Below are positions 1-45,619 of a DNA stretch of 45,619 bases, piece by piece. Both the position numbers and the translations under genes were made by a program. The notes beneath the pieces are model-generated. The model was not told the origin of the DNA. It ran no database searches and saw only the letters and a program-made list of their open reading frames with translations. Origin of the DNA: Bacteroidia bacterium (GTDB lineage: Bacteria; Bacteroidota; Bacteroidia; J057; JANWXU01); contig JANWXU010000019.1 of NCBI GenBank assembly GCA_025057395.1, forward strand, positions 1-45,619, read 5' to 3'. Position 1 is the stretch's first letter. Every line of letters begins with the position of its first letter.

Positions 1-193
1 CCATACCACTACAAAAAGTAGGATGCTGCGATTTCAGTATTATAGCCTTTATTTCTTCTTTACTTTCCAAACTGCGGAAACACTGCTTAAGTTCATCTAC
101 AAAAACAAAATTTAGTGCATTTCTTTGCTCGCTCCGCATGAAAGTAACATGAGCAACACTGTCTACCCAGCTAACACTGATATTCTGATACAT
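1..193 (-). CDS. Enoyl-CoA hydratase/isomerase (crotonase) family protein, N-terminal part only
   Basis: The minus strand reads from an ATG at 193 off the left edge of the window, giving 64 complete codons. The protein begins MYQNISVSWVDSVAHVTF, continues with a RSEQRNALN segment and ends near PTFCSGM. This matches the start of crotonase-family enzymes, where a beta strand is followed by R-P-E-x-x-N-A-L/ and then an F-(C/S)-x-G-x-D oxyanion-hole segment. Such enzymes hydrate, isomerise or cleave acyl-CoA thioesters in the cytoplasm. Substrate and exact reaction cannot be judged because the catalytic second half is outside the window. ComEC ends 35 bases upstream on the same strand, so the two may be cotranscribed. 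Confidence 0.8.
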   Translation of the reverse strand, partial: MYQNISVSWVDSVAHVTFMRSEQRNALNFVFVDELKQCFRSLESKEEIKAIILKSQHPTFCSGM

Positions 194-228
194 AAGTCTA
201 TTACAAAAAGTTTAGAAAATTAATTAGC

Positions 229-1743
229 TCATAAGCGATAGCGCAAAATAAGAGATAAGATTAAAATTGCCAACCATCCGCTTACTGCCGTTTCAAAAGA
301 AATAGCTATCCCTTCTATTTGTGAATACGGTAATTTGGAAATATATACCACCACTTCATTCATCAAGTAAATCAAATAGCCACAAAGCTCAGCACTTAAG
401 ACATTTAAGACTGGAATGAAACATACTAAAATAAAAATAAAACCACTGATTAAAATGAAAAAAGATAAAGGATTTAAAACAAAATTAGCTATTAGGAAAT
501 AAGTAGGAAAAGTACCAAAAAAGTATAAAATAATAGGTAAAGTAAATAACTGAGCAGAAAGCGTAACGCTGATGATATCTCTTATGGTCCTTAACCAAAC
601 CGCAGAAACTTTAATCCAACGTTCGAAAATAGGTTGCCAAAGAACAATACCTAGTACTGCTGCATAAGAAAGCAAAAAGCCTGCTTCTTGTACTAAAGTC
701 GGTTCTATAGCAAGTTGTAAAATAATGCAAAAAGCTATAGCATTTATGATAGAACTACTGCGAAAAAAAATAGTACTTAGAACTAGCATACTACCCATGT
801 ATGCAGCTCTTACCACTGAAGCAGACCACCCCGTCAACCATGCATAAATAAGTAAGAAGGGCACAAATAGGATAGAAAAGTACCGTAAAGCAGGATGTTG
901 TTTTAGAATAGGAGAAAATAATATTTGTAGCAAAAGCAGCAACATGCTTATATGAGCCCCAGAAAGAGCTAAAATATGCGCTACCCCACTTATTGTATAA
1001 GCACTCTTCAAATCATAGGGTATTTCTGTTTTAATTCCTAGTAAAAAAGCTTTGGCTATTGCACGGCTGGATGGATCGGTAAAGTTAAAATCCATTTCGG
1101 CTAGCCACCGCCTTTTTAGAACTTGTAATTCCTGGTAAAGCCAATTTTTGGGCGTAGGAACCCAGTATAGCTTATAAGTTTTTATCTGCACCCAAACCTG
1201 CTGCTGCTCTAAATATTTTCGATAACCTGGATTCTTTAAAGAATCAATACGCATTAAATTCCCTTTTAACCAAATTCTTTCACCCGATTCAATAGCCAAA
1301 GTATCTAAGGCTTTAAAGTACACCAGAGCTTTACCTATAATAGGAATTTTTTGCTTTTCTAATAGTAGGCTATCTAGTGCCACTAAAGCAGCAAAACCAT
1401 ACTTATTCTTTTTTATAGGCGTCAACACAACCCCTTCTGCTTTCACTTTTTTTCCTGCTAAATGTAAACAATGATTAGCAGGAGGCGTTGTACGATAATA
1501 AGAGTTACAAGTACCCAGTATCAAAAAGCAGGCTAGAACAGTGACCTTTAATAAAAGAGCCCTTACTTCCCTAGTAGAGTGGTTTGAAAATTTTTGAATA
1601 AGCAACGTCACTAGTGCTAATATTCCAAGCCCCCAAACACCAATAATAATAGCATCCTTTCTTACTTCTAGCCCTAAAAAACTGCCAAGCAAAAATAAGA
1701 CTGCGGGTACCAAAAGAGGAACTTTTAATAAAAACAAATTCAT
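229..1743 (-). CDS. ComEC/Rec2-family competence membrane protein, short form
   Basis: A 504-residue polytopic membrane protein. Residues 1-75 hold two or three membrane segments. Residues 95-195 form a soluble OB-like region of the DUF4131 type (VKAEGVVL, then a GERIWLKGNL stretch). From about 220 to the end is the Competence domain, with the conserved HILALSGAHIS motif and at least seven hydrophobic helices. Family members conduct single-stranded DNA across the inner membrane during transformation. Many homologues are longer and some carry a C-terminal metallo-beta-lactamase-like domain; this one stops with a TGA directly after the last membrane helix, so any such domain is absent. No other com gene is visible here. 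It reads towards the crotonase gene and is divergent from the efflux genes at 1985. Confidence 0.85.
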   Translation of the reverse strand: MNLFLLKVPLLVPAVLFLLGSFLGLEVRKDAIIIGVWGLGILALVTLLIQKFSNHSTREVRALLLKVTVLACFLILGTCNSYYRTTPPANHCLHLAGKKVKAEGVVLTPIKKNKYGFAALVALDSLLLEKQKIPIIGKALVYFKALDTLAIESGERIWLKGNLMRIDSLKNPGYRKYLEQQQVWVQIKTYKLYWVPTPKNWLYQELQVLKRRWLAEMDFNFTDPSSRAIAKAFLLGIKTEIPYDLKSAYTISGVAHILALSGAHISMLLLLLQILFSPILKQHPALRYFSILFVPFLLIYAWLTGWSASVVRAAYMGSMLVLSTIFFRSSSIINAIAFCIILQLAIEPTLVQEAGFLLSYAAVLGIVLWQPIFERWIKVSAVWLRTIRDIISVTLSAQLFTLPIILYFFGTFPTYFLIANFVLNPLSFFILISGFIFILVCFIPVLNVLSAELCGYLIYLMNEVVVYISKLPYSQIEGIAISFETAVSGWLAILILSLILRYRL

Positions 1744-1984
1744 TGGCTATTCCGCACTCTCTTACCTAGTTTATACTTAGAGTTTAATAGCAAATTCATA
1801 AAACTTGTGCAAAAAACCTTAGGTCCTAACATTGGAGCTTGAGTCTTGAGTAAGGTTTGAAAATATTTCTTATATATCTTTACTATCCAAAACGAAAGTC
1901 TTATTTTTGGTACCTAATTATAATAGATGGCTAAAAATACAAAGCCTTTATAAGTTTTTAATACCCTAGAAGATACTTCCACGC

Positions 1985-3400
1985 ATGAAAACTCCCCTTT
2001 TTCTAATTACCTTAGCGCTACTTCTTGTACACTATTTACTAATTAAAGCACAACCTAAACAAATTCTAACTTTACAAGACTGTATTGACTTAGCATTAGA
2101 GCGTAATCTTCAACTCCAACTGCAAAAAAATGCTGTAGAAAGTGCCCAATTGAATTTTCTACAAAGCAAAATGAGTTACTTACCTACTATCAATGCCACT
2201 TTAGATTATCGCAATAATTTTGGTATCACTTTTGATTTTCTCCAATTTCAAAGAGTTGCGCGCACTACAAGTTTTTCTAATCCAACTCTTGTTTTAAGTA
2301 CCCCTCTCTTTAATGGTTTTTTTAGATATTATACCCTACAACAAAATTTGTATAACCTGCAAGCTGCGGGAGCTGCCTTAAACCGAGTACAAAATGAAGT
2401 TCTTACTAATGTTCTAGCACTTTACTTACAACTAATTATTGATAAAGGAAATATAGAAATAGCTCAAAAAAGAAAAGAACTGCTAGCTCAACAATTAAAA
2501 CGAGTACAAGATTTATACGAAAGTGGCAGAACTACCAAAGCAGAGCCTTTAAATATACAGGCTCAAATTGCCAACGAAACCCTTAACCTCGTTAACCTAC
2601 AGAATTTATACCAAAGAAATCTTTTTAACCTTCTACAACTCTTGCGGCTAGACATTGATACAGAATATGAAATTGAAATTCCCCCTTTACCCCAAGAAAC
2701 TTTCCTAAAAGATCCCCTTCCGCCACTCTCAGAAATACTTGAAAATGCTCAACAAAATATGCCCGAAATCCTTGAGCAAAAACTAAGGATTACTGCTAAT
2801 GCTTATAATGTAAAGGCTGCTAAAGCTGCTTTGCAGCCCACACTCAATCTAAACGCAGGTCTTGCTAGTAATTTCTCTTCTAACGGCGGAATTCCAGTAT
2901 ACGAATTTCAAACTATCAATATAGCAGGGTACGAATTCCCTGTGGCACGACAACTCAAAAGGATAGATCGTGCTAGTTATTTTGCGCAAATAGAAGATAA
3001 TTTTAGCCAATTTATTAATTTCAGCCTAAATATTCCTATTTATAATGGCTATCGTGCACGTACTAATTTACAGCAAGCTGAGCTAGCTAAAAAAAATGCT
3101 GAGCTCAACTTACAAGTAGCTCAAAATAATCTAGCAAGAATTGTACAACAAGCTTATCTAGATGCCCAAGCAGCAAAGGCTAGATATGAAACTATCGAAC
3201 AACAACTTGCTGCTACTCTCGAAAGCTTCAAAATCGCAGAAATCCAATATGCTGCAGGCTCAATTAATTTCTATGCCTATTTAGAAAATTTAAACAATAA
3301 AACTCGATTAGAAACAGAATTAAAGCAAACTCTTTACGATTACTATTTCAGGCGTAAGATATTAGATATATATAACGGTAAAACAATCACACTGGACTAA
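1985..3400 (+). CDS. TolC-family outer membrane efflux factor
   Basis: A 471-residue protein with a signal peptide (MKTPLFLITLALLLVHYLLIKAQ, cleavage probably after AQ). It shows the two-fold OEP architecture: the N-terminal repeat opens with LTLQDCIDLALERNLQLQ, and the second half contains NLNAGL, then FSLNIPIYNGYRAR and a long heptad-rich helix. Proteins of this type trimerise into a beta barrel plus periplasmic tunnel and work with an inner membrane pump and an adaptor. The adaptor starts two bases after its stop codon, so the two are translated from one transcript. No RND or ABC pump follows in the window, so the pump must be elsewhere. Confidence 0.9.
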   Translation: MKTPLFLITLALLLVHYLLIKAQPKQILTLQDCIDLALERNLQLQLQKNAVESAQLNFLQSKMSYLPTINATLDYRNNFGITFDFLQFQRVARTTSFSNPTLVLSTPLFNGFFRYYTLQQNLYNLQAAGAALNRVQNEVLTNVLALYLQLIIDKGNIEIAQKRKELLAQQLKRVQDLYESGRTTKAEPLNIQAQIANETLNLVNLQNLYQRNLFNLLQLLRLDIDTEYEIEIPPLPQETFLKDPLPPLSEILENAQQNMPEILEQKLRITANAYNVKAAKAALQPTLNLNAGLASNFSSNGGIPVYEFQTINIAGYEFPVARQLKRIDRASYFAQIEDNFSQFINFSLNIPIYNGYRARTNLQQAELAKKNAELNLQVAQNNLARIVQQAYLDAQAAKARYETIEQQLAATLESFKIAEIQYAAGSINFYAYLENLNNKTRLETELKQTLYDYYFRRKILDIYNGKTITLD

Positions 3401-3401
3401 G

Positions 3402-4745
3402 GTGGACAGGCAAGAGAATCTTTTTTTTATTTTTATTTCGGCAATAATAGTAAGCATGGAGTTACTAAGTGCCTGCAGAGATGCTGTAGAAGTAGAGGTA
3501 GGTAGAGTAGAACAAAGAACAATCATTGCTAAAGTAAGTGAGTCGGGTGTAATACAACCAGATGTAGAAGTACCTATTGCTCCGGATGTTTCGGGGGAAA
3601 TTACGGCGCTATACGTAAAAGAAGGCCAAGCAGTAAAAAAAGGAGACTTACTTTTTGAAATTCGTCCTGATAATTACCAAGCAGCACTAGAGCAAGCAAC
3701 AGCTTCTCTAAATACGGCAAAATCAGATTATGCTAATGCTAAAGCAGCTTTAGCACAAGCAGAGGCCAATTTAATTCAAGACTCTATTAACTACTTCCGT
3801 AATAAACAGCTGTATGAGCAACAAGCTATTTCCCGCGCTGAGTTTGAAAATTTTCGCCTGCGCTATGAAATTGCGCGCTCAGCTGTAGAAAGCAGTCGCC
3901 AGGCAATTCAAGCAGCCTACTATCGAACTCAAAGTGCCAGTGCCTCCGTACGGCAAGCTGCAGACAATCTTAGCAGAACCCGTGTCTATGCCTCTATGAA
4001 TGGAACTGTAATTAAATTAAATGCTAAAGTAGGGCAACGTGTAGTTGGAACAAGTATGATGTCTGGTACAGAAGTAATTCGCATAGCAGACCTAAGCCGC
4101 ATGGAAGTAAAAGTTATGATTAATGAAAACGATATTGTACAGCTAAGACTAGGCGATACGGCTACTGTAGAAGTAGATGCCTACCCAGATAGAATTTTTA
4201 GAGGCATTGTTACTGATATTGCTTACTCCGCTAGTGTAGCAGCTCAGGGCTCTACCGACCAAATTACTAATTACGAAGTTCAAGTACTTATCGATCCACA
4301 GTCTTATACTTCTGACTCTATACTCATGCGCAAACTCTCGCCAGGCGAAAGTCCGTTTCGTCCGGGTATGTCGGCAGTAGTAAGCATTTTTACACAAAAA
4401 GCAGAAAATGTACTCGCCGTTCCGCTGCAAGCGGTAACAATACAAAAGCCAGATACTCAAAAGTACCAAGAAATAGAAAAAGAAAATACAGAAAAAAATT
4501 TACTTCCTAAATCAGCTCTTGAACCCCAAGAAATTGTATATGTTCTAACATCCGATATGAAAGTACAAGCGGCTAAAGTAAAAACGGGAATCAGTGATGA
4601 TACTTACATAGAAATCAAAGAAGGACTTCAAAAAGACCAGCAAATTGTAATTGGCCCATACACTACTCTAACTAAAAAACTCAAAAACGGAATGCGTATA
4701 AAACTTATAGATAAAAATAAATTAAAAGAAAGTAATACCACTTAA
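3402..4745 (+). CDS. HlyD/MacA-like periplasmic adaptor, lipoprotein
   Basis: A 447-residue membrane-fusion protein. The GTG start at 3402 is preferred over an ATG at 3456 because it supplies a full lipoprotein signal ending in LLSAC, with the cysteine at about residue 25. Residues 40-80 form a lipoyl half-motif (APDVSGEITALYVKEGQAVKKGD), 85-190 a coiled-coil hairpin rich in A, Q and N, and 195-215 the second lipoyl half. A beta-barrel domain follows with DTATVEVDAYPDRIF, then a membrane-proximal domain (VQAAKVKTGISDDTYIEI). The family bridges an inner membrane transporter to TolC. It lies in the same transcript as the TolC-like gene. The substrate cannot be read from sequence; the layout resembles MacA more than RND adaptors. 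Confidence 0.87.
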   Translation: MDRQENLFFIFISAIIVSMELLSACRDAVEVEVGRVEQRTIIAKVSESGVIQPDVEVPIAPDVSGEITALYVKEGQAVKKGDLLFEIRPDNYQAALEQATASLNTAKSDYANAKAALAQAEANLIQDSINYFRNKQLYEQQAISRAEFENFRLRYEIARSAVESSRQAIQAAYYRTQSASASVRQAADNLSRTRVYASMNGTVIKLNAKVGQRVVGTSMMSGTEVIRIADLSRMEVKVMINENDIVQLRLGDTATVEVDAYPDRIFRGIVTDIAYSASVAAQGSTDQITNYEVQVLIDPQSYTSDSILMRKLSPGESPFRPGMSAVVSIFTQKAENVLAVPLQAVTIQKPDTQKYQEIEKENTEKNLLPKSALEPQEIVYVLTSDMKVQAAKVKTGISDDTYIEIKEGLQKDQQIVIGPYTTLTKKLKNGMRIKLIDKNKLKESNTT

Positions 4746-4758
4746 TAGCATCTTTATT

Positions 4759-5748
4759 ATGCAGCCCGCTACCATTAGTATCATAGGATATGGCACTTGG
4801 GCAACTGCACTAGTATACCTTATTACGCAAAACGGTTATACGGTAAATTGGTGGGTACGCCATAGTGAATTCAAAAAACATATATTTCACTACCAACATA
4901 ACCCTAAATATTTGCCCAATATTAGGCTATGCCTAGAGCGCATCAATATCACAAATTTATTGGAGTCTGTGATAGAGGGCGGTGACTTACTTGTTTTTGC
5001 CATTCCTTCAGCTTACTTGCATCCTACCCTTGCCCACCTTAAACCCTCGCTTTTTGAAAATAAGGTAGTAGTCTCTACCATCAAAGGTTTAGATCCTCAT
5101 CACAGGAGTTTAATTTCACAATATTTCTTTCAACGATTCAAAGTATCTAAAGAACAATTTGTAGTACTAGCAGGCCCCTGCCATGCTGAGGAAGTAGTAC
5201 AACACCTACCTACCTACATTACGCTTGCCGCTCAGCGTGTAGAGCATTCTGTATTACTTAGTCGCTTTTTGATAAATGAAAATCTAAAAATTATTTTCAG
5301 TGAAGATATCGAAGGCGTAGAACTGGCAGGAGCTCTCAAAAATGTATACGCTATAGGAGCAGGTATTGCTTTAGGGTTAGGATGTAACGATAACTTTATC
5401 TCTGTTTACGTAGCTGCCGCTCACCGAGAACTTACTCGCCTACTTAATAAATATTATCCTTGCAATAGAGAGCCCAACTCCTCTGCCTATCTAGGAGACC
5501 TACTAGTAACAGTTTTTAGCCCCCATAGCAGAAATAGGAGGCTAGGATATTGGATTGGAGAAAAATATACTGTCCAGGAAGCAGTAAATCATTTACAAAT
5601 GGTAGCTGAAGGCTATTCTGCAGCCGCTGTTATTACTGAAATTTTTAATAAAGCTGATATTCCAATTGCCCGTTTAATTTATAAAGTTCTTTACCATAAT
5701 TATGAGGTTAATTTTTTTATTGAAAAATTAAAACTCCTTTTGGAATAG
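4759..5748 (+). CDS. gpsA: NAD(P)H-dependent glycerol-3-phosphate dehydrogenase
   Basis: A 329-residue cytoplasmic enzyme that reduces dihydroxyacetone phosphate to sn-glycerol-3-phosphate, the backbone for phospholipids. The Rossmann motif is IIGYGTWATAL at residues 8-18; it has Y and A where most members have A and G, which is a mild variation. Other conserved blocks are STIKGLD with Lys109, VVLAGPCHAEEV, the catalytic ELAGALKN with Lys194, and the substrate-phosphate segment GDLLVTVFSPHSRNR. Length is normal for the family. It starts 13 bases after the adaptor gene and converges on the MscS gene with only 6 bases between the stops. Confidence 0.93.
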   Translation: MQPATISIIGYGTWATALVYLITQNGYTVNWWVRHSEFKKHIFHYQHNPKYLPNIRLCLERINITNLLESVIEGGDLLVFAIPSAYLHPTLAHLKPSLFENKVVVSTIKGLDPHHRSLISQYFFQRFKVSKEQFVVLAGPCHAEEVVQHLPTYITLAAQRVEHSVLLSRFLINENLKIIFSEDIEGVELAGALKNVYAIGAGIALGLGCNDNFISVYVAAAHRELTRLLNKYYPCNREPNSSAYLGDLLVTVFSPHSRNRRLGYWIGEKYTVQEAVNHLQMVAEGYSAAAVITEIFNKADIPIARLIYKVLYHNYEVNFFIEKLKLLLE

Positions 5749-5754
5749 CAAAAT

Positions 5755-6570
5755 TTATTTACTAGCAATTCTATCTAGAGTAATACGCGAAATAACAATT
5801 TGATGAGTTTGAAATTCGGCTTGTAATAGAGCTACTAAGTCATAGTAAGTTTCCCAATAGTCTAGAGTCTTGACCCAAAGTTTAGATACTAGCAACACTT
5901 CTTGGAAATTAACTTCTGCTATAAAAACCCTGAAGTGAGGTTCGCTTAAAACAGAGGAGTGTTTACTCAAAATATTTTCAATTATCAATTGAGCTTGTTT
6001 TTGTTTATCTGTTGAAGCTATCCCTATTTTAAGTTCTAAAATTACAATTCCTAAAGCAGAAAAATTACTAATATTAGCTTTCGCTATATTACTATTGGGA
6101 ATAATAACAGTTACGTTCAAGGGAGTTATTAATGTAGTATAAAAAATATCGATACTATGAACAAAACCAACTTGGCTATCAATTTCTATATAATCGCCTA
6201 CCTTGAAGGGACGAAAAAGTAGTAACAAAACGCCTGAAGCAAAATTGGTAAGAGCGCCTTGTAGAGCTAGGCCTATAGCTAAACTAATGGCAGCGATAAG
6301 AGTAATAAAAGAAGCCGTTTCTATGCCTAGCATAGAGGCTACGCTTATAAAAAGTACCCCCCGGAGAAGCCAGGCAAAAATTTGACTCAGATATGAAGGT
6401 AAATTTTCATAAGCCAATTTCTTGACTAGTCGATTATGAAATAAACGTTTTCCCGCATCAATAATCTTTAAGCCCAAGTACAAAAAAAGTGTTGCTAAGA
6501 CAATCTTAGGTCCATAACCTAAAATTAATTCTACTGCCTCAGCCTCATATTTTTTTATCACATCCCACAT
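5755..6570 (-). CDS. Small MscS-family mechanosensitive ion channel
   Basis: A 271-residue inner membrane protein. Three hydrophobic helices occupy roughly residues 18-38, 66-86 and 91-117. The third is the Ala/Gly-rich pore helix (AISLAIGLALQGALTNFASG) followed at once by the family signature RPFKVGDYIEI. The rest is the cytoplasmic beta domain (FIYTTLITPLNVTVIIPNS-like segment) and the alpha/beta domain. Family members open under membrane tension and release solutes on osmotic downshock. Length is close to E. coli MscS. The gene starts 91 bases from the end of the metal-efflux adaptor gene on the same strand; the spacing does not prove cotranscription. Confidence 0.9.
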   Translation of the reverse strand: MWDVIKKYEAEAVELILGYGPKIVLATLFLYLGLKIIDAGKRLFHNRLVKKLAYENLPSYLSQIFAWLLRGVLFISVASMLGIETASFITLIAAISLAIGLALQGALTNFASGVLLLLFRPFKVGDYIEIDSQVGFVHSIDIFYTTLITPLNVTVIIPNSNIAKANISNFSALGIVILELKIGIASTDKQKQAQLIIENILSKHSSVLSEPHFRVFIAEVNFQEVLLVSKLWVKTLDYWETYYDLVALLQAEFQTHQIVISRITLDRIASK

Positions 6571-6661
6571 AGTTTCACTAATAACCTAATTATCATAAAT
6601 AGTTACTAATAATAACTTCTTTATAAGAAAAGAAAAAATAGATTACCCGATTATTCCATAA

Positions 6662-7864
6662 CTAATGTGCCTCATGCGACTCGTCGGCATCTCCTTTTCG
6701 AAGTTCTGCTAATAAGTAGTACCCCCCCTCTAAAACTATATTTTCTTTATTATATTCAAAACCAGAATCCATTAGAATAGTAGTATAGCCTCCTTCAGTT
6801 TCGCCGGGTGTAACAGGAAGCATTTCAAAAGTAAAATGCTCCTTATCTTTACCTTGTAAAATAAAAATATAGTTTTTACCATCTTTTTGTAAAATTGAAG
6901 ATTCTGGAACGGCATAAGCATTTTCCACTCCGGTTGCAATATAGCCACTAACATACATGCCAGGCAAAAGAGTAAAACCGGGCAGTGCAGTAAAATGAGC
7001 GTGAACCGTAATAGCCCGCGTTTCAGGTTCTAAAGCTTTACCTACTGTTGTAATTGTTCCTGTAAAAACTTGTCCTGTTTGACTAGCCAATTGAAAACTA
7101 ACTTGTTGACCAGGACGGACTTTTTCAATATCCTTCTCAAACACTTGCAAATCAAGGTGCAAGTGTGCATTATCCATTAGTTCAAAAAGTGGGGCTCCTG
7201 CTTGTACGTACACTCCATTATTTACATGAATCGCTATTAAATAACCATTGATGGGGGAAGAAATAACAAGCTCATTTGTAATTTTAGCATTATTGGGTAT
7301 GGGTATACCTAGCAAATTCAAGCGAGCTTTAAGAGCAGATAATTGAGCTTGAGCCTGTAGATATTCTTTTTCCACGGTTTGAAATTTCTTCAAATAGCCA
7401 ATATTTTCTTCCGTTAATTTTTTTTGACGACTCCATTCCTGCTCTAAAAACTGATACTGATAGAGCACCTTTAAATAATCTTCTTGTAAAGTAATAATAT
7501 CAGGGTGTTGAATAGTAGCTAAAATTTCTCCCTTTCTAATCATTTCACCCGGAACTTTATACACTAAGTTTACCCGCCCTGCTACTAATGCATTTAGGGT
7601 AATTTTACTAGTTGGCGGCAGGGCAATTACTCCTGTAGTTTTTACTTTGCTAGTAATTGATTTTTTAGTAGCAGCCCCAATTTTTATGCCTAAAAATTCG
7701 ATTTGCCTCCGCTGCAAAGTAATAGTCATTATAGGCTCTTTTTGTGCACTTAGAAGGGGCTTGGTTTCTAGCTTTGTACCCTTATTATGATTTAAATTAC
7801 TAGGAGAGGGCGAGCTACAACCTATTACTACAGCTAATAAAGACAGAATAAAAGCACTTATCAT
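6662..7864 (-). CDS. CzcB-like periplasmic adaptor of a heavy-metal RND efflux system
   Basis: A 400-residue lipoprotein. The signal peptide ends with a lipobox VVIGC near residue 16. After a variable linker come a lipoyl half (LVAGRVNLVYKVPGEMIRKG), a coiled-coil hairpin at about 120-180 (QEDYLKVLYQYQFLEQEW), and the second half (ISSPINGYLIAIHVNNGVYV). A beta barrel (VRPGQQVSFQLASQTGQVF) and a membrane-proximal domain (FEMLPVTPGETEGG) complete it. It ends DADESHEAH, a short acidic and His-containing tail that could touch metal. It begins 11 bases after the pump gene, so pump, fused outer membrane factor and adaptor come from one transcript. Confidence 0.9.
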   Translation of the reverse strand: MISAFILSLLAVVIGCSSPSPSNLNHNKGTKLETKPLLSAQKEPIMTITLQRRQIEFLGIKIGAATKKSITSKVKTTGVIALPPTSKITLNALVAGRVNLVYKVPGEMIRKGEILATIQHPDIITLQEDYLKVLYQYQFLEQEWSRQKKLTEENIGYLKKFQTVEKEYLQAQAQLSALKARLNLLGIPIPNNAKITNELVISSPINGYLIAIHVNNGVYVQAGAPLFELMDNAHLHLDLQVFEKDIEKVRPGQQVSFQLASQTGQVFTGTITTVGKALEPETRAITVHAHFTALPGFTLLPGMYVSGYIATGVENAYAVPESSILQKDGKNYIFILQGKDKEHFTFEMLPVTPGETEGGYTTILMDSGFEYNKENIVLEGGYYLLAELRKGDADESHEAH

Positions 7865-7875
7865 CTTAGCAAAAA

Positions 7876-10800
7876 TTATTCATTAATTGCTAAAAGAAAT
7901 TCTATTTCAATTACTTTCTGATTATAAGCTCGAATAGTATCCAAGTATGATTTTTGAGTTTGCAAAACTTGGTTGATGGCAATAAGAAGCTCGGTATAAT
8001 CAATTTCGCCTGCACTATAACTTTTTTGTGCTGTTTCAAGCAATAAAGAAGCTTGCTTGAGGACCACTTCCTGATAATACTGCAAAGCATTCTGTAGCCC
8101 CAAGTACATAGTTTTTGCTCTTTCAAAAGTACTTTCTAACTCTAGGGCAGTCGCTTCCCATTTCATTTGAGTAATATCAATTTGTTTTTCTGCTGCCTGA
8201 ATACGTGCTTTATAAGGGCTACGCCATAAAGGAAGTGCTATTCCTAATTGAAAATAGTTGTAAGCTCTAGCTATACCATAAATCGATTGATTAAAAAAGC
8301 CCAAAGTAAGGTCTGGAAAAAGGCGTGCTTTTTCTACTTCTTTTTGAGCAATTATACGCAATTTATCTTTTCGCCAGTATTCCCATAGGGGGTTTTGCTC
8401 TAGGTGGGCTTCTTGTAGGTTAGTAGAAAAAATCAAAGGCTCATTCCCAGAAATAAATACAGGTCTTTTTTCTCCTAGTAGTCTTCCTAATTCCCAAGCT
8501 GCGCTTTCTACTTCAGCCTTTAATAAATTCATAGCATTTTCAATTTCTTTACGCCGCATGCGAATAGTTACTGCCTCTAACGGGGCAACGTCTCCAATTT
8601 GCGAACGGACTTGCATAGCCTTATCATAGGCTGCAAATAATGAGTCTTGCTCAGTAAGAAGTTTTTGTTGGGCTTTCAAAAAAAGCATTTCGTAGTAAAT
8701 ACTTTTTACCTGAAATGCTATCTGATTGGCTATCACCTTTTGGTTAGCTTGCCTCAATTGGGTTTCTGCTTTGGCTAAAGCTTGCACCTTCCGGTAGTAG
8801 TTAAGAAAGGGCATTTGGTGGGTTATTCCTAACACATAATCATTTTCAGGCTCGTTTACATTACCATAAGTAAAAATAAAATTAGTTTTTCCCAGCTCCC
8901 AAACTGCCTTTTGTAGTATACTAGATTGTTCAATTTCCAAAGTAGTAGCTCGCAAACTTAAATTCGATTGTTGAGCTCGTTCAATGGCTTGGGCTAACGA
9001 TAAAGTTGGAAATGTTTCCTTGGACTGTGCGCACAAAGAGCTAGCCTGTAAGCAAAAAATAAGGGTACATACGAGCATAAAAACTGGCAAACACGCTTTA
9101 CTTAAAAAAGCTTTATGAACGAAACCGTATAAAATGGGTAAGACAAACAAAGTAAGAACTGTGGCAGAAACCAAGCCTCCAATTACAACCGTTGCTAAAG
9201 GACGCTGAACCTCTGCTCCATTTTCAGTAGAAACAGCCATGGGCAAAAAACCTAATGCTGCTACAAGAGCAGTCATCAATACTGGGCGCAAGCGTACTCG
9301 CACCCCCTGATAAATGCGCTCAAGGGGCGGTATCCCTTGCGCTTGTAATTCATTAAAATAGCCCATTAAAACAATTCCATTTAGTACTGCAACGCCAAAA
9401 AGAGCAATAAAACCAACTCCCGCAGAAATACTGAAAGGCATATCTCTAAGCCAAAGCGCCCAAACGCCGCCAATTGCTGCAAGGGGTATAGCCGAAAAAA
9501 TAAGAACTGTTTGCTTAAAAGAATGTAGTGTGAAATAAAGCAGAATAAAAATAAGGCTCAAAGCAACAGGTAAGGTTATTAATAATCTTTCTTTAGCTGC
9601 TTTTAAATTTTCAAATTCTCCCCCATATGTAATGTAGTAGCCTACAGGAAGCTTAATACTTTGAGTAATTATCTTTTGTAAGCTAAATACCACCGTTTCT
9701 ATATCTTTACCTCGTACATTAATTCCAACTGCTATTCTTCTTTTGCCATGGTGCCGATTTATCTGCATGGGTCCTTGCTCGTAAGTAACGCTAGCAACCT
9801 CACTAAGAGGTACTTGCGTTAAGCCATGTTGAGGTGAAGGTAGAGCAATATACAACTCCTCCACTTGATGGATAGTCTTTCGAAAGCTTGTATCTAGACG
9901 CAATACTAAATCAAATTTTTTTTCACCTTCGTATATTACCCCTGCTTTTGTGCCTGCAAATGCCGATCGGATTGCAAAATTGACTTCTTGTCGCGTAATC
10001 CCGTAAAAAGCAAGCTTCTCTGGATAATACCGTACAGCAATTTGTGGCAAACCTGTTTGACGCTCCAGGTAAATATCTGCTACTCCCTCAATCTTACTAG
10101 CTATGACCTTAATTTGGTCAGCTATACGGGCTAATGTATCTAGATTCTCTCCATAGAGCATAATTGCAATATCGGTTTTGGTACCCGTCATCAACTCATT
10201 AAAGCGCATTTGAATAGGCTGCTGAAAACTAAAACTCACCCCTGGTAAAACAGAAAGTACTTTTTCCATTTTAGCTATTAAATCTTCTCTATTGGTTGCT
10301 GAAGTCCACTCTGATTTATCTTTCAGCAAAATCATAATATCTGCTGTTTCAATCGCCATAGGGTCAGTAGGAATTTCAGAGCTACCTATTTTACTTACCA
10401 CACTTCGCACCTCGGGAAAATTACGTAGGAGTAATTTTTCAATTGTGGTTGTCGTTAAAATAGATTGCTTTAACGAACTACCCGGTAAAATACTTACCTG
10501 CATGGCTAAATCTCCCTCTTCCAAAGTGGGAATAAACTGCCCCCCCAGCTGAGTGAAAAGAAGAATAGTACCTATAAAAAGTAAAATGATAGAAACCAAA
10601 AATCCATACCGAAATTTAATTGCATAATTAAGTAAAGGCACATATAGCTGGCTAACTTTATGCATTATTCTATCAGCAAGCGTCGATTGATTCTTTGCAG
10701 TGACATTAGTAAGTAACAAGGCACTGGCCATGGGGACGAAAGTGAGAGATAGTATAAATGCTCCGATAATGGCAAAAATTACAGTAAGAGCCATGGGAAT

Positions 10801-12225
10801 AAACATTTTACCTTCAATTCCTCCTAGCGTAAGTAAGGGAAGGTAAACAATCATGATGATAAACTCACCGAAAGCCGCAGTTCTGCGAATACGACAAGCT
10901 TGAGTACTTACTAGAGCATCCAGCTCAGGACCACGTGATAATTTTTCTCCTTGTAAAACTATCTTTTGCAAATGGTGCAAAACACTTTCCACAATAATCA
11001 CAGCCCCGTCCACCACTAAGCCAAAATCAATAGCTCCAAGGCTCATCAAATTAGCAGATATATCAAAAAGATACATCATTCCTAGGGCAAAGAGAAGAGA
11101 TAGGGGTATACAACTTGCCACAATAAAGCCTGCCCGAAGGTTACCTAATAGTAAAACCAAAACCAAAATTACAATTAAGCCCCCCTCCAGTAAATTATTC
11201 CGCACAGTATGAATAGTAGTATCTACCAGTCGAGTACGATCTAGAAAGGGAACTATCTTGATGCCTGGAGGCAGAGAGCTTTCAATTTCGGGTATTATCT
11301 TTTTTATATTTTTAGTTACCTGAGCAGAATTTTCTCCTTTTCGCATCAGAACAATTCCCCCGCAAGCTTCTTGTCCATCTTGTGTAAGGGCTCCATATCG
11401 CACGGCTGAACCTTCTTGTATTTTTGCTATTTGTGCAATTCGAATGGGTACCCCATTAACTACTTTGACCGGTAATTCTTCAATTTCTTTGGGGGAACGT
11501 AACAGACCAATGCCGCGAATGAAATAACTGTAGCTTCCTTTTTCTATATAAGCACCGCCCGTATTTTCATTATTTTTTTCTAGTGTCTCCCATACTTCAC
11601 TAAAAGTAATACCGTAACTTTTCATTTTTTCAGGGCTCAGGGCTACCTCATATTGCTTTACAAAGCCTCCAAAACTGCTAACTTCAGCAACTCCAGGTAC
11701 ACTTAATAACCTACGTTTAACGATCCAATCCTGGTAAGTACGCAATTGGGTAAGAGAATATTTGCCCTCAAAAGTAGAATCAACTTTTAGAGTATATTGA
11801 TAAATTTCTCCTAGTCCTGTACTAGGGGGCGCTAGCTCTGGAACCCCTAAACCTGGAGGAATTTGCTGAATAGCGCTTTGTAAACGTTCCGTTAGCCACT
11901 GTCTAGCTAAATATAGAGGCACATCCTCCTCTAAAACTACTGTCACAACTGATAAACCAAAACGAGATAAAGAACGAATTTCTACCAGGCGAGGCGTGGA
12001 AGCAAGAGCAATTTCAATAGGATAGGTAATGAATTGCTCTATTTCTTGCGGGGCTAGGTTGGGAGAGTAAGTAATAACCTGTACTTGGTTATTGGTAATA
12101 TCGGGCACTGCGTCTATGGGTATGTGAAGTAGTGCGTATATTCCCCAGCCCGCCAAAGCTATTGTAAAAAGAAAAACTAAAAATTTATTTCTAATAGAAA
12201 ATTGTATAAGCCAGTCGAAGAACAT
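7876..12225 (-). CDS. CzcA/CusA-type heavy-metal RND pump fused to a TolC-like outer membrane factor
   Basis: A 1449-residue fusion. Residues 1-1040 are a complete heavy-metal RND pump: N-terminal helix with IDAVPDITNNQVQV, porter domains, and TM4 with AIDFGLVVDGAVIIVES. In TM4, Asp400, Asp406 and Glu413 align with the proton-relay residues of CzcA, which points to divalent cations such as Zn, Co, Cd or Ni; that substrate is an inference. Residues 1045-1066 form a hydrophobic stretch ending LCAQ that looks like an internal signal peptide. Residues 1068-1449 are a CzcC/TolC-type outer membrane protein (SLAQAIERAQQSNLSLRA, later SYSAGEIDYTELL). Such fusions are known in Bacteroidota. The adaptor follows 11 bases downstream. 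Confidence 0.94.
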   Translation of the reverse strand: MFFDWLIQFSIRNKFLVFLFTIALAGWGIYALLHIPIDAVPDITNNQVQVITYSPNLAPQEIEQFITYPIEIALASTPRLVEIRSLSRFGLSVVTVVLEEDVPLYLARQWLTERLQSAIQQIPPGLGVPELAPPSTGLGEIYQYTLKVDSTFEGKYSLTQLRTYQDWIVKRRLLSVPGVAEVSSFGGFVKQYEVALSPEKMKSYGITFSEVWETLEKNNENTGGAYIEKGSYSYFIRGIGLLRSPKEIEELPVKVVNGVPIRIAQIAKIQEGSAVRYGALTQDGQEACGGIVLMRKGENSAQVTKNIKKIIPEIESSLPPGIKIVPFLDRTRLVDTTIHTVRNNLLEGGLIVILVLVLLLGNLRAGFIVASCIPLSLLFALGMMYLFDISANLMSLGAIDFGLVVDGAVIIVESVLHHLQKIVLQGEKLSRGPELDALVSTQACRIRRTAAFGEFIIMIVYLPLLTLGGIEGKMFIPMALTVIFAIIGAFILSLTFVPMASALLLTNVTAKNQSTLADRIMHKVSQLYVPLLNYAIKFRYGFLVSIILLFIGTILLFTQLGGQFIPTLEEGDLAMQVSILPGSSLKQSILTTTTIEKLLLRNFPEVRSVVSKIGSSEIPTDPMAIETADIMILLKDKSEWTSATNREDLIAKMEKVLSVLPGVSFSFQQPIQMRFNELMTGTKTDIAIMLYGENLDTLARIADQIKVIASKIEGVADIYLERQTGLPQIAVRYYPEKLAFYGITRQEVNFAIRSAFAGTKAGVIYEGEKKFDLVLRLDTSFRKTIHQVEELYIALPSPQHGLTQVPLSEVASVTYEQGPMQINRHHGKRRIAVGINVRGKDIETVVFSLQKIITQSIKLPVGYYITYGGEFENLKAAKERLLITLPVALSLIFILLYFTLHSFKQTVLIFSAIPLAAIGGVWALWLRDMPFSISAGVGFIALFGVAVLNGIVLMGYFNELQAQGIPPLERIYQGVRVRLRPVLMTALVAALGFLPMAVSTENGAEVQRPLATVVIGGLVSATVLTLFVLPILYGFVHKAFLSKACLPVFMLVCTLIFCLQASSLCAQSKETFPTLSLAQAIERAQQSNLSLRATTLEIEQSSILQKAVWELGKTNFIFTYGNVNEPENDYVLGITHQMPFLNYYRKVQALAKAETQLRQANQKVIANQIAFQVKSIYYEMLFLKAQQKLLTEQDSLFAAYDKAMQVRSQIGDVAPLEAVTIRMRRKEIENAMNLLKAEVESAAWELGRLLGEKRPVFISGNEPLIFSTNLQEAHLEQNPLWEYWRKDKLRIIAQKEVEKARLFPDLTLGFFNQSIYGIARAYNYFQLGIALPLWRSPYKARIQAAEKQIDITQMKWEATALELESTFERAKTMYLGLQNALQYYQEVVLKQASLLLETAQKSYSAGEIDYTELLIAINQVLQTQKSYLDTIRAYNQKVIEIEFLLAINE

Positions 12226-12398
12226 AGATGATAAATAAAAGTCAAAATAAAACTAAACTGCCCAAAGAGAATAAAGCTAAAAAATCAATCCAATACTACC
12301 ACTTATACCATCTGTACGTAATACAGGTGACATAAGCATTCCTCGAAATCCATTTACTCGAAAAACCAGCTATATTAGCTTAAAGAAGTGGTGGGCAG

Positions 12399-12779
12399 TT
12401 AGTTTTTAGGAGGATGAAAACACTGGCTTATATAGTCACTAAGAACAACAGTAGAGTCAAAAGGCTTAGGGGGTCTATCATTTTCACAACTATAAAAAAG
12501 AGACCCCCAATTTGCCCAATTAATAAAAAACAATATTACAGTTTGTGCACTCAGATGAAAAAGTGGAAGCTTGGTATGTTCCGTGTCTTTGTGGTCTAGC
12601 TCTAAGTAATGCTCAGCTAGAAAGGAAAAGAAGTCTAAATCTGGAGTAACTTCCTGCGAGTAGTTGTAGTGCTCTATAAGAGCATCTAATTTGAAAAGTT
12701 GCAAGGCATCGGCTTTAGGAAACAAGCTGATGATAAAAACCACAAAAGCAATTAGTAGATTAAGCGACGATAAAGACAT
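12399..12779 (-). CDS. Small exported protein preceding a heavy-metal RND operon
   Basis: A 126-residue protein from the ATG at 12779. An in-frame ATG at 12806 exists but would lie at or before the predicted transcription start of the promoter at 12811-12842, and the shorter form has a clean signal peptide (MSLSSLNLLIAFVVFIISLF). The mature part has HYNYSQE, then DFFSFLAEHYLELDHKDTEH followed by KLPLFH, and ends CFHPPKN. I recall small proteins of this pattern (LxxHY, FLxxHY-rich in D and H, KLPF, HPPK at the end) directly before heavy-metal efflux operons in Bacteroidota. No biochemical role is known to me; the His/Asp cluster may bind metal. It sits 173 bases upstream of the pump gene on the same strand. 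Confidence 0.72.
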   Translation of the reverse strand: MSLSSLNLLIAFVVFIISLFPKADALQLFKLDALIEHYNYSQEVTPDLDFFSFLAEHYLELDHKDTEHTKLPLFHLSAQTVILFFINWANWGSLFYSCENDRPPKPFDSTVVLSDYISQCFHPPKN

Positions 12780-12810
12780 TTTGTACACCCATGCCTGGCC
12801 TTGCATACTA

Positions 12811-12842
12811 CAAAGTTAAAAAAATTATTATAACAAATTCAA
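12811..12842 (-). promoter_or_regulatory. Putative Bacteroidota promoter for the metal-efflux locus
   Basis: On the minus strand a TTG at 12842-12840 is followed after 21 bases by TAACTTTG at 12818-12811, matching the Bacteroidota -33/-7 form TTG-N19-21-TAnnTTTG. Transcription would begin near 12804, 25 bases before the chosen ATG at 12779. This is a sequence match only. Confidence 0.5.
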
Positions 12843-12890
12843 TCTAAACTTAACTACAAGTAACTATGGTAAAAATGATAGAATAAAAAA

Positions 12891-12911
12891 GGGAGTAAAA
12901 TACTTACTCCC
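12891..12911 (-). terminator. Intrinsic terminator after the subtilisin gene
   Basis: Read on the minus strand, GGGAGTAA (12911-12904), loop GTATT, TTACTCCC (12898-12891) forms a perfect 8-bp stem followed by TTTTTT. It lies 30 bases past the stop codon of the protease gene at 12941. Confidence 0.85.
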
Positions 12912-12940
12912 TAAAAAATAAAACTTGTTTTATATAAAAC

Positions 12941-15900
12941 TTATTTCATAACCTGCAACTTTCTTATAGTTTTATGATTTTCCTTACTTAAAATAAGGTA
13001 ATATGTTCCAGCACTTAAGTGAGAAATGGATAGTTGATAAGTATCGGTATTAACTGAAGATGGAACTACATGCTCTAATAATATTTTACCCAGTAAATCC
13101 CTAACAGTAATCTGAGTACCTTCTAAATTTTCACCTTGAATGGTTATAAACTGATTCGCCGGGTTAGGATATATAGAAAAATTTGCTTCATTGGAAGCAC
13201 CTATTCTAGAGGGCGAAACTAAAGTACTAAAAATGAAAGCAGGCGTGTAACTACTATGGCTACCATTACAAATAGCCTGCACATAAAATTCATACACTGT
13301 ACCGTTTGTTAGGCTAGTAAGAGTAATAGAATTGCTAGTAATAGTAGAAGTAGACCAATTAGCTAGCCCTTGGGTACGATAAGCTATATTATAACTATTT
13401 GCCGAGGGTACAGCAGACCAAACAATAGTCGCTGAGTTATTAGTAACCCCTAACAAACGAAGATTAGTGGGAACCAAACACTCTGTTATTACAAGGCTTA
13501 AGGTAGTAAAAGTAAAAGTACCAGAGCTAGCACTTTGCCCGGCACTACAAATAGCCTCCACTTGGTATTCATAAGGGGTAGAGGGCTGTAAGTTATTTAA
13601 AGTTATCGAGGTAATAGTAGTACTTAAGTGATTCCAAGAACTACTACCCGCTATTCTGTATTTAAATAAATACTGAATAGCCGTAGTTACAGTACTCCAA
13701 CTAATCACAGCACTAGAGGAAGTAATAGAAGATACTGAAACATTAGTAGGCGGAAAACAAACGGTAACGGGTGCAGCCGAAGTGGTAAAATTGAAAAGGG
13801 GAGAATAACCACTGGCAACATTACTACAAACAGCACGCACAAAAAAATCATAAGTAGTGGAGGGAGAAAGACCCGTTAAAACAATACGAGAAGTAGGACT
13901 TGTCAAGTTAATCCAATTATTGGTACCCTGTACTCGATACAAAATTTCATAATTGATAGCATTCATTACAGGACTCCAAGAAATAGTAGCCGTGTTGTCA
14001 GATACCGAAGAGGCCTGCAAAGAAGTAGGTGTAGAGCAAGATTGCCCGCTTAGCGTAGTAAAAGTTTGTATTGCAGAATAAGGACTCACGCTATTAGTAC
14101 AAAGACTTTGAATGCGGTATTCATATAGCGTAGAAGCACTTAAACCATTTATTACAGCAGTAGTAGAAGACACAGTTAGCTGTTGCCAATTTCCTCCAGG
14201 CTCACGATACTCTACTGTATAAAAATTGGCGCCGTTCACGGCTTCCCAATTAATTGTAGCACTATTGGGTAATATGTTAGTAACCCAAATTTTGGAAGGC
14301 GCTAAACAATTTTGAACAGCTGGCAGGGTAGTAAAATTAATGCCCGCAGAAAAAGCACTCACAGATTTAGAGGCATCACAAACTGCCTGAACTTGAACTA
14401 TATACCTAGTAGCCGGAGAAAGATTAGAAACAGTGGCAGTATTTGTACTCACAGAAATTACTACCCAATTTTCGCTCCCTTCTACAGCATAACGAAGATT
14501 GTAACTAGTAGCTCCCGCTACAGCTTGCCAAGAAAAGGAGGCAGAAGTACTTGTAACATTGCTAAAGTTTAGCAAGTTAGGAGAAGCGCAATTACTTTCC
14601 AGAGTAGTAAATATTCCAATGCTCGAATAAACACTAGAAGTACCGTCACTACAATTAGAGCGTACTTGAAACTCATAAGTAGTTTGTGGCAATAGCTGTT
14701 GAAGAAGAAAAAAGTTAGTATTGGCAGTAACACTTTGCCAAGTAGGGCTATTCTGGGCCCTATATAGTATAGTATAAGAAGAAGCGCCTTGTACAGCAGT
14801 CCAATTAATTTGGGCTGTAGTGGAGGTTAAATTAGTAGTTTGTCGAATTAAGGGCGTAGGACATTGGTTAGTAGAACTACCAGCAATGGATAAATTTAAT
14901 GTATAAGGAAGACGTGCGTTAAAAGCACCATCGTAACCTACAATTCTTAAAAAATAAGTCCCTGGTGCCGCCGCCGACATACTAATTCTTTCACTTGAAG
15001 TTCCCCAATTATCAGATTCCCTCAATAGTTGGTTGTTAGCGTCATAAAGCTGGATATCATAATCAGCAGGTAAATTAGTTAATGTTACCGTAAAACTTGC
15101 AGTAGTACTAAGCGTAAAACGAAACCAATCTACGTCCCCTACCGGACAAATATACCCATACGCAGTTGCCGGAAAATTCTTAGCATCTGGTAGAGTATTA
15201 TTAGGCTCAAATGGATCAGTTCTACATTCTGGTGTTGTGAGCCGGCATAACATAGCGGCCCCTGCATCAATTCTACCACCCCCAATTTGCCCTGCAAAGC
15301 CTGGATTCAGAGGAAGAATATCTACAGCAGTATTTTTTATGCACTCTTCCACACCTGCGGGAGAAATTCCAGGACGATAAGATAAGATTAAAGCTGCCAA
15401 TCCTGCCACTAAGGGGGCAGCCATGGAAGTACCATTATAGGTCGCATAACTAGAATTAGTAGTAGCTACTGTACTTAATATATTAGTACCTGGAGCCATT
15501 ATATCGATATGGCTGCCATAATTAGAAAAAGAAGCTTTTTTATCGTGAGAATCAGTTGCTCCCACACATATAACGTTTTCATAGGCTGCAGGGTACATCT
15601 TGCTAGAAACATTATCATTTCCCGCAGCCCCTACTACCACAATTCCATTGTTTACAGCTCGATTAATTAAATCCTGCCCGTAAATAAATGTGCGATAACT
15701 GCCCCAAGAAAGACTAATTACATGAGCTCCTCTACTAATAGCATATTCAATGCCCTCGTAGCCATGAGAGATTACATCTGGATCGTCTGTATTATCACGT
15801 GTGCACTTAACCGGCAGAATACTAACATTGTAGCCAATTGAAGCTATACCAATACCGTTATTAGTAACTGCTGCTGCAATTCCTGCACAATGGGTACCAT

Positions 15901-16501
15901 GAGAGAAGGTAGTATTGGTAGTACGAAAAATAGGCGGATTAGGGTCCGGGTCACCATCTGCTACGTCCCAACCTGCAACTACTTTGGGCGCTAAATCTTG
16001 ATGGGTTGTACGCACGCCATCATCCACAATAGCTATCATGATAGTACTTAAACCTGTGGTCAGGGACCAAGCATGGGGAGCGTTAATTCTATGTAGCGCC
16101 CACTGCAAGGAGTAATAAGGATCATTAGGAATACTCACTATGCGATCGATAGGTCGCTGCTCGACCAATTCTATTTCTGGAAAAGATGAAAGCTCCTTCA
16201 TCAAAGCATATACCTGCGCATGGTTATCAAAAAGTAATTTATAATATGCTTGCAACTCTGGATAAGGAAGAGTAGAAGCTTTCTGAATAGAGACAACTTT
16301 ATACTTCTTTATAATTTCTTGCCATTTGGGAGGTAAACTTTGAACATCTGATTTTTGGGAATACAAAAACAGCGTTCTATTCTTTTTTACCCTTAAATAC
16401 ACCACCCCATCCCAATAATCAGGATGAACTTTTTGAGCAAAGGAACTGGCACCTAGAGCTACCGCTAGTAGCAAAATAACAACAAAATATCTGAGATTCA
16501 T
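12941..16501 (-). CDS. Secreted subtilisin-like (S8) protease with PPC, six fibronectin III domains and a T9SS sorting domain
   Basis: A 1186-residue exported protein. Residues 1-22 are a signal peptide ending SFAQ, and about 25-125 is a propeptide-like region. The S8 catalytic domain spans about 135-420, with Asp160 in IVDDGV, His201 in HGTHCAG, oxyanion Asn295 in GAAGNDN and Ser359 in NGTSMAAP, so all catalytic residues are present. About 425-550 is a PPC domain (DPFEPNNTLPDAKNF, then DVDWFRF). Then come six fibronectin III domains of about 90 residues, each starting with Cys and with W-x-x-V near the middle. The end (IYPNPANQFITI ... KLQVMK) is a type A sorting domain for T9SS export and surface anchoring. 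A terminator follows at 12891. Confidence 0.95.
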   Translation of the reverse strand: MNLRYFVVILLLAVALGASSFAQKVHPDYWDGVVYLRVKKNRTLFLYSQKSDVQSLPPKWQEIIKKYKVVSIQKASTLPYPELQAYYKLLFDNHAQVYALMKELSSFPEIELVEQRPIDRIVSIPNDPYYSLQWALHRINAPHAWSLTTGLSTIMIAIVDDGVRTTHQDLAPKVVAGWDVADGDPDPNPPIFRTTNTTFSHGTHCAGIAAAVTNNGIGIASIGYNVSILPVKCTRDNTDDPDVISHGYEGIEYAISRGAHVISLSWGSYRTFIYGQDLINRAVNNGIVVVGAAGNDNVSSKMYPAAYENVICVGATDSHDKKASFSNYGSHIDIMAPGTNILSTVATTNSSYATYNGTSMAAPLVAGLAALILSYRPGISPAGVEECIKNTAVDILPLNPGFAGQIGGGRIDAGAAMLCRLTTPECRTDPFEPNNTLPDAKNFPATAYGYICPVGDVDWFRFTLSTTASFTVTLTNLPADYDIQLYDANNQLLRESDNWGTSSERISMSAAAPGTYFLRIVGYDGAFNARLPYTLNLSIAGSSTNQCPTPLIRQTTNLTSTTAQINWTAVQGASSYTILYRAQNSPTWQSVTANTNFFLLQQLLPQTTYEFQVRSNCSDGTSSVYSSIGIFTTLESNCASPNLLNFSNVTSTSASFSWQAVAGATSYNLRYAVEGSENWVVISVSTNTATVSNLSPATRYIVQVQAVCDASKSVSAFSAGINFTTLPAVQNCLAPSKIWVTNILPNSATINWEAVNGANFYTVEYREPGGNWQQLTVSSTTAVINGLSASTLYEYRIQSLCTNSVSPYSAIQTFTTLSGQSCSTPTSLQASSVSDNTATISWSPVMNAINYEILYRVQGTNNWINLTSPTSRIVLTGLSPSTTYDFFVRAVCSNVASGYSPLFNFTTSAAPVTVCFPPTNVSVSSITSSSAVISWSTVTTAIQYLFKYRIAGSSSWNHLSTTITSITLNNLQPSTPYEYQVEAICSAGQSASSGTFTFTTLSLVITECLVPTNLRLLGVTNNSATIVWSAVPSANSYNIAYRTQGLANWSTSTITSNSITLTSLTNGTVYEFYVQAICNGSHSSYTPAFIFSTLVSPSRIGASNEANFSIYPNPANQFITIQGENLEGTQITVRDLLGKILLEHVVPSSVNTDTYQLSISHLSAGTYYLILSKENHKTIRKLQVMK

Positions 16502-16697
16502 AATAAGGGGAGATACTTTCTAAATTCCAAGGTAATAATATACTAAGAATTATTTATTTAACAAAGCAAGTTAGTACCCCAAGTTCAAAATAAAAAGTAA
16601 TTACGGAAAAAAAACAATAATATCAACATTATCAAGCAGTTAGGTAAAAACAAAAAATGTTGCTCATTTATTTGTTGATAGGAGAAAAATAAAAATT

Positions 16698-19600
16698 TTA
16701 GGAACCAGAGGCTGGCGGCAAATTGGATGAAGTTTGTCCCAAAATTTTAGTGCCTTTAAATTTTGCACCACTCAGGTTGGCTCCCTGTAAACGGGCACCA
16801 ATAAGATTGGCATTCAAAAAATTAGCATCTTTAAGATTGCATCCTTCTAGATTTGCGTCTCCCAAATCAATACCTTCTAAGCGTGCACAGTAAAAGTTAG
16901 CATTTTTTAAATTAGCCCCCTTAAAAACAGTATTAATAAGATGGGAAAATTTAAGATCAGCTTTTTCGAGGTTAGCAGCGTGTAACACTGCATTAGAGAG
17001 ATTAGCATCTGCCAAATTCGCTTCTATAAGAGTAGCATTGGATAAAATAGCTCCTGATAAATTAACCCCTACTAGAATGGCATTATCTAAAACACTACCA
17101 GACAAATCAGCTTGTTCAAAACTAGAACCTATCAGATTAGCATTCTGTAAGTCTATATTGCGCAAATTAGATTTATCAAAAATAGCCTTATTCAGCAAAG
17201 CAGTACGCAAATAGGCTTGCTCTAAAGAGGCGCTAGTAAAGTTAGCACCTAGCAAATTGGCTTCTGCTAAAGAGGCACCTCTTAATTCCGATTTTACGAA
17301 GTAGGCATCTTTTAAATTAGCTTTAGTGAGATTAGCTGCATTAAGGCATGCAGCCTCTAAATAACTTCCACTAAGGTCGGCACCATATAAATTAGCATTC
17401 TCTAACTGCGCATTAGAAAGTAAAGTAAATTTCAGATTAGCTTGCTCTAATTGAGAATCGCTCAAATTAGCACTTGAAAGATTAGCACCCGAAAGGACAG
17501 CTTGCTTAAAAGAGGAATTATTAAGACTAGAACGCATCAAATTCACTCCCGCAAAAATGGCTTTATCTAAAATACTAAAGCTTAGATGGATACATTCCAA
17601 ATTAGCACTTTCTAAATTAGCTTCTGAGAAATCATTATGGCTGAAATCTGCACTTTGCAAGCATGCTCTTACAAAAGTTGAACTTCTTAAAACCGTATTT
17701 TTGCATACTGCGTTTTGAAAATTAGCACCTGTAAAGTCGGCATGCGAAATATTAGAGGCATTAATTTGTACATTTTGACATCTGCAAGATTTAGCATTTA
17801 CTCGAGAAATATTGCATTTATCCAACACTCCATTTACCAGTGTACAACCTACCAAAGTTGCATTCTCTAAATTCACTTCTATTAGTCGGCTGTGCTCTAG
17901 ACGGGCATATGTAAAATTCGCATAAGAAAGATTAGAATGAATGATAGTAGCATTAGATAAATTAGCACCCTCTAAATTGGCATTAAATAAATCTACCTCC
18001 TTTAATTCAGCTTTAGCTAAAGTAGCGGCTACTAAATGGGTTTCCTTTAACGAACAATTTACTAATGTAGCGCTGCTAAAATCAGTATCCTTGAGGTCTG
18101 CTTTGTCAAAATTGACATTTTCAAAAACAGTATTGGCCAGCTTAGCACAGTATAAATAACAGCTCGTAAATACCGTATTTTGGCATACAGCCTTCTCTAA
18201 TTGAGCAAATTTGAGATCTGCATGAGAGAAGATAGTGTCTTTTAAATTAGCTTCCTGAAGAATAGCTCCTGAAAGATTTGCTCCACTTAGATTAGCCCCC
18301 TCCAAATTAGCCCCCTTTAAATTAGCGTCTGCTAAATTAGCACCTACTAAGTTAGCCCCTCTTAAATCTGCGCCTTGTAAGTTGCTGCCTTCTAGATTCG
18401 CCTCCTTCAATGAGGCCTGCACTAAAATGCAAGCATCTAATTTAGCGTGAACTACTTGCGCCTTCTCTAAATTTACGTGGATTAAATTAGCACCACTTAA
18501 AGTAGCGCCTACCAAATAAGCGCTTTCAAAATTACATCTTTCCAAATTAGCCGCCTCCCAACATGAAAATTTACAATTACTATTCGAAAGATTAGCCTTT
18601 GTTAAATTTGAACTTGCAAAGTTAGTACCTGAAAGAATAGCTCTTGCGAAATTAGCTCCTTGCAATAAACTACTATCTAACCTCGCATATTCCAAATTTG
18701 CTCCCTCAAAAATACACTCCTCGGCAATTGCTCCACTAAAATTAGCGCCCGCTAAAATAGCTCCCTTAAAGATGGAACCATTAAGCTTGGCTTCCCTAAA
18801 ATCAACAAACAATAAATTAGTAAAACTAAAATTAACGTTTTCTAATATTTCATTTTGAAAATTTGAATTACTTAAATCTAAAAGGGCTTCTTCAGATGGC
18901 TGTAATTCTACTACAACATCATCACTGGCCTCAAATTGCTCTTGCAGCATAGAAGCTGTCTCAGTCAGTGTTTTCTCGCTCCCACTAGAATCATTAGTTA
19001 TTTGATTATTTTGCAAAAACTTTTCTTCTGTTTTTTTTTCTTGCATTGCACCAGAAAGTACCGGAGAGAGAAGAAATTCCTCCTTCGCTTCTAACATACC
19101 GCCCTCTGCCTGTAGAGGAGGATTATTCTCTAAGAGTTGCTCCTCTGAAAAAATAGAGGGAGGATTTGCTATTTCTTTCAAAATTTGCTTATCGGAGGAT
19201 AAAAGCCCTTGGTTTCGATCTCTATCCTCAGGTAATACATCATGTTTTGTACACTCTTCAACATGAGCCAATTTGTTTTTCTGAGTAGTTAGAGAAAAAG
19301 ATTTCAACACCTCCTGCCAATCAGGTAATTCTTCCTCTTCCATTTCAAAGCCTTCTAATGGACCTGTAGGGGATAAGTGTAACTCCTCATTTTCGGGCAA
19401 AGGGTCTTTTAAACTAGTAATGGTAGAGGTAAAAAATATATCCAGCGGTAACTCTTCTCTACTTTCCACATCATCCAAAAAAATAGAAAGGTCTGTTTCC
19501 CCCATATTTTGCTGGAAACTAAGACCAGGGTCTTGGGGAGCAGAAGGACTAGAAGAAAGCGGGGAGACTCTTGACTCTACTGAGGCCAATAATTTTTCAA

Positions 19601-20585
19601 TTTCTTCATTTATAGCCTCATCACTATAACTTTGAGCTACAGAGAAGTTTACAGTACTCTCCGGCTGCTCTTTAAACTTAGAAAAAGATGGGACTTGATA
19701 TTCAACTAATTCAGAAGCTTCTGAAGAGATAGAGATTAGTTCTTGAGTTGTAGCTTTCGTATCTACTTGCTCCTCCTGCAAAGAAAACAAAGAATTGAGC
19801 CACTCAGGCTGCTCCCCCCCTTGAATTTCCAATGGCTTAGATACAAGGAGGTCTTCTTCGGATGGGGATGCTTTAGCATCAGCTGCTTCTTTAGGAGGCA
19901 CTATTACATAAGGTTCTTCGTCGCCTGGAATAATAAACTGATAAATATCTAATGAATTAGGCCTAGTACCAGGTGCTTCTTCTTCAGGATTAATTTTTTC
20001 AGTAGAAATTTCTTCAGGATTTTCTTGCTCCAAGATAGGATTAGAACAGACAAAAGGAACTGATTGAGCCAAACTTAATAAAGCTTCAACTTCTGAAGCA
20101 GGCAAATCACCAAAGTCATTGCCATCCAAAAAAGCTCCCTCTATTGCAATACCTGCTAAACGAGCTTCTTTGAAGCTCGTTCCTTTTAAGTAAGCTCCCT
20201 TTAAATTGGCATTAATTAGAAAAGCGTTTTCAAAAGTGGCATTGGAAAGAATAGCACCTTCAAAATTTGCTCCAATAGCTTTAACTTCCTTTAAATTTGC
20301 TCCCCGCAAGTCGGCACCGCTCAAATCTGCTTTCACCAAGTTGGCTCCTGCTAGATTAATTCCTCGCAAATTTGCTTTCTTTAAGTTAGCTCCTGCTAAG
20401 TTAGCATCAGAAAGATTAGCTTGCTCTAAGTGAGCCTCCTCCAAATCTGCCTCCACTAAGTGTGCAAATGATAATTCTGCAAATCTTAAATTTTCTCGTG
20501 CTAAGCATACCTTGGCCCCCTGCCCTCTTGCTTCCCTAATAATTTGCCAAACATCTTTATCTGTTAATCTTCTTTCCATTGCCAA
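16698..20585 (-). CDS. Giant two-block pentapeptide-repeat protein
   Basis: A 1295-residue protein made almost wholly of A(N/D)LxX pentapeptides, which fold as a right-handed four-sided beta helix. Block 1 (residues 31-160) holds 26 repeats in unbroken register. Residues 165-570 are a Glu/Ser/Pro-rich, probably disordered linker. Block 2 (about 574-1283) holds 142 repeats in unbroken register, about 35 coils. There is no signal peptide, no membrane segment and no T9SS tail, so a cytoplasmic place is most likely. The start is MAMERRLTDKDVWQIIREARGQ-like, a short helical cap. The linker contains two similar PEW/PDW motifs. Function is unknown; small pentapeptide proteins can mimic DNA and bind gyrase, but this one has no evident link to that role. 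Confidence 0.92.
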   Translation of the reverse strand: MAMERRLTDKDVWQIIREARGQGAKVCLARENLRFAELSFAHLVEADLEEAHLEQANLSDANLAGANLKKANLRGINLAGANLVKADLSGADLRGANLKEVKAIGANFEGAILSNATFENAFLINANLKGAYLKGTSFKEARLAGIAIEGAFLDGNDFGDLPASEVEALLSLAQSVPFVCSNPILEQENPEEISTEKINPEEEAPGTRPNSLDIYQFIIPGDEEPYVIVPPKEAADAKASPSEEDLLVSKPLEIQGGEQPEWLNSLFSLQEEQVDTKATTQELISISSEASELVEYQVPSFSKFKEQPESTVNFSVAQSYSDEAINEEIEKLLASVESRVSPLSSSPSAPQDPGLSFQQNMGETDLSIFLDDVESREELPLDIFFTSTITSLKDPLPENEELHLSPTGPLEGFEMEEEELPDWQEVLKSFSLTTQKNKLAHVEECTKHDVLPEDRDRNQGLLSSDKQILKEIANPPSIFSEEQLLENNPPLQAEGGMLEAKEEFLLSPVLSGAMQEKKTEEKFLQNNQITNDSSGSEKTLTETASMLQEQFEASDDVVVELQPSEEALLDLSNSNFQNEILENVNFSFTNLLFVDFREAKLNGSIFKGAILAGANFSGAIAEECIFEGANLEYARLDSSLLQGANFARAILSGTNFASSNLTKANLSNSNCKFSCWEAANLERCNFESAYLVGATLSGANLIHVNLEKAQVVHAKLDACILVQASLKEANLEGSNLQGADLRGANLVGANLADANLKGANLEGANLSGANLSGAILQEANLKDTIFSHADLKFAQLEKAVCQNTVFTSCYLYCAKLANTVFENVNFDKADLKDTDFSSATLVNCSLKETHLVAATLAKAELKEVDLFNANLEGANLSNATIIHSNLSYANFTYARLEHSRLIEVNLENATLVGCTLVNGVLDKCNISRVNAKSCRCQNVQINASNISHADFTGANFQNAVCKNTVLRSSTFVRACLQSADFSHNDFSEANLESANLECIHLSFSILDKAIFAGVNLMRSSLNNSSFKQAVLSGANLSSANLSDSQLEQANLKFTLLSNAQLENANLYGADLSGSYLEAACLNAANLTKANLKDAYFVKSELRGASLAEANLLGANFTSASLEQAYLRTALLNKAIFDKSNLRNIDLQNANLIGSSFEQADLSGSVLDNAILVGVNLSGAILSNATLIEANLADANLSNAVLHAANLEKADLKFSHLINTVFKGANLKNANFYCARLEGIDLGDANLEGCNLKDANFLNANLIGARLQGANLSGAKFKGTKILGQTSSNLPPASGS

Positions 20586-20754
20586 TTTTTGTATTTATTT
20601 AGAGCTAAAAGCTTTTTAGAAAAACTTATTCGGGTTTCTATGCAAAGTAAAAAATATTTATTACTAAATCTATAAAAAAAGTATACACACTCTTCTGTAA
20701 TCTACAAAAGTGTTAAAATAATTGACTACTGCTTAGATTCCAATCTATAAAAAT

Positions 20755-20798
20755 AAATAGAGAGCTATTCCCAATTCATAAGGAATAACTCTCTATTT
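20755..20798 (-). terminator. Terminator after the SprB-like adhesin gene
   Basis: A 17-bp inverted repeat (20755-20771 and 20782-20798) with one mismatch and a 10-base loop. On the minus strand it is followed by an AT-rich ATTTATTTTTATAG tract. It lies 24 bases past the stop codon at 20822, separating the adhesin from the pentapeptide gene. Confidence 0.8.
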
Positions 20799-20821
20799 AG
20801 TTTCAAAATAAATAGCTTATT

Positions 20822-23800
20822 TTATCTTTTCATTAATTTACTACTCCACCAATAATTAGTACTTTTTTCATCTAACACTTGAACAAAGTAAATCCCCGTA
20901 GGATAAGCTCTAAGGTCCAGTTCTACTAAATTACAACCGTCCTGGATATCCACACTATGAGTTGCCAAACTTCTTCCATATAAATCAACTACACGAACAA
21001 TTACCCTATTTACCTCTCTACTTATAAATTGTAAATTCGTAAAGCCAGTCGTAGGATTAGGGAAAAGATGGGGTTGCGCAAAAATTCCTCTCACTGCTAT
21101 CATCTTTGAATTTCCTAAGCACCCCTCCGCCGCCATTCCTATTACTAACATTCCCGATGAAAGGCATGTTTGACGAAAAGAAGAATCACTATACATTTCT
21201 TGTACAGAACATGCACTAAATTCGAAGTAACTTCCGGGAACCCACGGGAGCTTACGCTTAAATTCTATACAAGCTAGTTCACCTCCTATCGAAGAGGTAG
21301 CGTTGAAATGAATAGAAGCTTGAATCATTCCATTTTCCCATCCTTTTACCTGTGCATTAACCCCTGCTAATGAATTTATAATCCCTGTAGGCTCAAGGTA
21401 AGTTTCATCGTATTTTAAACATACTTCTAATCGTTTTACACCTACAGGAAGTGGTCGGTAAGCTTCAAGCTTTAAACAGAAACGCTCTGCATTGCAGGGT
21501 ATTACTTCACTCGGTAAGCGATAGGGGCAACAAGTACCTACATTGCTTGGTATTTCTACTTCTTGCGTTACCTGGCAACCGTTTGCATCTCGAACTTGCA
21601 AAGTATACCTTCCAAAACTTAAACCACTAATCTGTGGCGTATTAGCACCATTTGACCATAAGTAAGTATAAGGGGCTAAACCTCCGCTCACTAAAGCTCT
21701 TGCTTTTCCCGATGCATCACAATTATCCGGCTCTGAAGTGATATCTACTCGAAGAGGAGCAGGCTTGGGAAATACTGTTGTTGAAGCGGTTGTCTTACAT
21801 CCCCGACCATCTACTACAGTCACAGAATATGTTCCTGGAACTAAACCAGCATTTATGGGTTGCTGTACGCCGTTAGACCAGAAATACGTATAAGGCTCAA
21901 ATCCATTAGGCTGGGCAATAGCTTTTAAAACAGCTCCCTCATTTTGACAGGGGGTATCAAGCCTATGCAAAGAAACCTCCGGACCAGAAGGAGCCCCTAT
22001 AATAAATTCCCTTGTAATCGAACAACCCGCAGCATCCGTAATTTGCACAAAACAATAACCCGGAGCCACATTATCAATATAATTTAAATGACTTATTCGA
22101 GAAGAGCAAAACCATCGATAAGTATAAGGCTCCACTCCTCCATTTACTATAGCTCTAGCACCTCCTCTTCCCAAACATGTAGTAGGATTTTGAGTTTCTA
22201 TTTGGACGTCTAAACTTCTACCTGCTTCTATAACAAATGAAGCCGAAGTAGTACAATGATTACCATCCGTAACCGTAAGGGTATAAGAACCTGGTAATAA
22301 ATTATTTACTTCAGGTGTTATTGCCCCGTTAGACCAGTAATACATGTATGGCGCCGCTCCTCCAGAAACCATTGCCTTTGCACTCCCACTTTCTAAACAA
22401 GTAGCATCTTTCTTTTGAACTACAACTTGCAAAGGAGGAATACTTGCAATAGCGGCAGTAGCTTGTGTTGAACAACCTTTGGCATCAATAACAGTAAGAC
22501 TATAATTGCCTTCAACGATTATATTGTGCAAACTGTTACTCGTACTTCCATTTTGCCACCAATAAGTGTAAGGAGGAGTACCACTGCTTACATTTGCTTG
22601 TATACTTCCTGGAGTACAACTAATAGGAGTAACAGTAAAAGTAACTTGGGGCCAAGTAGGACCTGCTATAGTAAAAGTTCTAGTAGCTGTACACCCTGTA
22701 ATGCTATCATATACTGTAACGGCGCATTCTCCGACGGGTAAATTGTAATGATAGGGAGCGTTAGGATTCAAACTGCCACAATGCCAATTATAGTAATAAC
22801 TACCACTTCCTCTCGTTACTGTTACTTCAGCTTGTCCTGGTTTCAAGCAGGTTGCGGCCTGGGGCTTTACAGCGACTTCAAGGTCAGGTGCTTTTTCAAC
22901 TATAATGCTTGTATCGCTTCTGCAGCCATTAGCATCTATTACCGTCACCCTATAAATACCTGGTGCTAAACGAGTATTCTTAGCAGTAGTAACACCATTA
23001 GACCATTCTATTCTATAAGGCGCAGCTCCTTGCATTATACTAACTTCTGCACTTCCACTTGGAACACAGCCCGATGCCTGAGTTTGAATACTTAAAAGAG
23101 GCGGAGTAAGAATATGCACATGGGTAGTAGCACTTGCTCTGCATCCTTGCTTATCAAGTACACGCACCGTATACTCACCAGGATATAACGGCCTTAGAAT
23201 ATTTCCTTGATGGCCATTTGACCAAATAAACTGATAGGGCTCTTCTCCTCCTGTTACTTGGGCCTGTACATAGGCTTGACGACCACAGCCTATAATCACT
23301 TGCGATGGAAGATATACAACAGGAGACTGGGGAGCTGCTATAGCAAAAGTTTGAGTGCTCTCACATCCTTTATCATCTCTAACTGTTACGCTACACTCAC
23401 CTACCGGTAAATTATGCACAAAAGCAGTATTAGTAGCCGATAAAATGCAATTCCACATATATCTATAATTACCCGAGCCGCCCGTAACGACAGCTCTGGC
23501 ACTACCACCACTTGTACAAGTAGCGGCTGTAGTTAATACCCGCATAAAAAGAGGAGTGCTACCCTCAAGTGTTACTTGATTTTCTGCTACGCAACCATTA
23601 GCATCAGTTACTCTAAGGGTATACGTACCAGGATGCAAGTTAGAAACAACCTCCGTTGTAGCTCCATTGCTCCATTCAAGTCTATAAGGCGCTCTTCCCC
23701 CCCTAACTCGTGCTCTTAACTGACCTAAATAAAAGCAAGTAGGAGGTATTTTTTCTACTACTACAGAAGGCCCCGGGCTACCTATAACCTCCACTGATGC

Positions 23801-25666
23801 TTGCGCATAGCATCCTTCTGAAGTAGTAACTGTTGCAGTATAAATACCTGGTGTAAAAACGTGAATAATATCACCCCTAGCTCCATTTGACCAATTAATT
23901 TGATAAGAACTAGCACCCTCTACTACTGCCCTTACTGTACCTGGCAGATTACAGAAAATAGGTACCACTTCCAGCCGCAGTCGAACATCCTGCAACTTAG
24001 ATATTACAAAATTTTCACTTACACTACAGCCCGCATCATCGTATACCGTTACGGAACATCGTCCTTCTGGTAACCAATCGATTTCAGATTGGTGTGGATC
24101 AGCAAAAGCACAGCTCCAGCTATAACGGTAGTTTCCAGTTCCTCCACTTGCTATTGCTTTTGCTTTTCCTCTCTTCTGGCAGGTAGCAGGTTCAGTAACT
24201 ACATCTAGGCTAAGGGGCGGACGATAAGGAACCTCTATGGAAGATACATAAGTACACCCTACTACGTCTGTAACCCGAACAGTATAAATACCAGGCAAAA
24301 CATTTTCATTTTGGGCTATAGTAACACCATTAGACCAGCTATAACTATAGGGTGGAGTTCCACCTCTTGCTATCGCTATCAAATTAGCTACCTTTTGACA
24401 ATTAGAAAACTCCACGCTAATAAAAGCCTCTATAGCAGGAGAGCTTAGAATAGTAGTACTTGCACTGGCAGTACAGCCGTAAATATCTATTACCTGTAAG
24501 TTATACCTACCAGGCCTTACAATAGTTCTCTCTGAAACATTCAAGCCCGGTTCATCTTCCCACATGTATACATATGGGCCCGTACCGCCTATTACATTAG
24601 CCCTGATAGCACCTCTTCTACCGCAAGTGCCATGGCTTACATCTAGGCTAATAGTTGGAATAGGATTTCTAACTACAAGTGTATCTGTTACCTGACAGCC
24701 CCTCGCATCTACCACAGTCACAGCACAAGAACCTGGTGCTATTTGAGGATTACCCTGAGTTGTTACACCGTTACACCAATAGAAAGTATACGGACCCTGC
24801 CCCCCTCCTACAATCGCAAATGCGCTTGCCCAAGGACTACGGCAAGTAGCATCATTAAACTTAAATGCTAGGGTTGGCTTTTCATAACTTTCTATCCTTA
24901 CGCTGGCAGTTGCTAAACAACCATTTTTATCCGTAACTCTTAGAGCATAAGTACCCGCGCCAACCCCAATTAAATTCTGGGTAGTTGCACCGTTAGACCA
25001 TTCAAAAATATACGGCGCACCTCCCCCTTGTACAGTAACATTAATAGCACCATCATTGCGGCAAGTACGCTCTGTAGCAGAGATAGTAAGCTGTGGAGGT
25101 GTTATAATAGGAATAAAAGTTGCCACTTGGACTTTACATCCTTGAGTATCTTTAATATCCACATATACACTATCACCCGCAACTAAATCTGGTATAATTA
25201 ATTTTCCCGCGCTAAATGAAAAATTTTGTGCATCTAAAAGAATTCTTTCTTCTCCCCTCTTAATAATAACGCAGGCTATTAGTAAAGAATCCGTTTGTGC
25301 ACTTTTAGCAGTTATGGTTAACTTATTTCCACTTCTTTGGCAAACACTCTCAATTTCTGTGTTTACCCTAATACAAAGATCTTCAGAAATAAGAGGCTCA
25401 CTACCAACGTTTACCCGAGAAAATAAATTAGAAATATTAATACTATTTAAGACGTGAGACTGCCGCCCCCCCCAGATTGAACTTCTAGAGCTTTCAAAAA
25501 GTACATTCTTAAAATTACCACTAGTACTATATACGTTGCCTCCCCTTATTAGCAATATGCTGAACAGGGCTATATATAAAACAAAGTGGTAAGTATTGCC
25601 CTCCTTTATAATACTTGAAATTTTGCTGCCTAAAAGTTTAAGAGACAGGTACTTTCCTCTCGTACT
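20822..25666 (-). CDS. SprB-like repeat adhesin with T9SS sorting domain
   Basis: The protein has 1614 residues from the ATG at 25666. An earlier in-frame ATG at 25723 would add 19 residues; 25666 is preferred because AGGAGA sits just before it and it leaves a shorter lead before the hydrophobic signal segment (FVLYIALFSILLI). Counting from 25723, residues 211-1399 are 16 SprB-type repeats of about 74 residues. Each has T/xC near its start, then GGxxPYxYxWSNG, PGxYxVxVxDxxGC. Every third repeat has an extra Cys pair. Then comes a cohesin-like beta domain (about 1410-1530) and a type A T9SS sorting domain (LFPNPTTGFTNLQF ... KLMKR). In Flavobacterium SprB is the mobile adhesin of gliding; whether this protein works in gliding is not shown. 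Confidence 0.92.
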   Translation of the reverse strand, partial: STRGKYLSLKLLGSKISSIIKEGNTYHFVLYIALFSILLIRGGNVYSTSGNFKNVLFESSRSSIWGGRQSHVLNSINISNLFSRVNVGSEPLISEDLCIRVNTEIESVCQRSGNKLTITAKSAQTDSLLIACVIIKRGEERILLDAQNFSFSAGKLIIPDLVAGDSVYVDIKDTQGCKVQVATFIPIITPPQLTISATERTCRNDGAINVTVQGGGAPYIFEWSNGATTQNLIGVGAGTYALRVTDKNGCLATASVRIESYEKPTLAFKFNDATCRSPWASAFAIVGGGQGPYTFYWCNGVTTQGNPQIAPGSCAVTVVDARGCQVTDTLVVRNPIPTISLDVSHGTCGRRGAIRANVIGGTGPYVYMWEDEPGLNVSERTIVRPGRYNLQVIDIYGCTASASTTILSSPAIEAFISVEFSNCQKVANLIAIARGGTPPYSYSWSNGVTIAQNENVLPGIYTVRVTDVVGCTYVSSIEVPYRPPLSLDVVTEPATCQKRGKAKAIASGGTGNYRYSWSCAFADPHQSEIDWLPEGRCSVTVYDDAGCSVSENFVISKLQDVRLRLEVVPIFCNLPGTVRAVVEGASSYQINWSNGARGDIIHVFTPGIYTATVTTSEGCYAQASVEVIGSPGPSVVVEKIPPTCFYLGQLRARVRGGRAPYRLEWSNGATTEVVSNLHPGTYTLRVTDANGCVAENQVTLEGSTPLFMRVLTTAATCTSGGSARAVVTGGSGNYRYMWNCILSATNTAFVHNLPVGECSVTVRDDKGCESTQTFAIAAPQSPVVYLPSQVIIGCGRQAYVQAQVTGGEEPYQFIWSNGHQGNILRPLYPGEYTVRVLDKQGCRASATTHVHILTPPLLSIQTQASGCVPSGSAEVSIMQGAAPYRIEWSNGVTTAKNTRLAPGIYRVTVIDANGCRSDTSIIVEKAPDLEVAVKPQAATCLKPGQAEVTVTRGSGSYYYNWHCGSLNPNAPYHYNLPVGECAVTVYDSITGCTATRTFTIAGPTWPQVTFTVTPISCTPGSIQANVSSGTPPYTYWWQNGSTSNSLHNIIVEGNYSLTVIDAKGCSTQATAAIASIPPLQVVVQKKDATCLESGSAKAMVSGGAAPYMYYWSNGAITPEVNNLLPGSYTLTVTDGNHCTTSASFVIEAGRSLDVQIETQNPTTCLGRGGARAIVNGGVEPYTYRWFCSSRISHLNYIDNVAPGYCFVQITDAAGCSITREFIIGAPSGPEVSLHRLDTPCQNEGAVLKAIAQPNGFEPYTYFWSNGVQQPINAGLVPGTYSVTVVDGRGCKTTASTTVFPKPAPLRVDITSEPDNCDASGKARALVSGGLAPYTYLWSNGANTPQISGLSFGRYTLQVRDANGCQVTQEVEIPSNVGTCCPYRLPSEVIPCNAERFCLKLEAYRPLPVGVKRLEVCLKYDETYLEPTGIINSLAGVNAQVKGWENGMIQASIHFNATSSIGGELACIEFKRKLPWVPGSYFEFSACSVQEMYSDSSFRQTCLSSGMLVIGMAAEGCLGNSKMIAVRGIFAQPHLFPNPTTGFTNLQFISREVNRVIVRVVDLYGRSLATHSVDIQDGCNLVELDLRAYPTGIYFVQVLDEKSTNYWWSSKLMKR

Positions 25667-25746
25667 CATAATTTCTCCTAAACTCAAGAATAAAAGAGAG
25701 CATTGCTGAAAAGAACTCGTCATTAGTCGAAGCTTAATAGTTGCTG

Positions 25747-25776
25747 CAAATATACAAACAATATACGTTTTTTCAA
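25747..25776 (-). promoter_or_regulatory. Putative Bacteroidota promoter for the SprB-like gene
   Basis: On the minus strand TTG (25776-25774), a 19-base spacer and TATATTTG (25754-25747) match the -33/-7 consensus exactly. Transcription would start near 25740, giving a 5' leader of about 74 bases to the ATG at 25666 or 17 bases to the one at 25723. Confidence 0.65.
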
Positions 25777-26026
25777 TACAAATGTTTATTTTAAAGAATA
25801 TTTAGATCAGATGGGTATATTTTTTATATACTTTAATTTTTCAAAGATATTTACCCAAATTATTAAGCAAGCTAGCCTTTATGGTAATAAACAAAAATAA
25901 ACTTCTGGTGCGCCCAAGTATAAAACATCAAAGACACTTTGCTTCTTCTAGTGCAGAAATGCACCACCGATGCCCGCCGGCGTTATTGCTTTTATTTACT
26001 TGTAGTAAACTATTCAATGGTTATTA

Positions 26027-26057
26027 TTTGAAAAAATTATCCCAGTTCTTAGTTTTG
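26027..26057 (+). promoter_or_regulatory. Putative Bacteroidota promoter for the alpha/beta hydrolase
   Basis: TTTG (26027-26030), a 19-base spacer and TAGTTTTG (26050-26057) match the -33/-7 consensus. Transcription would begin near 26064, about 27 bases before the ATG at 26091. Confidence 0.65.
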
Positions 26058-26090
26058 AGAAAGAGTATTGCTATATTGTAAATCCAAATT

Positions 26091-26930
26091 ATGTTAATTA
26101 ATCGCCTCGAAGTACAACAAGGAGCCGGAAACCGTCTCTTTTCTTATAATATCATTTTGCAAGAAAATGGGTTTCCTAAGCCTATTGTAATTTTCCTCCA
26201 TGGCTTTAAAGGCTTTAAAGATTGGGGGTGCTTTCCACTTGCAGCTCAAACCTTAGCAAATAGGGGTCTAATTACTATTCCTATGAATTTTTCCCATAAC
26301 GGTACTACTCTAGAAGCCCCAACAGAATTGGCAGACCTGGATGCCTTTGGAAATAATAATTTTTCTAAGGAACTAGAAGATATTCAAAAACTTCTTACTG
26401 CTCTTCCTGCAAAATTACCTGAAAAAGAAGTAGATTGGAATCGCGTGTACATAATAGGCCATAGCCGAGGAGGGGGCATCGCAATTATTGCCGCTGCTGA
26501 AAATGAAATTATCCGTAAAGTAGTAACTTGGGCGGGTGTGGCACGCCTAGGATTTGCTTCTTTAAAGCCAGAAGAAATAGAAGAATGGAAAACTAAGGGT
26601 GTACGTTATGTGTTAAATGCCCGAACTCATCAAGAAATGCCTCTCTATTATCAGCTTTATGAAGATTATATACAAAATCAAAAAAGATTCAACATTGAAG
26701 AAAAAATCAAAAATTTACATAAACCTATTTTAATTATTCATGGTACAGCAGATGAAAGTGTACCCTTTGGTTCAGCAAATTTACTGCACTCTTGGCAACC
26801 AGCAGCACAATTATTACTTATTGAGGGTGCTAACCATACCTTTGGGGGCTGTCATCCCTTCAATAGCAACCAGTTACCCGATCATTTTGAAAAAGTTATT
26901 CAAGCAACCGTACAATTCTTATTAAATTAA
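26091..26930 (+). CDS. Alpha/beta-fold hydrolase (dienelactone hydrolase-like)
   Basis: A 279-residue protein without a signal peptide, so probably cytoplasmic. The fold is clear: oxyanion strand VIFLHGFKGFKDW (His37), nucleophile elbow GHSRGGG with Ser125, acid HGTADESVP with Asp221, and catalytic His249 in GANHTFGG. The catalytic triad is therefore complete and in canonical order. The cap between the elbow and the acid is short (LKPEEIEEWKTKGVRYV). Such enzymes cleave esters, thioesters or peptides; I cannot assign a substrate. It is transcribed alone from the promoter at 26027 and converges with the O-antigen-ligase-like gene at 26951, leaving 20 bases between the stops. Confidence 0.9.
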   Translation: MLINRLEVQQGAGNRLFSYNIILQENGFPKPIVIFLHGFKGFKDWGCFPLAAQTLANRGLITIPMNFSHNGTTLEAPTELADLDAFGNNNFSKELEDIQKLLTALPAKLPEKEVDWNRVYIIGHSRGGGIAIIAAAENEIIRKVVTWAGVARLGFASLKPEEIEEWKTKGVRYVLNARTHQEMPLYYQLYEDYIQNQKRFNIEEKIKNLHKPILIIHGTADESVPFGSANLLHSWQPAAQLLLIEGANHTFGGCHPFNSNQLPDHFEKVIQATVQFLLN

Positions 26931-26950
26931 ATAATACCTAATTTTTTTTA

Positions 26951-28243
26951 TTATTTATTTTTGATTACTGCACTTTTCTCTACTATCGAATTTGACAATA
27001 AAAGTTGAAAGCAAATAAAAAAAGAAATACCCATTTGCCTTTCTAAAATAGACTCCACCAAGCTTGCAGAAAAAACAATCAGCAAAAAATAAAGATAGAT
27101 TAGGGGCTGTTCCAATTTTCTCCAGTAAAATAAAGGCAGTAAAAAGCAAACTAGTAGTACAAGGGCAAGTGGTACCCCTAAACCTACACAATATTCTAAC
27201 CACTGATTGTGAAAATCCTTAAGATGTGCTTCCGTGGGAACACCAGCAGAATATTGTTCATGATACTTTTCTAAGAGATAAGGTATGGAAGCAGGTCCTA
27301 CCCCTAACCAAAGATTTTTACTTACTAATTCTACGCCCACTTGCCAAATAAAAAAGCGGTTTCCTAAAGAATAATACCGAAAGTGCTTCTGAGAACTCCA
27401 AATCTGCCAATCTTCTATGGTATTCTTTATTCTATTTTGCACCGAAGAAAAAGTAAAAATTCCTAAAAAAGCTAAAATGACTACTCCGCCTATTGCAAGC
27501 ATAAACTTTCTAGAAAGTTGCCGGCTTAAAAGGAGATAAAAAAACACACCTATAATGCCTACGTAAAAGCTAAACAAGCCTGTGCGAGTAGCAAATAAAT
27601 GCAAACACAGAATCAAAAATAAAGAAATTCCTACCCTATAGTAATAATGGATAGGGGCTAACTCCTTCACCCAACATAAACCAATTGCAAAAGCAGACAT
27701 GAAACTAAAATAAATATGCGATATACTTTTGCTTAAACTAATAATAGGAATTGACTTAGATTGTAAAATACCGCGATTAATTTGCTCAAAGTGCAAAGTA
27801 TAATTAATTAAAGTAGCTAAACTTACAAGCATTATGGTAGTAATAAAGCTAAGGTAAATCCATTTCTTTTGTTGGACACTAAAAGTTGGCGTAACTCCCC
27901 AAGCTAGAGGTATAATTAAAAATGGAAATTTATTTTTAAGCTCATGCCATATAAAGTTGGCATAAACCGTGAAAGCTATTGCAATTAAATGAACAATAAA
28001 AAAAGTACTTAAACTAAGCGCTAACTTATGATTAACAAACGCCCTGAAAGTAAAAGAGAAGGGATTAAAAAAAATATATAGTCCTATGGCCCCCACCCCT
28101 ATACTTACAAGTGCTGGCGAGGTAGTAAGGCCTACTGCAATAAGCAAAAAACCAATAAAGGGCAAATACTCTTTGCCCCTAAAGAGAATAAATTTTAAAA
28201 ATTGGAGCCAATTCTTCAAGGGGTTTGTTATTTTGTAATCCAC
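26951..28243 (-). CDS. O-antigen ligase/polymerase (WaaL/Wzy)-like membrane protein
   Basis: About 430 residues with ten or more hydrophobic helices and one large periplasmic loop (FSSVQNRIKNTIEDWQIW to FHNQWLEY), the arrangement of the Wzy_C family. The loop includes GVGPASIPYLLEKYHEQY and HNQWLEYCVGLG, typical of these proteins. They join or polymerise glycan on undecaprenyl or lipid A carriers at the periplasmic face. The frame is open to an ATG at 28363, but that would overlap lpxD by 78 bases. A GTG at 28243 gives a protein beginning MDYKITNPLKNWLQ that keeps all membrane segments, and is preferred. It is divergent from lpxD, so its link to lipid A biosynthesis is plausible but inferred. 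Confidence 0.82.
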   Translation of the reverse strand: MDYKITNPLKNWLQFLKFILFRGKEYLPFIGFLLIAVGLTTSPALVSIGVGAIGLYIFFNPFSFTFRAFVNHKLALSLSTFFIVHLIAIAFTVYANFIWHELKNKFPFLIIPLAWGVTPTFSVQQKKWIYLSFITTIMLVSLATLINYTLHFEQINRGILQSKSIPIISLSKSISHIYFSFMSAFAIGLCWVKELAPIHYYYRVGISLFLILCLHLFATRTGLFSFYVGIIGVFFYLLLSRQLSRKFMLAIGGVVILAFLGIFTFSSVQNRIKNTIEDWQIWSSQKHFRYYSLGNRFFIWQVGVELVSKNLWLGVGPASIPYLLEKYHEQYSAGVPTEAHLKDFHNQWLEYCVGLGVPLALVLLVCFLLPLFYWRKLEQPLIYLYFLLIVFSASLVESILERQMGISFFICFQLLLSNSIVEKSAVIKNK

Positions 28244-28271
28244 TAACGTTTTTTTATATTTGACAAATATA
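28232..28271 (+). promoter_or_regulatory. Promoter of the lpx operon, with a mirrored -7 element
   Basis: On the plus strand TTTG (28232-28235), a 19-base spacer and TATATTTG (28255-28262) match the Bacteroidota consensus; transcription would begin near 28269, 17 bases before the lpxD ATG. One base further, CAAATATA (28264-28271) is the same -7 octamer on the minus strand, pointing at the O-antigen-ligase-like gene. I found no well-spaced -33 element for the minus direction. Confidence 0.65.
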
Positions 28272-28285
28272 TGTAGTAAAACCAA

Positions 28286-29326
28286 ATGGAATATACAGTG
28301 TCTCAAATTGCGGAAATGGTAGAAGGAACGATAGAAGGAGAAACCAACCGCATTATTACGCATCTAGCCACTATTGAAGAGGGTAAAGAAGGTGCCTTAT
28401 GCTTTTTGCAAAATCCTAAATACCTTACAAATCTCCATAGCTCACAGGCAACCGCTGTTTTAGTTCCAATCGATTTTATGCCTAAAAATCCTGTTACCCC
28501 TACCCTTATTCGTTGCCAAGAGCCTTATTTGCAATTTGTAAAACTTATGCGTCAAGTAGCTAAGCCAGCAAAGCCTAAGCAAGGAATCGCTCCTACTGCT
28601 ATTATAGAGCCTAGTGCTTCCATTCCCGATTCAACATCAATTGGTGATCTCGTTTATATAGGAGCCAATACCAAAATAGGGGAAAACGTAACTATCTACC
28701 CCCAAGTCTACTTAGGAGCTGAAGTTGAAATCGGAGATAACACTACCATTTACCCTGGTGTTGTAATTTATCATCAAGTAAAAATTGGTAAAAATTGTAT
28801 TTTGCATAGCGGCTGCGTCATTGGTAGCGACGGATTTGGATACTTACAAGATAATGAGGGTAAACATATAAAAGTGCCCCAAATTGGCAAGGTAATTATA
28901 GAAGATGACGTAGAAATAGGTGCTAATACGTGCATAGATAGAGCAACGCTAGGAACTACTAAAATTGCTAAGGGGGTGAAAATTGATAATCTAGTTCACA
29001 TTGCCCATAATGTAAGCATTGGAGAAAACACTATCATGGCAGCCCAAGTGGGAATTTCAGGTAGTACTCGTATTGGTAACCACTGTATGTTTGGCGGGCA
29101 GGTAGGCATTACAGGACATGTAGAAATTGCTGAAAAAACGCAATTAGGAGCCAAAGCAGGGGTTACCAAATCCATAAAAAAACCAGGACAAATTTTACGG
29201 GGCGGACCGGCACAGCCCTTGGAGCAGCAACTTAAGCAAGAAGCTTTACAACGCCGCTTACCTGAGCTTTTTGAAAGAATACAAGCTCTAGAAGAAAAAT
29301 TAGTAAAAATTCAATCTTCTACTTAA
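28286..29326 (+). CDS. lpxD: UDP-3-O-(3-hydroxyacyl)glucosamine N-acyltransferase
   Basis: A 346-residue cytoplasmic enzyme that adds the N-linked hydroxyacyl chain, the third step of lipid A synthesis. Residues 1-100 form the uridine-binding domain ([15 protein letters not shown], then [13 protein letters not shown]). Residues 105-300 are a left-handed beta helix of I-G-x-N/x-x hexapeptides. The catalytic histidine is His241 in [17 protein letters not shown]-terminal helix ([17 protein letters not shown]) packs the trimer. Length is standard. It is the first gene of the operon; lpxC/fabZ begins one base after its stop codon. Confidence 0.96.
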
Positions 29327-29327
29327 T

Positions 29328-30731
29328 ATGCTATTGCCAATTAAGCAGCACACTATTGCTCAAGCGGTTTCGCTCAGCGGTATAGGATTGCATCAGGGCC
29401 TGCCCTGTACCATCACATTCCTACCCGCCCCTGAAAATCACGGATATTGCTTTAGAAGGATAGATCTACAGGGTAACCCCCTTGTGCGTGCTACAATAGA
29501 AAATGTCAAGTCTTGGGAACGCTCTACTACCCTAGCTGAAAACAATGTAGAAGTTCAAACAGTGGAGCATGTACTAGCTGCTTTAGCTGGCTCTCAATTA
29601 GACAATGTGCTTATTGAAATTTCTGGTCCGGAACCTCCAATTATGGATGGAAGTGCCCTTCCTTTTGTACAAGCTTTACACAATGCCGGCAAAAAAGAAC
29701 AAGAGGCTAAAAGAGAATATTTCGTAATTGAAGAACCTATTTACTATCAAAATTCTGAAAACCAAAGTGAAATTTTTGCCCTACCCGGAGAAAAAGATAT
29801 ATTTCACATCTCTGTGAGTATCGACTACCATTCTAAAATAGTGGGTATTCAAAATGCAACCTTGCAAAATTTTGGTAATTTTGCTGCAGAGATTGCTCCA
29901 GCTCGCACTTTTTGTTTTCTTCATGAGCTTTTACCCCTACTAAAGGCGGGTTTAATTAAGGGAGGAAGTATTGAAAATGCCGTTGTTATAGTGGAAGAGT
30001 CAGTTGCAGATAGCTCAAAAGATATCCTGGCGCAACAGTTTAATTTAAGCAATATAGAAATACCCCAACAAGGCTACTTGAATAATACGCCTTTGCGTTT
30101 TGAAAATGAATTTGCTAGACATAAACTTTTAGACTTAATAGGGGACCTTGCCCTAGTAGGGGCACCTTTGATAGGCAAAATCATTGCCCTAAAGCCCGGG
30201 CACCAGGCAAATATTGGCTTTTCTAAACTACTTTATTCCAAAATCCAGCAAAAAAAAATCATTCGTAAATATCAAAAGGAAAGTGCTAATCAAGCTGTTT
30301 TTGATATTAATGCCATTGAAAAAATTTTACCGCACCGCTATCCTTTTCTGCTCGTAGACAGAATCACTAATTTTACAGCCGATAGTATCGAGGGAATAAA
30401 AAACGTGACCATTAATGAACCTTTCTTTAGTGGTCATTTTCAAGGGAATCCTATCATGCCAGGAGTTTTATTATTAGAATCGATGGCACAAGTAGGGGGT
30501 ATTTTACTCCTCAATATTATAGAAAATCCCCAAGATCACTGGGTATATTTAGTAGCAATTGATAATGTTCGATTTAAAAAAACAGTAGTTCCTGGCGATC
30601 AAGTTATATTTAAGGTCAAGCTCCAAAACATGAAGCGCAATATTTGCAAAATGCACGGAAAGGCTTTCGTTGGAGATACCCTCGTTTCTGAAGCAGATTT
30701 TGTTGCTAGCTTGATCAAGAAAAATCTATGA
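29328..30731 (+). CDS. lpxC/fabZ: Bifunctional UDP-3-O-acyl-GlcNAc deacetylase / 3-hydroxyacyl-ACP dehydratase
   Basis: A 467-residue fusion that is characteristic of Bacteroidota. Residues 1-310 are LpxC, the zinc-dependent committed step of lipid A synthesis: SGIGLHQG near the start, Glu80-His81 in QTVEHVLAAL, zinc ligands His265 and Asp269 in FARHKLLDL, and His292 in KPGHQANIGF. Residues 325-467 are FabZ, which dehydrates 3-hydroxyacyl-ACP in fatty acid elongation: ILPHRYPFLLVDRI, then His370 in FFSGHFQGNPIMPGV and Glu384 in LLLESMAQ. Both active sites are complete. The two activities compete for the same hydroxyacyl-ACP pool, so fusion may balance lipid A and phospholipid. Its stop overlaps the lpxA start by four bases (ATGA). 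Confidence 0.97.
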   Translation: MLLPIKQHTIAQAVSLSGIGLHQGLPCTITFLPAPENHGYCFRRIDLQGNPLVRATIENVKSWERSTTLAENNVEVQTVEHVLAALAGSQLDNVLIEISGPEPPIMDGSALPFVQALHNAGKKEQEAKREYFVIEEPIYYQNSENQSEIFALPGEKDIFHISVSIDYHSKIVGIQNATLQNFGNFAAEIAPARTFCFLHELLPLLKAGLIKGGSIENAVVIVEESVADSSKDILAQQFNLSNIEIPQQGYLNNTPLRFENEFARHKLLDLIGDLALVGAPLIGKIIALKPGHQANIGFSKLLYSKIQQKKIIRKYQKESANQAVFDINAIEKILPHRYPFLLVDRITNFTADSIEGIKNVTINEPFFSGHFQGNPIMPGVLLLESMAQVGGILLLNIIENPQDHWVYLVAIDNVRFKKTVVPGDQVIFKVKLQNMKRNICKMHGKAFVGDTLVSEADFVASLIKKNL

Positions 30732-31522
30732 TTTCTATTTCTCCTCTAGCCTTTGTACATCCTGAAGCTCAAATTGGTAAAAGCGTAATAATCGAGCCCT
30801 TTGCAACGGTTTACGCCAATGTCCGCATCGGGGATAATTGCATAATTAGCCCTAATGTTGTAATTCATGAGGGTACCATCATCGGAAATAATTGTAAAAT
30901 CCATACAGGTGCAGTAATAGGCTCTATTCCTCAAGATTTAAAATTTGTAGGAGAAGATTCTGTAGTTGAAATTGGCGATAATGTAATTATTCGAGAATTT
31001 GCTACCATTAATAGGGGTACTGCTTATAGTCAAAAAACCATCATTGAAGAAAATGTGCTTATTATGGCCTATGTGCATATTGCTCATGATTGCATTATTC
31101 GCAAAAATGCTATTCTTTCTAATGCAGTAAATGTAGCGGGACACGTAGAAATTGGCGAATATGCCGTGCTAGGAGGGCTTTGCGGAGTCCACCAGTTTTC
31201 CAAAATAGGAAAACATGCCATGATAGCAGCGGGCACAATTATACGCAAAGACGTTCCTCCTTATGTACTTGCGGGAAGAGAGCCTATTGCTTTTTTTGGC
31301 GTTAATCGGCGCGGTTTAAAAAGAAGGGGCTTTAGCAATGAGGAATTAGAACTTATCCAAAATATATATAGAATACTCTATCTTTCTAAACTCAATAATA
31401 CTCAAGCAATAGAGCACATCAATGCAACCATTGAAGACTGTGAAATCAAAAGAGATATCGTAGATTTTATCCTTTCCTCGCAACGCGGCATTATTCGATG
31501 TGCCAATTCGATTCACCGATAA
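30728..31522 (+). CDS. lpxA: UDP-N-acetylglucosamine O-acyltransferase
   Basis: A 264-residue cytoplasmic trimeric enzyme, first step of lipid A synthesis. It opens ISPLAFVHPEAQIGKSV and runs as a left-handed beta helix of hexapeptides to about residue 190 (IGDNCIISPNVVIHEGT, GGLCGVHQFSKIGKHAMI). Catalytic His120 lies in AYVHIAHDC, matching His125 of the E. coli enzyme. The C-terminal helical domain starts near GVNRRGLKRRGF. Length equals the E. coli protein closely. Its start overlaps the end of lpxC/fabZ, so translation is probably coupled. Confidence 0.96.
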   Translation: MISISPLAFVHPEAQIGKSVIIEPFATVYANVRIGDNCIISPNVVIHEGTIIGNNCKIHTGAVIGSIPQDLKFVGEDSVVEIGDNVIIREFATINRGTAYSQKTIIEENVLIMAYVHIAHDCIIRKNAILSNAVNVAGHVEIGEYAVLGGLCGVHQFSKIGKHAMIAAGTIIRKDVPPYVLAGREPIAFFGVNRRGLKRRGFSNEELELIQNIYRILYLSKLNNTQAIEHINATIEDCEIKRDIVDFILSSQRGIIRCANSIHR

Positions 31523-31549
31523 ACAGTAAAATAACAAAAGTAAAAAAAC

Positions 31550-32161
31550 GTGCTTTCCATAAACGCGCAAAAACTAAGCAAAAAATTTTTTGGAAAATGG
31601 ATCTTCAAGGATATTTCTTTTTCTTTAGAAGGTGCGGGTGTACTTGCTGTCGTCGGTGAAAATGGAAGTGGAAAATCTACCCTACTTCGCATTGTAGCAG
31701 GGCAATTAATGCCTACTTCAGGTAAGTTAGACCTGAAGTGGAACGGAAAAAAGATTAAAAGTGAAAAAGTATATACTCTACTTTCCTACATGGCGCCAGC
31801 CATAGAATGTTACCCTCAACTTACCTTATGGGAAACCTATCAGCTGCACTTTCGTTTTAAGCCTTTGCGCCAAGGATATTCTATAAAAAGAATTTTTTCT
31901 ATCTTATCTCTTGATTCTTTTTCTCACTTACCTCTTTTTCAACTTTCATCAGGTACATTGCAAAGAGCTAAATTAGGGCTCGCCCTCTTTGCAGATACCC
32001 CTCTTTTGCTACTAGACGAGCCTACCACCTTCATGGATGCCCCGAATGCAAATTATGCAATAAACCTAATTCAAGATTTAAGCTCTCAAAGACTACTTAT
32101 TGTTGCTTCTAACCTGCAAAGGGAATATAGTTTTATCCACAATAGAATTATTTTGAAATAA
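31550..32161 (+). CDS. Stand-alone ABC transporter ATP-binding protein
   Basis: A 203-residue nucleotide-binding domain from a GTG start. Walker A is GENGSGKST at about 37-45, the signature region is LSSGTLQRAKLGLAL (SSGT in place of SGGQ), and Walker B is LLLLDEPTTFMD. The C-terminal part is short and no permease is encoded nearby. The shape resembles CcmA-like or other small export ATPases. It begins 27 bases after lpxA and so belongs to the lpx transcript, which suggests but does not show a role in envelope export. Confidence 0.85.
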   Translation: MLSINAQKLSKKFFGKWIFKDISFSLEGAGVLAVVGENGSGKSTLLRIVAGQLMPTSGKLDLKWNGKKIKSEKVYTLLSYMAPAIECYPQLTLWETYQLHFRFKPLRQGYSIKRIFSILSLDSFSHLPLFQLSSGTLQRAKLGLALFADTPLLLLDEPTTFMDAPNANYAINLIQDLSSQRLLIVASNLQREYSFIHNRIILK

Positions 32162-32268
32162 AAGAACTCGTTTTTGATTTAAGTAAAAAAATACTTAATA
32201 AAAATTTTCCTTAATCTATTGATGTTTTTCGCTGAGAAGGGTACTAAAATTCAAGTTTCTCTCTTATT

Positions 32269-33192
32269 GTGGAAAATCTTTCACAAGCACGGGCCAAGGA
32301 GTTAATTATAGAAAAAAGTTTTGCCTTAGGTTTTAGCCATGTTGGTTTTTCTCAGGCTACCTTTTTAGAAAAAGAAGCCCGATACTTAGAAAAATGGCTA
32401 AAAGCTGGTAAGCATGGAAGTATGGCTTATATGGAAAATAACTTTGATAAACGAGTCGATCCCCGCAAACTCGTAGAGGGAACTCAAACTATAATTAGCT
32501 TATTATTTAATTATTTTCAAAAACAAGCACTAGAATTAGAAGGACCTAAAAAAGTCTCACGCTACGCTATTGGAGAAGATTATCACAGAATATTAAAAAA
32601 CAAACTAAGTCAACTAGAAGAGTTTATAAAAGAACTTTTTCCCGGTGCTCAAACTAGAAGCTTTGTAGATTCTGCTCCTGTTATGGATAAAGTATGGGCA
32701 GCACGTTCAGGCCTAGGGTGGATAGGCAAGAATACGAATTTAATTGTAAAAGGAAAAGGATCTTGGTTTTTTATAGGAGAAATTATAACAGATATTCCTT
32801 TTCCCTATGATTTACCTCATGCAGATTTTTGTGGTACCTGTCAAAAGTGTATAGAGGCTTGCCCCACAGGTGCATTACAGCCCTACGAAATTGATGCTAC
32901 TCTATGTATCTCGTACTGGACTATTGAATGGAAAGGAATGTTACGGGAAGAATGGAAATCAAAAATGGAAAATTGGGCTTTTGGCTGTGATATTTGCCAG
33001 GAAGTCTGTCCTTGGAATCGTTTCGCACAACCTACCCAAGAAATAAAATTTTTACCCCTTCCTTTTTTTCACGAATTTCAAAGTGAAAACTGGAAAAACC
33101 TTTCAGAACGAGCTTATCGAAGACTCGTAGCACACTCCCCTCTGAGTAGAATTCGCCTAAAAAAGTGGCTAAATAATTTAGGAATACAATAA
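32269..33192 (+). CDS. queG: Epoxyqueuosine reductase
   Basis: A 307-residue cytoplasmic iron-sulfur and cobalamin enzyme that reduces epoxyqueuosine to queuosine at tRNA position 34. The start is GTG. Conserved blocks are the DUF1730 N-terminal domain (GFSHVGFSQAT, then KHGSMAYMENNFDKRVDPRKL), the catalytic Asp in SFVDSAPVMDK, GLGWIGKNTNLI, and two 4Fe-4S motifs, CGTCQKCIEACPTGAL and CDICQEVCPWN. It lacks the C-terminal HEAT extension of longer homologues, a common form. It lies 107 bases after the ABC ATPase with no clear terminator between. Confidence 0.94.
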   Translation: MENLSQARAKELIIEKSFALGFSHVGFSQATFLEKEARYLEKWLKAGKHGSMAYMENNFDKRVDPRKLVEGTQTIISLLFNYFQKQALELEGPKKVSRYAIGEDYHRILKNKLSQLEEFIKELFPGAQTRSFVDSAPVMDKVWAARSGLGWIGKNTNLIVKGKGSWFFIGEIITDIPFPYDLPHADFCGTCQKCIEACPTGALQPYEIDATLCISYWTIEWKGMLREEWKSKMENWAFGCDICQEVCPWNRFAQPTQEIKFLPLPFFHEFQSENWKNLSERAYRRLVAHSPLSRIRLKKWLNNLGIQ

Positions 33193-33328
33193 AAGTTTGG
33201 TCTCAGAAATAAGAAATGAAGCAATAACTGTAATTTTTTTATTTAATTTGTTTTTCAACTAAAAATTTGATTTTTGTACTCATTTAGGTTAGAAAAAAAT
33301 TTTAAGTAACTTGCAGCAAAATGCAAAT

Positions 33329-34675
33329 ATGACCTCTTTATTGATACGCAACGCAAAAATAGTAAATGAAAATAGTATTGAGGAAAAAGACGTTTTTATT
33401 CAGGGAAACCTCATTCATACAATAGGTACCCATTTAAAGAATATTGCAGATATTACTATAGAGGGCCAAGGTCTATATTTATTACCCGGACTTATTGATG
33501 ATCAGGTACATTTTCGAGAACCCGGCTTTACTTATAAAGGTAGTATATGGAGTGAGTCTCGAGCTGCTATTGCGGGGGGAGTTACCACTTACATGGAAAT
33601 GCCTAACACTTTTCCTCCTACTACCACTATAGAACTACTCGAAGAAAAATACAAAATAGCAGCCCAAAATTCTTTTGCTAATTATTCTTTTTTCTTAGGA
33701 GCAACTAACGATAATCTTTCGGAACTTCTAAAGTTAGATTTGAATCAAAATTGTGGAGTTAAAGTATTTATGGGCTCTTCTACAGGAAGTTTATTGGTAG
33801 ATTCAGAAGAAGCTTTAGAAGCTATTTTTTCTCAAGTACCCGCCTTAATTGCTACGCATTGCGAAGATGAAAATACCATTAAAAATAATATGCTCTTTTA
33901 CACGGCCAATTGGGGAGAAAAACTTTGTGCGGAGTATCATCCTCAAATACGTTCTCGTCAAGCATGCTGGCTTTCCACTTATAAGGCTATTCAACTAGCC
34001 CAAAAATATAATACTCGGCTACATGTTTTACATATTTCCACCCAAGAAGAGCTAAATTTATTCAATAATAAAATTCCGATTTCAGAAAAAAGAATCACGG
34101 CAGAAGCTTGCATTCACCATCTTTGGTTTTCCAAGGAAGATTATGCCCAACTAGGAAACTTAATCAAATGGAACCCCGCTATCAAAAATGCTACGGATAG
34201 AGAAGCCCTAAGAAAAGCCGTTAGGAACAATACAATTGATGTGATTGCCACTGACCACGCTCCCCATGCTTTAGAAGAAAAACAACAACCCTATATATCT
34301 GCCCCCTCAGGCGGCCCTCTAGTACAACATGCTCTACTTGCCCTACTTGAACTCCATAAAAAAGGAGTATTTACTTTGGAAGAAATAGTAAATAAAACTA
34401 GTCACAATGTAGCCATTTGCTTTAAAATACAAAAAAGAGGATTTATTCGTGAAGGATATTATGCTGATTTAGTTCTAGTAGACCTAAATACCACCCAAAA
34501 AGTAACAAAAAAAAATCTTCTCTACCACTGCCAATGGTCTCCTTTTGAAGGACAAATTTTCAATAGTACCATCTTATACACTATCTTAAATGGTCAAATA
34601 GTATATCATAATGGAAAAATTTTAGGAAAGCCAAGTGGAAAAAGAATTGAATTCTATACTTCACAAGAAGACTAA
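33329..34675 (+). CDS. pyrC: Dihydroorotase
   Basis: A 448-residue zinc amidohydrolase that closes carbamoyl-aspartate to dihydroorotate in pyrimidine synthesis. The ATG at 33329 is preferred to an upstream TTG at 33311 because the protein then starts MTSLLIRNAKIVNEN. The metal motif is LIDDQVHFREPG; most amidohydrolases have HxH here, but Gln in first place is usual in Bacteroidota, including the Porphyromonas enzyme. Further motifs are VKVFMGSSTGSLL (with the lysine that is normally carboxylated), ATHCEDE, LHVLHISTQEEL and VIATDHAPH with the catalytic Asp. The lipoprotein gene follows 22 bases later on the same strand. Confidence 0.94.
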   Translation: MTSLLIRNAKIVNENSIEEKDVFIQGNLIHTIGTHLKNIADITIEGQGLYLLPGLIDDQVHFREPGFTYKGSIWSESRAAIAGGVTTYMEMPNTFPPTTTIELLEEKYKIAAQNSFANYSFFLGATNDNLSELLKLDLNQNCGVKVFMGSSTGSLLVDSEEALEAIFSQVPALIATHCEDENTIKNNMLFYTANWGEKLCAEYHPQIRSRQACWLSTYKAIQLAQKYNTRLHVLHISTQEELNLFNNKIPISEKRITAEACIHHLWFSKEDYAQLGNLIKWNPAIKNATDREALRKAVRNNTIDVIATDHAPHALEEKQQPYISAPSGGPLVQHALLALLELHKKGVFTLEEIVNKTSHNVAICFKIQKRGFIREGYYADLVLVDLNTTQKVTKKNLLYHCQWSPFEGQIFNSTILYTILNGQIVYHNGKILGKPSGKRIEFYTSQED

Positions 34676-34697
34676 AGCTAGAATAGAATAAATTTTT

Positions 34698-35834
34698 ATG
34701 AAATGCAGCAATTTAAAAAAACATTTTATTAGGTTATCTTTATCTATCTGTGTATTAATAATCCAAGGATGTCAACAAGAAAAAAGCAATTTCTACGAAG
34801 CCACAACGACCAACCAAGAAACTTTAAGAGAAGGTGAGTACACCGATACTCTTGCAAATGGCAAGCTTATAAGAAAAGCTATTTACAAAGGGGGACGGTT
34901 ATGGGAAATAATTGAACAAAAAGATAGCAGTGGTAAGAATCTGGAAAGCGGTAGTTTTCAAAAGGGTAATGGCATTCTAAATATATATGCTCCTACAGGA
35001 AAACTATATGCACGACAATCTATGCAGGGCGGAGTTGCCCACGGCAACACTGAAATTTTAGATACTGCGGGTAATACTATAGCAATTTTGGAGTATCATC
35101 ATGGTGTTCTATCTCAAGCTCAAATTATAGGAAGCCATATCGAAAAAGATGGAAAGACCAAAAATGTAAACTTCGATACCAAAGAAACAGATAAAATTAT
35201 ACTCCAATTTAAGGCCGGTAACAGTAATGCACTATACCAAAGCTTATTAGGAGAATTCAAAAAACAAGAAAATCCTACTACCTTTAAGAAATACTTAGAT
35301 TTTTTAAAAGAACTATATGGCGAACTTAAAGAATACAAAATGGAAACCTATAATTTAGTAAAACATGCTCAGTTAGGCGAAGGGGCGGAGGTATTATACT
35401 TGTGCCGCTTTGCTTATTGCAGGGGAGCCATAGCCATGAAATTTTTTAGAGAAAATGATCAATTTAAATTAGCTGACTTTTCTATTCAAGCAGAACCTTA
35501 TACGCCTATCATTCAAATTACTCGTATAGGTAATCCTATTATGGAGAATCTAAAAGCAGGTAATTACAATGAAATTTACAATAACGCCTCAGAACGCTTT
35601 AAAAATACTACTCCTAAAAATCAATTTGATGCAACTATAGAAAAATTACGACAACTAGGAAATATTACCAGTTTTCAGTTGTATCAGCACCAAGTAGGAC
35701 TTGCTCAAGGGAAAATTGTAGTAGTCATGATTTATGAAGTAAATATAGGTACAAAAGAAAACTACTTTGAAATCTCCATGACAGAACAAAGCAATAACAA
35801 GTTTATCCTAGAAGGCATACAACTATTGAAATAA
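34698..35834 (+). CDS. Lipoprotein with YwqK/MORN-like repeats and two tandem NTF2-like domains
   Basis: A 378-residue protein with a lipoprotein signal ending LIIQGC (Cys near residue 25). Residues 42-150 contain MORN/YwqK-like beta hairpins (REGEYTDTLANGKLIRKAIY, then GKLYARQSMQGGVAHGNTE). Residues about 165-260 and 275-378 look like two copies of one alpha+beta domain: FKAGNSNALYQSLLGEFKK is echoed by LKAGNYNEIYNNASERFKN, and each ends with a strand after F/KL (FKLADFSIQ, FILEGIQLL). The spacing fits DUF3887/DUF4019-like NTF2 folds. I do not recognise a function. It is two bases before the FAH-family gene. Confidence 0.8.
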   Translation: MKCSNLKKHFIRLSLSICVLIIQGCQQEKSNFYEATTTNQETLREGEYTDTLANGKLIRKAIYKGGRLWEIIEQKDSSGKNLESGSFQKGNGILNIYAPTGKLYARQSMQGGVAHGNTEILDTAGNTIAILEYHHGVLSQAQIIGSHIEKDGKTKNVNFDTKETDKIILQFKAGNSNALYQSLLGEFKKQENPTTFKKYLDFLKELYGELKEYKMETYNLVKHAQLGEGAEVLYLCRFAYCRGAIAMKFFRENDQFKLADFSIQAEPYTPIIQITRIGNPIMENLKAGNYNEIYNNASERFKNTTPKNQFDATIEKLRQLGNITSFQLYQHQVGLAQGKIVVVMIYEVNIGTKENYFEISMTEQSNNKFILEGIQLLK

Positions 35835-35835
35835 T

Positions 35836-36483
35836 ATGAAAATTATTTGTGTAGGTCGCAATTATGCTGCACACGCTAAAGAAATGCAGGCTGAAATTCC
35901 TCAAAAACCTGTTATTTTTATGAAACCGGATACGGCAGTGCTAAAACCAGGGCAAGATTTTTACTACCCAGATTTTAGCAAGGAAATCCACTATGAATGC
36001 GAAGTATTTTTTAGAATAGGAGCAGAGGGCAAATATATCAGTCCTAAATTTGTATATCGCCATATAGACGGAATAGGGCTAGGCTTAGACCTGACAGCAA
36101 GAGACTTACAACAACAATTAAAAGCCCAAGGATTGCCCTGGGAAATAGCCAAAGCATTTAATGGTTCAGCCCTTATCTCTGAAATTTACCCTCTTCGAAA
36201 CGCTGGCAATAAAAACGAAGAAGGGGCTTTTATCGATTATAAAGATATTCAAAATTTACACTTTGAACTGAAAGTGAACGGAGAATTGCGCCAAAGGGGG
36301 TATACTGGAGATTGGATTTTTCCCTTAGAAACATTAGTAGCGTACATTTCTCAATTTTTTACTCTAAAGACCGGTGATTTAATTTTTACCGGAACGCCTG
36401 CGGGCGTAGGCCCTATCCATATTGGAGATATTCTCGAGGGATATTTACAGAGCAAAAAAATGTTTACTTTTCGAGTGATGTAA
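35836..36483 (+). CDS. Fumarylacetoacetate hydrolase (FAH) family protein
   Basis: A 215-residue cytoplasmic enzyme of the short, FAHD1-like class. It begins MKIICVGRNYAAHAKEM, with FMKPDTAVLKPG and then HYECEVFFRIG, which supplies two of the Mg-binding glutamates; GLGLDLTARDLQ supplies the aspartate. The block LIFTGTPAGVGPIHIGD closes the active site. Members hydrolyse or decarboxylate acylpyruvates or oxaloacetate; which one applies here cannot be told. It begins two bases after the lipoprotein gene and is followed after three bases by the small gene at 36487. Confidence 0.92.
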   Translation: MKIICVGRNYAAHAKEMQAEIPQKPVIFMKPDTAVLKPGQDFYYPDFSKEIHYECEVFFRIGAEGKYISPKFVYRHIDGIGLGLDLTARDLQQQLKAQGLPWEIAKAFNGSALISEIYPLRNAGNKNEEGAFIDYKDIQNLHFELKVNGELRQRGYTGDWIFPLETLVAYISQFFTLKTGDLIFTGTPAGVGPIHIGDILEGYLQSKKMFTFRVM

Positions 36484-36486
36484 AAT

Positions 36487-36762
36487 ATGCAAATTCAAAA
36501 AAAACTTACCCTTACTATCTGCCTAGATTTGAAGGAGGGTTCTTTAGAGGCGGTACATAGCAGTCAAGATAAAGTTGAAGAAGTTTTATTAAGGCTTTTT
36601 GCAGCAGCCCAGCTTCTTGACGATTTAAGCGGCATGTGGTTAAAAGAAAGTAGCCAACCTCGCGTCGACCAAGATAATCTACAAGATTTAGAAACGTGTC
36701 AACACTTTTTGGAAGTATACTCTCAAACCCTACTGGAACAACTACAACTAATGATGAAATAA
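36487..36762 (+). CDS. Small hypothetical protein, 91 residues
   Basis: A short gene starting three bases after the FAH-family stop codon. The protein opens with a beta strand (QKKLTLTICLDL), followed by two acidic amphipathic helices (DKVEEVLLRLFAAAQLLDDL and LETCQHFLEVYSQTLLEQL-like). It has no signal peptide or metal motif. I do not recognise the family. The tight spacing and the lack of another gene in the gap support it as real. It converges with the TPR gene, with nine bases between stops. Confidence 0.62.
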   Translation: MQIQKKLTLTICLDLKEGSLEAVHSSQDKVEEVLLRLFAAAQLLDDLSGMWLKESSQPRVDQDNLQDLETCQHFLEVYSQTLLEQLQLMMK

Positions 36763-36771
36763 ATTTAAATT

Positions 36772-38946
36772 CTACTTATTACAGTAATTTTTCATAGCAC
36801 TTTCTGCTGCTATGTAACCATTTGTAGAAGCTACATTTAAATCGGCACACCCCCCAGCTACATCTCCAAGATTTAGTTTTGTAATACCTCTATTATAGTA
36901 CGTCTCCCAATCTTGAGGATTAATTTTTAGGGCTTGCTCAAAATCCTGGAGTGCCTCTTTATATTGTTTAAGTTTTTGTTTAGCTACCCCTCTGTTATTA
37001 AAGCTCCAAGCCATGGTAGGTTCTAATTCAATAGCCTTAGTAAAATCCAAAATAGCGCCCGCATATTCTTTCATTGCGAGCTTAACTGTTCCACTGCCAT
37101 AATGGGCACTTGCAGAACGAGGCTCCAAGTTGATAGCCGCTTGGTAATCTAAAAGAGCCCCTTTTGTATCTCCTAACTGCAGGCGTAAAGCTGCCCTATT
37201 TTGCAATGCTGCATTATCTTGCGGGAAAAGCTCTATAGATCGATTGTAGTCTTCTAGGGCTTCCTGCAAATTGCCCATCTTTTGCTTTACAATAGCTCTA
37301 TATAAATAGGCTTTAGGCTCTTTTGTAATGTTTTGAATAAAACGATCTAAAAAAGGAAGAGCCTGCGCCCATTGTTGTTTTTCAACATAATACTGCACTA
37401 CCCTTTGAACTATTTCCCAGTCTTGGGGATTTAGACCCAAATATTGAACCAAATCTTGTAGAGCTGCCTCCTTACCCACAGTTTCTTCTTTGAGCTTACT
37501 GCTCATCAAGTAGTAAGCAGGCTCGGGGTTGGGGTATATCTCTTTAATTTTTTCTAGGTCTGACTTTAATCCTCCCCAGTCTTTGGTTATAAGCCTACAA
37601 TTAGCCCTTCCACTTAGAGCCCCTAGGTGGTTAGGATTTGATTGCAAGAACTGGTTATAATCTAGGATAGCCCCTGTACAATCTTTTAGCTTTGATTTAG
37701 CAATAGCACGAATATAATAAATATCAGGCTGTATAATTTTTAGTTCAATAACACGATTACAATCTTGAATTGCCCCTGCAAAATCATTTAATGCCAATTT
37801 CACTTTAGCCCTATTCAAATAAGCGGTTGCTAAGGCAGGATTTAACTCAGCAGCTTTATTTAGATGTTGTAAAGCTAGTGAATACTCATTTTGTAAATAA
37901 TGAGCTATTCCTAACCCTAAATAGGCTAGTGCAAATTGGGGATCTAGAGAAATTACTTTTGTAAAATCTGAAATAGCAGCCTGATTATTTCCTAGAATGG
38001 CATTCAAACTTGCTCGAAAATAATACAGCTCGCTATTTTGTTCATTTTTCTGCAAAACAATATCAATATCTTTCAAAGCTGCAGAATATTCTTTATTATT
38101 CTGCTTAATTAAAGCGCTCAAAAGCAGAGCATTGGTGTGCTCTTTAGAAAACATCAATATTTTATCCACATCTTTTTTACTTTGTACCCAATCTCCTTGT
38201 TGGTATCTAAGCTGGGCTCGTAAAAATAGAGCTTCTATGTGATCAGGGTTAATTTCTAATGCCCTAGTAACATCTGCTAATGCTTTACTAGGATCATTTT
38301 CTTTCAATAAAAGGGCTCTATTATAATAGGCATCGGCCAATTTCGGGTTATAGATAATTGCCTGCGAGTAGTCACTATTAGCCCCTAATTTATCACTCAG
38401 CAATTGCTTATAAATTCCACGCTGAAACCAAGCAGCTGCGTACTGAGGCGCATATTGTAGAGCCGAATCACAATCTTGCACCGCGCCTTTAAGGTCATTA
38501 ATTTCCTTTTTAGCAATACTTCTATTCAAATAAGCCAAAGCATAATTTTTTTCTGTACTGATAATTTTAGTGTAGTCTTTAATAGCTTCCCTAAATTCTT
38601 TTTGAGCAAAATAAATATTGCCTCTTAGTAAAAAAGCACTAGAAAATTTGGGGTATTGGGTAATAGTTTTATTAATCTCCTCTAAAGCAGTACGCAGGTC
38701 ACCTGCCCGATAGGCAAACCAACTTTTACAAAAGCCTCCAATATCAGAATCGGGAACTATTGCTAATACCTGCTCCCTATAAGCTTGAATCAAAGAATCA
38801 TTTTCAGTTTCAAAAGAGGCTTTAAATAACTCCCAGGCTTTCTTGTATTCTTTATTTACTCCCTGCCCCCAAGAGTTTCTGGAAAGAAGAAAAAACACAA
38901 AAAAGTAAATTAAGTAAAGAGAAGAACGCATATCTTTTGGCATCAA
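36772..38946 (-). CDS. Exported TPR-repeat protein
   Basis: A 724-residue protein with an N-terminal signal segment (SSLYLIYFFVFFLLSRNSWG) and then an almost continuous array of tetratricopeptide repeats from about residue 65 to 700, at least fifteen by eye. Repeats follow the form A-x-x-D-(Y/C)-(N/T/D)-x-A-I-x-L-x-P, as in YNRSIELFPQDNAALQNRAA and FTKAIELEPTMAWSFNNRGV. It ends with a Cys-containing cap (GGCADLNVASTNGY, then NYCNK) seen in other Bacteroidota TPR proteins. TPR arrays bind partner proteins; the partner is unknown. An in-frame ATG at 38931 is an alternative start. The TMTC-like gene ends 132 bases upstream. Confidence 0.9.
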   Translation of the reverse strand: MMPKDMRSSLYLIYFFVFFLLSRNSWGQGVNKEYKKAWELFKASFETENDSLIQAYREQVLAIVPDSDIGGFCKSWFAYRAGDLRTALEEINKTITQYPKFSSAFLLRGNIYFAQKEFREAIKDYTKIISTEKNYALAYLNRSIAKKEINDLKGAVQDCDSALQYAPQYAAAWFQRGIYKQLLSDKLGANSDYSQAIIYNPKLADAYYNRALLLKENDPSKALADVTRALEINPDHIEALFLRAQLRYQQGDWVQSKKDVDKILMFSKEHTNALLLSALIKQNNKEYSAALKDIDIVLQKNEQNSELYYFRASLNAILGNNQAAISDFTKVISLDPQFALAYLGLGIAHYLQNEYSLALQHLNKAAELNPALATAYLNRAKVKLALNDFAGAIQDCNRVIELKIIQPDIYYIRAIAKSKLKDCTGAILDYNQFLQSNPNHLGALSGRANCRLITKDWGGLKSDLEKIKEIYPNPEPAYYLMSSKLKEETVGKEAALQDLVQYLGLNPQDWEIVQRVVQYYVEKQQWAQALPFLDRFIQNITKEPKAYLYRAIVKQKMGNLQEALEDYNRSIELFPQDNAALQNRAALRLQLGDTKGALLDYQAAINLEPRSASAHYGSGTVKLAMKEYAGAILDFTKAIELEPTMAWSFNNRGVAKQKLKQYKEALQDFEQALKINPQDWETYYNRGITKLNLGDVAGGCADLNVASTNGYIAAESAMKNYCNK

Positions 38947-39078
38947 TTAGCTTTGAAAATACAGCATTTTTTTACTCTAAATATCGTATAGATATAAAAA
39001 AATATTAGTTATTATGAAAATAAAATAGTTGGTAAATAAGGTTGGGGTAGAGTATAGGAGTATATAAAAATATAAGTT

Positions 39079-41127
39079 TTATTGTTTTTGTTTATTTTTT
39101 AAATACTGTTGTATAGTAGGCATCATTCCTTCTTTTTGCGAATGATTAGGGTTAATTTGCAAAGTTTGTATCCAAGCTTTAGCAGCCTCCGTCATATTTT
39201 GAGCTTGATAATAAGCCCATCCTAGACCATACCAATGATCAGCATTATGAGGCGCAGTCTGTACTGCTATTTTGTAATTAAAAATAGCAGAGTCTAGCTG
39301 TTGGTTAAGCGCAAAATAGAGCCCTAAATTTGAGTATACCGCAGGATCTTGAGGAGCATATTCTCTAGCTTTACGAGCAAACATGAGCGCCTTTGCTAAA
39401 TCATTCTGATTCTGAGCATTTTGCGCTCTCGTAATGTACACTTTAGCCAGATTGTTTCTAACATTTCCGTGCCTAGGATTAATCTTTTCCCCTTGTTTAT
39501 AGCAATACTCCTCCTCATCGAGATTTTTACGAGCATAAGCTAATAGTCCTTTTTCTACCCAGGCATCAATAAAAAAAGGAGCTACTTTAAGTGTGTGATT
39601 TATATACTTTTCCGAAAGCTGAAAATACCTTTCTCTTTCTTGTGGGTCACTTGCCTTTTCCCCCAGCTCTCGATACGCCAGTGCAGCTGCTTTCGTACCC
39701 ATCACACTATCTGGACATTTATCCCTATCTGCTAAAAATAAAGTATGATTGTCTTTCCAATCTTTACATCGACTACTAGTTTGAATAAAAAACAACAACA
39801 CAACGCCCCCTACAGAAGCCATTACTATTTGCTTCCAAATTAATCTTTGCTTATTAATAGCATTCATGAAAGCAGATACTCCTACTGCTACTCCTAAACA
39901 AACAGCAAAAGAGGCTTGATAAAGAAAACGCTCTCCTACATAACCCCCAATATTTACTACAAGGTTAGAAATCAAAAATATAGAAATTAGATAAAAAAGA
40001 ATGCAAAATACCCTAGCTCTTAGATAAGGATTGAATACAACTTTTTTTCTAATACTCAAAAAAGTATAATAGAGTGCCCAAGCACCAGCTCCTATATGTA
40101 GTAGAAGCGAGATAAGCGCCTTAGGGTTAGCAAAAGTTTGATAGTAAATTTCTCGGTAATAATAGTGCCAAGATAAAGGGTGGGGGAAGAATAACATTTT
40201 CAAATACCTCCCTAATATCCAAAATATTGTAGCTAACTTTTCGTGCAAAGAAGCTGCGTAATAAAAATTACCAATATAGTCCTGGCTAGGATTAGCTAAA
40301 GTAAAACCAACTATTCTATAACGCAGTAAAATAAATAATATTGCTATACTTAAGTAAATACTAGTTATTTGGAATACTTTTCCAAGGGTTAATCTTCTAT
40401 ATAGTAGTAACATTAAGGGAATAATTCCTATAAGATTAACTCCATTTTCCTTGGAAAGCATTGCCAAAAAAAAACTTATACAAGAAAAGACGATCCACCT
40501 ATAATTTTTCTTTTCCAAGTACCTAAGAAGTAGTAAAAGAGAAAGCAACATAAACAAAAAAGTAAGCACTTCATCTCTTCCTTTCAAATTTGCCACTGCC
40601 TCCGTGTGGATAGGATGAAGTATAAAAAAAAGCATAGTTAAAAATCCAATTTCTTTCTGCTCAGGGTGTAAATAACGAACCAGCAATACTAAGATTAAGC
40701 AACCCGTGATAGCCAATAATAAAATATTAATTAAATGACTTTTGGGCAGGGCTTTATCTTTCCAAATACCTATTTCAATAGCAAAAGTAACAAATGAAAG
40801 AGGACGATAATACCGTGCCTCAAATTCACTACCCTCTCCTAAATATCCTCTAAGGCTATCATGTAAAAGGAGGTCTTTTATTCCTGCAAAACCTTTTTGA
40901 GTAAACTTATTCTGAACTATAGAAACATAATCATCAAGAGCATATTGATTTTTAAGAGTAGTCCAGTAAGCAGCTATAGATAGAATAAAAGCGAGGATAA
41001 ATCCTATATATAAGTTTTGCCACCAAGCAGGCTTTTTGGGAGGAATTTGCGTTTTTGATATGGGCTTGGATGATAAATTTAAGTTCTTACTAGATTGGGC
41101 AGAATGCATACTGCTCTCTATCTTCAA
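39079..41127 (-). CDS. TMTC-like multi-spanning membrane protein with C-terminal TPRs
   Basis: A 682-residue protein. After a short cytoplasmic lead, residues 35-450 hold about ten membrane helices. The first loop contains ALDDYVSIVQNKF and RYYRPLSFVTF, and the second HPIHTEAVANLKGRDE; these are the hallmarks of the GT-C/DUF1736 type seen in TMTC proteins, where an Asp after TM1 is near the active site. Residues about 490-670 form four TPRs (AWVEKGLLAYARKNLDEEEY, AVYSNLGLYFALNQQLD, HWYGLGWAYYQAQN). Eukaryotic TMTCs are O-mannosyltransferases; glycosyl transfer in this bacterial protein is only an inference. It lies in a minus-strand run with the NlpC/P60 peptidase and the ABC exporter upstream. 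Confidence 0.83.
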   Translation of the reverse strand: MKIESSMHSAQSSKNLNLSSKPISKTQIPPKKPAWWQNLYIGFILAFILSIAAYWTTLKNQYALDDYVSIVQNKFTQKGFAGIKDLLLHDSLRGYLGEGSEFEARYYRPLSFVTFAIEIGIWKDKALPKSHLINILLLAITGCLILVLLVRYLHPEQKEIGFLTMLFFILHPIHTEAVANLKGRDEVLTFLFMLLSLLLLLRYLEKKNYRWIVFSCISFFLAMLSKENGVNLIGIIPLMLLLYRRLTLGKVFQITSIYLSIAILFILLRYRIVGFTLANPSQDYIGNFYYAASLHEKLATIFWILGRYLKMLFFPHPLSWHYYYREIYYQTFANPKALISLLLHIGAGAWALYYTFLSIRKKVVFNPYLRARVFCILFYLISIFLISNLVVNIGGYVGERFLYQASFAVCLGVAVGVSAFMNAINKQRLIWKQIVMASVGGVVLLFFIQTSSRCKDWKDNHTLFLADRDKCPDSVMGTKAAALAYRELGEKASDPQERERYFQLSEKYINHTLKVAPFFIDAWVEKGLLAYARKNLDEEEYCYKQGEKINPRHGNVRNNLAKVYITRAQNAQNQNDLAKALMFARKAREYAPQDPAVYSNLGLYFALNQQLDSAIFNYKIAVQTAPHNADHWYGLGWAYYQAQNMTEAAKAWIQTLQINPNHSQKEGMMPTIQQYLKNKQKQ

Positions 41128-41200
41128 ATCAAAGAATTCTCAAAAATTCCTGCCTTCCACAAGACTAGGAGTTTTGGTAAACAATAAGAGTACACAAAAA

Positions 41201-42091
41201 TTAATCCTTCAAGCGACCCCCTGCAAAATAGTAGCGCCGCCAATAAGGCTCATTTAAGTCACTCACAATCACACCCAACCCTGAAGAAGCATGTACAAAT
41301 TTATTATTTTTTAAATAAAGCCCTACATGAAATATATAATTGCCACGAATAAAAAATACCATATCCCCTTCCTTTAAATTTTCTTTTTCTATCTTTTGAC
41401 AAATTTGATAAATATTGCCAGCTACTCGAGGAATCTTTCGCTGGTAGAGAGAATCTACTAAAATACCTACAAACCCCGAGCAGTCTACACCATACTTAGA
41501 GTTCCCCCCCCAAACATAAGGAGTACGGTGCCACCGCATAATAAATTCATACAAGGGCTGACTATCATAAGGCCCTAATTCTAGATTATAATTCCTTAAA
41601 AAGAAGTCTTGTAATTTAGTATTAATACGGTAATAAGAAGACAAATTAGATAATTCGCCGGTACTCTCTGCCAGAATGTCTATACTTTGAATTAGTTTGT
41701 ATGTAACGTTTTGTATTTTCATTAAATCAAATGACTCAGTATTAGAGTTAATATCCAAACTCCCTATTAAAGCAAAATTTCCACGACTCCTATTCTTAGA
41801 AGTGCTAAGCATATCCCAATATTCCCAATTACCTGCCTCTTCCGCAACAGCGTAGCCATCTCCTTCCCATACTTTAAAAGTACTAGAACGCGTGCTTTTT
41901 AAATTGCTAATCCTAGAAAACTCCTCTAAATTGTCTTGCTCACTGCTCCCTCCTTCCCAAATTTTGAAAGTAATAGAAGAAAATTCACTACTTATACTAT
42001 CTGCAGTTACAGCTTTTGCACTTACGTGAACATGCAGAAAAAATATAATAAATAATAGCAACCAATAACCCTTAACTTGCGTATACCTCAT
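41201..42091 (-). CDS. NlpC/P60-family cell-wall peptidase
   Basis: 296 residues from the ATG at 42091. The frame is open to an ATG at 42184, but the later start places a normal signal peptide first (MRYTQVKGYWLLLFIIFFLH, ending VSAKA). The C-terminal C40 domain is complete: RTPYVWGGNSKYGVDCSGF with catalytic Cys204, GDMVFFIRGNYIFHVGLYL with His255, and FVHASSGLGV with His267. Such enzymes cut peptidoglycan stem peptides. The N-terminal 100 residues of the mature protein are not recognised and contain two copies of TFKxWEG, about 30 residues apart. The ABC exporter lies upstream on the same strand. Confidence 0.9.
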   Translation of the reverse strand: MRYTQVKGYWLLLFIIFFLHVHVSAKAVTADSISSEFSSITFKIWEGGSSEQDNLEEFSRISNLKSTRSSTFKVWEGDGYAVAEEAGNWEYWDMLSTSKNRSRGNFALIGSLDINSNTESFDLMKIQNVTYKLIQSIDILAESTGELSNLSSYYRINTKLQDFFLRNYNLELGPYDSQPLYEFIMRWHRTPYVWGGNSKYGVDCSGFVGILVDSLYQRKIPRVAGNIYQICQKIEKENLKEGDMVFFIRGNYIFHVGLYLKNNKFVHASSGLGVIVSDLNEPYWRRYYFAGGRLKD

Positions 42092-42224
42092 AGCATAAAA
42101 TCGAGAACATGTAAACAGCGGGTACGCAATATTAGGTATTTTTAATTTGGTAGTAAGCTTAAAAGTTCTTCTTTTTTTGAACAAGTGTTAATGGGTATAA
42201 ATAGCTACTACAATGGAAAACTTG

Positions 42225-44069
42225 CTAGGGCAAAATAGGAGCACCGTTAGAGTTAAAAGACTGAATTTCATAGAGTTTTCTATATAAGCCATTCTTACGC
42301 AAAAGTTCTGTGTGAGTTCCCTGCTCCTCTATCTGACCATTATTCAACACAATAATCTTATCTGCGTTTTGAATTGTAGATAACCGATGTGCTATTACGA
42401 TGCAGGTACGATTAACAATAATGCGATCAAGAGCCTGCTGAACGAGTTTCTCCGATTCTGAATCCAAAGCCGAAGTAGCTTCATCTAATATCAAAACGCA
42501 AGGGTCTTTAAGAATGGCACGTGCTAAAGCAATACGTTGGCGCTGCCCTCCGGATAAACGACTTCCTCTTTCTCCTATTATTGTTTGGTAACCAGCAGCC
42601 ATTTGTGAAATGAAACCGCTTGCATTTGCCACTTGAGCAGCCTCTACTATTTTTGGCTGAGGATAATTAGGCTCACCGTAAGCAATATTATGCGCAATAG
42701 TATCATTAAACAAAATAGCCTCCTGAGTAACAATACCCATCTGGGATCTAAGGCTAATTGGATTAATGTCGCTGTAATTTTCGTCATCCCAAAAAATATT
42801 GCCTTGAGTAGGCTCATAAAATCGCGCAATAAGATCTATTAGGGTTGTTTTTCCTGCTCCAGAAGGCCCTATAATAGCAACAGTTTCGCCTTTCTTTATA
42901 CTAAAACTAAGATTTTTCAATACCATCTGCTCCCCATATGAAAAAGAAACATTTTCAAATCGAATTTCTTTTTGCAAAGGCCCTACTTGCTTGCCGTAAT
43001 TTTTTTCAGTTGCCTGTACCGGCTCGTTTAAAAAAGCTACTATTCTATCATAAGAAACTATTGCCTTTTGGATCCGAGAAATAGCACTAGAAAAAGTTTT
43101 AATGGGTGCTATCATTTGTGAAAACAATACAATAAATCCAATAAACTCAGAAGGTTTTAGTTCCATCTGAGAAGCAATGATAAGAGAAGCACCATAGTAT
43201 ATAATGAACAGTATAACAGCTACAGTGAGTATCTCTGTTACGGGAGAAGCTAGTTCGGAACGCCTTTGTAATTTAATACTAATCTGGGTATACTTTTTAT
43301 TAAAGTTAGCATATCGCTTCTTTTCGTACTCCTCCTTAGAATAGGCTTTTACTATTCGAATACCACTAATAAACTCATCCAACATACTAAGTAGCTGGTC
43401 AAAAAGCATCTGCCCCTTGCGAGCATTATTTCTTAAAGACCGCGAGATTTTGTTTATAAAAAAACCTGTAACAGGAAGCACAATCAACGTAAGTAAGCTC
43501 AATTTCCACGAAATAATAAACATCAAGGCAAGAAAAATTATCATTGTAATAGGATCTGAAAAGAGCGGCATAAGAGTTCCTAATACAGCTCGCTGAATCA
43601 CCTCCACGTCACTAACTACTAAAGAAAGCAAGTGACCTTTTTGCTTATGGGTATAAAAAGATAGAGATAATTGGGCAAGGTGCTCGAAAATTTTATCTCT
43701 TATATTTTGAATAATACTAAGCTCCAAAGGAGTAATTTTCCAGCTACTTAAATACCGAAAAAAATTTTTAAGCAATATGGCAATAAAAACAAAAACGCAA
43801 AACCACCCTAAAACAATAGCTTTGCCGTAAATTGCCATTTGAGAATATAGCCAAAAAAAAGCATTCCGTTTTATCGCTTCTAAAGAAAACCAATTCCATT
43901 CTGCTCTTTGTGGCGCAGCATCTTGGGCAAAAATAATTTCCAGAAAGGGAATTATTAAAGTTAAAGTAAAGGCACTTAGAAGATTGTATAAGCCTAAAAA
44001 TAAAAATGCTATAGATAAATTTTTACTAAAATTTTTTCCATATCTTAAGATTTCAAAATATTTTTTCAT
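42225..44069 (-). CDS. MsbA-type ABC exporter (fused permease and ATPase)
   Basis: A 614-residue half transporter that works as a homodimer. Residues 15-330 contain six membrane helices with long cytoplasmic extensions. The ATPase domain (about 365-605) has Walker A GPSGAGKTTL, Q-loop GIVTQEAILFND, signature LSGGQRQRIALARA, Walker B VLILDEATSALD and H-loop IAHRLSTI, all intact. This is the general type of lipid A flippase MsbA, and the window encodes lipid A synthesis enzymes, but they are in another transcript 11 kb away, so the substrate is an inference; peptides or drugs are possible. Upstream is a 419-base gap. Confidence 0.9.
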   Translation of the reverse strand: MKKYFEILRYGKNFSKNLSIAFLFLGLYNLLSAFTLTLIIPFLEIIFAQDAAPQRAEWNWFSLEAIKRNAFFWLYSQMAIYGKAIVLGWFCVFVFIAILLKNFFRYLSSWKITPLELSIIQNIRDKIFEHLAQLSLSFYTHKQKGHLLSLVVSDVEVIQRAVLGTLMPLFSDPITMIIFLALMFIISWKLSLLTLIVLPVTGFFINKISRSLRNNARKGQMLFDQLLSMLDEFISGIRIVKAYSKEEYEKKRYANFNKKYTQISIKLQRRSELASPVTEILTVAVILFIIYYGASLIIASQMELKPSEFIGFIVLFSQMIAPIKTFSSAISRIQKAIVSYDRIVAFLNEPVQATEKNYGKQVGPLQKEIRFENVSFSYGEQMVLKNLSFSIKKGETVAIIGPSGAGKTTLIDLIARFYEPTQGNIFWDDENYSDINPISLRSQMGIVTQEAILFNDTIAHNIAYGEPNYPQPKIVEAAQVANASGFISQMAAGYQTIIGERGSRLSGGQRQRIALARAILKDPCVLILDEATSALDSESEKLVQQALDRIIVNRTCIVIAHRLSTIQNADKIIVLNNGQIEEQGTHTELLRKNGLYRKLYEIQSFNSNGAPILP

Positions 44070-44488
44070 GTAATATAAAACTGTTAAAGTACTAAAAGTT
44101 TATGTATTTTTATATTGTTGGTAATAAACTTTTCAAATATTAATATTTTTCTGAAAATTATTTTTTCTACAAAAATAAATAGCTAGCTCGATTCAATACG
44201 CTCCTACCCGTACATTTTGTATTTCAAGACAAACTTTAAAACCTGCTGGTCTTTAATACAAATAAACTGGTTTTAACTAATCTTATTAAACCTCGAAGAT
44301 TTTATAAAGTTTATTAAAGACTGTATTTTTTAGCTACACCAATAATTCAAAAGTCATCTTAAAGCAAGTTCAAAGACTTTACTTGGTTTATTAATTCAAA
44401 TCAATAAATTTATTTTAAAAATAAAAAACCCGCCCTATCCATGGATAGAGCAGGTTTTGAAGCCAATCAGAACAAAACTTCCTTAAGA
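44070..44488. other. AT-rich gene-free region
   Basis: About 419 bases between the ABC exporter and the T9SS-sorted gene, both on the minus strand. It contains the terminator at 44425-44458. A minus-strand TATTTTTG at 44177-44170 could be a -7 element for the exporter, but the nearest TTG is only 16 bases upstream, so I do not call it a promoter. No RNA gene or coding frame is evident. The base composition switches sharply from AT-rich here to GC-rich just beyond 44490. Confidence 0.6.
44425..44458 (-). terminator. Intrinsic terminator after the G-rich T9SS gene
   Basis: A 16-bp stem centred on CCATGG. On the minus strand all positions pair (two as G-U), and the stem is followed by GGGTTTTTTATTTTT. 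On the plus strand the same two positions would be C-A mismatches, so the minus direction is favoured. It lies 30 bases past the stop codon at 44489. Confidence 0.85.
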
Positions 44489-45619
44489 TTATTCCACCAC
44501 CTGCACTCTTGCCTGATAACGTCTACTTCCCTGCAATACCTCCACCAAATACACCCCACTCCCCAATCCCCCTATCCTCTCGCCTATCACCTGACGGCCT
44601 ACCTCCACCTCTATTTCTTCCTCATGTACTACCCTGCCCCCCATATCATAAACCCGCAATACCGCCAAGCCACCTTCACCCGACTCATACTCTATCCGAA
44701 ACGCCCCACGGCTCGGATTCGGGTATACAATCAAACTAAAATCCCCTCCAATTATACTCCCCCTAGAAGCCGACATCACCGCACTCACCACCTCGCTCCA
44801 TTCCGAACGAACCCCACTCCCCGCAGAACAACTCGTACAATTCGTACGAACTCGAAAACTATACACCCGGTTCCCCTCCAACCCCTCTATCACTACCGTC
44901 CGGTTCGGATGCGGCACCAACACCTGCAACCACGTAGAGGGATCACTCCCCGCTATCCCGTACGACACCACGTAACATACCCCACCCCCTTCCACCGGCA
45001 ACTGCCAACTCACCACCGCCCTTCCCCCGCCCTGACCTACCGCAGAAACACCCCGCACCGTCGGACACCCACTCCCGCAATCCCTTACTTCCACCCGCGC
45101 CGTAACTACTCGCGACGTGCACCCCCCCACACTCACCACCAACGAATATACCCCACCATCACCTAACCCTACCCCACTTCGTACAGGATTCTGTAAGGTA
45201 GAACTCCATCCCCCAGGGCCGCTCCAATGATACTGCCCCCCACTCACCCACGGCGCCACCAACTCCAAGTCCCCGCCCACGCACACCGGACCATTATGTG
45301 AAATCCCACTCACCACCGGCACCGGTTGAATCACCACATTCACGCTCGATACCCCACTCCGACATCCATTCAATGTTGCATACACCGTATATACCCCACC
45401 ATCCAGCGTGCCCACATTCACCCGAACCGGATTCTGCACCCCAGAACTAAACCCATTCGGGCCGCTCCACGTGTATACCGCCCCAGGTATCGTACTCGCC
45501 CCTAGCTGCAACGTCTGACCCGCACATAACGGACCGTTCGACGTAGCCACCGGCGCCTCCGGCGTAGCTCGCACCTGCACCATCACAGAACTCGCCACCG
45601 ACGTACAACCCCCCACTAC
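44489..45619 (-). CDS. T9SS-sorted surface or secreted protein with Ig-like and Fn3 domains, C-terminal part
   Basis: The frame is open to the right edge of the window, so the N-terminus is missing; 376 codons plus the stop are visible. Two Ig-like repeats come first, each with GPxCxGxxLxL, YxWSGPxG, QNPVR and GGVYxxxxxxxGC. A fibronectin III-like domain follows (CPTVRGVSAVGQGGGRAVVSW to RVRTNC in pattern), and then a type A T9SS sorting domain (LIVYPNPSRGAFRIEY, then RVYDMGGRVV). The codon usage is unlike the rest of the window: in the first 25 visible codons 17 end in G and none in C. This suggests transfer or unusual selection. Function is unknown beyond export through T9SS. Confidence 0.9.
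   Translation of the reverse strand, partial: VVGGCTSVASSVMVQVRATPEAPVATSNGPLCAGQTLQLGASTIPGAVYTWSGPNGFSSGVQNPVRVNVGTLDGGVYTVYATLNGCRSGVSSVNVVIQPVPVVSGISHNGPVCVGGDLELVAPWVSGGQYHWSGPGGWSSTLQNPVRSGVGLGDGGVYSLVVSVGGCTSRVVTARVEVRDCGSGCPTVRGVSAVGQGGGRAVVSWQLPVEGGGVCYVVSYGIAGSDPSTWLQVLVPHPNRTVVIEGLEGNRVYSFRVRTNCTSCSAGSGVRSEWSEVVSAVMSASRGSIIGGDFSLIVYPNPSRGAFRIEYESGEGGLAVLRVYDMGGRVVHEEEIEVEVGRQVIGERIGGLGSGVYLVEVLQGSRRYQARVQVVE

Follow-up and report, generated by a model that had tools for sequence, protein, structure and literature searches.

A 1,633-amino-acid protein encoded on the minus strand (20822..25723) of a 45,619-nucleotide stretch of Bacteroidia DNA (hereafter the window) carries 16 SprB repeats, every third of which holds an extra pair of cysteines. 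We consider it probable that this is a fibre exported by the type IX secretion system (T9SS) and probably anchored at the cell surface, whose array would have arisen by tandem duplication of a three-domain A-B-C unit (about 220 amino acids) in which B already possessed a second, cross-strand disulfide. In the B domain, the Cys located where strand C ends would bond with the Cys that takes the place of the usual Tyr where strand F begins, a Phe in strand G would refill the core gap left by the Tyr, and the domain would thus have its C-F edge locked and withstand unfolding better. The resulting fibre would contain a reinforced domain at each third position, about every 220 residues. SprB-repeat proteins rank among the largest extracellular proteins in many Bacteroidota, and we found little literature on the growth or mechanics of their arrays; the present array combines a readable history, in the form of its three-domain units, with a built-in marker.

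Gene layout, family and sorting route

The open reading frame spans 25723..20822 with a likely true start at Met19 (about 25669), close to the 25666 end of the span 20822-25666 in the original prediction, which did not state the strand; an open reading frame check found no long frame on the plus strand of that region. All features given here for the window lie on the minus strand. From the N to the C terminus, the protein comprises a hydrophobic stretch, an N-terminal domain that is poorly conserved, an array of 16 Ig/PKD-like SprB repeats (21545..25102, amino acids 208-1393) that runs from R1 (24887-25102) to R16 (21545-21763) as five A-B-C units and a final A, a Cys-rich region with nine Cys (21068..21544, amino acids 1394-1552), to which the family scan gave no family assignment, and a T9SS type A C-terminal sorting domain (20858..21067, amino acids 1553-1622; TIGR04183, E=1.3e-14; PF18962, E=6.8e-14). 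Right behind the stop codon, a terminator-like hairpin (20754..20799; 19 pairs then TTTTTAT) matches the consensus, the number of such hairpins in the region being at chance level (5 found, 4.5 expected).

The products of the neighbouring open reading frames, one a pentapeptide-repeat protein and the other an alpha/beta hydrolase, give no functional clue. The former (16698-20585, 1,295 amino acids) has very long pentapeptide-repeat runs (PF00805, 29 stretches) interrupted by a low-complexity acidic middle. Elsewhere in the window lie a subtilase (12941-16501) in which a pre-peptidase C-terminal domain is combined with six Fn3 repeats and a type A T9SS tail, a 1,449-amino-acid frame that reads in translation as a CusA-type efflux pump apparently fused with a TolC-like outer membrane channel (7876-12225) and the end part of a large Ig-like/Fn3 T9SS protein that runs off the window (44489-45619).

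The repeats belong to the SprB repeat family PF13573 (E=9.5e-60; 198.4 bits against a gathering cut-off of 28; 10 separate stretches), and the Por_Secre_tail domain, together with a T9SS in the genome that includes a homolog of the SprA translocon (2147.8 bits), places the protein among type A substrates. The type B sorting domain TIGR04131 gave no match in this protein, TIGR04183 being the only sorting model matched; type B tails occur elsewhere in the same genome. SprB itself has SprF as its anchor and belongs to the type B substrates (PMC12635249). Because the tail here is type A, the sorting-tail test places the protein outside the SprB gliding adhesins, and of the label 'SprB-like adhesin' in the original prediction the repeat family stands while the likeness to SprB does not extend to the tail. 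Proteins with type A tails pass by way of PorV and are either released or attached to surface LPS, and those with type B tails go to other carriers (PMC10994853). The protein is thus probably T9SS-exported and surface-anchored, with anchoring by the PorV/LPS route predicted from its tail (PMC10994853), and by analogy its role is most likely that of a fibre or stalk with adhesive use.

Period of three and growth of the array

Exactly two canonical Cys (columns 15 and 71 of the alignment) are present in each of the 16 repeats, and an extra pair is limited to the five class B repeats R2 (24665..24886; C317/C333), R5 (23996..24223; C538/C556), R8 (23333..23557; C759/C777), R11 (22661..22891; C982/C1000) and R14 (21992..22222; C1206/C1224), so that the repeat alignment and Cys count bear out what had been noted from the sequence. 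One extra Cys lies behind the core Trp and the other stands in place of the Tyr of the PGxYxV strand, the Cys count being even in all 16 repeats. In R5, R8, R11 and R14, the post-Trp Cys is at W+2, the two Cys are 18 residues apart and the CD loop is 3-4 residues longer; R2 deviates, with the Cys at W+1, a spacing of 16 and a short, unextended loop. The [A/G]-P-x-x-P linkers reported behind R8, R11 and R14 are indeed there (AAPQSP, AGPTWP and GAPSGP), and the WSNG motif ascribed to the remaining repeats is not shared by all of them, R3 having WEDE and R12 WQNG.

All five repeats with the extra pair fall in one class modulo 3 (P=0.001 for placement), and the similarity among whole repeats follows the same period: mean BLOSUM62 similarity at lags 1-9 was 92.5, 94.5, 126.8, 78.2, 88.5, 127.3, 83.2, 100.2 and 121.4, respectively. 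Lags 3, 6 and 9 still ranked highest (78.8, 78.8 and 77.3 versus 52-66) after the Cys columns and CD loop had been masked, so the likeness of repeats n and n+3 extends beyond the marking Cys. By label permutation, period 3 was significant across the column subsets tried, the Cys/loop-masked one included (P about 1e-4 to 7e-4), and in the N-terminal half alone (P=0.007); periods 2, 4, 5 and 7 gave no signal in the same similarity test of 16 repeats, and the signal at period 6 follows from period 3. Classes A and C were mutually distinct with B left out (P=0.002-0.008), and the unit is therefore a true A-B-C one rather than a special B alone.

In the maximum-likelihood tree, R5, R8, R11 and R14 lie on one side of a branch with support 93/90 and R1 joins R7 (83/80), with little else resolved. 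The expected clustering of repeats n and n+3 is accordingly seen in the similarity and in the R5/R8/R11/R14 clade; in the best tree, A and C do not form clades and R2 falls outside the B clade, although constraining them as clades was not rejected for any class (AU p=0.34 for A, 0.37 for B with R2 and 0.29 for C). R2 is nearest to B solely once the Cys and loop columns are taken out (73.8 to B versus 63.8 and 65.2 to the other classes). Its place outside the B clade of the free tree and its different Cys spacing count against the account that we favour, and we conclude that R1-R3 are the most diverged or least certain unit of the array. The period-3 similarity in every column subset, the distinctness of A and C and the R5/R8/R11/R14 clade together support growth by duplication of three-repeat units, as had been proposed.

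That the pair was instead gained separately at unrelated repeats, and is periodic in appearance only, is extremely unlikely. Such convergence could draw on the aberrant spacing and short loop of R2 and on the apparent emergence of the pair in several other proteins (see below), but it is largely refuted by the placement of the Cys and by the independent period-3 signal in the masked columns. R2 alone could represent a separate gain. With unit duplication as the preferred history, the pair has been kept in all five units while the repeats diverged to 30-48% identity.

Rarity, linkage and predicted structure of the extra pair

We surveyed 1,739 repeats in 91 SprB-repeat open reading frames from this genome and other Bacteroidota genomes and found the extra pair in 10 of them: five in this protein, two in a Saprospiraceae protein (L118) and one each in L185, L186 and L190. 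Its sites are thus in use in 0.6% of the surveyed repeats, half of them in this protein, and the pair is absent from the surveyed paralogous arrays of the same genome; as the residue-by-residue reading covered sampled loci, more cases may exist. Extra Cys pairs at other sites are common in the family, about 240 repeats having one Cys behind the first canonical Cys and another immediately ahead of strand F. A pattern scan of 84,980 genomes (with 15 residues fixed from Cys to Gly, and hence blind to different spacings) returned mostly chance matches, L118 being the sole SprB repeat among them. In a profile search, the B repeats here scored 113-121 bits and those of L118 96-101 bits (both were used in building the model), with all others at 72 bits or less. 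Since no outside match approaches the B-repeat score, no ortholog of this protein was seen among the relatives compared, which included no other genome of its family, and no relative was found in the plasmid collection. A tree of 83 repeats over 53 columns implied eight changes of the pair, at a resolution too poor to count gains well; the pair has arisen in several other proteins.

The two extra Cys are tightly linked, with both present in 10 of the 1,739 repeats, the post-Trp Cys only in three and the strand-F Cys only in none (Fisher P=4.2e-24), a P value that overstates independence because repeats share descent within the five separate proteins of the set. A second set contained 12 pairs, seven of them in sequences already counted, and zero half pairs. 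The strand-F residue is Tyr in 1,520 of the 1,729 other repeats, and a Phe in strand G accompanies the pair in 9 of 10 repeats, compared with 191 of 1,469 others (13%; P=1.1e-7), which we read as a candidate refilling of the core space after loss of the Tyr.

AlphaFold2 (AF2) models of R7-R9 (pLDDT 92.9, pTM 0.65) and R1-R3 (pLDDT 88.9, pTM 0.56) each comprise three all-beta domains. In the model of R8, strand C ends at the Trp and C759 lies two residues further, in a Tyr-x-Tyr-x-Trp-x-Cys alternation, and C777 falls close to where strand F (DSSP 126-133) begins. Strands C and F are adjacent antiparallel strands in Ig-like folds, which makes a cross-strand bond plausible. In unrelated proteins the two Cys strictly go together, and they sit where strand C ends and strand F begins; both facts strongly suggest a disulfide, and we predict that the extra pair likely forms a second, cross-strand bond within the domain. 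If this bond forms, B domains are likely to be more resistant to unfolding. The modest pTM values suggest a loose domain-domain geometry; because domain orientation is unfixed in the models, the chain could be flexible, and greater stiffness of the B domains would not necessarily carry over to the fibre. The proposed stiffening at regular points is speculation.

The extra Cys might alternatively engage in inter-chain bonds or reactive disulfides with partner proteins, the period of three then spacing lateral cross-links between fibres. Inter-protein disulfides are known among T9SS and gliding proteins, as between SprF and GldK (PMC12635249); the co-occurrence of both Cys in neighbouring strands of one domain, the compensating core Phe and the even Cys number in all 16 repeats nonetheless suit an intradomain bond, and we regard cross-linking as very improbable.

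Comparison with other repeat arrays

The array shares the PGxYxVxVxDxxGC and Y-x-W-S-N-G motifs and the two canonical Cys with the SprB family (PF13573), to which SprB of Flavobacterium johnsoniae and numerous surface proteins of Bacteroidota belong, and differs in the second Cys pair of every third repeat and in its type A tail, type B in SprB. A strong higher-order period (2 to 7 repeats) was found in 7 of the 52 arrays with at least nine contiguous repeats, this one included. A 24-repeat protein from another Bacteroidia family (L084:1-13001, corresponding to G027:C52:28000-41000; open reading frame on the minus strand) likewise has a period-3 super-repeat (P=0.0006 for similarity), with four-Cys repeats at 3, 9, 12, 15, 18 (and 23) (P=0.017 for Cys placement); it carries the common pair of the family, at the sites given above for about 240 repeats, and not the pair described here. 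In L097, Cys mark about every fourth repeat (P=0.009), with a period-4 similarity of z=6; these P values for L084 and L097 are uncorrected for 15 arrays and six periods. Duplication of units thus seems to yield Cys-marked units repeatedly.

Such arrays bear on whether the pair is a neutral passenger that arose once and was copied with the three-repeat units, its spacing reflecting unit size and being mechanically meaningless, and its persistence reflecting the free thiol that loss of one partner would leave. Periods of 2-7 repeats with or without Cys marks, and different pairs at every third repeat in L084 and roughly every fourth in L097, are what would be expected if units copy whatever they carry, and half pairs are nearly absent. 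The pair is, however, present in all five units here despite their divergence, and its pattern is kept among Saprospiraceae proteins at 33% identity, which argues for its maintenance by selection, at a minimum for domain stability; we regard neutral carriage as a serious but unlikely alternative to the reinforced A-B-C unit.

The Saprospiraceae family in question (about 900-1,060 amino acids) comprises L118/L225 (L118:4515-7199, minus strand), L228 and L238, a search of 199 genomes of the family of L118 having yielded three added proteins, with five further extra-pair repeats beyond the 1,739-repeat survey. These orthologous proteins are collinear, with 33-60% identity over about 700 amino acids, and have the same rare pair, mostly with the same G-strand Phe, at a regular spacing kept between species; they differ from the present array in having six repeats with the pair on alternate ones (period 2), all in the pattern '..X.X.', and a type B tail (tested in L118). 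We further postulate, as a doubtful generalization, that the regular spacing of disulfide-reinforced Ig domains is a design principle of Bacteroidota surface fibres, kept by selection and setting the sites of bending and unfolding under load. If true, this principle would span the rare C-F disulfide (with its G-strand Phe) or a commoner second pair, at every second, third or fourth domain. As several other arrays contain the rare pair and Saprospiraceae proteins keep it at alternate positions, the idea of spaced disulfides is open to experimental test by single-domain and single-molecule approaches.

The best fold match in the PDB was grappling hook protein A (GhpA) of Aureispira sp. CCB-QB1 (9flu, 9flp and others; E=4.8e-9), which was also the best profile match (E=1.4e-30). 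GhpA is 5,898 amino acids long, and single repeats give weak matches. Along GhpA (9flp_A), profile matches recur about every 249 residues, that is, about three domains as judged from the match positions only, suggesting that GhpA may also have a three-domain super-repeat.
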